NCBI RefSeq assembly: GCF_032050975.1
Contig: NZ_CP116967.1
Location: 1,671,001 to 1,735,000, forward strand
Direction of reading: 5' to 3'
Length of the DNA stretch: 64,000 bases
From: Candidatus Nitrospira allomarina
Lineage (GTDB): Bacteria > Nitrospirota > Nitrospiria > Nitrospirales > UBA8639
Under the pieces are notes generated by a model. It saw only the letters and a program-made list of their open reading frames with translations, did not search any database and had not been told where the DNA came from. Made by a program: the position numbers and the translations under genes. This document shows positions 1-64,000 of the stretch, one piece after another; within the stretch, counting starts at the first letter, position 1, and each line of letters opens with the position of its first letter.

Positions 1-922
1 ATGATCCTAGGGGGACGGGAAGAGGGGCTACCCGTTTAAAAGCCTCAACCAAGGTAGGGGTCCCCCGTAACTCCACATAGGCCGATGGAATGGATGTTTC
101 GCTGGCATTGGTCGTTTCAATTAAAAGGATGATGGCCTCTCCTCCCTCCAACACCAAATTCCGGTTGGCATCAATTAATTTGGTTCTAAATTGAACCGAT
201 GGGCTTGCAACGGGTGGGGCCGTGGGCGGTACACCTACAGCCGGACCTTGAAGAGCCGGCGCAGGGGAACCTGGTTGCGTGGAGATGGGTTGCTGACCGG
301 TATTGAGTTGGACCAATTGGGGGAGAACTCCTATCATCTGTTTAGCCAGAGTTTCAGCGGCGTCTTCTACTGTTCCGTCAATTTGACCGGTGTGGCAGGA
401 GACGGATTGGCTGGTGAGTTCAGGCACCCATAGCCTGACTTTCTGGTGGTAGTTCAGGGGGCTTTGAGCAAGAGAGGTGCCGTTCGCATCTTCATAGACG
501 GCGTGAAGTTTCAGATCTACAAAGACATCGTACCGATCTTCTTGTCCCGAACGGGTTACTGGATCGAATCCAAATTGCTGGAGACTCAGGACGATTCGAT
601 AGCCATCGGGAGAAACGCCTTGCGCCTCTCCGACGGGGGGTTCGGCTCTCACACCATTGAATCGGTTTTGGCCGACCTGGAGAAACGTTTTAGATATGAT
701 TTCGCCAACTGGAATAGTATAAGGCAACCCACACCCACCCACGGTCTGAGTGTAGGTGAGAAGATTGGGTGCAAAGGCGTAGGTGATCGTGACAGGAATT
801 CTTGGTTCGTGATTATCTTCGTGAGTCAGGCGGGGAATGGAGACTTTGTCGCAGGCGGAAAGGACGGACAGGACAACTACAAGTAAGACGTAATAGAAAA
901 TTCTTTTAAGCAGTGGGCACAC
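1..922 (-). CDS. Lipoprotein of unknown function, 3' end cut by the window edge
   Basis: The minus frame is open for 307 codons, from a GTG at 922 to the left edge. An in-frame TAG lies just upstream at 934-932, so GTG is the best start available, although no convincing Shine-Dalgarno precedes it. The protein begins with Lys-Arg, then a hydrophobic stretch ending in the lipobox LSAC (Cys24), so it is probably an envelope lipoprotein. Residues 25 to about 220 form a soluble domain with scattered Cys. A Pro/Ala-rich linker follows at about residues 225-255. The last visible part (RTKLIDANRNLVLEGGEA and on) looks like the start of a beta-rich Ig or CARDB-like domain. I do not recognise the family. 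The coding call rests on the long open frame plus the signal sequence. Plus-strand frames in this stretch are shadows. Confidence 0.7.
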   Translation of the reverse strand, partial: MCPLLKRIFYYVLLVVVLSVLSACDKVSIPRLTHEDNHEPRIPVTITYAFAPNLLTYTQTVGGCGLPYTIPVGEIISKTFLQVGQNRFNGVRAEPPVGEAQGVSPDGYRIVLSLQQFGFDPVTRSGQEDRYDVFVDLKLHAVYEDANGTSLAQSPLNYHQKVRLWVPELTSQSVSCHTGQIDGTVEDAAETLAKQMIGVLPQLVQLNTGQQPISTQPGSPAPALQGPAVGVPPTAPPVASPSVQFRTKLIDANRNLVLEGGEAIILLIETTNASETSIPSAYVELRGTPTLVEAFKRVAPLPVPLGS

Positions 923-1273
923 CGTCCTACACTACCCCAAGATCCTGAAAGATGGCAACTGGATCACGGGTTTTTCCAGAGTCTTCCCTTTTGCTTGGGC
1001 AGGTCCGATTCTTAGGCGGGCATCCGGTTGGCAGGATAAACCATCAATGGGCTTCGAGGGAAGGACAGTGAAAACTATGGAAGACAGAGAGGAAAATCTG
1101 GGAGCCGACAGTATGGATAATCCAGAGTGGACTATGGATCCCGGTCTTCAGCTTGGCACCACTTGACAGATATCACCTTTACGGTTTCTCCCTTTCTTGA
1201 CGATCCTTGATGAAAGGGGAGAGAATTTGACATTCAGACGGCCATTTTTTTCTTAACCAATGGAGGCTTCATC
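923..1273. other. Intergenic region between divergent lipoprotein genes
   Basis: No gene is seen in these 351 bases. The region should hold the promoters for the minus-strand lipoprotein at 922 and the plus-strand pair starting at 1274. A Shine-Dalgarno GGAGG lies just before the ATG at 1274. I did not find a convincing -35/-10 pair. Confidence 0.5.
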
Positions 1274-2044
1274 ATGTGGCGTCACATCTGGTTGATTGTC
1301 GGGATCCTCTCTGCTTTTTCCTTCCTTGGCTGTTCGTTGGATAACACTCCCAAACGGTTGCCGGCTTACCTGCCCCAACCCTCCAATTTGTCTGTCGGTG
1401 ACGGTGCAACAATGGCGCTTCCGGCCGAAGGAGTGACCGCGGTTTTGGTTGTGCTGAACGATTCGGGATTTGAAAAATCAGCTCCTGAACTTCGCCGAGG
1501 GACGTTGGAAAATCTCGGAGAACATCTGAAGGCGGAACTGCAGAAACAATTACCGATTCAAATACATTCCGTCGTGTATCCGGATGATGTGAAACCGAAG
1601 GGCTCCGTGGACCCATTCATCCAATTGGGAAAGGAGCAGAACGTGCCCTATCTGGTGTTGGCGGTATTATCCAGTACCGAGTATGAGGTCTTTGATCGTT
1701 TTCCAATGGGCGGGTTGCAGCAGCCGACAGGTATGCGGGGTGGGGGAATGCCAGGGTACCGTGCGGAAAATTATGCGCGCCTGGAACTCGCCTTGCTGGA
1801 TGCCCGGACAGGGCAACCGGTAGCCTCCACGGATGGTCAAGCCTGGGCGACCCTTGAACGGCTGGTTGTCCCGCTTGAATCGAATGTCTATCCGGTCGTC
1901 CGGCGGGCTCAGACCCAACCTCCCATTTATCCCAATTCAGAGGGTGAGGAGTATGAGACGCTTCGATGGGTTTCCGGGAAGGATGCCATTGCCCAGGCGG
2001 TGATGCATTTTGAAATATTATGGAGAAAGAATCAGGCAGCCTAA
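1274..2044 (+). CDS. Lipoprotein, first of two adjacent paralogues
   Basis: This 256-residue protein starts with a short lipoprotein signal peptide ending FLGC (Cys20), so it is probably anchored in the envelope. The mature part has a beta-strand-like segment (VTAVLVVLNDSG), a helical segment (residues about 70-95), and a later part containing YARLELALLDARTGQ and ATLERLVVP. The next gene, four bases downstream, has the same signature order (a hydrophobic strand, then A-x-x-TLE-x-L-x-VP), so the two are probably an old tandem duplication. GGAGG seven bases before the ATG supports the start. I do not recognise a named family; the fold may resemble small lipoproteins that assemble on the outer membrane, but that is a guess. 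Confidence 0.75.
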   Translation: MWRHIWLIVGILSAFSFLGCSLDNTPKRLPAYLPQPSNLSVGDGATMALPAEGVTAVLVVLNDSGFEKSAPELRRGTLENLGEHLKAELQKQLPIQIHSVVYPDDVKPKGSVDPFIQLGKEQNVPYLVLAVLSSTEYEVFDRFPMGGLQQPTGMRGGGMPGYRAENYARLELALLDARTGQPVASTDGQAWATLERLVVPLESNVYPVVRRAQTQPPIYPNSEGEEYETLRWVSGKDAIAQAVMHFEILWRKNQAA

Positions 2045-2048
2045 TCCG

Positions 2049-2738
2049 ATGACCCTTTCAACAATATTGTTTACGTGGGTGTTGGTTTCTATGCTGGCGG
2101 GGTGTGGGGCAGGTCCCACCCCCCGTCTGATTGATCTTGTCGGAAAGGACGCCTTTGCATCACAGGAATTATCTCACAAGAAGGGCGAGTGGCCCCGGGT
2201 GCCTACCATTGGTCTGGTCGTGCATGCAGATGCCACGGCCCGGAATGCCGCTCCGGTGATCATTGCCGAGTATCTCGAGACTCTTACTCGACGCACCGAA
2301 GATTTTCTCAGACAGCGTTGTTCCTTTCAGAACATTTTGACTGTTCCACGTTTGTCGCAGCCTCTAAACTTTTCCCAGGAATTGAAAGTCCACGGCCAAC
2401 ACCTACACGTCCCTTATGAAATTGTCGTGGTGTTCTCAAGTCGTGAGAAGACCAGTCCCGTAAAAATTGGAGAAGCGACGATGATGAATCAAATGGGCGG
2501 GATGGTCATTGAAAATTCAGCAATAGCCGAGGTGGGTGTTCTTCGCCTATCGGATTTGCAAATGGTCTATTGGACTCAGGGGTGGGCATTTGAAACTTTA
2601 GAACAACTGGATGTTCCAATTGGGAAAAATCGTCCTTCCGCGATGGAGGCTCGGGACATATTAAGAGCCCGAGCCGGGCAACAGGCTCTCGACCGGGCAC
2701 TGCACCACGTAGGGGCCGAATGTGAGCCTGCGGTGTGA
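2049..2738 (+). CDS. Lipoprotein, second of two adjacent paralogues
   Basis: This 229-residue product starts at the ATG at 2049, four bases after the stop of the previous gene. An earlier in-frame start at 2010 would put 13 polar residues ahead of the signal peptide and is less likely. The signal peptide ends in the lipobox LAGC (Cys19). The body contains FETLEQLDVP, which aligns with TLERLVVP in the upstream gene, and a matching helix-strand order. The two genes therefore look like diverged paralogues acting together in the envelope. The function is unknown. The gene converges on yajQ with only 13 bases between the two stop codons. Confidence 0.75.
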   Translation: MTLSTILFTWVLVSMLAGCGAGPTPRLIDLVGKDAFASQELSHKKGEWPRVPTIGLVVHADATARNAAPVIIAEYLETLTRRTEDFLRQRCSFQNILTVPRLSQPLNFSQELKVHGQHLHVPYEIVVVFSSREKTSPVKIGEATMMNQMGGMVIENSAIAEVGVLRLSDLQMVYWTQGWAFETLEQLDVPIGKNRPSAMEARDILRARAGQQALDRALHHVGAECEPAV

Positions 2739-2751
2739 CCACGATTGTCTA

Positions 2752-3249
2752 TTACCGATAGTTTTCAAATTGCAGATCGAGTCCGAAGTCCTGTTCTTTG
2801 AGATGTTTCATGACGGCTTGCAGTTCGTCTTTGCTTTTGCTCTGCACCCTGACTTGTTCCCCTTGAATTTGACCCTGGGCCTTAAATTTGGCCTCTTTAA
2901 TCGATTTCGTAATGGCTTTAGCCTTGTCTTCGGGAAGCCCGCTCTGAATGGTAATGGTTTGGCGTACGGTTCCGCCTAAGGCTTCTTCCACTTTCCCATA
3001 CGTCAGGCCTTTCAACGACACATTGCGTTTGACGCATTTGGACTTGAGGATATCCAGGACCGCGTTGAGTTTGTAGTCATCATCCGAAATCACCACTAAT
3101 TGTTTGTCCTTTTCTTTTAACGTCAATTCGGTTTTGGATCCTTTGAAATCAAAACGTTGTCCGACTTCTTTTTCTGTTTGATCCACCACATTTTTCATTT
3201 CCTGCATGTCGATGCGAGAAATGACGTCGAAGGAATAATTGTCCGCCAT
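2752..3249 (-). CDS. yajQ: YajQ-family nucleotide-binding protein
   Basis: At 165 residues this matches the usual YajQ/UPF0234 length. It opens with MADNYSFDVISRID, the characteristic YajQ start, and contains the family stretches FDFKGSKTELTL and VKRNVSLKGL. YajQ proteins have two ferredoxin-like domains and bind nucleotides. In Xanthomonas a homologue is a cyclic-di-GMP effector and in E. coli it binds RNA and nucleotides, so the exact role here is open. An AAGGAGG sits six bases before the ATG. The gene lies 36 bases after the stop of cstA on the same strand and may be cotranscribed with it. Two STAS genes and a PilZ gene elsewhere in the window are other possible signalling components. Confidence 0.93.
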   Translation of the reverse strand: MADNYSFDVISRIDMQEMKNVVDQTEKEVGQRFDFKGSKTELTLKEKDKQLVVISDDDYKLNAVLDILKSKCVKRNVSLKGLTYGKVEEALGGTVRQTITIQSGLPEDKAKAITKSIKEAKFKAQGQIQGEQVRVQSKSKDELQAVMKHLKEQDFGLDLQFENYR

Positions 3250-3285
3250 AAGCCTCCTTTCAAGTTGTTGTGACTGGCCCCCTGG

Positions 3286-5235
3286 TTAGCAGCACCGTCC
3301 TGCGGGAAGTTGAATGCCTTCGCCTTCGATCACTTCGGTGCTGTTCAGTGGGTGTTTGTGTATAAGATACCCGTACCATTTTCTGGCGCTGTCTGTGAGG
3401 ACAATGAGTGCGAGTATGGCCACCAGGCCCACGAGGGAGGCATTGATGGCCATGGTCAGGCTTTGCGATCCGTCTGTTGAGAGCGCCCGATTGATAAAGA
3501 TCACCAGGAGTTCATAGCATCCGGCCAGCGTGATCACGCCAACAAACACCATCGGGATCACCGTCACCCACAGATAAGAGGTTTTGTTCATCTTAATGAG
3601 CACGGTCGTGGCAATACAGAGCGCGAGCATGCCGAGTAATTGATTGGCTGCCCCAAACATGGGCCAGATGGTCGCAATAGATCCGGTGCCAATGAGATAT
3701 CCCCACGCTCCAACGACGAACAGACTGGCGCCCAATACCCCGGGCCACCAATTGATCTGTTTGAGCGGGGTGTAGAATCGCCCCCCTAATTCCTGAACCA
3801 GATACCGGGCGACCCGTGTCCCGGCATCAATGGTGGTCAAAATGAACAGGGCTTCGAACAAGAGCGCGAATTGATACCAGTAGGCCATGAGCCCGGACAT
3901 CCCCGGCAAGCTTGAAAAAATCGAGGCCATGCCAACGGCCAGGGATACCGCACCTCCCGGACGGCCCGATACATCGACCTCAACAAGCGTGGAGAGTTCC
4001 GTAATGTGAGCGGTTGGAAATCCCATAGTTTGCAGGGTGTCTGCGGACAGGCTGGTGTTGATGGCAAAATAATCGCCGGGAACGAGAAGGCAGGCGGCGA
4101 TGAGCGCTACGACTCCCACGAAGCTTTCCAAAAGCATGGCACCGTAGCCGACGATGGCCTGAGATTCCCGACTAATCAGCTTGGGCGTCGTTCCTGATGA
4201 GACCAGGGAATGAAAGCCGGAAATAGCCCCACAGGCAATAGTGATAAAGAGAAACGGAAACAATGTTCCTGGGATGATCGGTCCATTGCCCGCTGTAAAT
4301 ATGGTGGTGCGAGGCATTTCAATGGTGGGCGCGAGCACTATGACCCCGACGGCCAGAAGAGCGATTACACCCAATTTCATAAATGTTGAGAGATAATCCC
4401 GTGGCACTAATAACATCCAGACGGGGAGAACTGAGGCAAGAAATCCATATGCCGCAAGGCTCCATGTGAGCGTGGTGCGGTCCCATAAGAACCATTCAGC
4501 CCATTCTGATTGTGCCACGGTTCGGCCGACGAGAATGGCCACTATCAAGAGTCCTAACCCGATCAGCGTCATTTCCCCGACTTGTCCCTGACGAAATTTT
4601 TGAAGGTAGAGTCCCATGAGCAGGGCGATGGGAATGGTCATGACGATGGTAAAAGTGCCCCAGGCATTGTGATAAAGCGCATTGACAACCGCCAAGCCTA
4701 ATCCGGCTAGCGCGACGACCACGATAAAGAGCACGGCAATCGCCGTGGCCATCCCGGTGATGGGACCTAATTCAGCATGGGCGATCTCCGGAAGCGAACG
4801 GCCATTTCGCCTCATGGAGGCCACAAGGATAATAAAATCCTGCACGGCACCCGCCAGAACCGCGCCGATGACAATCCATAAAAACCCAGGGAGGAAACCA
4901 AATTGTGCCGCCAAGACGGGACCGAGTAATGGGCCCGCCCCGGCGATAGCCGCAAAATGATGGCCGAAGAGAATGTATTTGTTGGCGGGATAGAAATTGG
5001 TGCCGTCCTCCAGCCGGTGGGCGGGAGTGCGACGTCGATCGTCAAGGTTCATGACTCGCTGTGCCAAAAATCGGCCATAGAACCGGTAGGCCAACACGTA
5101 GAAGCAGGAGGCGGCGACCACGAGCCAGAGTCCGTTCACTTTTTCATGAGGATTGACTAGGCCTACGACATGGCCGAAGGCCACGGCACAGAGTCCGGCG
5201 AGTCCCAGCCATCCGATCTTGTTCCATACAGACAT
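3286..5235 (-). CDS. cstA: Carbon starvation protein CstA (pyruvate/peptide transporter family)
   Basis: CstA is a polytopic inner-membrane protein. E. coli homologues are linked to peptide and pyruvate uptake under carbon limitation. The protein is about 649 residues, a little shorter than E. coli CstA (about 700). Conserved stretches include the N-terminal KYILFGHHFAAIAGAGPLLG segment and GSIATIWPMFGAANQLLG near the C-terminus. More than a dozen hydrophobic segments are visible. The start at 5235 is preferred over an ATG nine bases upstream because AGGA is correctly spaced before it. The C-terminus ends with an unusual GRCC. A carbon-starvation transporter would fit slow-growing or mixotrophic life, but the substrate cannot be told from sequence. 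Confidence 0.93.
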   Translation of the reverse strand: MSVWNKIGWLGLAGLCAVAFGHVVGLVNPHEKVNGLWLVVAASCFYVLAYRFYGRFLAQRVMNLDDRRRTPAHRLEDGTNFYPANKYILFGHHFAAIAGAGPLLGPVLAAQFGFLPGFLWIVIGAVLAGAVQDFIILVASMRRNGRSLPEIAHAELGPITGMATAIAVLFIVVVALAGLGLAVVNALYHNAWGTFTIVMTIPIALLMGLYLQKFRQGQVGEMTLIGLGLLIVAILVGRTVAQSEWAEWFLWDRTTLTWSLAAYGFLASVLPVWMLLVPRDYLSTFMKLGVIALLAVGVIVLAPTIEMPRTTIFTAGNGPIIPGTLFPFLFITIACGAISGFHSLVSSGTTPKLISRESQAIVGYGAMLLESFVGVVALIAACLLVPGDYFAINTSLSADTLQTMGFPTAHITELSTLVEVDVSGRPGGAVSLAVGMASIFSSLPGMSGLMAYWYQFALLFEALFILTTIDAGTRVARYLVQELGGRFYTPLKQINWWPGVLGASLFVVGAWGYLIGTGSIATIWPMFGAANQLLGMLALCIATTVLIKMNKTSYLWVTVIPMVFVGVITLAGCYELLVIFINRALSTDGSQSLTMAINASLVGLVAILALIVLTDSARKWYGYLIHKHPLNSTEVIEGEGIQLPAGRCC

Positions 5236-5308
5236 GCGGGCCATCCTATCAATGGGAGAAAAGGGTGTAAACGGGTGTTGACTGGGGGAGGTTCAGGTCG
5301 ACGTGTGG

Positions 5309-5749
5309 TTAGGTCGGGGAGTTTTCATGAAACACAAACGGCAGTTTTCCTGCTTTTTCTCGCATGGCGTTGATGGCGTTAAGAATCTGGGGTTGCCGAA
5401 TGAGTTTTTGTTCGACACGGTGTTTTCCCGGAAAATCCAGAAACAAGATACCCAGAACCATTGTGAGGATACCTTGTCCTGGTAAAACCAGCATGGCAAT
5501 TCCGGCTACCAGAAAAATGAGTCCCAGGCCGTTTTTTAACATCAACCCAATGGCGCGAATAATTGGATGATGATTGGCAAACCACTTGCGGTGGCCGTGA
5601 TTGTCGAAGTAATCAGGTGGCAGGCGAATTAACAGAGCAGGGATCGCAATAAGGGTTCCGACAAACGCAATCAGGGAAAGAGTGATCATGCCGACCCAGA
5701 TTTCCCTGGGGACCCAAGACTCGGCAAACTGAATCAATTGATCAATCAT
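5309..5749 (-). CDS. Small membrane protein, PGPGW-like
   Basis: This 146-residue protein has a hydrophobic N-terminal segment (about residues 15-42), a charged loop, a second pair of hydrophobic segments around AGIAMLVLPGQGILTMVLGI (about 80-105), and a basic C-terminal tail. The LPGQG turn between membrane segments resembles the PGPGW family of small transmembrane proteins, whose function is not known. The call rests on that motif and on topology. The gene stands upstream of cstA on the same strand, 74 bases away, and its own start (ATG at 5749) lacks a strong Shine-Dalgarno. Confidence 0.65.
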   Translation of the reverse strand: MIDQLIQFAESWVPREIWVGMITLSLIAFVGTLIAIPALLIRLPPDYFDNHGHRKWFANHHPIIRAIGLMLKNGLGLIFLVAGIAMLVLPGQGILTMVLGILFLDFPGKHRVEQKLIRQPQILNAINAMREKAGKLPFVFHENSPT

Positions 5750-5895
5750 GGTTGGTCATGATGCCTAAAAAAATTATTACACAATCACGCGATAGGTGCG
5801 TTGGGAAATGGTCCAATTGTACTCTGAAAAATATACACTTTATAATTGCTTAATGGTGTTTGTGTTTTTTATGCCAATAAATGATTGAGTGAGGC

Positions 5896-6390
5896 ATGAT
5901 GGTACAGTATTGGTTGTTCAAATCAGAGCCGACAACATTTTCCATTGATGATCTGGTTCACTCTCCCCGTAAGACCACATGTTGGGAAGGCGTACGTAAT
6001 TACCAGGCTAGGAATTTCCTAAAATCCATGAATGTTGGGGATTTAGGATTTTTTTACCATAGCAATACTGACCCTCCCGCTATAGTTGGAATCGTTAAAG
6101 TGGTTAAGGCCGCGTATCCCGACTCTTTTGCATTCGATTCAAGGAGCCGATATTTCGATCCGCGTAGTGCTCCGGATTCGCCCCGTTGGTTTCTGGTGGA
6201 TGTCCAGTTTGTCAAAAAGTTTCCTCAGGCCTTGCAACTGGAACAGTTGCGGGCCGTTAAGGGATTAGAAAAAATGGAACTGCTTCGTAAAGGTTCCAGG
6301 CTCTCGATTCAACCGGTGCGTCCGGATGAATGGCAACGGGTGTTGGATTGTGTTCAAAACAATAATAACCATTCGCCCACCCCAAAGTAG
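5896..6390 (+). CDS. EVE-domain protein (modified-base reader fold)
   Basis: This 164-residue protein is a single EVE domain. Diagnostic stretches are QYWLFKSEP at the N-terminus, WEGVRNYQARNFL (about residues 32-44) and GDLGFFYHSN (about 48-57), all typical of the EVE/PUA-like fold. EVE domains are thought to bind modified nucleotides in nucleic acid. Single-domain versions are widespread housekeeping proteins of uncertain role, while multi-domain ones occur in modification-dependent restriction. Nothing next to it suggests restriction, so a housekeeping role is more likely. GAGG precedes the double ATG at 5896. The gene converges with the YciI-like gene. Confidence 0.88.
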   Translation: MMVQYWLFKSEPTTFSIDDLVHSPRKTTCWEGVRNYQARNFLKSMNVGDLGFFYHSNTDPPAIVGIVKVVKAAYPDSFAFDSRSRYFDPRSAPDSPRWFLVDVQFVKKFPQALQLEQLRAVKGLEKMELLRKGSRLSIQPVRPDEWQRVLDCVQNNNNHSPTPK

Positions 6391-6443
6391 ACCACCAGGA
6401 TTGTCCCAAACGTTGGGTACATTCTTTTTCACTTTCTTGCTGG

Positions 6444-6731
6444 TTACAGTGAAAGATTCGCTTTGGGAAACACCTGTAAAAACGGGTGGATGGTGACTTC
6501 CTGAAAAACCCCATGAAGGGCATAGGGATCATTGTTGGCAAATGCTTGAACTTCTTCGAGTGATTCTGCTTCAACCACGATTAAGCTCCCAATTTTATCG
6601 GTCAGAGGCCCAGCCAAAATAACTTTGCCTTGTTGCGCCCACGCCTCAAGCCGTTTGAGGTGGGCTTCTCGATAGAGGGGGCGTTTTTGCGCGCCTTCAG
6701 GACCATCTTTGCCTAAAATTACGAACTTCAT
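6444..6731 (-). CDS. YciI-like protein
   Basis: This 95-residue protein is a complete YCII domain, a small alpha-beta fold related to dye-decolorising and muconolactone-isomerase-like barrels. The core YREAHLKRLEAWAQQGKVIL carries the conserved His, and LAGPLTD and the Asp of NNDPYALHGVF follow, as in the family. Most YciI proteins have no proven reaction. GAGGAGGAAG sits just before the ATG at 6731. The gene converges with the EVE gene, 53 bases apart. Confidence 0.88.
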   Translation of the reverse strand: MKFVILGKDGPEGAQKRPLYREAHLKRLEAWAQQGKVILAGPLTDKIGSLIVVEAESLEEVQAFANNDPYALHGVFQEVTIHPFLQVFPKANLSL

Positions 6732-6894
6732 TCTTCCTCCTCGTTCCTTTTTCGAAGTCGCATCAATGGTCTTTCTTCGACAACGGGCATGGCTTCTCCA
6801 TCATATCAGAAGGCAGTCGTATGGACATGTCGCGTCGGAAGCTCAGGTCGTCCGGAGAGTGTGATTGAAACGAATAGGCGAATGTGCGGCAGGT

Positions 6895-7311
6895 CTAGGG
6901 ATTCGGGTCTTCTAAAGGTTGTCTGTTCGCATACCCGCTGTCAATATCGTGCCACCAGCGAACCTGTTTTTCTCCGGATTTCCAACATAAAAATACCAGG
7001 CGGTCATCAAGCAAAAAGGGGAAATCACATAATCCAATTTCGACATCTTTGATCACCACCCCGAGTTCCTGAATGGCATGCAGGCTGCCATTGATGTCTT
7101 GTAACCCTTTGATATATTGGACGCCCATGACCGTTCCTCCTCCAGAGGATGCCTGGGCGCTGGCTTTTTTGACTTCTTCCCTCGTGTCCATAAGTATTTG
7201 GCGTCCTGCCTTAATATTGTCCCAAAATTGTTCCAGCTCGGGAATTAATCCGTTGGCTTCGGAGAGGGTGAAAATCCGTTCACTGGAAAAGGGAAAACCT
7301 GAATCAGACAT
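6895..7311 (-). CDS. DUF2203 family protein
   Basis: The 138-residue product matches DUF2203. It has a helical N-terminal half beginning ERIFTLSEANGLIPEL, then the conserved pattern of a Gly-rich element followed by GLCDFPF, LVFLCWKSGE and WWHDIDSGYANR. These proteins are cytoplasmic, widespread in Nitrospirota, Firmicutes and Actinobacteria, and without known function. I place the start at the ATG at 7311, where the family usually begins; an earlier TTG in frame at 7341 is less likely. The gene reads away from rho across a 510-base gap. Confidence 0.85.
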   Translation of the reverse strand: MSDSGFPFSSERIFTLSEANGLIPELEQFWDNIKAGRQILMDTREEVKKASAQASSGGGTVMGVQYIKGLQDINGSLHAIQELGVVIKDVEIGLCDFPFLLDDRLVFLCWKSGEKQVRWWHDIDSGYANRQPLEDPNP

Positions 7312-7821
7312 GGGAGAGGACCCTTCCTTGTTGACTTTCAATTACCATTATGATGGTTTAACATAATAAGATTCAGGGTGCCAACCATAGGAGAGTAGGC
7401 TAACTTTTCTGATGATGGGTTTGGGGGAAAATTACAGTTTCGTGTCGCAACTTCCGAAGGGAGCCTATTGACAAGTTGTTCAATAGTGAGATAAATAATT
7501 ACTTAAGACCTGCCCATTTGATAGCAAAATCCATTTCCGCCAATTAACTTCTCGGACTTCACGTATTATTTCAAATCGTAGATAGGACAACACGGTGGTT
7601 TTGACAAGTGTGGTTCTTCAGTTTCTCTAAACATTCTTCCTAAAACACACAATACCGGTCTAAATCTTTTAACTTTTATTAAAGTCTGGTGCGGTTCCCT
7701 TTTCGGGGATCGCCAAAATTCGTAGCGCATAACCCAGATGAAAATGTTCGTATCCTTTCCACCCCTCGTAACAGGCTAAGCCCACGAGAAAACCCTTCCG
7801 GCCAATGAATGGAGTAACCTA
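7312..7821. other. Intergenic region and probable long rho leader
   Basis: No gene is seen. The best promoter for rho is a TTGACA at 7468 (see separate entry). A second TTGACA at 7611-7616 lacks a good -10. The untranslated leader of rho would be about 200-325 bases. Rho genes are often autoregulated by attenuation in a long leader, so this fits, but I see no clear terminator hairpin. Confidence 0.4.
7468..7497 (+). promoter_or_regulatory. Candidate sigma-70 promoter for rho
   Basis: TTGACA at 7468-7473 is followed after 17 or 18 bases by ATAAAT or TAAATA at 7491-7497. The -35 is a perfect consensus and the -10 a fair match. The predicted start near 7504 leaves a leader of about 315 bases before rho. 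Confidence 0.45.
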
Positions 7822-9072
7822 ATGTATCTTGCCGAATTGAAGCAAAAGTCCATTGGAGAATTAAATGAAATCGCGCGTGATCTCAAAATTGATGGCGCGC
7901 CAAATTTGCGAAAGCAAGAGCTGATTTTCTCTATTCTTCAAGGGCAGAGCGACAAGAACGGAGTCATTTTCGGAGAGGGGGTCCTGGAGACTCTATCAGA
8001 TGGATTTGGATTTCTCCGGGCCCCGGATTCCAACTACCTACCAGGACCCGATGATATTTATATTTCTCCGTCTCAAATTCGACGATTTAATTTGCGAACC
8101 GGTGATATTGTCTCAGGGCAGATTCGTCCACCGAAGGATGGAGAACGGTATTTCGCGCTCTTGAAAGTCGAAAAAATCAATTATGATGAACCTGAGGTGC
8201 AGCGGGATAAAATTTTGTTCGATAATCTCACTCCGCTGTATCCTGAAGAGCGGATCAACCTTGAATTTGATCCTGAAGAGTATTGCACCAGAGTGATGGA
8301 GCTCACGACGCCCATTGGCAAAGGGCAACGGGGATTGATCGTGGCGGCTCCCAGAACGGGAAAGACCATGCTCTTGCAGGCGGTGGCGCGGGCCATTATT
8401 GCGAATCATCCGGAAATTGTTTTGATTGTCCTTCTCATTGATGAACGACCAGAAGAAGTCACTGACTGGCAGCGACAGGTCAAAGCCGCCGAAGTGATTA
8501 GCTCCACGTTTGATGAGCCACCTCAGCGCCATGCCCAAGTGGCAGAGATTGTCATGGAAAAAGCCAAGCGGTTGGTCGAACATAAGCGGGATGTAGTGAT
8601 TTTGTTAGACAGTGTGACGCGATTGGCCCGTGCCTATAATACGATTTCCCCTCCCAGTGGGAAGGTGTTATCCGGAGGTTTGGATTCCAATGCCCTTCAA
8701 CGACCCAAGCGTTTTTTTGGTGCCGCCAGAAATATCGAATTTGGTGGAAGTTTGACGATTCTGGCCACAGCATTGGTTGATACCGGAAGTCGAATGGACG
8801 ATGTGATTTTTGAAGAGTTTAAGGGCACGGGTAATATGGAAGTGCACTTGGATCGTCGGTTAGCGGATAAGCGGCTTTTCCCGGCCATCGATATCAGTCA
8901 ATCCGGCACGAGGAAAGAAGAGTTGCTGGTTGATCGCGACCGTCTGAACAAAATGTGGATTCTCAGAAAGGTGTTAAGCCCTCTCGGGACCATGGAGGCG
9001 ATGGAATTTCTCATGGATAAAATCGGCGGAACCAAGAGTAATAATGAGTTCTTGCAATCTATGAATCGATAA
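7822..9072 (+). CDS. rho: Transcription termination factor Rho
   Basis: This 416-residue protein has the full Rho architecture. It has an N-terminal Rho-N helical domain (about residues 1-45), the cold-shock-like RNA-binding domain (DGFGFLRAP, about 60-115), and a RecA-type ATPase with Walker A (APRTGKT), the Walker B region ([16 protein letters not shown]) and the C-terminal [17 protein letters not shown]. Length and order match standard short Rho without the inserted domain seen in some Actinobacteria. Rho is the hexameric helicase that ends untranslated transcripts. It heads a long collinear block with translation, cell-wall, histidine and replication genes. Confidence 0.98.
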
Positions 9073-9148
9073 TTCACAATAGAGGTTTGGCATTGAGGGC
9101 TTTTCATATTTAGATGTTGAATCGAGAGATGGCGTTGAAGGAGGTAGT

Positions 9149-9370
9149 ATGAAAAAGGGCATTCACCCAGCTTATGAATTTGCCAATGTGAGTTGTGCGT
9201 GCGGTATGACTTATCAAACCCGGACAACTGTGGGAGACTTAAAGGTCGATATCTGTTCCAGTTGCCATCCGTTTTTCACGGGTACTCAAAAAATTGTGGA
9301 CGCCGAAGGACGGGTGGAACGTTTCAATAAAAAATACGCCAAAACGGCGAAGCCCAAAGCCAAAGCGTAA
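9149..9370 (+). CDS. rpmE: 50S ribosomal protein bL31
   Basis: This 73-residue protein begins MKKGIHPAY and has the zinc-binding cysteines of the C+ form: CAC near residue 17 and CSSCH near residue 36. It then ends in the basic tail typical of L31. AAGGAGGT sits correctly before the ATG. bL31 forms a bridge between ribosomal subunits. The zinc-binding form is expected where zinc is adequate; a Cys-less paralogue, if present, lies elsewhere. The gene follows rho by 76 bases and is probably in the same operon. Confidence 0.97.
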
Positions 9371-9640
9371 AGACCTTTTTCTCTTTCTTCCCAATTGTCC
9401 TGCCTAAACAGTCCCCAGGGGATGGTGTCTGTGCATGGTGCTGAAGCAGTCCTGGTTGTTGCCTTTCTCGATTGGCGTTCGAGAAGACCAGGTTTCCCAG
9501 CAGCGGCTCCGCTGAGTGTTGACATGGTTCCCCTCCATTCAATCCCCTCTTTTTATGAAAAATTTCGTATAAGGCTAGTGGGCATGGTTGTCTGGGAAGG
9601 GTACATGTCGTGTTATTGAATTTCCTGTTAAACTAGCTCT

Positions 9641-10720
9641 ATGCCACCAATGACGAAGACAGACCTTAAAGAAGGCGGTTTATTTAGCAAATGGGAGGCC
9701 ATTGCAAATAAATATGACACGCTCAACGATCAGTTGTCAGATCCTGCCGTCTTGTCTCAACCGACCCTTCTGGTTGCGCTCAATAAAGAGCGATCAGAGA
9801 TAGAGCCCATTGCGCAGTTGTTTGGCGGGTACCGACGGGTAGTCGAAGAGATTGCCCAGACCCGCCTGATGACAGAAGATCTGCAATTAGATCCCGATAT
9901 GCGCCGGTTGGCCGGTGAAGAATTGGAAAGCCTGGAAAGTCAACGTGAGGCCATGGAGTCCCAGGTCATTGAATTGCTCTGCCCCGCTGATGAAGGCGAT
10001 AATAAAAACTCGTTCATTGAAATTCGAGCTGGGACAGGTGGAAGTGAGGCCGCACTCTTTGCCGGCGATCTCCTCCGAATGTATACGAAGTTTGCCGAGG
10101 CTAAGGGGTTACGGGTCGAATTAATGGAATTTCAGGAGACCGGTCTTGGTGGGGTCAAAGAGGCGGTTTTGCTGGTTGAAGGCAAGGGAGCCTTTGGAAA
10201 TTTTAAGTATGAAAGTGGAGTGCACCGGGTGCAGCGGGTTCCGACGACAGAGGCTAATGGACGAATTCATACATCCACGGCTACGGTTGCGGTGATGCCG
10301 GAGGTTGAAGAGGTGGAGGTGCACATTGATCCGAAAGATTTACGGATTGACACCTATTGTTCTTCAGGAGCTGGTGGACAGAGTGTGAACACGACCTACT
10401 CTGCGATCCGGATTACTCATATTCCGACAGGAGTGGTCGTGACATGTCAGGACGAGCGATCCCAACTAAAAAATCGAACGAAGGCCATGCGAACCCTTCG
10501 AACACGAATCGGTGATGCCGAGCGCGAAAAACAGGAAGCCTCTATTGCGCAACAACGCCGTTCCCAAGTCGGGACAGGGGAGCGGAGTGAAAAAATCCGC
10601 ACGTATAATTTTCCCCAAAATCGCGTGACCGACCATCGGATCGGGCTGACGTTGCACAAATTGGATCGAGTGATGGAAGGCGATCTTGACGGGTTAATTG
10701 CGGGCCTCAAAGCCCAATGA
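9641..10720 (+). CDS. prfA: Peptide chain release factor 1
   Basis: RF1 recognises UAA and UAG and triggers peptide release. The 359-residue length is normal. The catalytic GGQ is at residues 245-247 inside [17 protein letters not shown], whose Gln is the target of PrmC, encoded next door. The N-terminal helical domain and the arginine-rich C-terminal domain are intact. The start could be the ATG at 9641 or 9650; neither has a clear Shine-Dalgarno. A gap of 270 bases separates it from rpmE, so an extra promoter is possible. Confidence 0.97.
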
Positions 10721-10788
10721 TGTCTTTCGTGTAGCGCCAGTCCGTCTTCTTTCAACGGTTCAACGCGTATGTGCTTTTTGAGGCTCAG

Positions 10789-11667
10789 ATGCCCCCCTTC
10801 ACTTCCTATTCACAGTTATATCGTGGTGCGGTTGAGACGCTGATTCACGCCGGGATTGCCAACGCCCGCCATGAGGCGCTGTGGATTCTTGAGGATGCCC
10901 TTGGTATTACGCGATTGCAACTGCATGCCAATCCAGACACTCCCGTTGATGCGGAAGTCTGTCAGCGGGCTGTGGCCTTGTTTCAGCGCCGTGCCTTACA
11001 TGAACCACTTCAATATGTATTAGGGAATCAAGACTTTTTTGGTTTGGATTTTCTCGTTCAATCTGGTGTGCTCATTCCAAGACCTGAGACCGAATTACTG
11101 GTGGAAGAGGCAATTGGACTGCTAAGGGCTGACGTGCGTCCGGTAATTCTGGATGTCGGAACGGGTTCTGGATGTCTGGCGATCAGTCTGGCGGTCAACC
11201 TTCCTGCAGCGGTAATTATCGCCTCAGATAAGTCAGTCTCCGCGCTACGTCTTGCGCAGGCCAATGCCATGCGCCATGGAGTTGCGCAACGAATTTTATG
11301 GGTGGCTGGTGACCTGCTTTCCCACTTGTTATCCAGAAAATTAGCAGGTAAAGTGACCGCCATTATTGCTAACCTGCCGTATATCTCCCATTCGGAATGG
11401 GAACACCTTTCTCCCGATGTCAAAGACTTTGAACCACGGCTGGCGTTGGATGGAGGGCCGGATGGACTCGATGTGTACCGGCGGTTATTGGATGAATCGC
11501 CGGGACTAGTTTCCTCAAAGGGATATGTTCTCATGGAAGTGGGAGTGGGTCAGGCTGACCTTCTTTGCCGGGACCCTTCCCTGACGAATGGGTTTAGGAT
11601 GGTAAAGGTCCTTCCGGATTCCCAAGGCATTCCACGAGTGGTATGCGTGCAACGGCGTCTTGTGTAG
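10789..11667 (+). CDS. prmC: Release factor glutamine methyltransferase PrmC
   Basis: PrmC methylates the Gln of the GGQ motif in release factors using S-adenosylmethionine. The product is 292 residues. The N-terminal helical domain leads to PRPETELLVEEA, then the SAM-binding loop DVGTGSGCLAIS. The substrate-binding motif reads NLPY instead of the more common NPPY, a variant I believe occurs in other PrmC proteins. I choose the ATG at 10789, preceded by GAGG, over a GTG 18 bases upstream. Its position directly after prfA is the classical arrangement. Confidence 0.95.
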   Translation: MPPFTSYSQLYRGAVETLIHAGIANARHEALWILEDALGITRLQLHANPDTPVDAEVCQRAVALFQRRALHEPLQYVLGNQDFFGLDFLVQSGVLIPRPETELLVEEAIGLLRADVRPVILDVGTGSGCLAISLAVNLPAAVIIASDKSVSALRLAQANAMRHGVAQRILWVAGDLLSHLLSRKLAGKVTAIIANLPYISHSEWEHLSPDVKDFEPRLALDGGPDGLDVYRRLLDESPGLVSSKGYVLMEVGVGQADLLCRDPSLTNGFRMVKVLPDSQGIPRVVCVQRRLV

Positions 11668-11683
11668 ACACGGAATATTGTAA

Positions 11684-12943
11684 ATGGATCAAATTCGAAT
11701 CACCGGTGGATTGCCATTAAAGGGGTCCGTGGAAATCGGCGGAGCCAAGAATGCCGCATTGCCTATTTTGGCAGCGACGTTGTTAGGGGGCGGGGAATGC
11801 GTCATTGACCATGTACCACATGTTCGTGATGTGATGACGATGGGGAAATTACTGGCCCTGTTGGGAGTGACAGTTCAAGAGGAAGGCGCCAGGGTCAGAC
11901 TGGATGCAGGTCAGGTGCATTCGATTGAAGCGCCGTATGATTTAGTCAAAACGATGCGAGCGTCAATTTTAGCCTTGGGCCCTCTACTCGCTCGGCTGGG
12001 AGAAGCCAAAGTATCTCTGCCGGGCGGATGTGCGATCGGCACCCGACCGGTCAATCTTCACCTCAAAGGATTGGAGATGATGGGGGCTGAAATTCAAGTG
12101 GAGCATGGATATATCCACGCGAAAGCCGGTCGTCTTAAAGGGGCAAGAATTGACTTGGATTTCCCGACGGTCACGGGCACGGAAAACCTGATCATGGCGG
12201 CTTGCCTGGCACAAGGGACCACGAGTTTGCATAATGTGGCACGGGAACCGGAAATCACGGACCTCTGTGCATTCTTAACCAAGCGGGGCGCCAAAATTCA
12301 TGGGATGGGAACGGACACCATTACCATTGAAGGGGTGAAGGAACTTCATGGGGCAGGGCATTGGGTGATTCCTGATCGAGTTGAAGCCGGCACTTATTTA
12401 ATGGCTGGAGCTATTACGGGTGGGGATGTGATGGTAAAAGGGTGCGTATCAGATCATTTAGGCAGTGTCCTGAAAAAAGTTCAGGAAATGGGTGCTGAGT
12501 TAACCGAGAGTCATGACGGTGTGCGAATCCGCCGGCCGGGTCCGCTCAAAGCGGTGGAAATTAAGACGCTCCCCTATCCCGGCTTCCCGACGGATCTCCA
12601 GGCCCAAATGATGGCGTTAATGTCGGTGGCAGAAGGCGTGAGCGTGATTTCCGAAACCATTTTTGAAGGACGATTTTTGCACGTCCCGGAACTTCACCGG
12701 ATGGGAGCGTCGATTGAGATTGATGGCCCGCATGCCGTCGTCAAAGGTGTGCCGTTGCTCACCGGTGCACCCGTCATGGCTTCGGATCTACGCGCCAGTG
12801 CAGGCTTGGTCTTGGCTGGGTTAGCGGCTGATGGCGAAACGATTGTGTCCCGAGTTTATCATTTAGACCGCGGCTATGAACGGCTGGAAGAAAAATTTCA
12901 GGCCCTGGGTGCGAGGATTGTTCGCGTTCGCGAGGTGGCATGA
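11684..12943 (+). CDS. murA: UDP-N-acetylglucosamine 1-carboxyvinyltransferase MurA
   Basis: MurA transfers enolpyruvate from PEP to UDP-GlcNAc, the first committed step of peptidoglycan synthesis. The 419-residue length is typical. The N-terminal IGGAKNAALPILAATLL and the catalytic loop PGGCAIGTRPV are present, with the catalytic Cys at residue 116, so it should be the fosfomycin-sensitive type. The gene overlaps hisG by four bases (ATGA), linking it tightly to the histidine block. Confidence 0.97.
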   Translation: MDQIRITGGLPLKGSVEIGGAKNAALPILAATLLGGGECVIDHVPHVRDVMTMGKLLALLGVTVQEEGARVRLDAGQVHSIEAPYDLVKTMRASILALGPLLARLGEAKVSLPGGCAIGTRPVNLHLKGLEMMGAEIQVEHGYIHAKAGRLKGARIDLDFPTVTGTENLIMAACLAQGTTSLHNVAREPEITDLCAFLTKRGAKIHGMGTDTITIEGVKELHGAGHWVIPDRVEAGTYLMAGAITGGDVMVKGCVSDHLGSVLKKVQEMGAELTESHDGVRIRRPGPLKAVEIKTLPYPGFPTDLQAQMMALMSVAEGVSVISETIFEGRFLHVPELHRMGASIEIDGPHAVVKGVPLLTGAPVMASDLRASAGLVLAGLAADGETIVSRVYHLDRGYERLEEKFQALGARIVRVREVA

Positions 12944-13602
12944 GCGAAGGGATTACCATTGCCCTTTCCAAGGGTAAACTTCTTGATCCGACTCTTGAAT
13001 TGTTCCGCCAGGCAGGCTATACGGGATATCATGTCCAAGCGGACGACCGTCGATTAATACTGGAATTTCCGGAGCATGGACACCGGGTCTTAATTGTACG
13101 CCCAAGTGATGTGCCGGCCTATGTTGAATATGGCGCAGCCGATTTAGGGGTGGTTGGGAAAGATGTCTTGTTGGAACAAAGCCCGGATGTCTATGAACCG
13201 GTTGACTTGAACTTAGGAGTCTGTCGTCTGGTGGTCGCCAGGCCGAACGGGCCACAGCTTGTGCAACGGATGTCTTCCAAGCTTCGGGTGGCAACCAAAT
13301 ATCCCACGATCACCGAACGGTATTTTAACCAGCAGGGGTTGCCTGTGGAATTGATTAAGCTCTACGGGTCGATTGAGTTGGCTCCATTGGTCGGATTGGC
13401 CGATCGGATTGTCGATCTGGTTGAGACGGGAAACACTCTGAAAGCCAATAATTTGGTCGAGGATGAAGTGATCGCCTGGTCATCTGCCCGATTGATTGTG
13501 AATCGGGCAAGCTTAAAAATGAAATATGCCGTGATTACAGAACTGATTGCCCGGGTGAAGAAAATTCTTTCTCGTTCCCGCTCAAAAAAGGTTCATGCAT
13601 GA
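12940..13602 (+). CDS. hisG: ATP phosphoribosyltransferase, short form
   Basis: HisG joins ATP and PRPP in the first step of histidine synthesis. At 220 residues this is the short form, which lacks the C-terminal regulatory domain and in known cases works with HisZ, a histidyl-tRNA-synthetase-like partner. No hisZ is seen in the window. The family stretch DLVETGNTLKANNLV is intact. The gene overlaps both murA and hisD by four bases, so translational coupling is likely. Confidence 0.96.
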   Translation: MSEGITIALSKGKLLDPTLELFRQAGYTGYHVQADDRRLILEFPEHGHRVLIVRPSDVPAYVEYGAADLGVVGKDVLLEQSPDVYEPVDLNLGVCRLVVARPNGPQLVQRMSSKLRVATKYPTITERYFNQQGLPVELIKLYGSIELAPLVGLADRIVDLVETGNTLKANNLVEDEVIAWSSARLIVNRASLKMKYAVITELIARVKKILSRSRSKKVHA

Positions 13603-14882
13603 AAATTGTTTCCTACAAGGACCAAGAGTTTTCGCAAGCGGTGAATCGTGTCTGTCAGCGGGCTGCTCAACAAAACGGCAAGGTTGAAAAAGCCGTCAGG
13701 ACAATATTAGATGCTGTTCGGCAGGAGGGCGATCAGGCACTTCAGCGATTGACCTGGAAGTTCGATCATGTCCGAATCAGTCCTGACAGTCTTCGTGTGA
13801 CGTCCAAAGACGTCGAGCGTGCATATGCCGAACTACCGTCTTCAGATATTAAAGCGCTGAAATATGCGGCGAATCGTATTCGGACCTTTCATCGTCGACA
13901 ACGAAGGCAATCCTGGGTCTATCGTCAACAGGGGGTTCAATTAGGTCAACGGATCACGCCGTTAGATACCGTCGGTGTGTATGTTCCAGGCGGAAAAGCC
14001 CTGTATCCCTCGTCGGTGCTCATGAATGCCATCCCCGCGAAAGTGGCTGGGGTGAAGCGAGTCGTCATGTGTACGCCGACTCCGAACGGCATCATCCACC
14101 CCGCGTTGTTGGTGGCGGCGGATGTTGCTGGAGTGGAGGAAATCTATCGGGTCGGTGGAGCCCAAGCCATTGGGGCCTTGGCTTTTGGCACCCCGACAAT
14201 CCGGCCCGTGGATAAAATCGTCGGACCCGGGAATTTGTATGTGGCCACGGCCAAACGCCTGGTCTATGGCCAGGTCGACATTGATATGATTGCGGGTCCG
14301 AGTGAGTTGCTGGTCATTGCCGATTCCCCAAGTAACCCACGGCATGTGGCGGCTGATCTTCTTTGTGAAGCCGAGCATGATGAGGAAGCCTGTGTCTATC
14401 TGGTGACGACTTCTTTGACCCTTGCCAGGCGGGTTGTGACTGAAGTGACCCGCCAACTCGCACAATTGGGACGCCAGGCGATTGCGTCCCGATCAATTCA
14501 GAATCATGCCCTGGCATTTGTTGTGCGAACCGTGGATGAGGCCTTTGAACTAGCCAATCGGATTGCGCCCGAGCATTTATCATTAAATATGGATCGGGCG
14601 GGAGACTATGTGTCACGGATACGTCATGCGGGTGCCATTTTTGTTGGCCGCTATACCCCTCCTGCGGTGGTGGATTATGTGGCAGGGCCCAATCATGTGT
14701 TACCAACTGGTGGAAGTGCCAGATTTTTTTCCTGTTTGGGTGTGGATGAGTACATGAAAACCAGCAATGTGGTGGCCTATTCGAAAGCCGCGTTGCGCAA
14801 AGCCCATGCTCCAGTGATGCGGCTGTCTCTGCTGGAAGGCCTGGATGCACATGGGCGATCAATGGAGAGTCGATGGACATGA
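13599..14882 (+). CDS. hisD: Histidinol dehydrogenase
   Basis: HisD carries out the last two oxidations, L-histidinol to L-histidine, with NAD and a bound zinc. The 427-residue length is normal. Conserved parts include [20 protein letters not shown] (about residue 125), the VDMIAGPSE-type stretch ([15 protein letters not shown]), and APEHLSLN with the catalytic Glu-His pair. The gene overlaps hisG by four bases and hisB by ten. Confidence 0.97.
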
Positions 14883-15481
14883 ACCAACATCTTGTTCCCA
14901 GAACGGCTTCTCAAGAACGGAAAACCGCGGAAACGGCCATTCGAGTGGAATGGGGCCTCGACGGGTGCGGCAACAATCAGATTAAGACCTCGATCCCGTT
15001 TTTGGATCACATGTTGAATTTATTCGGTAAACATGGATTTTTTGATCTGACGGTGGAAGCGAAAGGGGATATCGAGATTGATGACCATCACACGATCGAA
15101 GACGTGGGTATTGTCATGGGGCAGGTCTTAACAAAGGCTCTGGGGACCAAAGAGGGCCTCACCCGATTCGGGTGGGCGACGGTTCCGTTGGATGAAACCC
15201 TGGCCCAGGTGACCGTAGATCTGAGTGGCCGGCCGTACCTTGTATACAATGTGGTGTTACCCACGCGGTATATTAAGTCGTTTGATTTGGGATTGTTTGA
15301 AGATTTTTTTCAGGCATTCGTGAGTCAGGGAGGGTTAAACCTTCATGTGAATGTGCTGTATGGGAGAAATCCTCATCACATCATGGAAGCGATTTTTAAG
15401 GCGTTTGCGAAAGCCTTGGATCAAGCGGTTAGACGGGAAGAACGAATTAAGGGAGTGCTCTCCACCAAAGGGATGCTCTAA
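14873..15481 (+). CDS. hisB: Imidazoleglycerol-phosphate dehydratase
   Basis: This 202-residue product is the single-function dehydratase, without the phosphatase domain fused to it in E. coli. The manganese ligands are in [28 protein letters not shown] and [15 protein letters not shown], all intact. It converts imidazoleglycerol phosphate to imidazoleacetol phosphate. The separate histidinol-phosphate phosphatase and the aminotransferase HisC are not in the window. The gene overlaps hisD by ten bases. Confidence 0.97.
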
Positions 15482-15525
15482 ATGGTGAGAATCAGTGGGC
15501 GGAGAGAGAGGAAAACAGCCAGGAC

Positions 15526-16149
15526 ATGATTGCTATTATTGATTATGGGATGGGAAATCTTCGGAGCGTGCAGAAAGGGTTTGAATGTGTGGGCCATGAA
15601 GCAGTCGTGACTCGAGACCTTCCCGTAATTAACCAGGCCAGTCATGTCGTATTGCCGGGTGTGGGTGCGTTTGGGGATTGCATGGACAATCTGGCTCGCT
15701 TTGAGTTGATGGATGTCATATACCGTTCCATAGCTTCGGGAAAACCTTTTCTCGGCATTTGTTTAGGGTACCAATTGCTGTTTTCGGAAAGCGAAGAATT
15801 TGGATATCATCAGGGGTTAGGGATCCTGGCCGGGAAGGTGAAAGCGATTCCCCGTCCGTCCAATGAAGGAGAGACGTCGTTAAAAATTCCTCATATGGGT
15901 TGGAATACGATTCAGGTCAACACGGTCGCTCCGCCATTACGTGGCATTGCCTCCGACTCCTATGTGTATTTCGTGCATTCCTACTATGTGGAACCGACGG
16001 ATTGTGCTCTCGTCAGTACCCAAACCGACTATGGAATTTCTTTTGCGAGTAGTGTCTGGAAAGACAATGTGTTTGCTACTCAATGGCATCCCGAGAAAAG
16101 TCAGGCCGTCGGGTTGCAGGTCTTAAAGAATTTTGGTGATTGGCAATGA
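15526..16149 (+). CDS. hisH: Imidazole glycerol phosphate synthase, glutaminase subunit
   Basis: HisH releases ammonia from glutamine and channels it to HisF. The 207-residue protein is a class I amidotransferase with the nucleophile Cys79 in FLGICLGYQ and the His-Glu pair in HPEKSQ. The N-terminus IAIIDYGMGNLRSVQKGFE is the usual HisH start. The stop codon overlaps the start of the next gene as ATGA. Its partner hisF lies 1.5 kb downstream, after the inserted lipoprotein-like gene and hisA. Confidence 0.97.
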   Translation: MIAIIDYGMGNLRSVQKGFECVGHEAVVTRDLPVINQASHVVLPGVGAFGDCMDNLARFELMDVIYRSIASGKPFLGICLGYQLLFSESEEFGYHQGLGILAGKVKAIPRPSNEGETSLKIPHMGWNTIQVNTVAPPLRGIASDSYVYFVHSYYVEPTDCALVSTQTDYGISFASSVWKDNVFATQWHPEKSQAVGLQVLKNFGDWQ

Positions 16150-16955
16150 GGGGAAGGTGCCTTGCGATCAATGGGCGATCGAGACCGTTGCCTGCCCGGT
16201 TCCTGGTCATGAGTCTTATCGGGTGGTGGTGTCTCGGTGTAGGCTGTGTTCCCCCAAAAGTTCAAATTCAGGCCGCTCCACAATTTGACCCCTCCCGTAT
16301 ATCCAGTCTCGCCATCCTTCCTTTTCAGACCATCAAAACCCCTCAATTGGCGAGTAGCTCTCGTGGAGGCATAAGGGATCCGGAAGAAATTCGTACGCAA
16401 TTTCGGTTGCCGGGGACTGATCAGGCGGATGGGACAGAATTCAGAAAAGTTCGTTATGTGGTGCCCGAAACGGCGGCACATCGAATTACGAAACAGGTGG
16501 CTTCTGTGTTGGCTGGCCGGCCTTCCTTACGGGTGATCGGTCCCGAGGAGTCTTCTGCCGTGATAGGCAAGGAAACCTCGGAAGGGGAATCGTCATTTCC
16601 GGTTATGGCCCAAGAGATCGGAACCCGCTTAAAGGTGGACGGAGTTGTAACGGGACTCGTCCGGACATACCGAGAGCGTGAAGGAAGCAAGCTTGGAGCC
16701 AAGCCGGCCGCAGTAGGGTTTGAAGTGTATCTGCTCAGTCCGTCTGATGGAATGGTCTTGTGGACCGGGGAATTTTTTGAGGAACAAAAACCACTTAACC
16801 AGGATGTAGTAGGATTTTTTGAAAAGGGTGGAGGGTTTGTGACTGCCGATAAACTTGCTGAATTGGGTGTCAACAAAGTGATGAAGGCCTTTCCCGTCGG
16901 CTTGGGCGAACAGGGGCCTCCTCTTCCTGCTCCATCCTTGAAGGAGGATCCCTAA
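16146..16955 (+). CDS. Lipoprotein-like envelope protein inside the histidine operon
   Basis: This 269-residue protein has no place in histidine synthesis. Its start overlaps the hisH stop (ATGA at 16146-16149) and its stop is three bases from hisA, so it is translated with the operon. A basic N-terminal region is followed by a hydrophobic stretch ending LGVGC (Cys34), which resembles a lipobox although the -3 residue is Gly. The mature part begins with ISSLAILPF, then a helical region and DGVVTGLVRTYRERE. This layout recalls small CsgG-like or LpoB-like outer-membrane lipoproteins. The family is not firmly recognised. It may share ancestry with the lipoproteins at 1274-2738, but that needs a profile search. 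Confidence 0.75.
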   Translation: MRGRCLAINGRSRPLPARFLVMSLIGWWCLGVGCVPPKVQIQAAPQFDPSRISSLAILPFQTIKTPQLASSSRGGIRDPEEIRTQFRLPGTDQADGTEFRKVRYVVPETAAHRITKQVASVLAGRPSLRVIGPEESSAVIGKETSEGESSFPVMAQEIGTRLKVDGVVTGLVRTYREREGSKLGAKPAAVGFEVYLLSPSDGMVLWTGEFFEEQKPLNQDVVGFFEKGGGFVTADKLAELGVNKVMKAFPVGLGEQGPPLPAPSLKEDP

Positions 16956-16958
16956 ACG

Positions 16959-17705
16959 ATGCTACTGATTCCTGCAATTGATCTGAAGGACGGGAAATGT
17001 GTCCGCTTGCGACAGGGCGAGATGGATCAGGTCACCAGGTATTCTGATGACCCCGCGGCGATGGCGGAACATTGGCAGAGTCTTGGGGCCCGCTACCTTC
17101 ATGTGGTGGATTTAGACGGGGCGGTGACCGGAACACCTCAGCATCTATCACACATTGAAGCCATTACCAAACGGTTAGGCATTCCGGTGCAGGTCGGTGG
17201 GGGCATACGAAACACGTCAACCATTCGCGCCTATTTGTCCTGTGGAGTGGACCGGGTGGTGATTGGAACAGCGGCCTTACAGGATGCTGATTTTTTGGCG
17301 GCAGCCGCGACAGAATTTCCTGATAAAATTTTAATCGGGATTGATGTCAAACAGGGTTTAGTCGCGGTGCATGGGTGGAAGACCGTGTCCAGTCTGACCC
17401 CACGACAGGTCTTTGAATCAGTAAAAGATTTGCCCTTGGGAGGCATGGTCTTTACGGACATATCCCGGGACGGCATGTTGGCAGGACCAAATATTTCAGC
17501 TCTGCGAGAAGCTGTGGACATTTCGCCGTTTCCCGTTATTGCCTCTGGTGGAGTCACGGTCCTGAAAGATGTGCAGACCATTCAGGCCCTGGGAAGCAAA
17601 ATTTCCGGAATCATTATTGGAAAGGCCTTATATGAAGGCACCTTGGACTTGAAAGCGGCTCTTGAAATGGTGGCCTTGGCAGAAGCGTCTCAACCATCAT
17701 GCTGA
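16959..17705 (+). CDS. hisA: ProFAR isomerase
   Basis: HisA is the (beta-alpha)8 isomerase that opens the ribose of ProFAR to PRFAR. The 248-residue protein carries the catalytic Asp in [14 protein letters not shown] at the start, the second Asp at about residue 130 in IGIDVKQG, and the phosphate-binding GGI and ASGGV turns. GAAGGAGG precedes the ATG. It overlaps hisF by seven bases. Confidence 0.97.
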
Positions 17706-18496
17706 CGAAGAGAATCATACCCTGTCTGGATGTGAAAGACGGGCGGGTGGTGAAAGGCGTCTCGTTCGTGAATTTGCGCGATGCGGGAGATCCGGTTCAC
17801 ATTGCGCAGGTGTATGATCGAGAAGGTGCGGACGAGCTGTGTTTTCTGGATATTACCGCTTCCCATGAAAAACGGGATACGATTTTAGATGTGGTGATTC
17901 GGACGGCGGAGCAGGTGTTCATGCCGCTTACTGTTGGGGGAGGGATCCGGACCATTGAAGATATTCGTCGGTTATTAGAAGCCGGAGCGGACAAAATCAG
18001 CATTAATACGGCTGCTGTGGAACATCCGGACTTCGTCAAAGCGGCCGCCAATCGTTTCGGCTCGCAATGTATCGTCGTGGCTATTGATGCGAAACGGGCG
18101 ACCACATGTGAAGAGGGTGAACCCGGTTGGGAAGTGTTTACCCATGGAGGGCGGAACTCGACCGGCCTGGATGCTGTTGAGTGGGCGAAACGGATGAAGG
18201 ACTATGGCGCCGGAGAAATTCTTTTAACCAGTATGGACCAGGACGGAAAGCAGGACGGATATGATTTGGCCTTAACGGCGGCTATTTCCGAGTCCGTCTC
18301 TATTCCGGTCATTGCCTCCGGGGGAGCAGGCACGCTTCAGCACTTGTATGAGGCGTTCCATGTTGGGAAAGCAGATGCGGTACTGGCGGCATCTATTTTT
18401 CATTATCAGACATTTTCCATCGGGGAAGCCAAATCGTATTTGGCTCAACAGGGTATCCCTGTGCGCCCGGGCACCGTCCCGGTTTCAATTTCCTAA
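17699..18496 (+). CDS. hisF: Imidazole glycerol phosphate synthase, cyclase subunit
   Basis: HisF uses ammonia delivered by HisH to close the imidazole ring. This 265-residue barrel has the catalytic Asp11 in [16 protein letters not shown], and the later [12 protein letters not shown] and [13 protein letters not shown] phosphate-binding turns. It resembles HisA in fold, as expected. hisH and hisF must assemble although a non-histidine gene and hisA lie between them. Confidence 0.97.
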
Positions 18497-18502
18497 CGAC
18501 CC

Positions 18503-19207
18503 ATGAGCGAAGTCTCTTCGATAAGCACATTCCAGTTTGATGAACAAGGGTTGCTCCCCTGTGTTGTGCAGGATTGGTTGGATGGGACCGTCTTGATGGT
18601 GGGGTTCATGAACCAACAAGCGTGGGAGATGACTTGCGATTCCCAACGGGTTCATTTCTGGAGTCGATCGCGAAAACGGTTATGGAAAAAAGGCGAGACG
18701 TCCGGCCATGAATTGCTCTTAAAGGAAATGTTCGTGGATTGTGACCGGGATACGATTTTGGTGAAAGCCCAGCCCATTGGACCGACCTGTCATACCGGAA
18801 CCCGTTCATGTTTTTTTTCTCCCCTACCTTCTTCGACTTCTGAAGACCCAGCCGCTTTTTTATCCGGTACGGCCTGGGGAGGGATTACCCGGAGGCTCTA
18901 TGAAATGGTCGGCGATCGGAAAGCCCACCCGAGTCCTGATTCCTATGTGTCAAAATTAATGGAGGGAGGCCTCGATCGTATTTTGAAAAAGGTGGCGGAA
19001 GAAGCCGGCGAAGTCCTTCTCGCTGGAAAAAATGGCGATCGGGAAGAAATTATTTATGAAATGGCTGATTTGTGGTTTCATACCCTCATCATGCTCGGGC
19101 ATTTTTCCATCCCTCCTGAAGACGTCTATCAAGAGCTTGGCAAGCGATTTGGCAAATCAGGAATTCGACAGCCTGAACAGCTCGAAGGAGGCTCGACTCA
19201 TGGGTGA
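18503..19207 (+). CDS. hisIE: Bifunctional phosphoribosyl-AMP cyclohydrolase / phosphoribosyl-ATP pyrophosphatase
   Basis: This 234-residue fusion does steps two and three of histidine synthesis. The N-terminal HisI half (about 1-115) has the zinc and metal ligands in WSRSRKRLWKKGETSGH, VDCDRDTI and GPTCHTG. The C-terminal HisE half (about 130-225) has the helical KVAEEAGEVLLAGKN and EMADLWFHTL stretches of the MazG-like pyrophosphatase fold. Fused HisIE is common in bacteria. The gene overlaps the HIT gene by eight bases. Confidence 0.97.
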   Translation: MSEVSSISTFQFDEQGLLPCVVQDWLDGTVLMVGFMNQQAWEMTCDSQRVHFWSRSRKRLWKKGETSGHELLLKEMFVDCDRDTILVKAQPIGPTCHTGTRSCFFSPLPSSTSEDPAAFLSGTAWGGITRRLYEMVGDRKAHPSPDSYVSKLMEGGLDRILKKVAEEAGEVLLAGKNGDREEIIYEMADLWFHTLIMLGHFSIPPEDVYQELGKRFGKSGIRQPEQLEGGSTHG

Positions 19208-19544
19208 TTGTCTTTTTTGTCGAATCGTCAAGGGGGCTATTCCCGCCGACACCGTGTATGAGGATGAACACACGTTCGTGTTCAACGATATCAATCCTCA
19301 AGCGCAGGTGCATATGTTGGTGATTCCCAAGCGGCACGTGGTGTCTTTGGATGATACGAAAGAGACGGATGCCGCCTTGTTGGGTCACCTGATGGTTGTC
19401 TGTGCCAAGATGGCCAGGCAGCGGGAAATTGCCGGTGGCGGATATCGGGTCGTTGCGAATACCGGACCGGAAGCCGGGCAGAGTGTCTTTCATTTGCACT
19501 TTCACGTCATGGGCGGGCGAACATTTGCGTGGCCTCCAGGGTAA
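19200..19544 (+). CDS. HIT-family nucleotide hydrolase
   Basis: This 114-residue protein is a HINT-type member of the HIT superfamily, which hydrolyses AMP-linked compounds such as adenosine phosphoramidates. The start is the ATG at 19200, giving MGDCLFCRIVKG. The histidine triad is in QSVFHLHFHVMGGR. A longer upstream frame exists but only reads hisIE in another register. The gene is embedded in the operon and is probably cotranscribed with hisIE and dnaG. Confidence 0.95.
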   Translation: MGDCLFCRIVKGAIPADTVYEDEHTFVFNDINPQAQVHMLVIPKRHVVSLDDTKETDAALLGHLMVVCAKMARQREIAGGGYRVVANTGPEAGQSVFHLHFHVMGGRTFAWPPG

Positions 19545-19643
19545 AGCTGGTTTGACGGGGACAAAGCGCCCCGAGAGCATTTGGTATCCGAAGGGAATGA
19601 CATTCGTGATGTGTCCCTAACGCAATTCGTGGTGAGAAGTGAG

Positions 19644-21473
19644 ATGACAGGCGAAAAACGAGGGGTTCCTCCAGAGATTCTTCAACAAATTCGAGATCGC
19701 ATTGATATTATTGATCTCATTTCCACATACGTGAGTCTTTCCAAAGCGGGGCAGAACTTTAAAGGGCTGTGCCCCTTCCATTCAGAAAAAACTCCCTCCT
19801 TTTCGGTCAACCCCGTTCGACAAATGTTTTATTGTTTTGGCTGCAGTGTCGGAGGAGACGCCTTTACCTTTTTGATGAAACAAGAAGGCATGGATTTCAT
19901 GGAGGCTCTGCGTGAGTTAAGCCAACGGACAGGGGTGCCCCTGCCTGAGCGACGGGAAGCAGCGGGGAAGACTACATCAGGCGTATCTCGTGAACGGTAT
20001 TTTCATCTGTATCAATTGGCCGCATCCTGGTATCACCGCAATCTTCAGGAAATTCCTGAAGGTCAAGTTGCCAGGGATTACTTGGATCAGCGGGGGATTA
20101 CCAGAGAATCCTGGAACACCTTTCAGTTGGGATTCGTTCCGGAAGGATGGAATGGACTTTCCAAATGGCTGGAACAGCAATCTGTCAAGCCGGAAGAACT
20201 CATACAGGCTGGATTGGTCGTGCGGAAAGAGTCTGAGGATGGCACCAGAATATCCACGTATGATCGCTTTCGTGATCGGGTGATGTTTCCCATTACTGAT
20301 CCACGAGGGCAGGTAGTGGGATTTGGGGGTCGGATCCTGAAAGATGGAGCCTCTCCCAAATATCTCAATTCACCCGAAACCGACTTATTCTTTAAGGGGA
20401 GATCCCTCTATGGAATGGACAAGGCCCGGCAGTCAGCCACCGCTTCGGGGAGGTTTTATTTGGTAGAAGGGTATTTTGATGTCATCGCTCTCCACCAAAA
20501 CGGCATTGAAAATGCCGTGGCACCCTTGGGAACGGCGTTAACCTCCGATCATGTCCAGATTCTACGCCGATTGGCCCCTTCGGTGATGCTCGTCTTTGAT
20601 GGAGATGCTGCAGGGATCGGCGCGGCCTTACGGACGCTTGATTTGTTTATGAATTCCGGCATTGAAGTCCGAGTGCTGCTGCTCCCGGCTGGTGAAGATC
20701 CTGACACATTTATTCGGAAAAACGGGGTGTCCGCGTTTCGTGAGCTGGAGGGGAAAGCCGCGACGTTGCTGGATTTTGCCATCATGTCTGTCTTGAATAA
20801 AGCCAAAAATGATTCTATTCAAGATCGAGTCAAGCGGGCGGATGACATTCTTGCGATTCTTCATAAGACTAAAAATCCCATAGAAAAAGAAGAATATCTG
20901 AAAGTGGTCTCAGAACGATTGGGTATTCGACCGGAATTACTCCGTAAACGGCTCCCGACCATTTCCCGGCCCATGAGTGCTGCCCCGTCGGCTAAGGGGA
21001 AGGATCAATCTGCCACGAATCTTCTGGCCATTCCACAAGGTAAGCCAGAGGAACGGGATCTTATTGTATTATTACTCCAAGGCCGTCTGGAACCGGATCA
21101 GATCCGGCAACTCGATGAGGGTGCGTTTACTGTCCCACTGTATCGCCATATTCTTGGCAAGGCCTTTCAGCATACGGATGACGAAGGGCACTTGAACCTC
21201 GATGCATTGCATGCGGAATTCAGTCAGGATCCGGCTTATGAACCGGTCATTTCCCGGTTGAGCGTGGGGGAATACAATTGTGACGAAGTGTCTATTCATG
21301 TCGCCGGATGTCTTCGTGTTTTAAGGAAAAACCAGATCCAACGCCTCATGGACGAGGTGATTAGTCAACTCAAGATTGCACAACGGGAGGGACGCCAGGA
21401 CTTGGTCGATGCGTTGGTCGCGGAGTCCAATGTGCTTCGTCAGAAAAAGGCCTTCTTAACGGCCTCCCCCTGA
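19644..21473 (+). CDS. dnaG: DNA primase
   Basis: DnaG makes RNA primers for replication. From the ATG at 19644 the product is 609 residues. It has the N-terminal zinc-binding domain (CPFHSEKTPSFSV, then FYCFGC), the catalytic TOPRIM core with LVEGYFDVIAL and FDGDAAGIGA, and a helical C-terminal part (about 430-609) that would bind the helicase. An earlier in-frame start at 19581 would add 21 atypical residues. The usual partner rpoD does not follow; a tRNA gene does. Confidence 0.96.
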   Translation: MTGEKRGVPPEILQQIRDRIDIIDLISTYVSLSKAGQNFKGLCPFHSEKTPSFSVNPVRQMFYCFGCSVGGDAFTFLMKQEGMDFMEALRELSQRTGVPLPERREAAGKTTSGVSRERYFHLYQLAASWYHRNLQEIPEGQVARDYLDQRGITRESWNTFQLGFVPEGWNGLSKWLEQQSVKPEELIQAGLVVRKESEDGTRISTYDRFRDRVMFPITDPRGQVVGFGGRILKDGASPKYLNSPETDLFFKGRSLYGMDKARQSATASGRFYLVEGYFDVIALHQNGIENAVAPLGTALTSDHVQILRRLAPSVMLVFDGDAAGIGAALRTLDLFMNSGIEVRVLLLPAGEDPDTFIRKNGVSAFRELEGKAATLLDFAIMSVLNKAKNDSIQDRVKRADDILAILHKTKNPIEKEEYLKVVSERLGIRPELLRKRLPTISRPMSAAPSAKGKDQSATNLLAIPQGKPEERDLIVLLLQGRLEPDQIRQLDEGAFTVPLYRHILGKAFQHTDDEGHLNLDALHAEFSQDPAYEPVISRLSVGEYNCDEVSIHVAGCLRVLRKNQIQRLMDEVISQLKIAQREGRQDLVDALVAESNVLRQKKAFLTASP

Positions 21474-21564
21474 GTTTACCCACGGCGAGGGAATAAAATT
21501 CGCAGGGGGGAGTTTTTCCTGAGCGCCGTTTATGGTAAAAGGGTGTGTGCGCCGTTATGATCTC

Positions 21565-21641
21565 GGGCCCATAGCTCAGTTGGTTAGAGCGGCTGACTCA
21601 TAATCAGTTGGTCCCAGGTTCAAGTCCTGGTGGGCCCACCA
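21565..21641 (+). tRNA. tRNA with anticodon CAT, probably tRNA-Ile2 (or Met)
   Basis: A complete 77-base cloverleaf with encoded CCA. The anticodon loop is CTCATAA, giving anticodon CAT. The acceptor stem pairs GGGCCCA with TGGGCCC. The variable and T-arm sequence (TTGGTC, then TTCAAGTCC) resembles E. coli Ile2, whose C34 becomes lysidine, more than elongator Met. The gene starts 91 bases after dnaG. Confidence 0.92.
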
Positions 21642-21702
21642 CGAGACCGGGCCGGACTTGATTAACCGGTGAGCAAACATGTTCTAGGATATTGAGGACT
21701 TT

Positions 21703-22431
21703 GTGAATTTGCAGTTGCAATACCTGATTAATCTTCAAAAATTTGATCTTCGAATTTTTCAGATTCAAGACCAGTTGCGGAAAGCTCCAGAGCTTATCAA
21801 ATCCGCTGAAACTCCGCTCCAAGATATTCTTGCCAAGCTGCAAATCCTTAAAAATACCGGTGAATCTCTCATCAAACAGCGACGTAGCTCTGAACGGGAA
21901 CTTGCCACGCAAGAAGAACAACTCCAGAAAATCAGAAATCGGCTTTCTGAATTAAAAACGAACAAAGAATACCAGGCGCATCTGTTTGAAATAGAGTTAG
22001 CTCGGAAGAAAAAAGACTCTATTGAGGAGAATGTGCTGGAAATCATGGAGCGGGTGGAACAAAACGAGCAGGCCCTTAAGGAGCTGGAAGAGCAAGCAAC
22101 AGAAGCCCAGAAAGTTTTTGATAGCGAAAAGGCGAGACTGGAGACTCATTTTGCCAATTTGGCGAATGAATTAGCCGATTTGGACCGTCAGCAAACATCC
22201 CTTTCCCTACAGGTGGATAAGCCACTCCTCGTTCGATACAACCGATTAAAGACCTTGAGAAAAGGATATGCCGTCGCCCAGCTTCGTGACGGCGCCTGTG
22301 GGGGATGTCAGCTTCAGCTTCCTCCTCAACTGGTTGCGGAGGTGAAACGCGGTGACGAACTATTGGATTGTTCCTATTGCCACCGCATTCTCTATTTGGC
22401 TCGGCATCTTGAAGAAGAAGCGCCCGAATAG
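21703..22431 (+). CDS. Coiled-coil protein with C-terminal C4 zinc ribbon
   Basis: This 242-residue protein begins at GTG 21703, with GAGG eight bases upstream. About residues 30-185 are strongly coiled-coil (rich in Glu, Lys, Gln with heptad Leu). The C-terminus has two zinc knuckles, CGGCQLQ and CSYCHRIL, about 25 residues apart. This is the C4-type zinc-ribbon coiled-coil family (formerly DUF164), widespread in bacteria and often near rnpB. A member in Chlamydia binds nucleic acid or protein, but the general role is unsettled. It lies just upstream of RNase P RNA. Confidence 0.85.
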   Translation: MNLQLQYLINLQKFDLRIFQIQDQLRKAPELIKSAETPLQDILAKLQILKNTGESLIKQRRSSERELATQEEQLQKIRNRLSELKTNKEYQAHLFEIELARKKKDSIEENVLEIMERVEQNEQALKELEEQATEAQKVFDSEKARLETHFANLANELADLDRQQTSLSLQVDKPLLVRYNRLKTLRKGYAVAQLRDGACGGCQLQLPPQLVAEVKRGDELLDCSYCHRILYLARHLEEEAPE

Positions 22432-22455
22432 CTTTTTCTCCATGTGACGCGCCTC

Positions 22456-22484
22456 TTGCTTTCAATATTTTCTCAACCTACGAT
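22456..22484 (+). promoter_or_regulatory. Candidate sigma-70 promoter for rnpB
   Basis: TTGCTT at 22456-22461 and TACGAT at 22479-22484, 17 bases apart. The predicted start is near 22491, just before the RNA. Confidence 0.5.
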
Positions 22485-22491
22485 AGTTACT

Positions 22492-22922
22492 GATGGTGCG
22501 AGTGGGCCGGGTGGCCGCTCACGGAACTTTTCGTGAGAGGAAAGTCCGGACTCCAAAGGGCAAGGTGCTGGGTAACGCCCAGGCGGAGCAATCCGACACC
22601 AGCGCCACAGAAAATATACCGCCAATGGCAAATTCCTCGGTTTTTGCCAGGTAAGGGTGAAATGGTGGGGTAAGAGCCCACCGCGCCTGTGGTGACACAG
22701 GTGGCAGGGTAAGCGTCACCTGGAGCAAAACCAAATAGGGGGACGATTCCCGGTTTGTCGAAGGACGCGATTTCTTCACGAACTGGGAGAGAGACCGGCC
22801 CGGTCGAGGTTCTCGGGTAGGTTGCTTGAAGCCTAGGGTAACCTAGGTTCCAGAGAAATGGTCACCACTGGATGAAACTCGTTTCATCTAGTACAGAATC
22901 CGGCTTATAGGCCCACTCCTTC
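22492..22922 (+). ncRNA. rnpB: RNase P RNA, bacterial class A
   Basis: RnpB is the catalytic RNA that trims tRNA 5' ends. The conserved P4 strand GAGGAAAGTCCGG is at 22537-22549 and its partner ACAGAATCCGGCTTATAG is at 22893-22910. The outer P1 helix pairs GAGTGGGC (from 22500) with GCCCACTC (22911-22918). Internal stretches such as GGTAAGGGTGAAA and the GGTAAG repeat fit class A. Boundaries are set to within a few bases. Confidence 0.95.
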
Positions 22923-23060
22923 ACCATCCTTTACTGATTATGTATGCCCACAATTATGGTGGTTTTCTCCTCACGTGGTGTCGAGGCCTTCTCTGGGAGA
23001 CCCCACAAATGGGAGGCAAAGTTTCAGTAGCATTCTGAGGGGTGAGAATAACTTCCTGGT

Positions 23061-23089
23061 TTGACTCGTGTTTTCCCCATTGATAGAAT
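23061..23089 (+). promoter_or_regulatory. Strong sigma-70 promoter of tRNA-Glu
   Basis: TTGACT at 23061-23066, a 17-base spacer and TAGAAT at 23084-23089. Transcription should begin near 23096, about 55 bases before the tRNA. Confidence 0.7.
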
Positions 23090-23150
23090 GCCGGGTCCAT
23101 CGCTTCCGTGTTTATCATACAAAGGCCTAATATACATCCTGAATTACTGC

Positions 23151-23228
23151 GTCCCCATCGTCTAGCCTGGCCTAGGACGCCGGCCTTTCAAGCCGGCAAC
23201 ACGGGTTCGAATCCCGTTGGGGACGCCA
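23151..23228 (+). tRNA. tRNA-Glu (anticodon TTC)
   Basis: A 78-base tRNA with encoded CCA; the anticodon loop CTTTCAA sits on a CCGGC/GCCGG stem. The gene is complete, but its 3' end is the left attachment site of the element that follows. Its natural terminator now lies 4.5 kb away at 27698-27729. Confidence 0.96.
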
Positions 23229-24894
23229 ATAGGATAGGTACCAGGGTACTGGGAAGGAAATTATGATAATTACCCTGTCCAGTTACCTGGTACCCATCGG
23301 ATTCACCCACCATAACTGGCGTACACGTAATCCTTCCATTTAACAGTTTACGCAAAACTTGACGGGCTTGAGCCGGATGTCGACCTAAGACCCCTTTCAT
23401 GTTCTTTACCCGTTTTCGCAAGTCTTGTTTCACCTTGGCCTCGTCAAGGTAAACAACGTTCTTTTTTGAAAGATTCAAAATTTCCAATTCACGTAACAGT
23501 ACCTTTTTCTGGTCTTCTTCTGTTTTAAGTCTGGCTACTAAAGATTCGTGTGGTTGTCCAGCGGCGATGGCATCAATGATCCGTTGAACCTTAGTTTCGA
23601 GTAGGCTGAGTTCTTTTTCTAGGGTACCCTGCCGATCTGCCCCTTCCGTTTTCCCACTTCTTAATTGGGTGAGCGCTTTATCCACGACGTCTTTTATAAG
23701 TTGTTCGTCCAAAACCTGGTTAATCGCGTTAAGGATCACGCGATCAAGAATTTCCTGTTGAATTGCTAGCTTAATAGTACAGATCGCTTTCCCTCGTTTT
23801 TGGTAATAAGTGCACCCATAAAACTTGCTACCAGTTCGTTTCCGCTCACGAGTAATAGCTCCCATACCTCCGCCACAAATCCCACATTTCATTAAACCTG
23901 TAAGAAGGTATTTTGAGTCATAGTCCATGTGGCCAGGACGTCCGAGAATTAACCGTCCCGTTTCAGGATCGTTGGTATAAACGCGTGAATTATGTTGAAT
24001 GCGGTCATCTACGGATTGAGCGAGCTCAGGCGAAATTATTCTCAGATTAAGGTCTTCAGGGCATATCCAATCTTCCTTCGGGCGTTTAACTCGTTTGGTG
24101 GTTCCGCCTTTGTATACGTTTTGGAAGATATTCCATACAATTATTCCCCGGTACCGCTGACGATGAAGAATTTCCTAAATGGCACTGGGAGCCCAACCCC
24201 CTCTGGCCCTTCTTGGCGGAGAGACCTGCTCGGTATTTAAGGACTTGGCTATCCGAGTGACCCCCCAGCCCTGGGTATATCGATCATATATGTATTTCAC
24301 CACCTGTGCTTCCTGCTCATTGATCTTTTGGACAACATAAAGCTTTTGGGGTTTGCCTTCTGGACCAAGATCTTGACTAAGAACTTCAACATTGTCATAG
24401 CCATAGGCCTTGCCTCCAGTTACGTGTCCTAATTTGGCTTTCTTGGCTAATGCATCGTGAGTTCGTTGGCGGCACTTTTCTCGCTCTATCTCAGCTGCAA
24501 AGTTAGAAATCGTCAACATGATTTTATCAGTGGCTGACTCTAGGACTCGTTCTCTATCTTCCAGGTAGAAAAATACACGGACTCCGGCATCCAGAATTTG
24601 TTTCAAGGCATAGCTCGTTTCAATTTGTTCTCTTCCAAGTCGACTTTCCTCCGACATGATAAGGGCCTGAAACGGAGGTTTCGGTTTGAGGGCATTAATA
24701 AGCCGGACAAATCCAGGACGTTTTATGAATTCGGCTCCACTCACTCCATCATCCACAAAAATGAACTCATCCTGGACAATCCAGCCCTTTTTTTCGACAT
24801 ACTCCCGTGCGTGGTCAATCTGTCTCTGTACAGACCTTTCTTCTTCTATCGAAGCCTGTTCATTTGATTAACGTGCATAAATGGCAGCTATCAT
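23188..24894 (-). pseudogene. Large serine recombinase with two in-frame stops
   Basis: One minus frame of 569 codons runs from ATG 24894 (after AGGAG) to 23188. It is interrupted only by TAA at 24870-24868 and TAG at 24177-24175. The N-terminal catalytic part reads MIAAIYAR, stop, SNEQ, so the first stop falls directly before the expected nucleophilic Ser. Further on come resolvase features (SEESRLGR, then an IEREK helix) and the recombinase domain (GKAYGYDN and WAPSAI, stop, EILHRQRYRG). The zinc ribbon CGICGGGMG with a later C, a coiled-coil and a C-terminal tail follow. The last 13 codons are antisense to the 3' half of tRNA-Glu. With stops removed the length is normal, so decay is recent or the stops are read through. 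I regard it as inactive. Confidence 0.9.
23209..23228 (+). repeat. Left attachment repeat (attL) in tRNA-Glu
   Basis: GAATCCCGTTGGGGACGCCA forms the 3' end of tRNA-Glu and recurs exactly at 27672-27691 in the same orientation. This is the classical footprint of integration into a tRNA gene that leaves the gene intact. Confidence 0.9.
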
Positions 24895-24925
24895 GATTTT
24901 CTCCTGTAAATCAGAATTTGAGCAG

Positions 24926-25102
24926 TCAATCCTCTAAGCCAATTCTAGGTCTTGGCTTTGGCTTGTCCAATTTGATGTGGGCCAGTTCGCGTTCCAATAA
25001 CGCCCTGATAAATCCAGAAATGGTGTATCCCTGAGTTCTCAGGACATCCAATTTTTCTTTTAGGTGTCCTGGGATTTCAATCAGGATGCGTTCATTTTTC
25101 AT
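24926..25102 (-). CDS. 58-residue ribbon-helix-helix-like protein
   Basis: This small gene reads ATG at 25102 to TGA at 24926, with AGGAG three bases before the start. The product opens with a short strand (MKNERILIEIPGHL), followed by a helix-turn-helix of the RHH type (LKEKLDVLRTQGYTISGFIR), then a helix and a basic Pro-rich tail. This resembles CopG/MetJ-type DNA-binding dimers. A perfect TATAAT on the same strand (25128-25123) lies about 21 bases upstream. It ends 31 bases before the serine recombinase start, so the two were probably one operon with this protein as repressor or directionality factor. It has no stop or frameshift, unlike its neighbours. Confidence 0.7.
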   Translation of the reverse strand: MKNERILIEIPGHLKEKLDVLRTQGYTISGFIRALLERELAHIKLDKPKPRPRIGLED

Positions 25103-25577
25103 AAACTCCTCTTCTTACTGTAATTATACTTTTTGACCAAGTCTTTACTTCTTTAACTCCAAATAATATATAATAATATATATAAAAACATCTAATTATA
25201 ATAACTTCCATAACAAAAATAAAGTTTACTAACCCCTAGATATTACAGGAAGAACCAGGAGATTACTGCACAGTCCATGTGCTAGCTGGAAGGTTAATTA
25301 CAGAACTGCCATAAGGCACCAACAGCGGCGAGAACACGGGTCTCCCTGCGAACAAAAGCCAGTCTTGGCCGACAACTTTCAGTTGAAAATGGTAAAGGTC
25401 ACCGTCCTTCATAAGGTCAAGGACTTTTTCCTATTGAAATTGAATGAGGAACGGATTCAGTGAATGGAAAAGAAGGGCTTATGGTCGAAAAGGTGAGGGA
25501 AAATAAATACGTCGAACTTTGTGATTTTATCTTGACCCTAACCCCAAAAATATTAGTTTTATGTAGAATTCTTCCTA
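25103..25577. other. AT-rich gap inside the element
   Basis: No gene is recognised. The first 100 bases include a TATAAT element for the small gene above and an AT-rich tract at about 25160-25205. The remainder looks non-coding in all frames. Confidence 0.5.
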
Positions 25578-25638
25578 GGTTGAGAGCAGCTGACTCTTAA
25601 TCAGCGGGCTATAGGTTCGACCCCTACACGGCCCACCA
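25578..25638 (+). pseudogene. 3' fragment of a tRNA-Lys gene (anticodon CTT)
   Basis: The sequence from the D-loop (GGTTGAGAGC) through the anticodon stem GCTGA-CTCTTAA-TCAGC, the T arm GGTTCGACCCC and a final CCA is tRNA-like. The 5' acceptor strand and the start of the D arm are missing, so it cannot be a functional tRNA. It ends seven bases from the tyrosine integrase remnant, so it probably marks the attachment site of a second, older element. Confidence 0.85.
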
Positions 25639-25644
25639 ACCAAA

Positions 25645-26074
25645 TCAAACACTTACAGAATTGGCAGGAAGCAGGTTAGAGGCAGGTGTTATTAGAGTGT
25701 TAGCAAGGTAGAAATACAGCTTTTGGGTAGCTTGAGTTAAATCCTCCGGTGACAATGAGTTAAACCGTTTGTGCATATTCTCCGACTGATGCCCAATGAT
25801 CTTCATGGCCGTTAAAGTGTCCACACCAGCCCGTCGCAAATTGGAAGCTGCACAGTGCCGAAGGTCATAAAATCGAAAAACCTCAATTCCATCCCGCTTG
25901 CAAACTCCTCCAAACCCCCTTTTAATTCTCTGGATTGACTGCCCTTGGTACAAAAAGACAAAGGGACAGTGCCAACCGCCGCACTTTATTTAATTTTCGC
26001 AAGGTTTTTAAAACTGCCGGAGCCAAGGGCACTTCTCTTTTGTATCTTTTCCCCGAAATTAAATGAAATCGTGG
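25645..26074 (-). pseudogene. Tyrosine integrase remnant
   Basis: Only the C-terminal catalytic part is left, and its upstream edge meets the left end of the IS30-family element at 26074/26075. The remnant begins NPRFHLISGKRYKREVPLAP, then shifts frame near 25960-25980. The second frame continues YQGQSIQRIKRGFGG and then FYDLRHCAASNLRRAGV (the H-x-x-R box) and IIGHQSENMHKRFNSLSPED. In most relatives this last motif reads RY-N/H, with Tyr as the nucleophile; here the codon is TTT (Phe). The arginine box I is lost upstream. The IS did not merely interrupt the gene, since no N-terminal part is found on the other side. Confidence 0.8.
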
Positions 26075-27134
26075 ATTCAACTCACTAGTACAACAAATGG
26101 GTTGATGCCAAAACATACTTGATTGGGTGTTTGCATCCCAAGGCATTTCCTTGGTCGGTTGTTGAGTTTGAGCATGACGTGGTCAAGGTCCTGCTGGGTG
26201 ATGTCGTGAAATCACCGCTCTTCGGAAAATACTGGCGAATGAGGCCATTTGTATTTTCGTTGAGGCCCCGCTCCCAGGAGGCGTACGGATGAGCAAAATA
26301 GAAGTCGGCATTAAGGGCCTTGGCGATGGCTTCGTGCTGGGCAAACTCTTTTCCATTGTCAGCCGTGAGGGTATGGACGTGCTCAGGCAGGGGCGCCAGA
26401 AGTTTCAAGATGGCATGAGTGACACCCGCCGATTCCTTATTGGGCACCTTTGCGATCAGCGCCAAACGTGAAGTGCGTTAGGTCAGCGAGACGAGGACTG
26501 GCCGTCGGCCTTTGCCGATGATGGTATCGAGCTCCCAGTCCCCGAGGCGCGTACGGTCTTCGACAATGCCGGGGCGTTCCTCGATAGAGACCCGATTGCG
26601 CAGGTGGCCGCGGCGGTCATAGGCTCCGTACCGTTTCTTGCGGGCCTTCTGGCAGCGGAGATGGCGGTAGAGGGTGCCATCTTGGGCCTTATCGTGAAGA
26701 ACATGCTGATAGATCCATTCGTGACTGATGGTGAGAGCCTGTTGATCAGCCAACCATAGACTGATCTGTTCGGGACTCCAGTCCTCCTGCAGCAGACGCT
26801 CGATCAGGCTCCAGTGCTCCGGGGTAAGACGGCATTGCGCCTTGGTCTGGCGACGGTGAACCGCCAACTGGTGGGCCTGCAAGGGACGATAGCCTCGCAA
26901 ACCTCTGTTGCGCCGCACCTCACGGCTGATCGTGGACTTATGGACTCCCACGACCGCAGCAATGTTGGTTTGGCGATGACCGGCTTTCATGAGCGCATAA
27001 ATTTGGTAGCGGTGTTCTTCGGCAAGCTGTGTGTACCTCATCGGGGCTCCTCTTACTTGGCGGTGAGAAAAGCCACGATCCTACTGCAGCTTGCCTTCGA
27101 TCCACCATGGTAGAGTTGCACTTACGAGTTGAAT
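26075..27134 (-). mobile_element. IS30-family insertion sequence, inactive
   Basis: About 1060 bases, the usual IS30 size, with imperfect inverted ends: ATTCAACTCACTAGTACAAC at 26075 and, on the other strand, ATTCAACTCGTAAGTGCAAC from 27134. The single transposase gene fills it and is broken. It sits next to the integrase remnant, with no recognisable flanking duplication. Confidence 0.85.
26077..27041 (-). pseudogene. IS30-family transposase, nonsense plus frameshift
   Basis: The N-terminal frame starts at 27041 (MRYTQLAEEHRYQIYALMK) and carries the HTH region (ALMKAGHRQTNIAAVVGVHK and STISREVRRNRG). It continues to LVSLT and a TAA near 26480, where relatives have Glu (LTERTSR). The same frame then continues (RTSRLALIAKVPNKESAG) with the DDE residues in LGDWELDTI, TADNGKEF and LNENTNGLI. 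Near 26215 the reading shifts by one base, from GDFTTSPSRTL to the expected DITQQDLDHVMLKLNNRP, which runs on to GINPFVV and a stop inside the left inverted repeat. Two lesions mean the gene is dead. Confidence 0.88.
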
Positions 27135-27671
27135 TCACCAATTCAAAATGAGATCGCCACGATCGCGTGCGAGGAATATTTAATGATGGTTGGTTTACTG
27201 AAATTACTTCTTAGAAGGAGATTCTTCTTTCTTCAAATTCGTGATATCAATTTTCTTACTTGTTTACGTTGGCCTTTATTTTGGAGATCGATTAATTCTG
27301 TTTATACGTTGGGTCGTCCACGAGCTGTCGGGTTAACTGCTTCGCTTCGAGATTGTGTTTATTCTGAATCCCTTACGGTCGACTGGGCGCAATATGTCCT
27401 TTTTTAAACATCACAGACCTCTTTGAGGGAATATTTGATTGTTTAAATAATCATTCTCATGACAGTTAATTTTTCTTAGTAAAAAAGACTAATGTTAATG
27501 AAGGTAACTTTAGTGTTTGGTGACTGCCTAAGATATCCATGCATATTTTCTCTATTCCTAATCCACACTTCTTGAAAACAGTTCACATTTGTAGTACTTT
27601 GCTATGCACGGCTCTTACACAGCTACAAACTCATTGATAGTAAAGCACGTTTGAGTGTTCCAACCCTCTTT
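27135..27671. other. Right part of the element, no recognised gene
   Basis: Frames of up to about 90 codons exist but none resembles a known protein, carries a Shine-Dalgarno, or looks protein-like in composition. The missing 5' part of the tyrosine integrase is not here. Confidence 0.5.
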
Positions 27672-27691
27672 GAATCCCGTTGGGGACGCCA
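27672..27691 (+). repeat. Right attachment repeat (attR)
   Basis: An exact copy of the 20-base tRNA-Glu 3' end (GAATCCCGTTGGGGACGCCA). It is followed directly by the original chromosomal sequence, including the terminator at 27698. Confidence 0.9.
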
Positions 27692-27697
27692 TAGTTT

Positions 27698-27729
27698 AAG
27701 CCGTTGAAGGTTTCTTCAACGGCTTTTTT
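27698..27729 (+). terminator. Rho-independent terminator, originally that of tRNA-Glu
   Basis: A perfect 12-bp stem (AAGCCGTTGAAG with CTTCAACGGCTT), a 4-base GTTT loop and a run of six T. It begins seven bases after the right repeat, just where the tRNA terminator would lie in an empty site. Confidence 0.85.
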
Positions 27730-28077
27730 GTTTAATAAATCATTGCCAGTGATTGATTACAGAATATGACGCGATTCTTGAAGGAAATCGACGAGGCCTC
27801 TTCACTCGTTCAGTTAAGTTCGATATGGTAAGCATAACAATCGTACTTTTTTGGGGCCTGTCGAACTCTTACTCTACTGATACAGAAAGGGATTTTTGGG
27901 GTTGCCACCTCATGTCGTAAACGAGCATCATCCAAGAGTCGAATTTGGCTAGCCAGGGTATCGCTGAAAGTACTTAAGTGTGTAATGATCAGTTCTGATT
28001 CCAGTGGGTATTTGAAGACGGAATGTGACGCGTGTTGCGAACCAAAATTTAATTATTCAAATTTCTGACGAGGTGTT
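27730..28077. other. Intergenic region upstream of the SUMF1-like gene
   Basis: A minus frame stays open from about 28050 to a stop at 27810, with a protein-like composition (for example PLESELIITHLSTFSDTL). It has no ATG or Shine-Dalgarno and I cannot name a family. It may be a gene remnant; I do not call it. The rest is unassigned and should hold the promoter of the next gene. Confidence 0.4.
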
Positions 28078-28944
28078 ATGACGCACACATGGTTATTGGG
28101 CATAATGGCGGTATTCTTCATTTTCAATAGTCTGAGCCAGCCCACCTTGGCTCAAGAATCCAAAGGAGGAAATTCTTGGCTGGATGCTCCGGTGCAAGAT
28201 GATGGACCGCCGGGTTCCATGGTGCTGATTCCTGAAGGGGAGTTTCTCATGGGAGATAATGACGGTCCTCGGAACGAACGACCGGAACATACCGTGTGGC
28301 TGGATGCCTATTCTATCGATCGGTACGAAGTGACCATGGCGGAATATCAGAAATTATTAGATACCGATTACAGTATTGAACCCCCACCGCTGTGGGATGA
28401 TGGTGTTGCCACCGGAGAATTAGGGATTCGACCGGCCGTGGGCATTTCCTGGAACGATGCCAATCGGTACTGTCAGTGGGTGGAAAAACGCTTGCCCACG
28501 GAGGCCGAATGGGAGAAAGCCGCTCGGGGTACAGATGGGCGGAGGTATCCATGGGGGCACATGCAGCCATTTGTGGATATCGCCAACTACAATCAGGGGA
28601 CGACTGGCTGGGTCAGTTATAAATTGACGCTTTCTCCGGTCACCAGTGGGACCAGGGGCATGAGTATTCGCCACGGATTAAAACAGGGCGGAAAAAGCGC
28701 CTATGGCTTGTACCATATGGCCGGGAATGCGGCCGAATGGGTCAATGATTGGTATGAACGTTTTTATTATGAGGAGAGCCCTAAAAAGAATCCTCAAGGG
28801 CCGGCGGAAGGCGATTATAAAGTATTACGCGGGGGATCGTGGGAAGATCAGCCGGTAAACTTGCGGGTGACCGCTCGCTCAAAAGGGGAAGTTGATTTTC
28901 AGGACCTGACAACAGGATTTCGTTGTGCCAAGGATGCGAAGTGA
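28078..28944 (+). CDS. Secreted SUMF1/FGE-sulfatase-domain protein
   Basis: This 288-residue protein has a signal peptide (about residues 1-25, ending LAQES) and one FGE-sulfatase domain: MVLIPEGEFLMGDNDGP, EVTMAEYQKLL, RLPTEAEWEKAARGTDGRRY, GNAAEWVNDWY and VLRGGSWEDQP. True formylglycine-generating enzymes need a Cys pair shortly after RGGSW; here that segment has none, so it is probably not an FGE. Such domains are common in Nitrospira secreted proteins, where they may bind ligands or partners. It stands alone, so the partner is unknown. Confidence 0.88.
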   Translation: MTHTWLLGIMAVFFIFNSLSQPTLAQESKGGNSWLDAPVQDDGPPGSMVLIPEGEFLMGDNDGPRNERPEHTVWLDAYSIDRYEVTMAEYQKLLDTDYSIEPPPLWDDGVATGELGIRPAVGISWNDANRYCQWVEKRLPTEAEWEKAARGTDGRRYPWGHMQPFVDIANYNQGTTGWVSYKLTLSPVTSGTRGMSIRHGLKQGGKSAYGLYHMAGNAAEWVNDWYERFYYEESPKKNPQGPAEGDYKVLRGGSWEDQPVNLRVTARSKGEVDFQDLTTGFRCAKDAK

Positions 28945-28985
28945 TGGTGCGGCTACTCGTAAAAGTAGCCACACTCGGTCAAACT

Positions 28986-29333
28986 CTACAGTGGGGTATG
29001 GATGAGATCGCGATTTAATTCGACCGGTTGGAGGGGAGCAGAAGGCGACCGTTTTTGCCCATAGAGCCAACGAGCCGTAGTACCCCCAATATTACGAATG
29101 GTATAAGGTGCACCGCTGGGAATAAGAACTTCTTTTCCTACAGATGGTTGAATCCGCTCTCCTGCGATTTCTAATTCCAATTCTCCTGACATTGCCATAA
29201 ATATTTCTTCCATATCCTGGGTGGCGGCTCTCCATTCACGTCCGGCATGATCAATCCACACCCCACAGGAAAATCCGCGAGCATGCCAATTTTTTGCAAC
29301 GATTGCACGGTCAATGGTGGGACGGCTTTCCAT
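28986..29333 (-). CDS. Small cupin-domain protein
   Basis: The likely start is the ATG at 29333 (MESRPTIDRA), giving 115 residues; a longer frame upstream would add an unsuitable hydrophobic leader. The cupin barrel includes a Glu-rich strand (QDMEEIFMAMSGELELEIAG) and KEVLIPSGAPYTIRN, typical of motif 1 and motif 2. The usual metal-binding His residues are not all visible, so metal binding and catalysis are uncertain. It converges on the SUMF1-like gene. Confidence 0.75.
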   Translation of the reverse strand: MESRPTIDRAIVAKNWHARGFSCGVWIDHAGREWRAATQDMEEIFMAMSGELELEIAGERIQPSVGKEVLIPSGAPYTIRNIGGTTARWLYGQKRSPSAPLQPVELNRDLIHTPL

Positions 29334-29940
29334 GATAGGCCTCTTAAAGAATAAAAGACTTATAAAAAAATTGATGAATAAGCTGGTGGCCGCCGGCATT
29401 TGGGCATTGACGCCCGCTCAGGGAGAAGCGCGGAGAGGAACAAGACGGGCAGGAAAATACGCCAGTCACTCTTACGGAAGGAAAGCCAGGGAAAAGCACC
29501 AGCAGTGCATTCATGGGGGTAGAGAGAAGAGAATGCAAGGGAGTTAAGTTATCTGTGAATGCGTCTTCTTATATAGAGGGGAGATATCTCTGTCAATGTC
29601 ACAATTTGTGGAAAAGATGTGAACGGTGGTGGATAATTTCACTATGAAGTCACAATGTCCTTTGTGAAAAAGGAATTCATTATGTGAATTCTGGGGATAA
29701 ATATTTTTGAAGACTTGAAAAATGGGAATGAGGCAAGCCAAATACCACGTATGGTTGAAGTAGGAGGTAGGTGGTGTCCAGATTTATTGGTTCGCACCAG
29801 CGTGACATCTGCGGTAATTGAAAAAAAGGTGGCTGATTTTCTAATTCTGACAACAGATTTTCTGGTGTGAAGCCCTGTCCTTCGCGTATATTTTTACGCG
29901 ACTATGGTTCGCATCGAGAATTAACCCTTAGTACAAGACC
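29334..29940. other. Intergenic region with a cluster of palindromes
   Basis: No gene is seen. Between 29581 and 29691 four perfect inverted repeats follow each other: GAGATATCTC at 29581, CACAATTTGTG at 29600, TCACAATGTCCTTTGTGA at 29650 and GAATTCATTATGTGAATTC at 29673. They could be operators for the divergent cupin and J-domain genes. A fifth hairpin-like repeat (CGCGTATATTTTTACGCG) lies near 29886. Confidence 0.5.
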
Positions 29941-30846
29941 ATGATTGACGGATTGAACTATTACCAAATTCTGGGTATTCCTGAAGATGCACTCCTGAAG
30001 GAAGTGCAGAGCGCATGGCGGAAATTTGTCAAAGAAAATCATGAGGATGTCGTCCCACAAGCGGAACGACAGGCCGCCAAGGAAAGGATGTTCAGGATTA
30101 ACGAAGCCTATGCCGTACTCAGTCACGAAGAAAAACGGGCTGATTACGATAATGGATATATGCTGAATGGCGGGTCAAAAATTGAACTTGTCAGGAGTCG
30201 AGTCAGAAGAGCCAAAGACATTATTCTCCGGGATCGATCGCTCATTACCAGAGAAGAGATAAAGCTGATCGAATCCATTATCGATTATCTTGATAGAAGT
30301 ACCCAGGAAAAGTGCTTTGTCTGGATGGCCGATATTTTATGCGAACGTCCGGAAATGGCCAAACATGTGGTGACATCGGCATTTGATGAGCAACTGTTGG
30401 GGGTCAATACCCATTTACTCGACAGGCTCTTAGAAAAAGCGCCGTACGCCATGACATGGGAAAAAATCTACCTTTATGGAGAAGAGATTCTCGGAATTGC
30501 CGGGAAGGAAAACAAAGAACGAAATTACAACCAGCTCGCCCGTATCTTATGTCACCGGCTTGATTTGGCGAAACATTTTGTGTACCCGTCATTTCAGGAG
30601 CAAGCTTCCGGTTGTGAAAGCTGCCTGCTGCCAACATTACTGAAATTGGCCCCCAATGCAATCACACAGGATCACTTTAATGAGTATATTGATACGGTTC
30701 ACAGCATGCGATGGATTGTTTACGGCCAGCTTAGAAGCTATAACGAGCAGGCCATTGCATGGATACTGAAAGCCCGACCCGATCTCGTCAGAAAGCCGGA
30801 AGAGAAACCCGCCCCGAAGGAATTGCCACTTCCCTTGCGGTCATGA
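29941..30846 (+). CDS. J-domain protein with HED in place of HPD and helical repeats
   Basis: This 301-residue protein begins with a J domain (about residues 4-72: NYYQILGIPEDALLKEVQSA, and INEAYAVLSHEEKRADYD). The loop that carries the conserved HPD reads NHEDV (codons CAT GAG GAT), so Pro is replaced by Glu. HPD is needed to stimulate DnaK, so this protein probably does not act as a classical co-chaperone. Residues about 100-260 hold two alpha-helical repeats of about 65 residues (ILCERPEMAKHVV and ILCHRLDLAKHFV). These resemble HEAT-like surfaces for binding a partner. No dnaK or grpE is nearby. Confidence 0.85.
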   Translation: MIDGLNYYQILGIPEDALLKEVQSAWRKFVKENHEDVVPQAERQAAKERMFRINEAYAVLSHEEKRADYDNGYMLNGGSKIELVRSRVRRAKDIILRDRSLITREEIKLIESIIDYLDRSTQEKCFVWMADILCERPEMAKHVVTSAFDEQLLGVNTHLLDRLLEKAPYAMTWEKIYLYGEEILGIAGKENKERNYNQLARILCHRLDLAKHFVYPSFQEQASGCESCLLPTLLKLAPNAITQDHFNEYIDTVHSMRWIVYGQLRSYNEQAIAWILKARPDLVRKPEEKPAPKELPLPLRS

Positions 30847-30883
30847 CCCTAGGGCTTGAATGTATGAATGGCATTTTTTAACA

Positions 30884-30917
30884 ATCCAGCGTTCTTTGAA
30901 TTCAAAGAACGCCGGAT
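30884..30917. repeat. 34-bp near-perfect palindrome between convergent genes
   Basis: ATCC, one unpaired base, then GCGTTCTTTGAA mirrored by TTCAAAGAACGC, then GGAT. All positions pair except one. No T-run follows on either strand, so it is not a standard terminator. It lies between the stops of the J-domain gene and nrdJ. Confidence 0.75.
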
Positions 30918-31064
30918 CGAGTTAACCTTTTGACTTATGGATTAATCATTAGTCTTGAGTGCCAGGCAAGACCAAAGAGCAATGAGTCTCCACAAAGATC
31001 ATTAAATGATCGTTTTTGTTTGCATCCCTGACAATGGCCAGTCCTTCTTGGATATCAAAAGTTT

Positions 31065-34000
31065 TTACGAACACCCGTTGGTGGATCCGCAGTTATCACA
31101 CTTCAGGCAGGTTCCGTTCCTTACCATCTTAAATTGCTTGCATTCCGGACAGGGGTCGCCTTCATAGCCTTTTTGCCGGGCTTCCTGTACTTCCGTGATG
31201 GTGAGGGTCTCGCGTTTCATTTCCACTTTTCTGGCGACTTTCCCATGCTCTCCGTTCTTTCCTACCCCGTTTCCTACGGGCTTCCGGGAGGGAAATACCT
31301 CGGGACTGATTGAGGTTGAGCTGAGCGAGCGTGGGTCCACTAAGCCTTCTTCGCCATCATCCGGCATATCCGTTTCCTTCTTGAGGGCATCCACGCGAAG
31401 ATCTTCAGGGGCGACTTGTTCCAAATCGTGCCGGTCCAGGTAGGTGATCGCCAGTTCGCGGAAAATGTAGTCGATGATCGATGTGGACATTTTGATATGG
31501 TCGTTAAGCTTGACCGGTCCGTTTGGCTCAAATCGAGTGAACACAAATGCGTCCACATATTCCTCAAGCGGTACGCCATGTTGGAATCCCAGGGAAATCG
31601 CAATGGCGAAACAGTTCATCAGACTTCGAAATGCCGCCCCCTCTTTATGCATATCCAGGAAAATTTCGCCCAGAGTTCCATCTTCATATTCGCCGGTTCG
31701 GAGATAGATTTTGTGACCGCCGACAATCGCCTTTTGGGTATACCCGCCTCGACGGGTCGGTAGGGGACGGCGTTTCGCCAGGTAACGGACCAGCACACGG
31801 GAAGCCGCTTGTTTTGCCACGGAGGCGATGTGCTCATTTTGGGCGGATAAATCGCCCCATTCACTCACTGTATTGAGCGGTTGGCTCAGTTTTGATCCAT
31901 CCCGGTACAGGGCTACGGCTTTGACCATGGACGTCCAAGACAACATATAGGCCTCCTTCACGGAGTCCACGGACGCCTCTGCCGGCATATTGATGGTTTT
32001 GCTAATGGCTCCGCTGATAAAAGGCTGGGCGGCTGCCATCATCCGGATGTGAGCCGGAGGAGAAATAAATCGTTGTCCTATGCGTCCGCACCGGTTGGCA
32101 CAATCAAACACTGACAAATGTTCAGGTTTGAGATGGGGTGCGCCTTCGACGGTCATGGTGCCACAGCAAAAGTCCGTTGCCGCAAGAATTTCTTCCTGAG
32201 TAAAACCGAGGAGTTTGAGAATATTTAATTGAGGACTCTGAAGTTGGGATTCGGTCAGACCTAATTTTTCGCGACAAAATTCCTCGGTGAGGGTCCATTT
32301 GTTAAACGCAAAATGAATATCAAAGGCTCCGTCCAGCGTGGCCTCCATGCGTTCCAGCACCTCGCGGTCGAATCCCTTGGCCAGCAACGTGTCATGGTTG
32401 ATAAAGGGGGCCTGTTTGAGCGTTCGGGTTCCCGTCGCATAGGTGATGATATCCTGAATCTGGCTGGAGTTGTATCCAAGATGCCGTAACGCGGGTGGAA
32501 GACTTTGATTGATGATTTTAAAGTAGCCGCCGCCGGCCAGTTTTTTGAATTTGACCAGGGCGAAATCCGGCTCGATCCCCGTCGTATCGCAATCCATGAC
32601 TAAGCCGATCGTACCGGTCGGAGCGATGACTGTGGCTTGTGCGTTCCGGTACCCGTACTGTTCTCCCAGCGCCAATGCCCGGTCCCAGGATGTTTGTGCG
32701 GCTTGTAAGAGGGTTTGGGGACATTGGTCCGATTGAATGCCCATGGGAGGAATTGTGAGCTCTTCATATTCATCCGCCGAAGCATTGTAGGCCGCTCGGC
32801 GATGGTTTCGCATGACTCGAAGCATGGCTTCGGCATTTCGTGGATAGGCATTAAAGTGACCCAATTCCTTGGCCATTTCTGCGGAGGTGGCATAGGCCTC
32901 CCCGGTCATCAGGGATGTAATGGCGCCACTCCAGGCTAAGGCCTGTGGCGAATCATAAGGAATCCCCAGTTTCATCAGAATGGAGCCCAAGTTGGCATAG
33001 CCAAGGCCGAGGGTTCTATAGGCAAAGCTTTTTTCAGCAATCGCGCGACCTGGGAATCCAGCCATCAGCACGCTGATTTCCAGGACAATCGTCCACAACC
33101 GGACGGCATGTCGAAAGCCGTCAATATCAAACTGTCCTTCCGATGTGAGAAATCGTCCTAAATTGAGAGAAGCCAGGTTGCATGCGGTATCATCTAAAAA
33201 CATGTATTCGCTGCAAGGATTCGAGGCTTTAATCCGACCATCCTGGGGACAGGTGTGCCATTCATTAATGGTTGTGTCATATTGCACGCCGGGATCTGCG
33301 CAGATCCAGGCCGCCCAGGCGATTCGATCCCATAATTCTTTTGCCGGCATGGTTTTGCAGACCGCACCGTCGGTGCGTCTGGTCAACTTCCAATCCCCGC
33401 CTGCCTGAAGGGTCTCAAAAAATTCATTGGGAATTCGGATGCTATTATTCGAGTTTTGCCCGGAGACCGTCTGATAGGCTTTGCTATCCCAATTGGTGTC
33501 ATATTCATGGAACACAAAATGGGTAAATCCTTCCTGAGCGTAGCTGAACATCCGGTGAATATAGGGTTCAGGCACAGCGGCTTCCCGTGCGGCCTGGATC
33601 GCCTCACGTAAGGCATGGTTATCTCGGGGATTGGTATCGACCTGAGTCGTCCCGTCCTGACGTGGGACGTGACAGGCCCTTAAAATGGCATTCAGATGAC
33701 GTGCGCAGACTTTCGATCCGGTGACCATGGCCGCCACTTTTTGTTCTTCTATGACTTTCCAATCAATAAATTCTTCAATGTCGGGATGATCTAAATCCAG
33801 GCACACCATTTTCGCGGCACGGCGGGTTGTGCCTCCCGATTTAATGGCACCAGCAGCCCGATCGCCGATTTTGAGAAAGGACATGAGTCCGGACGAGCGA
33901 CCGCCTCCCGATAACGATTCTCCATCGGCCCGTAACTTGGAGAAATTAGTGCCGGTTCCCGACCCATATTTGAAAAGGCGGGCTTCACGAACCCAGAGAT

Positions 34001-34598
34001 CCATAATCCCGCCTTCATTCACCAAATCATCAGAGATCGATTGGATAAAGCAGGCATGGACTTGAGGGCGTTCATACGCATTGCGGGCTAGTTTGACCCG
34101 ATGGGAATTCGGGTCTACGTAGAAATGTCCTTGTGAGGGTCCAGACAGGCCATAGGCAAAGTGCAGACCGGTATTGAACCATTGGGGAGAGTTTGGAGCG
34201 GCCATTTGCCAGGCCAACATATAACTAAGTTCGTCTTTAAAGGTTTCCGCATCTTCAGGGGTATCAAAGTAGTGATGGGTCTTGCCCCATTCCGTCCAAC
34301 AACCGGCTAGTCGATGGAACACCTGCCGGGCATCCCGTTCCCCTCCAAGAATGGGGCCGCCTTTGTCATTGAGGAGTGGTTGTCCTTGATCGTCAAATTG
34401 GGGAACTCCGGCTTTGCGAAAATATTTTTGGGCTAAAATATCGACCGCTAATTGAGACCAATGTTCCGGGGCCAGAATGTTGGCTTGATGAAACACGGCC
34501 GAGCCATCCGGATTCCGGATTTCGGATGATCGGTGTGAAAAGGGAATGGTTTGATACGGGCTTTCACCGGTTTTTGTAAATCGACGGTCAATTTTCAT
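31065..34598 (-). CDS. nrdJ: Adenosylcobalamin-dependent (class II) ribonucleotide reductase
   Basis: NrdJ makes deoxyribonucleotides with a B12-derived radical and works with or without oxygen. The start at 34598 (AAGGAG spaced seven bases before ATG) gives 1177 residues. The N-terminal part holds [13 protein letters not shown] with the redox Cys, [12 protein letters not shown], then the radical-site finger loop [11 protein letters not shown]. The C-terminal half includes the [20 protein letters not shown] domain and a four-Cys zinc-type end (CPECKQF, then CLKCDNCGS). The enzyme needs cobalamin, so the organism must make or import it. The upstream promoter looks NrdR-controlled. Confidence 0.97.
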
Positions 34599-34902
34599 GT
34601 AGGACTCCTTTGGAAGAGACTGCAAACCTGAGGGGTAATTCTTCGGTCATTTTTTCCGCCTCATCTGGCATCCCTGCCTTCCAGGAGAGCACATTAAGAT
34701 TTGTGCCTCTCTACTGCCTGGTATTCTCTCAGGGATCCTGGAGTTCATACAACAAGCAGTGCAACCAGAAGCCATCAATGCAGCGTATCGACGAATGACT
34801 GGCCTCTAGCAGGAAAGAATGGGCGAATGCCAAATGCCTGCACACATCAGAAAAATAGGAAAAAATAAAACCGGAAGAAATAATTGGTATAAACCAATGC
34901 CC

Positions 34903-34948
34903 CACAATCTATAGCGGATCGAAAAAAATGTCAATACTAAATGTTGTG
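34903..34948 (-). promoter_or_regulatory. Tandem NrdR-box candidates
   Basis: Two 14-base cores, CACAATCTATAGCG (34903-34916) and TACTAAATGTTGTG (34935-34948), match the CACTATATATAGTG core of NrdR boxes at 10 of 14 positions each. Their starts are 32 bases apart, three helical turns, as known NrdR sites. NrdR represses ribonucleotide reductase genes when dATP is plentiful. nrdR itself is not in the window. Confidence 0.6.
34906..34934 (-). promoter_or_regulatory. Sigma-70 promoter for nrdJ
   Basis: On the minus strand TTGACA (34934-34929), a 17-base spacer and TAGATT (34911-34906). Start of transcription would be near 34898. The -10 overlaps one NrdR-like box, the other box abuts the -35. 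Confidence 0.65.
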
Positions 34949-35360
34949 ATTAATGCCTCTCAAGTGGGGATTTCTGTGCAGAACATGTGAGTTCAAAAAA
35001 CCTAATATTTCGTGCGGAGTTCTGAATAAATTTTCCTGGTTATCAACAGGCTGAAATTTTCACCCAACAAGTTATGCACACGTTTACGACCCAAGAAGAA
35101 AAAAATGTTCGAAAAATGTCAGGGTGCCTTTTGAAATTTTCAGGACAATTCCTCACACAATTAAAGATCTGAAAATTTTAAGAGAAAAAATGGATTGAAT
35201 GTGTCAGGGTGAAAGACGTCAGGAGGGAATCGATAGGCCGTCTCTTGAAGCATTTTTTGATTTGCGACGGTACCTTATGCCACGTTAGGACATGTCGCAG
35301 GTGGACCGGATAGGGTCCAAGGAGACCAGGAAAACTATTTTTTGAAGAAGGAGCCAAATC

Positions 35361-35651
35361 ATGTATGTGTGGAGTAAACCCTTGGTTCTTGGATTAGTGC
35401 TGGCGTTGGCCTTGTTGGAGGTTATGTTTTTCCTCCTGATCGGTGAGGAGGGGGAAAGCCAGTTACATGTCCGAACGACTCAATGGATTATAGCCAATTA
35501 TGTGTTGTTAATGGTTTGGATCTTCGTTTGGATGTATGATCAAGCCAGGGTGAGAGGAAAAAATGTGTGGTTGTGGGCCTTGCCCTATGTCTTATTCCCG
35601 CTTCCGACGCTGGCATTTTTTATTTTCAGGCTTCAGCGACGGATTGTCTGA
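35361..35651 (+). CDS. Small three-helix membrane protein
   Basis: This 96-residue protein has three hydrophobic segments: about residues 8-27, 44-61 and 68-90. It ends with RLQRRIV. Loops are short and charged. Topology recalls the small phospholipase-D-N-terminal-like and cytochrome-c-oxidase-assembly membrane proteins, but no motif is decisive. GAAGGAG lies eight bases before the ATG. The gene converges with the K+ transporter gene six bases downstream. Confidence 0.7.
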   Translation: MYVWSKPLVLGLVLALALLEVMFFLLIGEEGESQLHVRTTQWIIANYVLLMVWIFVWMYDQARVRGKNVWLWALPYVLFPLPTLAFFIFRLQRRIV

Positions 35652-35657
35652 GTCGAT

Positions 35658-37037
35658 TTACCCGATAATCACGCGGGCCTTGGCATAGCGATAGGGTTTG
35701 CTTACTGCCGTTTTCACGGCAAATAACCCGATCATTAAGGGCCCGAACCGGCCCAATAGCATGGAAAGCATAATCATCACTTTTCCAAAGTCGGTAAAGA
35801 GAGCCGATAAGCTCAGTGTTTCGCCGTTTCCTAATGACATACCCACAATGCCCATGGCTGAGGTGATTTCGAACATCAGAAATAAAAACGGTTGTGATTC
35901 GGTAGAATCCAAGAGTAGGGTCATGCCGGTAATCATGACAATGGCCAGGACGGTGAAGCAAAGGGCTCGGGTAATGAGGTCCTGGGGTATTCGCCGGTTA
36001 AAGACCTCTACGTCTCTATCTCGACGAAGCATGTTTAAGATGGTTAGAAATACGATAGCAGCGGTGGTCGTTTTGAGACCTCCTGCCATACTTCCGGGCG
36101 ATCCTCCGATGGCCATCAATAATAACAGGAAATAGAGGGTGGCATCGCGCATGTCGACGATATCGATGGATGTAAACCCTGCGGTACGGGAAACGGAGTG
36201 AAAATAGGAAATGGTCAGCTTTTTCCCGATGGAGGCGGATTGGAATGTGGAGGGATTGTTCCACTCCAATATGGTAATGCCTATTGTTCCCCCCACGATA
36301 AGCAGGGCGGTGGTGACCAGCACCAATTTAGTATGGGTCTGTAGACGAAAGCGTTGCCCACGAAGATTGCCTAGAAGATCTTCAAAGACAAAAAACCCGA
36401 TGCTTCCGAAGATCACCAAAATGGTGATGATTCCATTGATGGACCAATCTGTTTGAAAGGACTTAAAGCTATCAGAAAAAAGGGCAAACCCGGCATTATT
36501 AAATGCCGAAATGGAATGGAATATCCCGTAATAGGCGGCGGTTCCCCAAGGCATATCGACGGCAAAGCGAAGCGTGAGCAACACCGCGCCAAGGCCCTCT
36601 AACCCAAAAGTAATTGTGGCGACCAGCTTCACGAATCGGACTAATCCCTGTAAATCCATCGTATTCATGGATTCGCTGAGCATCATGCGGTCTCGCAACC
36701 CAAGGCGACGCCCTAAAATGAGTAAGATCATCGTGGCCATCAAGGCATATCCTAATCCTCCAATCTGGATCAATCCGAGAACCACGCCTTGCCCAAACAA
36801 GGTAAAATCCTGAGGAGTATCCACGACGATGAGACCTGTCACACAAACTGCAGAGGTTGCCGTAAAAAGCGCGTCAAGGAATGAAATGTTCACTCCGGGA
36901 TGAGTGGCGATTGGCAGCATGAGCAGGCAGGCACCGAAGAAAATGAGTCCAAGGGCGGCTAATGCCACAATCTGGCCCGGTAATAACCGAAAGCCGACAA
37001 AACGAGCTATCAGGAGTCTTCCGAAACCGTCAGTCAT
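35658..37037 (-). CDS. TrkH/KtrB-type potassium uptake transporter
   Basis: This 459-residue protein (start at ATG 37037) is the pore subunit of a Trk/Ktr K+ channel-like transporter. Four pore motifs typical of the family are visible: TSAVCVTGL, SAFNNAGFALF, GGSPGSMAGGLKT and TSAMGIVGMSLG. Each ends with the Gly that forms part of the selectivity filter. The partner TrkA/KtrA regulatory gene is not in the window. A start farther upstream (37151) would add a Cys-rich stretch without similarity. I leave the symbol open because TrkH and KtrB cannot be told apart without a tree. Confidence 0.93.
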   Translation of the reverse strand: MTDGFGRLLIARFVGFRLLPGQIVALAALGLIFFGACLLMLPIATHPGVNISFLDALFTATSAVCVTGLIVVDTPQDFTLFGQGVVLGLIQIGGLGYALMATMILLILGRRLGLRDRMMLSESMNTMDLQGLVRFVKLVATITFGLEGLGAVLLTLRFAVDMPWGTAAYYGIFHSISAFNNAGFALFSDSFKSFQTDWSINGIITILVIFGSIGFFVFEDLLGNLRGQRFRLQTHTKLVLVTTALLIVGGTIGITILEWNNPSTFQSASIGKKLTISYFHSVSRTAGFTSIDIVDMRDATLYFLLLLMAIGGSPGSMAGGLKTTTAAIVFLTILNMLRRDRDVEVFNRRIPQDLITRALCFTVLAIVMITGMTLLLDSTESQPFLFLMFEITSAMGIVGMSLGNGETLSLSALFTDFGKVMIMLSMLLGRFGPLMIGLFAVKTAVSKPYRYAKARVIIG

Positions 37038-37224
37038 TGTTTGAGAGGAGAGGGTTCGATTGAGCGGGAGACAAGATTGAAAGACGATAGATAACCGTAG
37101 GGCAATCCCCGAATGTGCCCGGCTGCATCTAGGATAAAAAAATATTAGCATGTTCGGTCGGCAATGGAAACCTGGTTTCCCCTGCCTTGTTGTGTGAAAG
37201 GGCCTTCTTTATAATGATTTGCCT

Positions 37225-38610
37225 ATGAATTCTGAGGATTTTCAAGAACCCCAACCACGTGTCACGTTATATACGTTAGGGTGCCGACTCAACCAGGCTG
37301 AAACGGCTCTGCTTAAAGACGGGTTTCAGCAAAGCGGATTTATCCCGGTCGAGTTTGGTCAGGAGACGGATCTTTTTGTGATCAATACCTGCACCGTCAC
37401 GGAAGGGGCTGAGGTGGAATGTCGACGAATCGTTCGTCAGGTCCTCCGTCATTCCCCCCATGCCTTTGTCGCCGTCACCGGGTGTTATGCTCAGACCGGC
37501 TTGGAAGTGCTTCGTCGCATGGCCGATATTGACCTCATTGTCGGGAATCAATTCAAAATGAAGCTGCCTGAGATTATTCCGCCTTTTCCCCGACTTAAAA
37601 AACAACCTGTGCCACTGGTGCATCATGGACGGATTGATCCTAGGAATTTTTCGATAGAAGGCGTTGGAGCCTATACGACGACTCGCGCAAATTTAAAAAT
37701 TCAGGATGGGTGCCAGTTTATGTGTTCGTTTTGTCTGATTCCCTTTGCCAGAGGACGGGAGCGGAGTCGGTTTCTGGAGGATGCGGTTTGTGAGGCCGAG
37801 CTGTTGGTGGAAAGGGGGCATCGGGAGTTAGTGCTGACGGGGGTGAACATCGGGCAATATCGTGATGGAGCTGCCGATCTCCTGGCGCTCATTCAACGAT
37901 TTGAAGCTATAGAAGGCCTTGAGCGGATCCGTATTTCCTCTATTGAACCCACTACGGTACCTGAGAGTCTTCTGGACTATATGAGTAGTTCCACCAAGCT
38001 TTGCCGGCATTTACATGTTCCCTTACAGAGTGGTGACGATCGTATATTGCAGGCCATGAATCGCCGGTATTCCGTACGAGAGTACCAGGAGTCCATGGAC
38101 TCAGCGCTGAAACGCATTCCAGACCTGTGTTTCGGCACGGATGTGCTGGTGGGTTTTCCTGGTGAGGGCCCAAAAGAATTTGCGAATACGGAAGCAGTGG
38201 TCAGAAATCTTCCTTTTGCGTATTTGCATGTGTTTAGTTACTCGCCTCGGCCCGGTACGGCTTCCACCAAATTACCGCATCCCGTGTCTCCCGTTACGAC
38301 AAAAGAGCGGAGTCGATCTTTGCGAGAAATGTCCGATCACAAGCGAATGGCTTTCCAACAGCGGTTTGTAGGGCGACGGGTCTCGGTGTTATTTGAAGCA
38401 GCGGAAGCCGACGGGTATTGGCCAGGGCTCACGGATAATTTTCTTCGTGTCACCGTTCGTTCTCCGCATCCGTTACGGAATACTATTCAACCGGTTGTCG
38501 TGACCGGCATGATGTCGGACACCACGTTGGGATTGCTGGAGCCGTTCTCTGAAAGTCCTCCCCCGGCACAGGATCTTTTTTCAGCGTCTTCATTTGTGTG
38601 CGTTTCATAG
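37225..38610 (+). CDS. mtaB: tRNA t6A methylthiotransferase MtaB-like
   Basis: This 461-residue protein is a radical-SAM methylthiotransferase. It has the N-terminal UPF0004 cysteines (LGCRLNQAE, INTCTVTEGAEVE and VTGCYAQTG) and the radical-SAM cluster motif CQFMCSFC. A TRAM-type C-terminus follows. MtaB adds a methylthio group to t6A37 of tRNA; RimO, a ribosomal-protein relative, is less likely given the N-terminal Cys arrangement. It reads directly into miaB. Confidence 0.88.
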   Translation: MNSEDFQEPQPRVTLYTLGCRLNQAETALLKDGFQQSGFIPVEFGQETDLFVINTCTVTEGAEVECRRIVRQVLRHSPHAFVAVTGCYAQTGLEVLRRMADIDLIVGNQFKMKLPEIIPPFPRLKKQPVPLVHHGRIDPRNFSIEGVGAYTTTRANLKIQDGCQFMCSFCLIPFARGRERSRFLEDAVCEAELLVERGHRELVLTGVNIGQYRDGAADLLALIQRFEAIEGLERIRISSIEPTTVPESLLDYMSSSTKLCRHLHVPLQSGDDRILQAMNRRYSVREYQESMDSALKRIPDLCFGTDVLVGFPGEGPKEFANTEAVVRNLPFAYLHVFSYSPRPGTASTKLPHPVSPVTTKERSRSLREMSDHKRMAFQQRFVGRRVSVLFEAAEADGYWPGLTDNFLRVTVRSPHPLRNTIQPVVVTGMMSDTTLGLLEPFSESPPPAQDLFSASSFVCVS

Positions 38611-38617
38611 GAAGGTG

Positions 38618-39997
38618 ATGTTTGTGAGCGGATCCCCTTTACTCCTCCCTACCAGCCTGAAGGCCCGGACCCGTTCCACTGGTCAAAGTGGCTATCAGGT
38701 GTATATGGAGACCTTCGGGTGTCAGATGAATGAATATGATTCCGAAATCGTTCGGTCGCTGTTAAAAACCCGAGGATTTCAATTTACGCCGCATGATGAT
38801 GAAGCCGATGTAATCCTGTTTAACACCTGTGCCATTCGTGAGAATGCACATAATCGCGTGTATGGCCATTTAGCCCGCTATACCAATAGAAAAAAAGATC
38901 GAGGATTGGTCATCGGGGTATTAGGCTGTATGGCGCAGAATCTGAAACAAGAGCTGATGGATACCCGATCGTTCATTGATGTGCTGGTCGGGCCGGATGG
39001 GTACCGGCGACTGCCCGATCTTCTTATCGATGCGCTGGAGCACCGAAAACGAGGGTTGGCCGTTGATCTGTCCGAATATGAAACGTATGCCCATATCGTC
39101 CCGGACCGGCCGGATGGAATTAATGGATGGATCGCCGTCATGCGGGGCTGTGATAATTTTTGTTCCTTTTGCGTGGTGCCCTATACGCGAGGACGAGAAC
39201 GCTCTCGAGACCCTGAAGGAATAATTCAGGAAGCCCATCAATTGGTCAGTCAGGGGGTTCGGCAAATCACATTATTGGGACAAAATGTCAATTCCTACCG
39301 GTCCGGAGAATGGGATTTTGCCCGATTGTTAATCGCCGTTGGGGATGTCCCGGGAATTCAACGTGTGCGGTTTATGTCTCCCCACCCTAAAGATTTTCCT
39401 CCTGCCCTGCTTGAAGCCGTAGCGGAGCATCCCGCCATCTGTAAGACGATTCATTTGCCGCTGCAATCGGCTAATGATCGAATTCTGGAACGTATGGGTC
39501 GGGGCTACACTCAACGAGAGTATCGAAACCTTGTCGAGGCCATTCGAAAGAAGGGCCCTCTTGTTTTGACCACCGATATCATTTGTGGATTTTGTGGAGA
39601 AACCGATGAGGAGTTCCAGGAGACTTATCGTCTTATGCAAGAGGTGGAATATCAGGCGGCGTTCGTATTCAAATATTCTGAACGAAAACACACAATTGCG
39701 GCCAGAAAATTTGCGGACGATGTGCCTGAGCAGATAAAGGGGTACAGGACAAACCAGCTCGTGGAATTGCAAAAAGAAATTTCCCTTTCAAAAAACAAAG
39801 AACTCATCGGCACCACAGTGGAGGTTATGTTGGAAGGGCATTCCAAAAAATCCGACCTTCAATGGATGGGACATAGCGACCACAATGTGACGGTTGTCTG
39901 GCCCAAGGATGACGAAGTCCGTCAACCAGGAGACCTTGTGCCCGTTCTTATCATGGATGCCTCGCCTTCGACCCTCTATGGGCAGGTCCTATCCTGA
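38618..39997 (+). CDS. miaB: tRNA i6A37 methylthiotransferase MiaB
   Basis: The start at 38618 follows AGGAAGG, seven bases after the mtaB stop, and gives 459 residues. UPF0004 cysteines are in FGCQMNEYDSE, FNTCAIRENAH and LGCMAQN; the radical-SAM cluster is CDNFCSFC. It then has the conserved HLPLQSANDRIL barrel and a C-terminal TRAM domain. MiaB methylthiolates i6A37 in tRNAs that read UNN codons. Together with mtaB, the window holds two tRNA methylthiolation enzymes side by side. Confidence 0.95.
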   Translation: MFVSGSPLLLPTSLKARTRSTGQSGYQVYMETFGCQMNEYDSEIVRSLLKTRGFQFTPHDDEADVILFNTCAIRENAHNRVYGHLARYTNRKKDRGLVIGVLGCMAQNLKQELMDTRSFIDVLVGPDGYRRLPDLLIDALEHRKRGLAVDLSEYETYAHIVPDRPDGINGWIAVMRGCDNFCSFCVVPYTRGRERSRDPEGIIQEAHQLVSQGVRQITLLGQNVNSYRSGEWDFARLLIAVGDVPGIQRVRFMSPHPKDFPPALLEAVAEHPAICKTIHLPLQSANDRILERMGRGYTQREYRNLVEAIRKKGPLVLTTDIICGFCGETDEEFQETYRLMQEVEYQAAFVFKYSERKHTIAARKFADDVPEQIKGYRTNQLVELQKEISLSKNKELIGTTVEVMLEGHSKKSDLQWMGHSDHNVTVVWPKDDEVRQPGDLVPVLIMDASPSTLYGQVLS

Positions 39998-40393
39998 TGG
40001 ATTTCCTGTGTTACCGAAGGCAAAAACATTCTTACCCCACCCTCCGTTCATAAATCTTCGATTTTCCTGCCATTCCCTGTGCTCGCCTTCTCCTAAATAG
40101 TCTCTTTTTCCGGGTTGAGGCTGGGTTTGGGTTGGAGAAATCCGTCAAACCGGAAGCTGGTTTCTACCTCAAGTCAGGTACTCATTGTCCGATAAAATCT
40201 TTGAATACTTGTGGATTTCCGATCGTATGCCGGAACGGATTGTCCTTCAACTTCCTGGTACTTATTCGGAAAAGAATTCCCTATCCCATCGATCTATGAA
40301 GACAAGCCTATACGTGGAAAAATCTGGATGATTGGTTTTCGAAGAAATGCTGTTGTGGGAAATGGTGATACAAGGTATGAGGTTTGACAAATA
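39998..40393. other. Intergenic region before the HDOD gene
   Basis: No gene or strong terminator is recognised. Several short inverted repeats are present but none with a T-run. GAGGT lies eleven bases before the HDOD ATG. Confidence 0.4.
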
Positions 40394-41353
40394 ATGGATC
40401 CCCAGATTCTGCAGCGTATAAAAAATTGCAAGACCCTTCCGGCGATCCCCGCGTTGCCTCTGCAGGTCCTCCAACTGTGTCGGGATGAGAGAACGACAGC
40501 CCAACGCATTGGTGACGTTATTAGCAAAGACCCGTCCTTTGTCGCCAAGCTGTTGAATGTGGCGAATTCCAGTTTTTACGGGGGCAGTCGACATAAAGTG
40601 ACGACGGTCACCCATGCGGTGACGTTATTGGGCATGAATTCTATCGCCACGTTAGCGTTTTGCTTTTCGTTATATCGGGACTTGCGAAAAAAAGGTGGTG
40701 GAGCGTTTGATCATACCCACTTTTGGCATCGATGTATTTTGGCGAGTTTGGCCGCGAAGATTTTGGCCAAGCGCGTCCGGGTGGCGAACGAAGAAGAGGT
40801 GTTCCTTGCCGGATTATTGCAGGACCTGGGCGTATTGGTGATGAGCGAGGCGTTAGGCATGGAATATGGGTTGCTTTATAAAAAAGCTGCGCAGGATCAT
40901 CAGACACTTCAGGCGTTGGAGCAAGATCGGTGGAAAACGGATCATTGCGAGATCGGGGCATGGTTGGCCGAGACGTGGGAATTGCCTGAATTATTGCGAG
41001 AATCCGTCAAGGGGAGCCATAACCCCTCCTTGGCGTCAGGGAGCGATGACGTTTCCCGGTTAACTATTCAATGCGTGGCCTTGTCGGGGCGGTTAGCCGA
41101 TATGTGGTGCCACCAACAACCCGAGGTGGCTATTCAATCGGCCATTCAATTATCAAAGGAGCTTTTGGAAATCGAACCTGATGGGCTTGTGGAAGTGGCC
41201 AAACAAATTGCTGACGGAATCCCCGATATGTCCAGTTTTTTTCAGATCAGCTTGGGTAAATCCGAAGACATCCAAAAAGTGTTGGATCATCTTATACAAA
41301 TCGTAACGGGCATCTCTCAACCAGAAATTTCAGAACCCATCCCTGCCATTTAA
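40394..41353 (+). CDS. HDOD-domain signalling protein
   Basis: This 319-residue cytoplasmic protein carries a HDOD domain (about residues 15-210), a relative of HD phosphohydrolases without the catalytic HD pair. Typical parts are LPAIPALPLQVLQLCRDE, KDPSFVAKLLNVANSSFYGG, THAVTLLGMNSIATLAF and FLAGLLQDLGVLVM. HDOD proteins act as signalling scaffolds in motility, biofilm and stress control, often without enzyme activity. No sensor domain is fused here. It stands alone. Confidence 0.88.
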   Translation: MDPQILQRIKNCKTLPAIPALPLQVLQLCRDERTTAQRIGDVISKDPSFVAKLLNVANSSFYGGSRHKVTTVTHAVTLLGMNSIATLAFCFSLYRDLRKKGGGAFDHTHFWHRCILASLAAKILAKRVRVANEEEVFLAGLLQDLGVLVMSEALGMEYGLLYKKAAQDHQTLQALEQDRWKTDHCEIGAWLAETWELPELLRESVKGSHNPSLASGSDDVSRLTIQCVALSGRLADMWCHQQPEVAIQSAIQLSKELLEIEPDGLVEVAKQIADGIPDMSSFFQISLGKSEDIQKVLDHLIQIVTGISQPEISEPIPAI

Positions 41354-41505
41354 ATCAGTGGTTCCTCCCAGGTTTTTCCTAAATGTCTCCCAGTATTAAA
41401 CCGATTTCGCTTCAGTTAACCGAATGGATTTGCATGTGGCGGCTTATGTTAGGGGGGATGGGGGGACAAGCCCGTCGATTTACCAGGAAATGCGGAGGAC
41501 CTGAC

Positions 41506-41675
41506 TTAGGAGCCTGTCGGACTGCGGATGAATCGGCAGCAAAAGTGACTAAGCGGTCCATATTTTGCCGCGTCCTGGGCCCATACTCTCACTATGGCCC
41601 GGCAAAATCGTCAAAATCTGTCCTCGCTCAGCCCCATTTTCTCTATTGATTCCCAAAGTCCGACAGACTCCTAGG
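41506..41675. repeat. MITE-like inverted-repeat element
   Basis: About 170 bases with long terminal inverted repeats: TTAGGAGCCTGTCGGACT at the left and, on the other strand, CTAGGAGTCTGTCGGACT from the right. Inside lies a nested hairpin (ATTTTGCCG ... CGGCAAAAT around GGGCCCATA ... TATGGCCC). No coding sequence. Such terminal repeats may match those of a full IS in this organism. The rest of the gap 41354-41740 holds no recognised feature. Confidence 0.7.
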
Positions 41676-41740
41676 AGTTCTTAAGGCACAAGGCGACATT
41701 CATTCGCGAATGGGTATAAATGTGTAAAGTGGAAAAGAAT

Positions 41741-42253
41741 TTATCCACTCAAAGGGACTGACAGGATTGAGGCCCAGTCCATGGGATGTTCGCTCTTGGA
41801 ATGGATAAGATGGATCGTGTCGACTGTGAAGTTGAGGGGCAATACTTGAGATAAGTTTGACGTGATTTTGTGTTTCAGCTTAAGAGAATAATGACCATAC
41901 AAAAGACTGAGATGGGGCATAAAGGGGTTGGGTGCCTTGCCGAACAGGTTTTTTGCTAGTTCATGCGCATTCATGAGTGCCGGTGTTTCCTGAGTCTTGA
42001 AGAACACGCATTGAAAGTACTGATCACCATAGGCAGGTTCGGCCAGAAAAATATTAAAAGGTGCAAGCAGTCCTCCGAGTTTTACGCATTGCAGGGATAT
42101 AGCTTCCTCTGTTCCTGGAAGAGAACCCAGGAGCGTCACATGCGGGTCGAAGACTGGAGCGTGATGCGCATTGCTCAAGTCGGTAATGGTTTTCATGAGA
42201 ATGTCGTAAGTCTGACCAGTAGGTGTCAGCCAGAGGTGATAGGTGCTTGCCAT
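41741..42253 (-). CDS. 2H phosphoesterase (2'-5' RNA ligase-like)
   Basis: This 170-residue protein has two H-x-T/S-L motifs, the mark of the 2H superfamily: FDPHVTLLGSL (about residue 42) and FMPHLSLLYGHY (about 122). Spacing is about 80 residues, as in cyclic phosphodiesterases and RNA ligase-like proteins, which act on 2'-5' or cyclic phosphates. The precise substrate is not predictable. The ATG at 42253 follows AAAGG. The frame extends to a GTG two codons earlier. Confidence 0.85.
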   Translation of the reverse strand: MASTYHLWLTPTGQTYDILMKTITDLSNAHHAPVFDPHVTLLGSLPGTEEAISLQCVKLGGLLAPFNIFLAEPAYGDQYFQCVFFKTQETPALMNAHELAKNLFGKAPNPFMPHLSLLYGHYSLKLKHKITSNLSQVLPLNFTVDTIHLIHSKSEHPMDWASILSVPLSG

Positions 42254-42317
42254 GCGCACCTTTCAGATTTGTCGAGAAGTGCCTGAATGACGCATGCTTA
42301 TGGCCCAAAAGAGTATT

Positions 42318-43064
42318 TTAGGTAGAGGTCTTTTCTTTGGTTTTTGAGGGTTTAATTCCAGTCCAGATGAGCAGGCCTCCAATACTGATCAATGCCAATG
42401 GCACGAGCATCAATACAAAGAGGTTTCCCTTGGCTTGCCAGGCTGCGGTGCCCATTGTGCCGCCCACAAAAGCCAACGCGGTGCCAAGTGTGATCAGGAT
42501 AATCCTTAAAATGAAGAATGCGACATACTTGACCTTGCTTCGATGCGCTTTTGGACGTTCCGCTTCTCTACCGAACAAGAATGTTGGTTTCGTGGCCTGG
42601 GTGTGCCTTCGTTCCCCCTTGATGCCTGGTCCGCCAGGTGGTTGCTCGTCACCGTTTTTTTTCCTGATGGGCCCAAGGATTTGAAACCGGATGACAACGA
42701 ACCCTTGATTTGCGACAGAGATGGAATCCAGCCTGAGTTGCAAAAATGGCCAGAGCCCGCCAGTCACAATCTGTTTGGCTACATCACCTGGAACATAGCC
42801 CAGCATATCCCGTTTCGTAGAAAAGATTTGCTCCGATACCCCAAATATCTTGATGGCATGAGGGTCATGGGGGTTGCTCGGTTCTTGTTCCCAGTCCAAT
42901 AGGTGTTTGGAGCCTTGGATAAATTGCCAGACAATGGCCTGCCGATCTTGAATTCCCTGAATCTCAAGGTTTTCATAGTAGATTTCATACCCGACTTGAA
43001 TTGGGGGCAAGAAAGAAATGCCTTCAGGCATGACAATATTCTGGTGGTCTTTTCGTTCCGACAT
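42318..43064 (-). CDS. HIRAN-domain membrane protein
   Basis: This 248-residue product begins with a HIRAN-type domain (about residues 25-125: VGYEIYYENLEIQGI, EPSNPHDPHAIKIF, MLGYVPGDVAKQI). HIRAN domains bind 3' ends of single-stranded DNA in eukaryotic HLTF; bacterial versions may sense damaged DNA or other ligands. After a charged linker, two hydrophobic segments (about 185-207 and 214-235) anchor it in the membrane. A HIRAN domain tied to the membrane is an unusual combination, and its role is unknown. Identification rests on the pattern NPHDPxAI plus LGYVP. Confidence 0.7.
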   Translation of the reverse strand: MSERKDHQNIVMPEGISFLPPIQVGYEIYYENLEIQGIQDRQAIVWQFIQGSKHLLDWEQEPSNPHDPHAIKIFGVSEQIFSTKRDMLGYVPGDVAKQIVTGGLWPFLQLRLDSISVANQGFVVIRFQILGPIRKKNGDEQPPGGPGIKGERRHTQATKPTFLFGREAERPKAHRSKVKYVAFFILRIILITLGTALAFVGGTMGTAAWQAKGNLFVLMLVPLALISIGGLLIWTGIKPSKTKEKTST

Positions 43065-43563
43065 ATTTCAGCTGTGCCTATTTCGTGTATTTAAGGGGCA
43101 GAAATGGGGCCTTCTCCCTCGAAAAAATGTCCTTTGTTGAATTTCTTTCACCAGCGTCCTCTCTTTGGGCGTGGCGCATAAGTCTGGACTTAACTCCAAT
43201 CAAACAAGGTTTCTTACACCATACAAAAATTGGAGGGTAAAGGAAATGTGTAAAAAGATTTGTAGCTCATTGACATATTGTCTTGGTGCCGTGTTTTTGC
43301 TTGGCCCACCCGAAGAGTGGCGAATCCCTCAAAAAAAGGTTGCTAGGGGACGTGATTAAACGGAGGTCTCATTTCTACCCTGGTTCATAAGGGCAGGGGA
43401 AGAGTGCCATGTTGAATCTGAAAGGAGAGCTATGAGACAGGGGGACTCATGAGTCAGAGAGAAAAGAATTCGTTGGGAAAGTCCGATTTTTTACTTTCCT
43501 CCTTGGAAATGGGAAAGAGTTGCCTATAAGAATGAGAATTATCACGTGAAGAGGGAGGTAGGA
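43065..43563. other. Gap with a doubtful small ORF
   Basis: No firm gene. A 37-codon frame at 43246-43359 on the plus strand (starting MCKKICSSLTYCLGAVFLLG) has GGAGG 15 bases before its ATG, but the peptide is not recognised. The rest looks non-coding. Confidence 0.35.
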
Positions 43564-43668
43564 TTATTTCAAAATCCACAAAAGAATCGCGGCAAAGAGA
43601 ATGAGCCACCACCGTCCACTCAACGAGAGTTTTTCTCCCTCGCTTTGGTAATAAAAACGTTTGTCCAT
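43564..43668 (-). CDS. 34-residue small membrane protein
   Basis: ATG at 43668 follows GAGGAGATATGAG. The product is MDKRFYYQSEGEKL, then SLSGRWWLILFAAI and LLWILK, so a basic, polar N-terminus leads to one hydrophobic helix of about 17 residues (WWLILFAAILLWIL). The good Shine-Dalgarno and the clean topology support a real gene. Its function is unknown. It sits alone between longer genes; single-span proteins of this size often modulate a membrane partner. Confidence 0.55.
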   Translation of the reverse strand: MDKRFYYQSEGEKLSLSGRWWLILFAAILLWILK

Positions 43669-43913
43669 CTCATATCTCCTCAGTTGATGATTTTCAAAAT
43701 ACAGGGGTATGTTCATGCTGACCATTACACTTAGGACCTACATTCCAGGCAGGAGCTATTGTGGGATGGGCCTTTCCACAATGAACAATTTGGTTAGAAA
43801 AAGAGCCTGCCCCTAATGTGGGTCAGGCTCTTGGGGGGCCAACGAAAGTAAGCTTGGTTTTTTTCTGTTAGAGCCTTGTTCTCCTTCTCCCTGTGATTCC
43901 GAGTGCATTGTTA
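43669..43913. other. Gap between the small gene and the FG-GAP gene
   Basis: Holds the upstream region of the small gene and the terminator listed next. Nothing else is seen. Confidence 0.4.
43796..43832 (-). terminator. Rho-independent terminator of the FG-GAP gene
   Basis: On the minus strand a 9-bp stem (AAGAGCCTG with CAGGCTCTT), a 14-base loop and then TTTCTAA, so five T in a row from the stem end. It lies 82 bases after the gene. Confidence 0.75.
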
Positions 43914-45344
43914 TTACTCTAGGGTTGAATGTCCCAGGAGGGGGAAACTGTATCCGGAGAGCCGATTCCAATCAGGGCTACTCCATTCATCAGCCAGACT
44001 TTCACCTCCCCGGTAATCGTATTTTTCAAGACCACGTCCGCTTTCCCCATCTCCATTTATATCCCCCACCTGCTCAATCTTCCATGCCGAGGCGATGCCG
44101 CCCAACACTTTAGACGACGCAATAGAGGTCCCATTCATCAGCCAGATGGCCAAGATGTCGCTTGTGTCATTCTTCCAGATAAAGTCGGCCTTCCCATCGC
44201 CATTGAAATCCCCAACACCCTCAATTTTCCAATTCGTGGAGGTGCTGCCGGGAAAGCCCGTGCCGGTCACAGTGATCCCATTCATCACCCACACGGCCAC
44301 GGCCCCATTGCTGCCGTTACGCCAGATGACATCGGCCTTGCCATCCCCCGTCACATCGCCGGTCCCCGCAATCTGCCAGTTGAGCGGTACTCCGCCCGGG
44401 AAGGCAACCGAGGCCATGGCGGTCCCATTCATCAACCAGATGGCTGTGTTGCCGTTACTGCTGTTGCGCCATATTAGATCGGCTTTCCCATCGCCGTTGA
44501 CATCCCCGACGGCCTGAATAACCCAGGCAGTCGGCGCACTGCCGGGAAAACCTGTGGACGTCACGGTCGTGCCGTTCATCACCCAGATCGCCACCGAGCC
44601 GTTGGTACTATTGCGCCAGATGACATCGGCCTTGCCATCCCCTGTCACATCGCCGATCCCTGCGATCTGCCAGTTGAGCGGCACCCCGCCTGGGAACCCG
44701 ATCGAGGCCCGGACTATCCCGTTCATCAACCAGATGGCCGTGCTCCCGGTGTTTGTGTTGCGCCAGATTAGGTCGCCCTTCCCATCTCCATTGAGGTCAT
44801 AAGGCGTATGTATGGGTAAAACAACAGGAGGAGGGACAGTCCCACTCCTGGTATCTGTTCCCGTCTGAATCCATTGACAGGTATCTCCCACGAGATCCTG
44901 ACCGGCAAGCGTGTAGGTCAAGGTATTTCCTACAAGGGAAGCCGTTAAAGTGGCTGTGCCGCTATACCAAAACCCGCCGTTGAGGGTAACCACGTAAGGA
45001 CATGACGCATTCACTGTCCCATTCGCTGATACGGTTCCTGAACAGGTCACTGTTTGTACAACGGTAATTCCGTTATCAACCACGGTATCCACCTGTGTTA
45101 CGTTCCAGTTGGAACCAGTTTGGTTGGTAATACCATAGGTATCTCCCCCAGGATCACTGAAAGGTCCATTATCATCCGGATCCTGACATCCCGTTACTGA
45201 ACCACTACTCGGGCCATCTTTCCAGGTGCCTCTAATATCGGGCACTGTCCCCGCATGCAGGCTCTCCATGGTCAAAGGCAAAAAAAGTAACCCATTCGCT
45301 AAACCCACAATCACTAATAAACATGTCCAATTTTTTTTCTTCAT
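43914..45344 (-). CDS. Secreted FG-GAP/VCBS-type repeat protein, frameshifted in the last repeat
   Basis: This 476-residue protein has a signal peptide (about 1-31) and an N-terminal beta domain (about 32-185) with paired Cys. It then has six repeats of about 49 residues with calcium loops such as DVTGDGKADVIWRN. The repeats should form a beta propeller or a set of blades on the cell surface. After the sixth loop (DINGDG) the frame shifts in a GGGG run at 44048-44045; deleting one G restores KADVVLKNTITGEVKVWLMN and a stop at 43919. So the printed C-terminus is probably abnormal. Adjacent two-repeat blocks are near-identical, hinting at duplication. Confidence 0.88.
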   Translation of the reverse strand: MKKKNWTCLLVIVGLANGLLFLPLTMESLHAGTVPDIRGTWKDGPSSGSVTGCQDPDDNGPFSDPGGDTYGITNQTGSNWNVTQVDTVVDNGITVVQTVTCSGTVSANGTVNASCPYVVTLNGGFWYSGTATLTASLVGNTLTYTLAGQDLVGDTCQWIQTGTDTRSGTVPPPVVLPIHTPYDLNGDGKGDLIWRNTNTGSTAIWLMNGIVRASIGFPGGVPLNWQIAGIGDVTGDGKADVIWRNSTNGSVAIWVMNGTTVTSTGFPGSAPTAWVIQAVGDVNGDGKADLIWRNSSNGNTAIWLMNGTAMASVAFPGGVPLNWQIAGTGDVTGDGKADVIWRNGSNGAVAVWVMNGITVTGTGFPGSTSTNWKIEGVGDFNGDGKADFIWKNDTSDILAIWLMNGTSIASSKVLGGIASAWKIEQVGDINGDGESGRGLEKYDYRGGESLADEWSSPDWNRLSGYSFPLLGHSTLE

Positions 45345-45653
45345 GTGAAATGCCTCCTGTTGAATACCTAACAGTCGCTTTCCACCATTGAATCTGAAAT
45401 AAGCAAAAAATAAACCTTTTGAAGAACACTATTCTTATGGGCATTAATTTCTTGTAGTAATGCACCCTTGTGGAAGGGGAAGCATGAAAAGACGACCTGT
45501 CGCACAAGGAGTCTTTTGTAGAAAAAATGTCCAAACCATGAGATTACTTTGTCCCACTACTGCCCCTCTATCTCCTACGACAGTTAGCGTTCACATCTTC
45601 CTGGTTGGATCCCGTCCATTAGTTTCTTGCTATCCCCCATTAAAAGGGTAGTG
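45345..45653. other. Gap upstream of the FG-GAP gene
   Basis: No gene recognised. A plus frame of 55 codons at 45484-45651 (MKRRPVAQGVF) is not protein-like. AGGAGG for the FG-GAP gene lies just before its ATG. Confidence 0.4.
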
Positions 45654-46085
45654 CTAGATTTTTCTATCACGATCATTAAGGGAAACAACAAAATCATTCC
45701 AACCTGGGTTTAATCCATTATGAAAGGGTGGAAGGAGAGGGCCAGACATTGCATTACTTTCGAAAATCTGATGGCAAGATTGTTTGAAGGATTGCAGAAA
45801 AGGGCGTCTTACCTTAAGAAGCTGCCGAAGGGCTGCGAGGTCTAACCCACCGGGCATTGCCAGCCCCAGGATTTGATATCCTAACCATTGTAATTCATCG
45901 GGCATTCGCCCGTTCATCAAGGGCATTGGCATATCTAGCAAAATTCCGGCGACTGTATGATTCATGCTCACATCCCGGCCTTCCCGTCCATTTTTCGCAC
46001 CACAGACGTGATATCCCCAATCTTCAAGGACAGTTTTGAATTACCCTGCCAATGAAGGTTTATCTTCAACCACCCAAACACCCGG
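45654..46085 (-). pseudogene. Response-regulator receiver domain with an in-frame stop
   Basis: One minus frame shows a receiver domain broken by TAA at 46043-46041. It reads VWVVEDKPSLAG, stop, FKTVLEDWGYHVCGA, KNGREGRD, GILLDMPMPLMNGRMP, then LGYQILGLAMPGGLDL. The acidic pair and the phosphoacceptor Asp (LLDM) remain, but the active-site Lys near the end (usually KP) is not seen. No output domain follows. I infer a single-domain or truncated regulator that has lost function. The frame has no good start. Confidence 0.75.
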
Positions 46086-46495
46086 CCGGTGTTCCCGGCA
46101 TGCAAGGAATCATTCACGGAATTATGTGTTGAATTTATGGTGTTCATTCCTGGATTTTCCATTGCACTTGTCCTATGGGGAGAAAGAGACCACCGGTGCT
46201 TGAGAAAAAGTCATTCTTTCGGCTTGTTCCTATGCATCTGGTAGCGGGTGTTCGGGACTGCGGGTTCTTCAGCATTTTTCTTGGAGCATGGGGAACAAAT
46301 TTTGGGAATTAATTGTCTGGAAAATTACTGGAAGCAATGTGGAAATGTATTGCTCACCTCTACGGAGTTTTTAGGCTGTAGCCGGGTTTCTTGCTCAGCA
46401 AATCAAGAGTTGCGGGCATAGGTATTCCAAGAAATTGGTGAGGGTAACTTCAGTGGAGATCTTCCGCCCTTTCTAAGGCTGGAAATGGGGATTGT
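46086..46495. other. Gap between receiver pseudogene and STAS gene
   Basis: No gene or terminator is recognised. It might contain the original upstream part of the receiver gene, but no frame continues. Confidence 0.4.
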
Positions 46496-46978
46496 TCACA
46501 CATAAGGAGTCTGGGGTTGAGCCTCCACAGCTTCTTTTTCAGATTGATAGATAGGAACAATTTCGGAGAGGTGGGTCGACTCTAAAAGATCTTTAACCGT
46601 CGGTTGCGGGCTGACGATACTGAGGTGCACATGATTGGGTCTCATCTTGTGATACCAAAGGAATAATTGTCCTAATCCCATTGAATCAATCCAGGTAATC
46701 TCAGAAAAATTTAAGATAATATGTTGACAGCCCATTTCCTTTGCTCCGAGGATGGCGACTTCAAGTCCCACCTTGGAACTGGCGTCAAAACTTCCCGAGA
46801 GGTCCAGTATTTTTGTGTTGTGCTGACAATGCTCTCTAACCGCAAGCATGGGTACTTCCTCCCCTCTTTCTTTTAATTCCCTTATGACTGAAATTAATTG
46901 TCTGATACTGTCTGGGCCCATCATGAATAAATCTTGGTGATATTTTCTTGATAGTTGACGCTCCCAGGAGATGGGCAT
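46496..46978 (-). CDS. STAS-domain protein (anti-sigma factor antagonist type)
   Basis: The 160-residue product (ATG at 46978) has an N-terminal helical extension of about 55 residues and a C-terminal STAS domain (about 60-150). The site phosphorylated in SpoIIAA-type proteins is in WIDSMGLG (Ser next to Asp). STAS proteins sequester an anti-sigma factor or act in stressosomes. No sigma or anti-sigma gene is adjacent. A second STAS gene lies at 50423, followed by PilZ. Confidence 0.85.
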   Translation of the reverse strand: MPISWERQLSRKYHQDLFMMGPDSIRQLISVIRELKERGEEVPMLAVREHCQHNTKILDLSGSFDASSKVGLEVAILGAKEMGCQHIILNFSEITWIDSMGLGQLFLWYHKMRPNHVHLSIVSPQPTVKDLLESTHLSEIVPIYQSEKEAVEAQPQTPYV

Positions 46979-47768
46979 CAATTCCCCAGACAGGTTAATT
47001 GAGAATACGTATCCTCCATCGCGAACTCCGACAATGAAAAAAGGGGAATTCGTCTAATTGCAATAGAATTGGCATTCCTTCCGCTTGCCGAACTGCATGG
47101 ACTTTCTTCCGTCTACATAGTCTGGTTCAAGGCCAAGATGCCTGGCCCATATGCCAAATTTATGGGTATTCTCCGTGTGTCGGGTAGGAGCATCGGCGTT
47201 CTGATTGAAATGATCAGTCACAATGGAGAATCTCCTGTTGAACGAAGCATATGAAAATCTGGTATTTCGTAAAGGGTCCGGTTTCGGCGGTCGTCTTAAC
47301 CGGGGAATGAGCGAGAAATAATCTCAGGCGGGAAATGAACCTTGGGCAATCACAAGAAAAATCTCCAGAAAAAATGACCGGACATTTCTCCTTGATTGAA
47401 TTGTGGCCCCTCACACCAGAATTGGCCTATCCGGAGTTTCTCACTATCCACGACCATCTAAATACCAACCAGGTGCTTTAACCATCAAAAGTTCCAAGGA
47501 TGGGTGGGCCTGTTCCTGCCCAACGAATTGACGCGTTCAGGAAAGAAAGGGTATAAGGCTGGTTGTTCCAGGATAAAGAGAGGTTGACCACTTACCAGTT
47601 TTTAAAATTTCACCCCATAAAATTAAGACATGAAAAGTTAATAAATGGTAGAGTAGACTTCCACCAAGACTAAGAGGGGGGACGGTTGTTCCGGGTTAGC
47701 ATTAATTTCAGGCTAGTCAATTGACCCTGCTTGACGAGCTCTCCTAACTTAATGAAAATGCAAAATAA
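46979..47768. other. Long gap before tRNA-Arg
   Basis: No gene called in 790 bases. A 48-codon plus frame at 47335-47481 (MNLGQSQEKSPEKMTGHFS) looks protein-like and has GGCGGGAA before the ATG, but it is too weak to list. A -35-like TTGACG near 47731 with a poor -10 could be the tRNA-Arg promoter. Confidence 0.35.
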
Positions 47769-47844
47769 GCGCCCGTAGCTCAATGGATAGAGCACTTGAC
47801 TACGGATCAAGAGGTTGCCGGTTCGACTCCTGCCGGGCGCACCA
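47769..47844 (+). tRNA. tRNA-Arg (anticodon ACG)
   Basis: A complete 76-base cloverleaf with encoded CCA. The anticodon loop CTACGGA gives ACG, whose A34 becomes inosine in bacteria to read CGN codons. The acceptor GCGCCCG pairs with CGGGCGC. Confidence 0.97.
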
Positions 47845-48330
47845 TCTTCGGTTTTTCATTTTTAGAATCCCACCCGTGTTTTTTCCAAAATCTTGACGTG
47901 TTGATTTGCTGCGACCAAGCTTGAAGTGCCTCCAGGCATTTTTCACCTGAGCCATTTGCTTGCTCTTGTTCGTATTGGCTGTCGAAGAGTCTTTCTTAAT
48001 CCCGATCCTTCACTAGCCTACCGAGGAAGTTTGGTAAATTTGGCGTAATAAAGGAATCCAAATTCAGATCTGCCTTATCCATAAAATTTTCTAACCTCTG
48101 AAAGGCGATAAGGTGCTTGAATCCCTTGGCGTTTTGCTGCTGGGGGAGTCTGGGAAATTTGTTGCACAGGTCGGTCAATTTGGCGCTGACTTTTTTCAGA
48201 TGCGGTGTGGAGTAGAGGTAGAAAAAAAACGACTTCCAGAATTTTTTTGATTCATGTTTAAAAAATCAGAAGAGTCTCAGGTAAAATTATCAGACATGGT
48301 TTCTACCACGCTGAAATATCCACATGTGAT
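47845..48330. other. Gap after tRNA-Arg
   Basis: No confident gene. A minus frame from about 48290 to 47996 stays open and reads protein-like (for example KLTDLCNKFPRLPQQQ), but it lacks a start codon and a recognisable family. It may be a remnant. No terminator is clear. Confidence 0.35.
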
Positions 48331-49416
48331 TCATTCTGCGGTGTGAGCGCTTGGACTCAGTTGCCAGAGGCTCCAGCTCAGCATTTTACGGAGAGCCATC
48401 ATGTCAGGACTGGTGGAAGGATTTGTCCAGCTTTTCAGGTTAAGTTTTTCCAAAGGTTGAATCGCCCGTCGGTCCGCAAGGTTTCCAAGGCCTTTGACGG
48501 CTTCCGTTTGTATCTTGGGCTCTTCTGTATCCAAAGCTTTCATGAACTGAGTGAATAAGGCGGGAGCATTGCTCTGCGTGGCAATGACGCCCAAGGCTTG
48601 AATAGCGGCCAATCTATGGTCTGGGTTAGTGGAGGATTCCAGAAATGAAGCCAAGGCAGGGATAGCCTTTTCTCCTTGTTGCCCAAGGGCCAATAGTGCC
48701 GTCGGCGTCAGGGCAGGGTCGGTGAGGGCCTGCTTCAGAGTTTCGAAGGCTTGATCGGAAGGCAAAGTTCCCAAAAGTTTGAGGATTGTCGTTTGTCGGT
48801 CAATATTGTCGGAGGATTTCTGAAAGAGCATCAGCAATCTGTCGACTTGTTCCCATTCAGCCACTAGATACAATGGAAAATCATCCTGTTGAAGCCGGGT
48901 GTTTAGAGCAGTCATTGCGAAGGTTCCCGTATTCGAGGCTCCTGCGATTTCCGCAGCCTCACTTGTATCTTCAAATGGAGTGTGAACATCCCAGCTCCAA
49001 GGAGGAAATTGTTCTCCATAACGGTAAGAAATATGACAGGCAGGGCCTTTCCATAACCGCGAAGTAAGGGCCGGACCAGTATTCCGATGTTGACTTGGGC
49101 CGGTGAATGTCTGTCGTTCTTCGCATTTCACCCGTATGACCGCATCGTGAGGTTCTTCTGGAGTAGAGACGATGGTAAATCCTGTCTCGGCCAATCGGTC
49201 GGTGACGGTCTTTGTGATAGCCGTGGAATCCTGGAGTCCTCGCTCCGTGAGTGCGATGGTTTCGACCACTAAAACTTGGGCTGTTATAAGGGGATGAACC
49301 GGATGAGCCTCCAGTGGTGTTTGTTGAGCCCAAGACGGTGAGGAAAGACCCAGCAGACAGGAAATTCCGCCGACTATTTGCCAAAAGACGAACAGGGGTG
49401 TGAAGAGGGTGCTCAT
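48331..49416 (-). CDS. Secreted HEAT-repeat protein
   Basis: This 361-residue protein has a signal peptide (about 1-30, ending SSPSWAQQ), a beta-rich N-terminal domain (about 50-170), and a C-terminal set of at least four HEAT-like helical repeats: TALLALGQQGEKAIPAL, RLAAIQALGVIATQ and TEAVKGLGNLADRRAIQPL. HEAT repeats bind proteins. Export suggests an envelope role, possibly as a periplasmic scaffold. The family is not recognised. Confidence 0.75.
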   Translation of the reverse strand: MSTLFTPLFVFWQIVGGISCLLGLSSPSWAQQTPLEAHPVHPLITAQVLVVETIALTERGLQDSTAITKTVTDRLAETGFTIVSTPEEPHDAVIRVKCEERQTFTGPSQHRNTGPALTSRLWKGPACHISYRYGEQFPPWSWDVHTPFEDTSEAAEIAGASNTGTFAMTALNTRLQQDDFPLYLVAEWEQVDRLLMLFQKSSDNIDRQTTILKLLGTLPSDQAFETLKQALTDPALTPTALLALGQQGEKAIPALASFLESSTNPDHRLAAIQALGVIATQSNAPALFTQFMKALDTEEPKIQTEAVKGLGNLADRRAIQPLEKLNLKSWTNPSTSPDMMALRKMLSWSLWQLSPSAHTAE

Positions 49417-49668
49417 ATTGGACGGACCTTAATGTTCGGGTGAATGAAAAAAATGAATTGTGTCGTACACCAATCTACTCTGTCCTTGAAACCGTCGGTA
49501 AGAAGGAAAAAAGGGGGGGGTCTTTTAGGGAGAATCTGCGGTCTGAGTAGAGACTCAAACGGAGAAACCTGGAACTAGCCACCCATTACTACATATCTTA
49601 TCAGGCATTCAAGTCTGAAAAAAACTCTGAGAGGCAAAAAGGTGCAGGTCATGGAGGGAAATATCGTT

Positions 49669-50301
49669 ATGCTTTCAAAAATCAAATTGTGCCTACATGC
49701 TATTCAGCGATGGGGTTTTTCTTTCCTCATGGGCATAGGGTCGATGGGTATTTGCCCTGTTTCGGCCGAGGTCCTCTTGGCCACGGATTTTGAATCTGGA
49801 ACCCTTTCTGACTGGACGGTGTTTTCTACCTCCAATGGAACCTTAGGGGGCAAGGGATTTCCTGTCGTTGCTCTGTGTGATTATGGTAACCCAGTTTCTC
49901 CCTCTTATTGCCTTCAGGTCCAAGTCGGCCAGCTTCATTTCGCTCCTACCCATGACGTGCAACAAGGTGGAGGGATTGGTCTCACTACAATGACCAATGC
50001 CGGCCTCATTCAGCTCTCAGCCCGTGTGGGGGTCACCTACCATTCCCCCGATTATAAAAGGAATCTGAACGGGGGATTGTTTGAATGGGTTGTTGATGAT
50101 CAAGTCATAGCCGATCTCGATGTCGGTCCGATGGAGGATGGTGGCACGGTTCAGCACCATTTCATTGGAAAAGTCCCTGTGACAGCAGGTCGTCATACCA
50201 TCCAGCTTCGGGTGACCCGTCCCTTTCAGAGCGGTGCCGGCAAGCCGTCACCGGTTCAGTTTATAGATGATGTCATGGTGGAACTCCTTTCCCAACCCTG
50301 A
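49669..50301 (+). CDS. Secreted protein with a beta-sandwich fold
   Basis: I place the start at the ATG at 49669, where a 33-residue signal peptide begins (MLSKIKLCLHAIQRWGFSF, cleavage after CPVSA); starts at 49642 and 49651 are also possible. The mature part, about 175 residues, begins EVLLATDFESGTLSDW, which resembles carbohydrate-binding or LamG-like beta-sandwiches, and includes a Cys pair. No catalytic motif is seen. It probably sits in the periplasm or on the surface. Confidence 0.65.
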   Translation: MLSKIKLCLHAIQRWGFSFLMGIGSMGICPVSAEVLLATDFESGTLSDWTVFSTSNGTLGGKGFPVVALCDYGNPVSPSYCLQVQVGQLHFAPTHDVQQGGGIGLTTMTNAGLIQLSARVGVTYHSPDYKRNLNGGLFEWVVDDQVIADLDVGPMEDGGTVQHHFIGKVPVTAGRHTIQLRVTRPFQSGAGKPSPVQFIDDVMVELLSQP

Positions 50302-50422
50302 AAGGCCCCTTCAAGCTTATTGAAGATAACGCATGTTCTTTGCCGGTAGGCCGGGTTAAGACTGGAGCGAGGAAAACCGATACAGGAAGACACCACCCAA
50401 TATCACCCCGAAAGAATCTTCT

Positions 50423-50788
50423 ATGGTTATTTCAGAACGGAGTCTCAGCCACGATACCCTGGTGGAGACTTTTATGGGTCGATTTGATCAACATGCCAGA
50501 CAGGATTTTAAATGGCGGATTGATCATGCCATTCTGCAAGGGTATCGATTTGTGATGTTAAATATGGTGGCCGTATCATTTATTGACAGCGCTGCCCTCG
50601 GATGGTTGGTTCTCGCCCAGCGGCGCTTTCAGCGAATTGGTGGCAAGCTGGCCATTATTTCTCCGATAGGGTTTGTTCGGGATGTCCTGGAAATCACGGA
50701 AATTGGGGAATGGATCCCCATCTTTTCCAGCGAAGATGAAGCCTTGAAGATCTTTGAATCTAGCAAAGCACATCCAGCGGAGTCGTGA
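50423..50788 (+). CDS. STAS-domain protein
   Basis: This 121-residue protein is a lone STAS domain. The predicted phosphorylation site is in FIDSAALGWLVLAQ, and IISPIGFVRDVLEI follows. It could antagonise an anti-sigma factor or work with a phosphatase. The stop codon overlaps the PilZ gene start region, so they are probably translated together. This suggests a link between STAS signalling and cyclic-di-GMP. Confidence 0.85.
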   Translation: MVISERSLSHDTLVETFMGRFDQHARQDFKWRIDHAILQGYRFVMLNMVAVSFIDSAALGWLVLAQRRFQRIGGKLAIISPIGFVRDVLEITEIGEWIPIFSSEDEALKIFESSKAHPAES

Positions 50789-50790
50789 CG

Positions 50791-51201
50791 ATGGGCACAT
50801 CGACCGCTCCGAGACAAGATCTCCGGCAACCGATACCGATTCCTCAAGGAGATCGACGGTCGTTTCGCCGGATGTCCGTCAAACCCTATCAAGTGCTTCC
50901 GGTTGCCATTCGTTATGGGCAAGACACAGTGTGTCGGGGCCGTGTACTCAATCTCAGTCCTCAGGGCATGCTCGTTGAATTCCCCGACAATCAAATTCCT
51001 CCTGTGCTACGGGGTACCCAAGTGTCTGTCAAACTAAAATACCTCGGCGACAGCATTTGGTTGCCTGGACTTGTCCGGCACTGCAAGGGCCAAAAAATGG
51101 GATTTTTGTTCCCGGCCCTGACCAACCATCCCACGAGAGCGGCCAAGCATCCCTTGACCATCGTTCTCCATTCTCTCTCGCGCGCAGTCACCTCTCTCTA
51201 A
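50791..51201 (+). CDS. PilZ-domain protein
   Basis: This 136-residue protein matches PilZ: an Arg-rich start (RRSFRRMSVKPY), the D/N-x-S-x-x-G pattern (LNLSPQGMLVEF) and KLKYLGDSIWLPGLVRHCKG. PilZ binds cyclic-di-GMP; the first motif RxxxR is present (RRSFRR). I chose ATG 50791, with GGAG nine bases upstream, over a GTG at 50785. Its neighbour is a STAS gene, and a yajQ gene lies at 2752. Confidence 0.88.
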   Translation: MGTSTAPRQDLRQPIPIPQGDRRSFRRMSVKPYQVLPVAIRYGQDTVCRGRVLNLSPQGMLVEFPDNQIPPVLRGTQVSVKLKYLGDSIWLPGLVRHCKGQKMGFLFPALTNHPTRAAKHPLTIVLHSLSRAVTSL

Positions 51202-51416
51202 TTTCTTCTTCTTTTCCATGATTAAATCCATGTTCCCTATCGTGAGCAGATGCTCATCTGACTACTGAACAGAACGGCATCATAATGAAGCGTCCTTGTC
51301 CAAGGCGCCACCCATGACGGGTTCCGTCTTCAGCTAATTAGAAAATCGAAGTCAGGCGAAGGAGGATTGGAAGGGCCAATGGCACATGGAATGAAGAGGA
51401 CAGGCGGATCTAGGTT

Positions 51417-51932
51417 TCAACGAGGAGTATGGTCTGTTGAGAACCGAGGGACAGTTCGGGGATTGGCTTTGGTGACCATCGAGAGATTTTTGGGTGACCG
51501 GATTGTCCGGGCGATGGGTTCCTGAATGGCTAATAAGCATTCCAGGCGCGGACGGACCGAATCCAGGTCTTTGTGTAGATGAATTTCGGTGATGCGGTTG
51601 TCATTTAAATCGATGGCTTGGCAAATGGCATCTTGCGCGATTTTGAGCCCGCCATCCAGATCCCGTCGCAGGGCTGTTTTGAAGTGGAAGCGGAGGGAGA
51701 GACTAAGGGTGTGGGTCTCCAATTGCTCTAAAAATTCCGTCCGATGAGATGATTGCCGCAAGATGGTGAGTAAGTGTCGAGCCACGGCAGTCTTATAATG
51801 CCGGCCTGGGGAGGCCAGGACCCTCCGGCCATTGACGGTGGCGTATTGATGATTAATGCTGGGTGGAAGGGGTAAGACAACAAAAAGTTTGCGAGTCGAC
51901 AGAGTATCGCCGCCCAAATTCGACCAATCCAT
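51417..51932 (-). CDS. RusA-like Holliday junction resolvase
   Basis: This protein of about 171 residues resembles RusA. The N-terminal strand FVVLPLPPSINHQY (a proline-rich start typical of RusA) is followed by RRDLDGGLKIAQDAICQAI, which carries the acidic residues, and NDNRITEIHLHKD. RusA resolves Holliday junctions and is usually phage-borne; chromosomal copies exist as well. The frame remains open upstream to 52043, so the start is uncertain. It follows mraZ at short distance on the same strand. No other prophage gene is seen. Confidence 0.75.
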   Translation of the reverse strand: MDWSNLGGDTLSTRKLFVVLPLPPSINHQYATVNGRRVLASPGRHYKTAVARHLLTILRQSSHRTEFLEQLETHTLSLSLRFHFKTALRRDLDGGLKIAQDAICQAIDLNDNRITEIHLHKDLDSVRPRLECLLAIQEPIARTIRSPKNLSMVTKANPRTVPRFSTDHTPR

Positions 51933-52100
51933 CCCAGCATCTGCAGTTTTGGCTTTTCGTTTATGACTGTGGAGGAGGACCAGGCCACCTTTCCCTTTGG
52001 ACTGCAAAAGCTTGGGAAGGGAGGGAATACGAATAGTTCTCAATGGGGCATCTATGAAAGGGGTATGGTATCGGTGGTGAAACGAGAAGCAACGGGTCTG

Positions 52101-52541
52101 TTAGAGGAGGCTCTGAATTTTGCTCATGCTATGTTCAAAGGTGTCTTCGTTTACATGGACAAAACGGCGCCACTCCGATGGATTCCACACTTCAAGGCGA
52201 TGAAACATGCCCACTAATACCACTTCTTGATCCTCATCCACCGGGACGAGTTTGCGAAACCGGCCCGGGATGAGAATGCGACCTGCCTTATCCATTTCTG
52301 ATGCGGAGGCTTCCGAGACCATGTGATACATGAAAAGACGTCGTTGGTTTTCATCAAGAGATTGTTTGGCGTTTTCCAGAATCTTGGCCCATTCCGGATT
52401 GGTATAGGCTGAGACGGGCATATCCTGTCCCTTGAGAAACATCAGACTATTGCCGTGAATTTCGATTTCTTCACGAATAGGACTCGGGACAACAAATCGT
52501 CCTTTTTCGTCGATTTTACAATAATATTGACCGGCAAACAT
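52101..52541 (-). CDS. mraZ: Transcriptional regulator MraZ
   Basis: MraZ is a DNA-binding protein with two SpoVT/AbrB-like repeats that represses the dcw division cluster. The 146-residue length is standard. Both motifs are visible: KIDEKGRFVVPSPIR in the first half and MDKAGRILIPGRFRKL in the second. In most bacteria mraZ is followed by rsmH and ftsL; here a RusA-like gene follows and no cell-division gene is nearby, so this copy is orphaned. Confidence 0.93.
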   Translation of the reverse strand: MFAGQYYCKIDEKGRFVVPSPIREEIEIHGNSLMFLKGQDMPVSAYTNPEWAKILENAKQSLDENQRRLFMYHMVSEASASEMDKAGRILIPGRFRKLVPVDEDQEVVLVGMFHRLEVWNPSEWRRFVHVNEDTFEHSMSKIQSLL

Positions 52542-52636
52542 GCAGAATGTTCCTTGGATCTCCTGAACGTCCTATCTGTGAGTGTAGCTTACCGAAACTT
52601 TAAGAAAAGTCAAGTAGTTTTGCTTGAGTAGTCGAG

Positions 52637-52984
52637 CTAATCGCCTTCGGTGGTAGGCATCCCCATGTCCATATCGTCAGTGTCCATTCCCTCCATGGCC
52701 TCGTCCATGTCATCTCCCACGTCTTCCCCCATCTCCTTTCCCATTTTTTTCATGAAGCGGGCCATGCTCTGTGGATCGTTTTCGTCCAGGTCCCCGAAGT
52801 TACTGGGATCGGCCAAGGCTTCCATCCGGGCTTCTTCCGATTTGGGTGCAGCGAAGCGAGACATGATGCGTTCCAGGTTGGTACTTCGGCAATGCGTGCA
52901 GGATGGGACTGGAGCGTTCGAGGTGAGGATTAAAAAGGAGTTGCGCTTCCGGCAATCCTGACAACGGTATTCGTAAATGGGCAT
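52637..52984 (-). CDS. FmdB-family zinc ribbon protein
   Basis: This 115-residue protein has a FmdB/CxxC ribbon at the N-terminus (MPIYEYRCQDC, then CTHCRSTNLERIMSRFA), which binds zinc through four Cys. The rest is acidic and Met-rich (DDMDEAMEGMDTDDMDMG) and probably disordered. FmdB proteins were first linked to formamidase regulation but their general role is uncertain. The ATG at 52984 follows AGGAGG (nine bases). Confidence 0.9.
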   Translation of the reverse strand: MPIYEYRCQDCRKRNSFLILTSNAPVPSCTHCRSTNLERIMSRFAAPKSEEARMEALADPSNFGDLDENDPQSMARFMKKMGKEMGEDVGDDMDEAMEGMDTDDMDMGMPTTEGD

Positions 52985-53282
52985 TGAGTCGTTCCTCCTG
53001 ATCGCAATATACGGGCTGTATATATCGCAAAATGGTCTCTTTGGGAAGAGTCGAAAATTGGTTTATACGATTCGAAAGACCTTAAATACGTTAATAGAGC
53101 GAAGGTATCGGACTTATAATTCTCGAACCCTCATATGAAGGGGCTGGTGAAAAGGGCCAATCGAGAAAAGACAGACAAGGGGAAAAGTAAATGAGGTGGG
53201 GGGGTATTTAGAGAAAACAGCCAGCCATAGATTTATGTTGGCGGACGATTTGCCTCGACCTCAGGAATTTACAACAAATTCC
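52985..53282. other. Gap between fmdB and comF
   Basis: About 300 bases. No gene, terminator or repeat is recognised beyond the upstream region of the zinc-ribbon gene. Confidence 0.4.
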
Positions 53283-54026
53283 TTACACCATTCTGGCGAG
53301 TGTCAGCCCATACACCGGGCCTGAGCCGGCCCGTCGAAGCGTCTTGGCGCATTCATGCAGGGTTGTGCCCGTGGTTAAGACATCGTCCACCAATAAGATC
53401 CGTTTGCCTTTGATAGGGGCCGGCTTGGGGACGGAAAAAGCCTGACGCAGATTCGCGAGTCGCTCTTTCCTTGATAACGAGGTTTGGGGGACTGTGGGAC
53501 GAATCCGAAGTAAACACGCCAGGAAAAGAGGAATCCCCAGGTGGTGACTCAGTCGGTTTGCGAGGAGCAGGGATTGATTGTATTCACGTTCTCGTAAGCG
53601 TTGCGGATGAAGGGGGACGGGAATGATGGCATCTAAGGTTGGTAAAGCGGGCAACGCTTCAACCATGGCTTGGGCGAGTGGTTGAGTCAACGACAGTTTT
53701 CCCCGGTATTTGAACAGGGTAATGGCTTCTTTCAGTGGGGGTTGGTAGGGAAAGAGGCTCCATATTTGCGTAAGAGCCATTGGTCGTGCGCGGCAGGCTC
53801 CACACTGATGAGTGGGGCTATGTAATAGGGCAATGGGGGAGGCAAAGGGGCGTCCACATCGCGGACAAACCGGGCCTGGGATGGGTTTGAGCCTATCCCA
53901 ACACCGCCGGCAAAAAAAGGGGACGGGATCGTCCTGCAAGGGATGCTGACAGCCGGCACAGGCGGTGGGAAAAATGATATGCAGGAGCCTTCGGAGTAGA
54001 CGTGTCGTAGTAATTGGTGGAGCCAT
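53283..54026 (-). CDS. comF: ComF-family phosphoribosyltransferase-like protein
   Basis: ComF proteins are linked to DNA uptake in Bacillus and to genome maintenance in other bacteria. This 247-residue protein has the N-terminal zinc finger (CAGCQHPL, CRRCWDRL, CPRCGRPF, CGACRARP) and a type I PRTase domain with the PRPP loop ILLVDDVLTTGTT. All eight zinc cysteines seem present. The gene is divergent to the ABC ATPase, 154 bases apart. Confidence 0.92.
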   Translation of the reverse strand: MAPPITTTRLLRRLLHIIFPTACAGCQHPLQDDPVPFFCRRCWDRLKPIPGPVCPRCGRPFASPIALLHSPTHQCGACRARPMALTQIWSLFPYQPPLKEAITLFKYRGKLSLTQPLAQAMVEALPALPTLDAIIPVPLHPQRLREREYNQSLLLANRLSHHLGIPLFLACLLRIRPTVPQTSLSRKERLANLRQAFSVPKPAPIKGKRILLVDDVLTTGTTLHECAKTLRRAGSGPVYGLTLARMV

Positions 54027-54180
54027 GGAGGCGAACTTTCCGAGCTGAGGTCAACCGTGGAGTATGCCTAATTATCGTGAGGCGCCTTGGTCCATTTACC
54101 TTCGTTATGATATAGGAGAGATGGCGAATTTGCCATGATTCAACAGCGGTACCGAGGGCAGAAACTTCTGATAGGTTTAC

Positions 54181-54843
54181 GTGATTCAGTTTCAACATGT
54201 CTATAAGGAATATCAGCGCGGATCCACATCGGTCGTGGCTCTGCGGGATGTCTGTGTGGACATTCAGCAGGGAGAATTTTGTGCGCTCATGGGACCCAGC
54301 GGGAGTGGAAAAAGCACGCTTTTGCATTTGGTGGCTGGGCTGGACTGGGTGACGTCCGGAGATATCCTGCTGGATGGGCGTTCCTGTCTGGGGTTTGTTG
54401 ATCAGGAATGGACCCGATGGCGTCGGGAGGAGGTGGGGATCGTGTTTCAGGCTTTCCATCTGATCCCCGGATTGACGATCGAAGAAAATGTTGCACTTCC
54501 CTTGCGTTTACGAGGGGAGGGATCAGAAACGATCCGAACCCGGACCGCTGACATGCTGGAGCGGGTAGGGATGAGTCATCGGATCGGTCACCGGTCGCAT
54601 GAATTATCCGGAGGAGAACAGCAGCGGGTAGCGCTTGCCCGGGCCTTTGGGCATCGCCCTCGACTGATTGTGGCTGATGAACCCACCGGCAATTTGGATG
54701 GTGAAACCGGAGAGAAAATTGTGTCGTTGCTGCGTCAATGTGCGAAGGAATTCGGTCAGACGGTGCTCTTGGCCACCCATTCATTACGCGCCGCTCAGGC
54801 AGCGGATCGGATCGTTGCGATTCGAGACGGACAATTGGAGTAA
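54181..54843 (+). CDS. LolD-type ABC transporter ATPase
   Basis: This 220-residue ATPase has Walker A (GPSGSGKS), signature [14 protein letters not shown], and Walker B ([14 protein letters not shown]), with the LolD/MacB spacing. The start is GTG at 54181. LolD drives lipoprotein release or, in MacB relatives, efflux. Its likely partner, the FtsX-type permease at 56243, is separated by pyrD and a LuxR-type gene. It stands six bases before pyrD. Confidence 0.92.
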
Positions 54844-54849
54844 TAGGAA

Positions 54850-55779
54850 ATGGATCTTTCAACAGTAATTGCCGGTGTGTCGTTTCCATTTGGAGTGATG
54901 AACGCGTCGGGAGCCTTGTGCGTGACGCCGGAAGAGCTGGAGGCCCTGGGCATGTCCCATGCCGGTGCGATTGTGACCAAATCGATGACGCCGCTAGCCC
55001 GTGAGGGAAATCCTCAACCGAGGTATGTGGCCTTTGACGGCGGCTCGATCAATTCGATGGGCCTTCCCAATTTAGGATTTCCCGTCTACGCGAAACTCAT
55101 TCCAGAGTTGAAGCGGTTTGGGAAACCCGTCATCGCCAGTCTGGCGGGTCTTCATCCCGATGATTTTCTAGAAGGCGCCAAGGCCTTGGAGATCGCCCGA
55201 CCGGATTTGGTGGAAGTGAATTTGTCGTGTCCCAATATTCCCGGGAAGCCACAGATCGGCTATGACTTTGAGGAAACGGAACGGTTGTTAACAGAAATTC
55301 GTGCGCTGCTGACGGTGCCGTTCGGAGTGAAACTCCCGCCCTACTTTGATCCTATCCATCATCAGAAAATTGCCGAGGTGCTTCAGCGAAGTGGAGTGGC
55401 CTTTGTGACGGTTATCAATTCAGTGGGCAATACCCTGGTGGTCGATCCGGAAAAAGAAACGGTGGTGATTAAGCCCAAGGGTGGATTTGGTGGGTTAGGT
55501 GGTAGGATAATCAAGCCTGTGGCCCTGGCCAATGTTCGCGCGTTTTGGAAGATCTGGGGCGATCAGATTCCTATTATTGGCACAGGTGGGGTGGAACACG
55601 GCGTGGATGTGTTCGAGCATGTGTTGTGTGGCGCCTCGGCGGTTCAGATAGGCACCGTGCTGGTTGAGAGAGGTTGTGAGGTGTTTGCAAGGCTCGAAGG
55701 GGAGATTGCCGATTGCCTGAAGCGAAAAGGTTATCCGTCATTGATGGCGTGTCGAGGGAAATTACGGGAGATGGATTGA
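54850..55779 (+). CDS. pyrD: Dihydroorotate dehydrogenase, class 1
   Basis: PyrD oxidises dihydroorotate to orotate in pyrimidine synthesis. The 309-residue protein has the class 1 active-site loop VEVNLSCPNIPGKPQIGYD with a Cys as base (class 2 has Ser). Flavin and substrate contacts include ASGALC, KSMTPLAREGNP, INSVGNTL and GTGGV. Class 1A (fumarate) and 1B (with PyrK) cannot be told apart with certainty; no pyrK is next to it. It is placed between an ABC ATPase and its permease, so the cluster was probably rearranged. Confidence 0.92.
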   Translation: MDLSTVIAGVSFPFGVMNASGALCVTPEELEALGMSHAGAIVTKSMTPLAREGNPQPRYVAFDGGSINSMGLPNLGFPVYAKLIPELKRFGKPVIASLAGLHPDDFLEGAKALEIARPDLVEVNLSCPNIPGKPQIGYDFEETERLLTEIRALLTVPFGVKLPPYFDPIHHQKIAEVLQRSGVAFVTVINSVGNTLVVDPEKETVVIKPKGGFGGLGGRIIKPVALANVRAFWKIWGDQIPIIGTGGVEHGVDVFEHVLCGASAVQIGTVLVERGCEVFARLEGEIADCLKRKGYPSLMACRGKLREMD

Positions 55780-55879
55780 AGCGAAATGCGATCGAACGCC
55801 TTCACAGGGTAAAGTCAATATATGCGTTCAGTTGCGTTTTTCAACCCTTGATAGCAGGCCGGGTCGAGACGCACGTCTC

Positions 55880-56191
55880 TCAGGTCTTTGTGGTCGGAGT
55901 CGCTGGGCCTTGGGGGATGATACGAAGCGCAATGGCTTGCCGGAGTAATTGGGCCACGTTTCTGACACGTAAGCGGCGCATCAAATTGAAGCGGTGGACT
56001 TCAACCGTTCGCACGCTAATGTCGAGCTTTTCACCAATTTCACGATTGGTAAAGCCTTGAGCCACCAGGCTCAAGATTTCCTTTTGGCGAGCGGTGAGAG
56101 ATTGTCCCTCGGAATTTGATTCCAAGAGTTCTTCTGTTGATTCCGATTCAGTCACTTTCCCTTTTGGCATATTGAGTAGTGCCCCACGCAT
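55880..56191 (-). CDS. LuxR-type DNA-binding protein without a receiver
   Basis: This 103-residue protein is little more than a LuxR/FixJ helix-turn-helix: SLTARQKEILSLVAQG, FTNREIGEKLDISVRTVEVH and RFNLMRRLRVRNVAQLLRQA. Residues 1-30 are polar without a receiver fold. It is therefore a single-domain GerE-type regulator. It is divergent to the permease gene, 51 bases apart, and may regulate it. The start could also be the ATG eight codons later. Confidence 0.85.
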   Translation of the reverse strand: MRGALLNMPKGKVTESESTEELLESNSEGQSLTARQKEILSLVAQGFTNREIGEKLDISVRTVEVHRFNLMRRLRVRNVAQLLRQAIALRIIPQGPATPTTKT

Positions 56192-56242
56192 AATTTTCTA
56201 GTTGTTTTAACATACGTCCATTACTTCCGACAACCGCTTCAT

Positions 56243-58819
56243 ATGATACGAATTCTTCTTCTATTGGTCCTTGACCATGTGCGCCATCGGCCCTTCCGAG
56301 CCTTTCTCACAGTGGTCGGGGTGGCGATCGGGGTTTCGGCCTGGTTGGCCATTCGCCTGGCCAATGGCGCAGTGTATCAATCCTTTGAGGATTCGGTGGC
56401 GTCCGTTGTTGGAGAGGCGTCCATCACCCTATCACGTGGGTCGGAGGGGATGGATGAGTCGATTATTGAGGAGATTCAACGTTTTCCCGGGGTCCAATCG
56501 GCCCAGCCCGTTCTGAAAATTGAGTCCATAATCAAAGAAGGCCCCTCCATGGGTCACACGCTCGTGATTTGGGGAGTCGATCTTCTGGACTATGAGGAGC
56601 TGATGCCATCGGGGGATTCGACAAATGCGATCACGGACAATCAATGGAAACAGGTGTTTTCGCCGCAGACAATCTTTTTGGGGGAAGAGTTTGCCGGGGA
56701 ATTAGGGTTGCGCGAAGGGCAGACACTGATTGTGACGAGTCAGGGTCTTTCCCATGATCTGATCGTGGGGGGTCTGTTGAGGTCCTCCGACGCCCTTCTC
56801 CAAGGCACCGAACGACAGGCGATCATGGATATTGCCGCCGCCCAATGGTTGTTCGGTTGGTTGGGGCGTCTGCATTCCATTGCCGTAGTTCCTGAACCTG
56901 CGGTGGCCGGGACCACGCTCATCCATGCCTTACAAAAGGTCGTGCCATCGGATATTCGAATGAGTCAATCCTCCCGACGGACGGAGCAAGTGGAATCGAT
57001 GTTGAAAGCCTTCCAGTTTAATCTCACCATGCTCAGTGGAATTGCGCTGTTAGTGGGAGTGTTTCTGGTCTATAACACGATGGCATTTTCGGTGGCACAC
57101 CATCGTCGGGAGATTGGCATTCTCAGGGCACTCGGCATGGAACGGCGAGCCATCACGGGATTGTTTCTCTTGGAGTCGGGTCTGCTCGGCCTTGTGGGTG
57201 GAGTCTTGGGCTGCTGGTTCGGCGTCTTCCTGGCCGGCGGATTGACGACGCTCATCGGGCAAAGCGTCGGCGAATTATACGGGATCACGTCTTTGGCGGT
57301 GTCACAGATGCATCCCTGGCTGTTGGTGGAAGCGATAGGGATTGGGGTCGGGGTTTCCCTTCTGGGAGCACTCCGCCCTTCCTGGGATGCCAGCACGATT
57401 GCCCCGGTCCAAGCCTTGTCGGTAGGCCAATCCGAAGATGAAGAATCTGTTTCGTATAGGAAGTCAGGGTGGATCGCGATGATCGCCTTTGGTGGGAGTG
57501 CCGCCTTGAGTACTATGGCTCCCGTGGACGGTATTCCGGTCGGCGGGTATGCCGCGGCATTTTGTCTTCTGGTGGGAGGAACGGCCCTGGGGCCTGTGCT
57601 CTGTGGAGTGGTGCATGGGTGGAGGAGAACATGGCAAAGCGGGCGATGGGGCCTCCTTCCGTCCCTCGCGGCGGAACAAATCAGCCGCAATCCCGGTCGG
57701 ACCAGTGTGACCATGGCCGCGATTGTCGTCGGTCTTGCCATTATGGTTGGGGTGGGCATCATGATCCAGAGTTTCCGGAATACGGTAGACATCTGGATTG
57801 AGCAAACGATGCTGGCGGATATCATCGTGGCGCCGGTGTCCTGGCTAGGGGAACAGGAGGGCGGGAACGGCAAGCCCGCTCTGCCATTGGCTCTGGTCAG
57901 GACCGTGATGATGGTCCCAGGGGTCGAGGCGGTTGATCCCTACATGGAAACCATGGGTGAGGTTTCAGGGGAGTCGGTGTCCTTGGTCGCACGCGACATG
58001 GCCCTTCATGCCGCTCGCAGCCAATATCTGTTTGTGACAGGTGATTCCACTCCCATTTTACAAGAAACGATCGAAGGTGAAGGCGTGATTGTGTCTGAGG
58101 TATTAGCCGGGCGGCTGGGGCTGGCGGTAGGAAGGCACATTGAAGTGAAGACGTCTTCAGGACAACAGGCATTTCCGGTTAAGGGCATTTTTTATGATTA
58201 TGCCACCGATGGGGGAAAAGTGGTCATGGATGACCAACTCTTTCGTCGGTATTGGGGGGAGTCTGACGCAACCGTCTTTGCGGTGTATCTCAAGGCCGGT
58301 CTGGCGCTTCCGGTCGTGCGACGTGAGATTGAACAGGTGTTAAAAAATGAGGTCCCCATCGTCACAATCAGTAATGGAGAATTGAAAACCGAGATTCTTG
58401 AAATTTTTGACCGGACGTTTCGCGTCACCTATGTGTTGGAGTTGATTGCCCTGAGCGTGGCGGTGCTGGGGATTATCAATACCCTCATGACGGCCATCAC
58501 CGAACGCCGTCGGGAACTGGCCACGCTACGCGCGTTAGGGGTGAGTCGTCCGCAGATTCAAGGCCTGATCTTCTGGGAATCCTTTTATGTGGCCGGATTG
58601 GGTGCCGGCTTAGGCATTCTGGTGGGATTGGCGTTGTCGGTGTTGTTGATCAACGTCATTAATAAGCAATCATTTGGCTGGACCATTCAGTTCACCCTGC
58701 CATGGGAAACATTGGGGATGGCGTTACTTGTGGCGCTGTTGGCCGCATTGCTGGGGGCGTGGGGTCCAGCCAGGTGGGCCGGTCGTCAGGTCATCGCTGA
58801 AGATTTGAGATATGAATGA
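56243..58819 (+). CDS. FtsX-type ABC transporter permease
   Basis: This 858-residue protein is a duplicated MacB/FtsX permease: N-terminal TM (about 18-38), extracytoplasmic domain (about 40-265), three TM helices (about 270-390), a middle TM section, then a second extracytoplasmic domain and final TM helices. Typical stretches are EIGILRALGMERRAI (about 295) and ELATLRALGVSRPQI (about 760), the coupling helices that meet the ATPase. It may act with the ATPase at 54181 in lipoprotein trafficking or export. It begins with ATG at 56243. Confidence 0.9.
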   Translation: MIRILLLLVLDHVRHRPFRAFLTVVGVAIGVSAWLAIRLANGAVYQSFEDSVASVVGEASITLSRGSEGMDESIIEEIQRFPGVQSAQPVLKIESIIKEGPSMGHTLVIWGVDLLDYEELMPSGDSTNAITDNQWKQVFSPQTIFLGEEFAGELGLREGQTLIVTSQGLSHDLIVGGLLRSSDALLQGTERQAIMDIAAAQWLFGWLGRLHSIAVVPEPAVAGTTLIHALQKVVPSDIRMSQSSRRTEQVESMLKAFQFNLTMLSGIALLVGVFLVYNTMAFSVAHHRREIGILRALGMERRAITGLFLLESGLLGLVGGVLGCWFGVFLAGGLTTLIGQSVGELYGITSLAVSQMHPWLLVEAIGIGVGVSLLGALRPSWDASTIAPVQALSVGQSEDEESVSYRKSGWIAMIAFGGSAALSTMAPVDGIPVGGYAAAFCLLVGGTALGPVLCGVVHGWRRTWQSGRWGLLPSLAAEQISRNPGRTSVTMAAIVVGLAIMVGVGIMIQSFRNTVDIWIEQTMLADIIVAPVSWLGEQEGGNGKPALPLALVRTVMMVPGVEAVDPYMETMGEVSGESVSLVARDMALHAARSQYLFVTGDSTPILQETIEGEGVIVSEVLAGRLGLAVGRHIEVKTSSGQQAFPVKGIFYDYATDGGKVVMDDQLFRRYWGESDATVFAVYLKAGLALPVVRREIEQVLKNEVPIVTISNGELKTEILEIFDRTFRVTYVLELIALSVAVLGIINTLMTAITERRRELATLRALGVSRPQIQGLIFWESFYVAGLGAGLGILVGLALSVLLINVINKQSFGWTIQFTLPWETLGMALLVALLAALLGAWGPARWAGRQVIAEDLRYE

Positions 58820-58869
58820 CTCGGAGGTGCTATGGTTAAAGGATTTTTAGGACACCGCAGGTAGAGCAA

Positions 58870-59898
58870 TCAGGATGAGCAGGTTTCAGCTTTTTCGGCT
58901 TCAGTCCCCTCGTACTTCACTTCCACGGTAAAGCCCAGGTCTTCGATCATTTTCCAGACTTCCTGATGGGCAAGGCCCGGGGTGGTCAAATAGCCGTCCA
59001 CGAAAAGGGAGTCAGCGACATAGAGCGCTAAGGGTTGGAGCGAGCGGAGATTTTTTTCGCGTCCTCCGGCTGCCCGTATTTCCGTTTTGGGGTGGAAGAA
59101 TCTGAAGAGACAGAGGATTTTTAAGCAACGGACCGGTGTGAGGTTTTTCATTTCGTCAAATGGTGTGCCTTCGACCGGGTACAACATGTTTAATGGAATG
59201 GAATCGGGTTGGATGTCCTGTAACGCCAGGGCCAGATCCACCAAATCTTCGTCCCCCTCGCCCATGCCGACGATACCTCCGCTACAGAGTTCCAATCCGG
59301 CTGCGCGGGCATGTTTCAGGGTGTCGAGACGATCCTGGTAGGAGTGTGTCGTGCAAATAGCAGGGTGATACGCTTCACTGGTGTTGAGATTATGGTTGAT
59401 GCGATCGACTCCAGCCGCCTTTAACTGGATGGCCTGTTCGCCATTCAACAGGCCTAGTGAACAGCAGATTTGAATCGGCAGTTCCTCTTTAATTTGTTTG
59501 ACGGCGCTGGTGATGTGTGTGATTTCTGATTGTAACGGGGAGCGGCCACTGATTACGATGCAATACCGCTGAGCTTTGGCCTGTGCAGCCCGTCGAGCGC
59601 CTTCCAGCATTTTTCCCGGAGAGACGAGTGCGTACCGCTCGATTGGGGCGGTGGAAATGGTTGATTGGGAACAATAGTGACAATCTTCCTGACAGGCTCC
59701 GCTTTTGGCATTGAGCAGCATTTGCAGGCGGATGGTGTTGCCAAAATATCGTGACCGAATCCGATAGGCCGCATTGATCAGATCGAGCAGTTTGTCCTGA
59801 GGTGTGTCCAGAATGGCCAAGCCTTCCTCCCGGCTTGGGACGATTCCCTCCAGCACCCGATCTGCCAAATTTTGAAATGCGGTCATGGGGTTCTCCAT
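58870..59898 (-). CDS. bioB: Biotin synthase
   Basis: BioB inserts sulfur into dethiobiotin by radical-SAM chemistry. This 342-residue protein has the cluster motif CQEDCHYC (Cys x3 Cys x2 Cys), the [2Fe-2S] ligands in ICCSLGLL and ELCSGGIVGMGE, and an Arg at the end of the second site. Length is standard. An ATG four codons later is also possible. The gene follows rsfS on the same strand, 61 bases after its stop. Confidence 0.95.
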   Translation of the reverse strand: MENPMTAFQNLADRVLEGIVPSREEGLAILDTPQDKLLDLINAAYRIRSRYFGNTIRLQMLLNAKSGACQEDCHYCSQSTISTAPIERYALVSPGKMLEGARRAAQAKAQRYCIVISGRSPLQSEITHITSAVKQIKEELPIQICCSLGLLNGEQAIQLKAAGVDRINHNLNTSEAYHPAICTTHSYQDRLDTLKHARAAGLELCSGGIVGMGEGDEDLVDLALALQDIQPDSIPLNMLYPVEGTPFDEMKNLTPVRCLKILCLFRFFHPKTEIRAAGGREKNLRSLQPLALYVADSLFVDGYLTTPGLAHQEVWKMIEDLGFTVEVKYEGTEAEKAETCSS

Positions 59899-59959
59899 AA
59901 TTTTATTCTGAAATATTTGAATTCCAACCTACGGATAAAAGATGAAACCTTCTCGTTGC

Positions 59960-60397
59960 TTATGAAAGCCTGGCGACCTTTCCTGGTGCTTTTGGCGCTT
60001 GTGCGACCTGTGGAAAAGGTTTACGGCTTTCAGGAATAGTAATTTGTGGAGCGTCCGCCCACATACTTTCTAAGGCATAATACTTCCGGACGTCTGATTT
60101 AAATATATGGATGATGATGTCTCCATAGTCGAGTAATATCCAATTGGCCGTTTCTTTTCCTTCAATATCCGGACCTAATTCATACCGTGTGGCCATGACC
60201 TTTTCAATGAAGGAGGCAATCCCTCGCACCTGGCGTTCGGAATCCCCTGAGGCAAAGACGAAATAGTCTGCTATTGACGTCATTGCTCCTACATCAAGCA
60301 CCAACACCTCTCCTGCTTGCTTTTCTTGAGCCGCTTGAGCGATGAAGACCGCCTGTTCGAGGGTAGGAGATGGTTTCGGGTGGGTTAGACGGGCCAT
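59960..60397 (-). CDS. rsfS: Ribosome silencing factor RsfS
   Basis: RsfS binds uL14 and blocks subunit joining during starvation. From ATG at 60397 the product is 145 residues with the family core ADYFVFASGDSERQVRGIA and the later NWILLDYGDIIIHIF. A longer in-frame start reads into the nadD region and is not used. It overlaps nadD by 13 bases. Confidence 0.95.
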   Translation of the reverse strand: MARLTHPKPSPTLEQAVFIAQAAQEKQAGEVLVLDVGAMTSIADYFVFASGDSERQVRGIASFIEKVMATRYELGPDIEGKETANWILLDYGDIIIHIFKSDVRKYYALESMWADAPQITIPESRKPFPQVAQAPKAPGKVARLS

Positions 60398-61056
60398 TGG
60401 TACAATCGATGGCGAATTATATAGGACTCTACCGTGGGCGGCAACCACTGGCTGACGCGGGAACCACTGGCCAGTTGCTCTCGAATTGTCGAGGCCGAGA
60501 TCTCGCACGGTGGTACGGACAGGAGAAAAATGGTCTTACCGGAAGGAAGAAGCATGTCCAGACGGTTCGTGTTTTGTTGGTCAAGGCTTTGAAATGCTTG
60601 AGGCTTTGTCGCAGGAAGGAACGGCAGGGCTTGAAGTTGCGTGAAGGCAACCCCAGGTCTCGAGCAGACAATAAAATGACACAGGGTGAGCAAATGATCC
60701 ACCTGCCTCCAACTGCAGAAATCCAGAAAAGCATCAAGCCCCACAATAAACCCCAACTCCGTTCCCTCGGGGCATTCATTTTTGAAATGAGTGACGGTGT
60801 CGACACTGTAGGACACTGCCTCAGATTGAATTTCGTAATCGGATACCGTGCAGTAGGGAAACGGGGCAACTGCTTGCTGCACCATTGCTAAACGGTGATG
60901 GGCTGGCGCTAGGGAGGCCGATGGTTTGTGTGGAGGATCCCCTGTCGGAATGAAAATTATGCGATCGAGCTGGATCGTGCTGTAGACATACTGGGCAATA
61001 TGCAAATGCCCATTATGGATGGGGTTGAATGCGCCGCCCAAGAGGCCGATAAACAT
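60385..61056 (-). CDS. nadD: Nicotinate-nucleotide adenylyltransferase
   Basis: NadD makes deamido-NAD from nicotinate mononucleotide and ATP. This 223-residue protein has the GGAFNPIHNGHLHIAQ motif at the N-terminus, the FIVGLDAF and SATIREQ type ends (STIREQLASG). These are the signs of the nucleotidyltransferase fold. It overlaps rsfS at its 3' end. The order obgE-proB-nadD-rsfS is a well-known group. Confidence 0.95.
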   Translation of the reverse strand: MFIGLLGGAFNPIHNGHLHIAQYVYSTIQLDRIIFIPTGDPPHKPSASLAPAHHRLAMVQQAVAPFPYCTVSDYEIQSEAVSYSVDTVTHFKNECPEGTELGFIVGLDAFLDFCSWRQVDHLLTLCHFIVCSRPGVAFTQLQALPFLPATKPQAFQSLDQQNTNRLDMLLPSGKTIFLLSVPPCEISASTIREQLASGSRVSQWLPPTVESYIIRHRLYQWPV

Positions 61057-61087
61057 CAGTCTAGATTTTTCTCATGTGGAGAGGGTT

Positions 61088-61117
61088 GAAAGAGGCCGCC
61101 GCCGGCTGCGGCCTTTC
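61088..61117. terminator. Weak GC-rich hairpin between proB and nadD
   Basis: GGCCGC (61094-61099) pairs with GCGGCC (61108-61113), extended by AAAG/CTTT. The T-run on the minus strand is poor, so termination after proB would be partial. Confidence 0.35.
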
Positions 61118-61276
61118 CTTCGAGGGCCTCAGGACAGAATACCCCACACATTTCTCTGATGAGGCTCGGTCCCTCATATGCTGAGGAAACGGCAATATTT
61201 TTAATATTCACAGCTCCATGTTTAATTTTAGGTAAAGGTGAACCATACCTGTGCCTTTAGCCTGGAGTCACGTCGC

Positions 61277-62413
61277 TTATGAGACCTGGTGCTTAGTCAG
61301 AACCAGATTGTCACGGTGAATGACTTCCTCATACTCCAACGAGCCTAGGAGTTGTCTGATGTCTGATGTTTTTTTCCCCTTGATACGGTGAAGAGTTTCG
61401 GCAGAATAATTGGTGAGTCCCTGCGCGAACGGCATTCCCTCCCGGGTGGCGCAGGTAATGGGGTCTCCTGTCAGAAAGATGCCTGTGATGTCCAGAATGC
61501 CTGAGGGTAATAAGCTTTTTCCTCGAAGGGTGAGGGCGGCCACCGCTCCTTCGTCTAACCGGACCTCCCCTTTTGGTCGAAGCGTATAGGCAATCCACTG
61601 TTTTCGACTGGTTAGGGGTGATTGGTCTGACACAAAGAATGTTCCCCCGGGCTTTCCGTTCAGGACATCTTCCAACGCATGGGGAGTTTCTCCATTTAAT
61701 AAAAGGGTCGGAACGCCGAAGCGTCCTGCCTGTTTGGCGGCCCTGATCTTGGTGACCATGCCTCCGCGGCTGGCTTGTGTTCGGGAAGTTCCGGCGAGGT
61801 CTTCAATGTCCTTGGTGACGTTGCAAACCAGAGGAATTAATTCTGCCGAAGGATTGAGGTGAGGATCCTGGCTATAGAGCCCATCGACATCTGATAAAAT
61901 CACCAGCAGATCTGCGTCCACTAAGTGGGCCACTTCCCCTGCGAGGGTATCATTGTCACCAAATTTGATTTCTTCGATAGCTACGGTGTCATTTTCATTA
62001 ATAATCGGAATGACCCTCAGTTGAATAAGGGTATTGAGGGTATGGCGGGCATTCAGGAATCGTCGACGGTCGGATAAATCCTGGTGAGTTAAGAGGACTT
62101 GGGCAATTTTATTTTTCGTTTCTTCAAACGCCATCTCATAGGCTCGCATGAGCCGGCTTTGTCCGACGGCAGCGGCGGCTTGCTGAAGAGGTAATTCAGC
62201 GGGATAGGAAAAAATGGCGAGGTGTGAGATGCCCGCAACGATGGCTCCGGAAGAAACCACGACAATTTGTCGATCCTGAGCCTGGAGGGTGCCCAATTCC
62301 TGGGCTAAACGGTTGATGCGGTCGAGACGAAGACCGCCTTGCGAGGAAGCCACCAGGCTGCTTCCTACTTTGACGACGATCCTCTTGCACGCGGCTAGCA
62401 CTTGCTCGCGCAT
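61277..62413 (-). CDS. proB: Glutamate 5-kinase
   Basis: ProB starts proline synthesis by phosphorylating glutamate. The ATG at 62413 gives 378 residues. The kinase domain has RIVVKVGSSLV, VSSGAIVAG, ENDTVAIEEIKFGDND and the Gly-rich SRGGMVTKI stretch. The C-terminal PUA domain (about 285-370) is present, typical of bacterial ProB. It overlaps obgE by 19 bases. proA is not in the window. Confidence 0.95.
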   Translation of the reverse strand: MREQVLAACKRIVVKVGSSLVASSQGGLRLDRINRLAQELGTLQAQDRQIVVVSSGAIVAGISHLAIFSYPAELPLQQAAAAVGQSRLMRAYEMAFEETKNKIAQVLLTHQDLSDRRRFLNARHTLNTLIQLRVIPIINENDTVAIEEIKFGDNDTLAGEVAHLVDADLLVILSDVDGLYSQDPHLNPSAELIPLVCNVTKDIEDLAGTSRTQASRGGMVTKIRAAKQAGRFGVPTLLLNGETPHALEDVLNGKPGGTFFVSDQSPLTSRKQWIAYTLRPKGEVRLDEGAVAALTLRGKSLLPSGILDITGIFLTGDPITCATREGMPFAQGLTNYSAETLHRIKGKKTSDIRQLLGSLEYEEVIHRDNLVLTKHQVS

Positions 62414-63414
62414 GAGGTCTTTGCTTCCAGAACGGCTTTCCCTAAATAGGTCACGAGTGATGGAAGGCCTTCCCTGGTCACGGCCGAAATGGGAAAGAAC
62501 GGAAAGTGGTGTGCGCTGCAATACTCCCGAAGGGCTTCCAAGTGCTGGCCGTTTCCCTGAGAATCAATTTTTGTAGCTACGATGGCAAATGGCCGTTCAA
62601 GGAGTTCCGGGTCAAAGGCCTGGAGTTCCCTTTGTAGGGTTTCAACGATCTCGACGGGATCTTCTGCAATCCATTCGGTAATGTCGACCAGATATAACAA
62701 AAAAGCGGTTCGCTGGATATGTCGCAGAAATTTAATTCCTAACCCTTTCCCCTCATGAGCGCCTTCGATCAATCCTGGAATATCGGCTACAACAAACGAA
62801 GAATGTTCCATCCATTCCACCACTCCCAAATGAGGCCGCAGGGTGGTGAAGGGATAACTCGCAATTTCCGGGTGTGCAGAAGAAATCGCTGAAATCAATG
62901 TTGATTTACCTGCGTTAGGAAAGCCCACTAAGCCGACATCGGCTAACAATTTCAATTCCAGATTCACCCATCGCTCTTCGCCGGGAGTCCCTGGCTCAAA
63001 TTGACGTGGCGCTCGATTCGTTGACGTGGCAAAACGTGCATTCCCCTTTCCGCCTTTACCTCCTTTGGCCACGATGGCGGTCTGTCCTTCCGCAATAAGG
63101 TCGGCGATGATTTCACCGTCTTCGGTTTTCACGAGAGTTCCGACAGGAAGGGGAATCACGATATCGGAGCCATTGGCTCCATGGCAATTGGTCTTGAGGC
63201 CTCTGACGCCGGAAGTAGCCTCATAATGTTTTTGATATCGCAGGTCGAGCAATGTTGAGACTCTGTTGGAGGCCACAAAGACCACGTCTCCTCCATCCCC
63301 GCCGTCGCCACCGTTGGGACCGCCAAACTCGGCAAATTTTTCCCGTCGAAAGCTGCAGTGTCCGGTTCCACCGTCACCAGCTTTGATAAATATTCGTGCT
63401 TGATCGATAAACAT
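62395..63414 (-). CDS. obgE: GTPase Obg/CgtA
   Basis: ObgE is a GTPase needed for 50S maturation and stress control. The 339-residue protein has the Gly-rich Obg fold (GDGGTGHCSFRREKFAEFGG), then G1 (GFPNAGKST), G3 (DIPGLIEGA) and a NKxD-like site reading TKID. The variable C-terminal domain is short. It overlaps proB and follows rpmA after 81 bases. Confidence 0.96.
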   Translation of the reverse strand: MFIDQARIFIKAGDGGTGHCSFRREKFAEFGGPNGGDGGDGGDVVFVASNRVSTLLDLRYQKHYEATSGVRGLKTNCHGANGSDIVIPLPVGTLVKTEDGEIIADLIAEGQTAIVAKGGKGGKGNARFATSTNRAPRQFEPGTPGEERWVNLELKLLADVGLVGFPNAGKSTLISAISSAHPEIASYPFTTLRPHLGVVEWMEHSSFVVADIPGLIEGAHEGKGLGIKFLRHIQRTAFLLYLVDITEWIAEDPVEIVETLQRELQAFDPELLERPFAIVATKIDSQGNGQHLEALREYCSAHHFPFFPISAVTREGLPSLVTYLGKAVLEAKTSCASKC

Positions 63415-63495
63415 ACTGATCCTTAAAAAATCCTACCGGACTTACCAGGGAGAAATGAAGGCGATGAATTGATAAAGCAAGAAATGGGAAGGGAG

Positions 63496-63750
63496 CTAGA
63501 CGGGGGGATAGACGCTCACCTTCCGGCGGGCGATTCCTCCTTCAAACTTAACGATCCCGTCTACTTTGGCAAAGAGGGTGTAGTCGCTTCCAAGTCCGAC
63601 ATTTGTCCCAGGAAAGAATTTTGTTCCGCGTTGACGAACGATGATGCTTCCGCCGCTCACCTTTTCGCCGGCATAGGCTTTGACGCCTAAATATTGTGGA
63701 TTGCTATCGCGACCGTTGCGGGATGATCCGCCACCTTTTTTATGCGCCAT
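63496..63750 (-). CDS. rpmA: 50S ribosomal protein bL27
   Basis: This 84-residue protein starts [16 protein letters not shown] and contains [13 protein letters not shown], as all L27. Its N-terminus reaches the peptidyl-transferase centre. No N-terminal cleavage extension is present. The gene lies 35 bases after rplU. Confidence 0.97.
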
Positions 63751-63785
63751 GAGTCAAACCTCCAAAGTATTCTAAAGATCAAGGA

Positions 63786-64000
63786 TTATGCCGATGCCAC
63801 GATTTCAGTGATTCGAACTTCAGTGAATCCCTGACGATGGCCCTTGGTCCGTCGATAGTTTTTTCGTCGTTTCTTTTTGAAAATGGTAATGGACCGGGTT
63901 CGCGCATGCCGGATGATCTCTCCTTTGACTACTGCATCTGTAATCATGGGAGAGCCGACAATAGGCGCTTGGTCCGTTTGGACAAATCCCACTGAGTCGA
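63786..64000 (-). CDS. rplU: 50S ribosomal protein bL21, 5' end cut by the window
   Basis: The C-terminal 71 residues are visible and include IIRHARTRSITIFKKKRRKN and YRRTKGHRQGFTEVRITEI, the L21 hallmark. The frame remains open to the right edge (DSVGFVQTDQAP), so the true start lies outside. rplU-rpmA-obgE is the standard order. Confidence 0.95.
   Translation of the reverse strand, partial: DSVGFVQTDQAPIVGSPMITDAVVKGEIIRHARTRSITIFKKKRRKNYRRTKGHRQGFTEVRITEIVASA

Follow-up and report, generated by a model that had tools for sequence, protein, structure and literature searches.

Several described systems resemble the element analysed here. The tDNA islands of Islander (PMC4383910) comprise a tRNA gene, a displaced fragment of its 3' end and mobile DNA between the two, with the tRNA gene restored, and a site-matched tyrosine integrase is expected in them. 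Serine integrases are said not to use tRNA genes, both by Islander (PMC4383910) and in a 2022 review (PMC9262239). Experimental evidence that a serine recombinase can use a tRNA gene was found in one case only, the phiRSM filamentous phages of Ralstonia (PMC4471427), which integrate at the end of tRNA-Ser with a 13-bp core, although their enzyme is described as a member of the resolvase/invertase subfamily and their attP lies between two genes. The streptococcal ICEs of rumA (PMC4701971) carry a single large serine integrase and repeats of 2-21 bp, one of them inside the integrase gene, and their integration exchanges 3' ends and alters the C-terminus of the integrase; however, their target is a protein gene and a tag-like tail is not described there. 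In phages with integration-dependent immunity, such as BPs (PMC9262239, PMC8092301), attB overlaps a tRNA gene, integration removes a C-terminal ssrA-like tail (-LAA/-AA), and the integrases are tailed too, but these are tyrosine integrases and it is the repressor gene, not the integrase gene, that contains attP.

The element described here occupies the tRNA-Glu gene of Candidatus Nitrospira allomarina, in a stretch of 64,000 nucleotides of contig NZ_CP116967.1 (hereafter the window). Its arrangement is that of an Islander island, but a large serine recombinase (LSR) is its probable integrase. The segment is very probably the relic of an element that was inserted in tRNA-Glu by its own LSR, with attP in the LSR gene and an exchange of the tail of the enzyme, as judged from sequence comparison. 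The literature searched, which took in few subscription papers, contained no description of LSRs that target tRNA genes and have attP within their own gene; the presence of serine integrases in tRNA genes may have been noticed before.

An element between tRNA-Glu and its terminator

The RNase P RNA gene (22499-22923, Rfam) lies ~230 bp upstream of the tRNA-Glu gene. The initial annotation had described a composite decayed element of 4.46 kb framed by an exact 20-bp repeat of the tRNA-Glu 3' end, with a strong terminator seven bases beyond the right copy, and both the repeat and the terminator were confirmed (Table 1). The full repeat is 23 bp long with one mismatch (23206-23228 and 27669-27691), only the last 20 bp being exact, and its copies are 4463 bp apart. 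In the 4.55-Mb genome, this 23-mer with up to three mismatches matched only the two copies and the 3' end of one other tRNA gene, indicating that the repeat is not due to chance. The terminator has a folding energy of -18.6 kcal/mol (z -5.5) and starts at the seventh base past the right copy.

Table 1. Features of the tRNA-Glu locus and its element (window positions).
Feature	Position	Strand	Evidence
tRNA-Glu (TTC), intact target gene	23151-23228	+	ARAGORN; Rfam tRNA, 61 bits
LSR pseudogene, single frame	23188-24894	-	Pfam; start codon 24892-24894
Left att core copy, tRNA-Glu 3' end, 20 bp exact	23209-23228	+	Repeat search; core shared with relatives
Strong hairpin just behind tRNA-Glu, without T tract	23233-23298	+	Folding; -34.4 kcal/mol, z -4.4
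58-aa ORF upstream of the LSR	24926-25102	-	Ribbon-helix-helix-like by eye
tRNA-Lys(CTT) 3' fragment, 56 bp	25583-25638	+	96% identity to host tRNA-Lys gene
Tyrosine integrase, C-terminal part	25645-25953	-	PF00589; remnant continues to ~26060
IS30-type insertion sequence	26064-27145	-	Inverted repeats 26064-26094 and 27115-27145
Right arm of the element	27615-27689	-	Circular form would extend the LSR frame as ..SPTGFKEGWNTQTCFTINEFVAV
Right att core copy, 20 bp exact	27672-27691	+	Repeat search; core shared with relatives
Displaced tRNA-Glu terminator, 12-bp stem and T tract	27698-27725	+	Folding; directly behind tRNA-Glu in relatives

Comparison with 13 genus-mates and 3 family-mates showed a terminator hairpin within a few bases of tRNA-Glu in all of them. 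In these 16 relatives the hairpins in the first 40 bases after the gene range from -18 to -26 kcal/mol, a range that includes the displaced copy of the window, and in seven genus-mates, the nearest one included, the hairpin is nearly identical to window positions 27692-27730. The nearest relative is the genus-mate G011, which is 94% identical over the tRNA neighbourhood; there, tRNA-Glu is followed by TAGCTTAAGCCGTTGAAGGTTTCTTCAACGGC and T9, and the right flank aligns with the window from the first base past the repeat. Since relatives without the element have the hairpin directly behind tRNA-Glu, the element has displaced the terminator, as had been predicted for the empty site. The repeat copies and the empty sites also establish that the tRNA gene and its displaced fragment bound the element. 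No empty-site relative was found to carry the interior of the element, nor was a copy of the repeat found elsewhere that lacked an element.

A different insertion of 1.5 kb was found in the same tRNA-Glu gene of the genus-mates G003 and G015, and is older than the element of the window. By eye, it contains an apparent decayed carbonic anhydrase gene. The displaced terminators of G003 and G015 have decayed to -6 and -7 kcal/mol, and the orphaned terminator seems not to be retained. From these two different insertions, the separation of tRNA-Glu from its terminator is real and has occurred at least twice in this genus.

No good plus-strand terminator was detected between 23229 and 25063, so that the anatomy would allow tRNA-Glu read-through antisense to the recombinase, a possibility raised by the initial annotation. 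The strong hairpin just behind tRNA-Glu falls within the LSR coding sequence, in antisense. Having lost its intrinsic terminator, the tRNA-Glu transcript probably ends by Rho or by processing, and Rho, or processing near this hairpin, may handle the read-through. In relatives that target tRNA-Asn, a strong hairpin followed by a short T-rich stretch was found at the equivalent place behind the tRNA. A universal replacement terminator carried by the elements was considered and rejected, as the mean z over 24 attL sites was only -1.0; for the window it was rejected also because the hairpin lacks a U tract.

Within the element three types of recombinase were found, and not the two first reported: a serine recombinase pseudogene, the C-terminal part of a tyrosine integrase and a broken DDE transposase of IS30 type. 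The description as composite was right, given the internal tRNA-Lys 3' fragment with the tyrosine-integrase remnant and the IS30 copy. The LSR contains the domains PF00239, PF07508 and PF13408 expected of a large serine recombinase, which are also present in the intact relative of genome G172. It is interrupted by two nonsense codons (TAA at 24868-24870 and TAG at 24175-24177), one of them directly preceding the catalytic serine, and is therefore a pseudogene, whereas the relatives are intact. Its final stop codon (23188-23190) lies inside tRNA-Glu, in antisense. Since this gene is dead and PF07508 has no other match in the genome, the element is now immobile unless helped from outside. A Pfam search with the 58-aa ORF gave no match.

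The tRNA-Lys fragment is, from its sequence, the relic of a second attachment site. The tyrosine-integrase remnant adjoins this fragment and not tRNA-Glu, indicating that it is a relic of another element; homologous DNA adjoins tRNA-Thr in genome G017. The insertion sequence has the HTH_38 and DDE transposase of the IS30 family between inverted repeats, over about 1.1 kb; the transposase matched PF13936, with a weak rve match (below the cut-off) and an in-frame TAG (26478-26480). Copies with 93-96% identity were found elsewhere in the genus-mates G011 and G002. The tyrosine-integrase remnant is a passenger, as is the IS30 copy.

LSR relatives at tRNA and tmRNA genes

Order-mates carry relatives of the LSR with ~44% identity to that of the window. 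Of the first 30 loci, which include that of the window, 24 have a convergent tRNA gene at the LSR 3' end, and in these 24 the LSR stop codon typically lies 21-56 bp inside the tRNA, in antisense. A scan of named genomes gave 52 LSR relatives of at least 30% identity, to which a strict test was applied, namely a stop codon in or at a convergent tRNA. Thirty-three of the 52 passed, with 22 at tRNA-Glu and the others at tRNA-Ala, Ser, Arg and Leu; three more had a tRNA nearby, and at least six more adjoined a tRNA or tmRNA fragment. A tRNA gene (Trp, Tyr, Asp, Asn, Ser, Leu or Met) was also found at 8 of 19 more distant relatives, of 22-28% identity. Since tRNA genes should make up only ~0.1% of such genomes, chance is excluded as the cause of this association. 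In the LSR tree, enzymes with Ala targets, with Ser targets and with Leu targets group into one supported clade each and those with Glu targets occur in several, suggesting that the type of target is inherited with the enzyme and switches occasionally. The tRNA-associated relatives occur in several phyla, most of the LSR relatives coming from metagenome assemblies, and isolated phages carry only distant LSRs (below ~32% identity).

The nearest LSR relatives sit at tRNA-Glu, with a core of 12-20 bp repeated at the far end. Beyond the LSR, the tRNA-Glu 3' end recurs as a second copy in G172 (23.8 kb), G276 (6.6 kb), N. moscoviensis (17.2 kb), Nitrospira BO4 (29.8 kb) and two Acidobacteria (15.5 and 9.6 kb), among others. 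These copies all share at least TTGGGGAC[AG]CCA and diverge leftward from the tRNA at varying points, which implies that the crossover lies within the 3' acceptor strand. Behind several of them comes another LSR 3' end, which amounts to tandem accretion. The cargo of the G172 element includes Zot and a replication initiator and is filamentous-phage-like, and that of N. moscoviensis includes a DnaB helicase and a weak match to a tail protein. A search for tRNA-Ala far copies gave no convincing pairs, the exception being a tmRNA pair in G304. The right arm of the window element, CCCTCTTTGAATCCCG, resembles that of G172, CCCTCTTTGGAAAATCCCG, which ties the element to this tRNA-targeting group. 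A core of 20 bp is long for serine integrases, in which it is often 2-8 bp; part of the identity over 12-20 bp may be due to the requirement that the tRNA be restored.

C-terminal tails of integrated and circular forms

The LSR frame runs into the core, so that the last residues of the enzyme depend on the DNA beyond it. In integrated elements the tails are antisense readings of the tRNA, such as ..SPTGFEPVLPA, ..GVPNGI and ..WCPQRDLNPCYCLERAMS. The tails of the circular form, obtained by joining the far arm to the core, are ..FSIDVLALAA (G172), ..FTIDLLVVAA (G276), ..FKIELLVEAA (BO4) and ..IPFQGVVQAA (N. moscoviensis), and further examples end in ..VKRQAA, ..LLIAAA, ..VVVDAA and ..PARAA. The two far arms of the tmRNA element of G304 end in ..ALAA and ..VLAA. 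An unbiased three-frame scan placed the QAA tail of N. moscoviensis in the frame used by its LSR. Eleven of 17 unfiltered arms had a frame ending in AA, compared with 2.2% of control positions (p ~1e-14, uncorrected for relatedness), and this was the frame used by the LSR in all ten tRNA-Glu elements with intact arm and LSR.

LSRs of the same clade on viral contigs free of tRNA end in AA in six of seven cases, and in two of them the tRNA-Glu core lies 80-87 nt upstream of the stop codon. The -AA end was found in none of 38 LSRs that abut a tRNA, which are integrated, and in none of 20 other viral LSRs. These comparisons place attP inside the 3' end of the LSR gene and show, at the level of predicted proteins, that integration replaces the -AA tail of the free form by antisense tRNA residues. 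Here it is thus the integrase, in the relatives, that loses a C-terminal -AA tail on integration, with attP in the LSR gene and not, as in integration-dependent immunity, in a repressor gene next to a tyrosine integrase. The far arm of the window reads ..CFTINEFVAV, ending in AV and not in AA, and is apparently a decayed relative of the -AA tails.

Integration, tail exchange and their significance

Integration by the LSR is the most likely reading of these sequences. Tyrosine integrases are, however, the enzymes that classically use tRNA 3' ends, with cores of such length (PMC4383910), and a remnant of one is present in the element, so that a tyrosine integrase, either lost or represented by the fragment 25645-26060, could have inserted it in the classical manner with the serine recombinase as a passenger. 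We consider this unlikely, because the remnant adjoins the tRNA-Lys fragment, while the tRNA-Glu side carries the LSR. LSR relatives adjoin tRNA genes in many genomes and the LSR is the only gene common to elements of different cargo; moreover, no Phage_integrase match was found among the ORFs tested in G172, G276, G333 and G326. The element is small and decayed, as would be expected if the two tRNA fragments had arisen by chance duplication or misassembly, with no mobile element involved, but empty sites that join exactly at the core, and the identical core bounding other elements, make this extremely improbable.

As to the exchanged tail, by analogy with the phage systems it is most likely an ssrA-like protease tag that is lost on integration. 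Before their end the tails have a hydrophobic F-x-[IG] pattern in common, and it is quite conceivable, at somewhat under an even chance, that -AA is instead the natural structural end of the protein (its last beta strand), in which case integration would truncate the enzyme and may weaken rather than stabilise it. Against this, no feature of the tails is as constant as the two final alanines, and ends in -AA have been reported as characteristic of the ssrA-like tags found on phage integrases and repressors (PMC8092301, PMC9262239). Whether these LSRs form a widespread, undescribed tRNA- and tmRNA-targeting group in which insertion swaps an -AA protease tag, as an integration-sensing switch on integrase stability, is in our estimate evenly balanced.

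With the LSR as the integrase, site-specific recombination would have put the element into the 3' end of tRNA-Glu. Since the tRNA 3' end is duplicated in attP, tRNA-Glu stays whole, and the DNA downstream, including the terminator, is moved to the far side, as the empty sites show. The LSR of this genome is dead through its two nonsense codons, and the tRNA-Lys-type tyrosine relic and the IS30 copy would have landed inside. If -AA is read as an ssrA-like protease signal, the integrase of the free form would be short-lived and that of the integrated form would not.

The locus is a clean case of a tRNA gene stripped of its terminator, and the older parallel in the genus shows the displaced terminator decayed. 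The window holds a dead member of a clade of LSRs, present in several phyla, that as a whole uses tRNA genes, against the standard statements (PMC4383910, PMC9262239). Its clade-wise retargeting (tRNA-Glu, Ala, Ser, Leu and tmRNA) means that target choice by serine integrases could be traced from sequence, and short cores in universal tRNA genes would provide predictable attB sites, useful for engineering non-model bacteria. The exchange of the C-terminus would constitute a testable, self-contained switch coupling integration to the stability of the integrase.

The tRNA-Glu locus and the inner remnant

The order of the RNase P RNA gene followed by tRNA-Glu is conserved among genus-mates. The tRNA-Glu genes of two relatives, G003 and G015, carry a separate decayed 1.5-kb insertion, other than that of the window, which apparently contains a broken carbonic anhydrase gene and whose right arm is similar to that of the window element. 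In both relatives the terminator was displaced from tRNA-Glu and has since decayed.

In the window, the inner remnant of a tyrosine integrase is adjacent to a fragment of tRNA-Lys, whereas its homologous DNA in G017 (L135) adjoins tRNA-Thr. The host tRNA-Lys (L136, G000) has a degenerate second copy ~1.5 kb further on.

Coordinates of the neighbouring gene, the second insertion and the tmRNA-associated relatives
Feature	Location	Remark
RNase P RNA gene	window 22499-22923	directly upstream of tRNA-Glu
Decayed tRNA-Glu insertion	L023:2022-3547	G003
Decayed tRNA-Glu insertion	L024:2071-3588	G015
L246, L247	G304:C1:3053854-3080033	LSR relatives in tmRNA gene

Cargo, accretion and hairpins in related elements

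The G172 element (L121/L122), an intact relative of 23.8 kb, encodes Zot and a Rep_trans replication protein, a cargo that is filamentous-phage-like, together with a group II intron reverse transcriptase. Tandem accretion was found at L214-L216, L122, L123 and L129, where further large serine recombinase (LSR) 3' ends follow second att copies. Directly behind tRNA-Asn, the LSR elements L081, L083 and L085 contain a strong hairpin with a short T-rich tail, both arms of which vary in step from element to element; it is possibly a replacement terminator within integrase coding DNA.

Other RNA gene targets

The tmRNA gene is also an insertion target of LSR relatives (L246, L247 and L151), and the free-form tails at these sites, ..ALAA and ..VLAA, are similar to the tag that the tmRNA itself encodes (ANQELALAA). 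The genes of more remote LSRs, at 22-28% identity and in several cases from bacteria of candidate phyla, likewise run at their ends into a convergent tRNA (Trp, Tyr, Asp, Asn, Ser, Leu or Met; L189, L194, L197, L200, L204, L207, L208 and L211), and LSR targeting of tRNAs may therefore be much more widespread.
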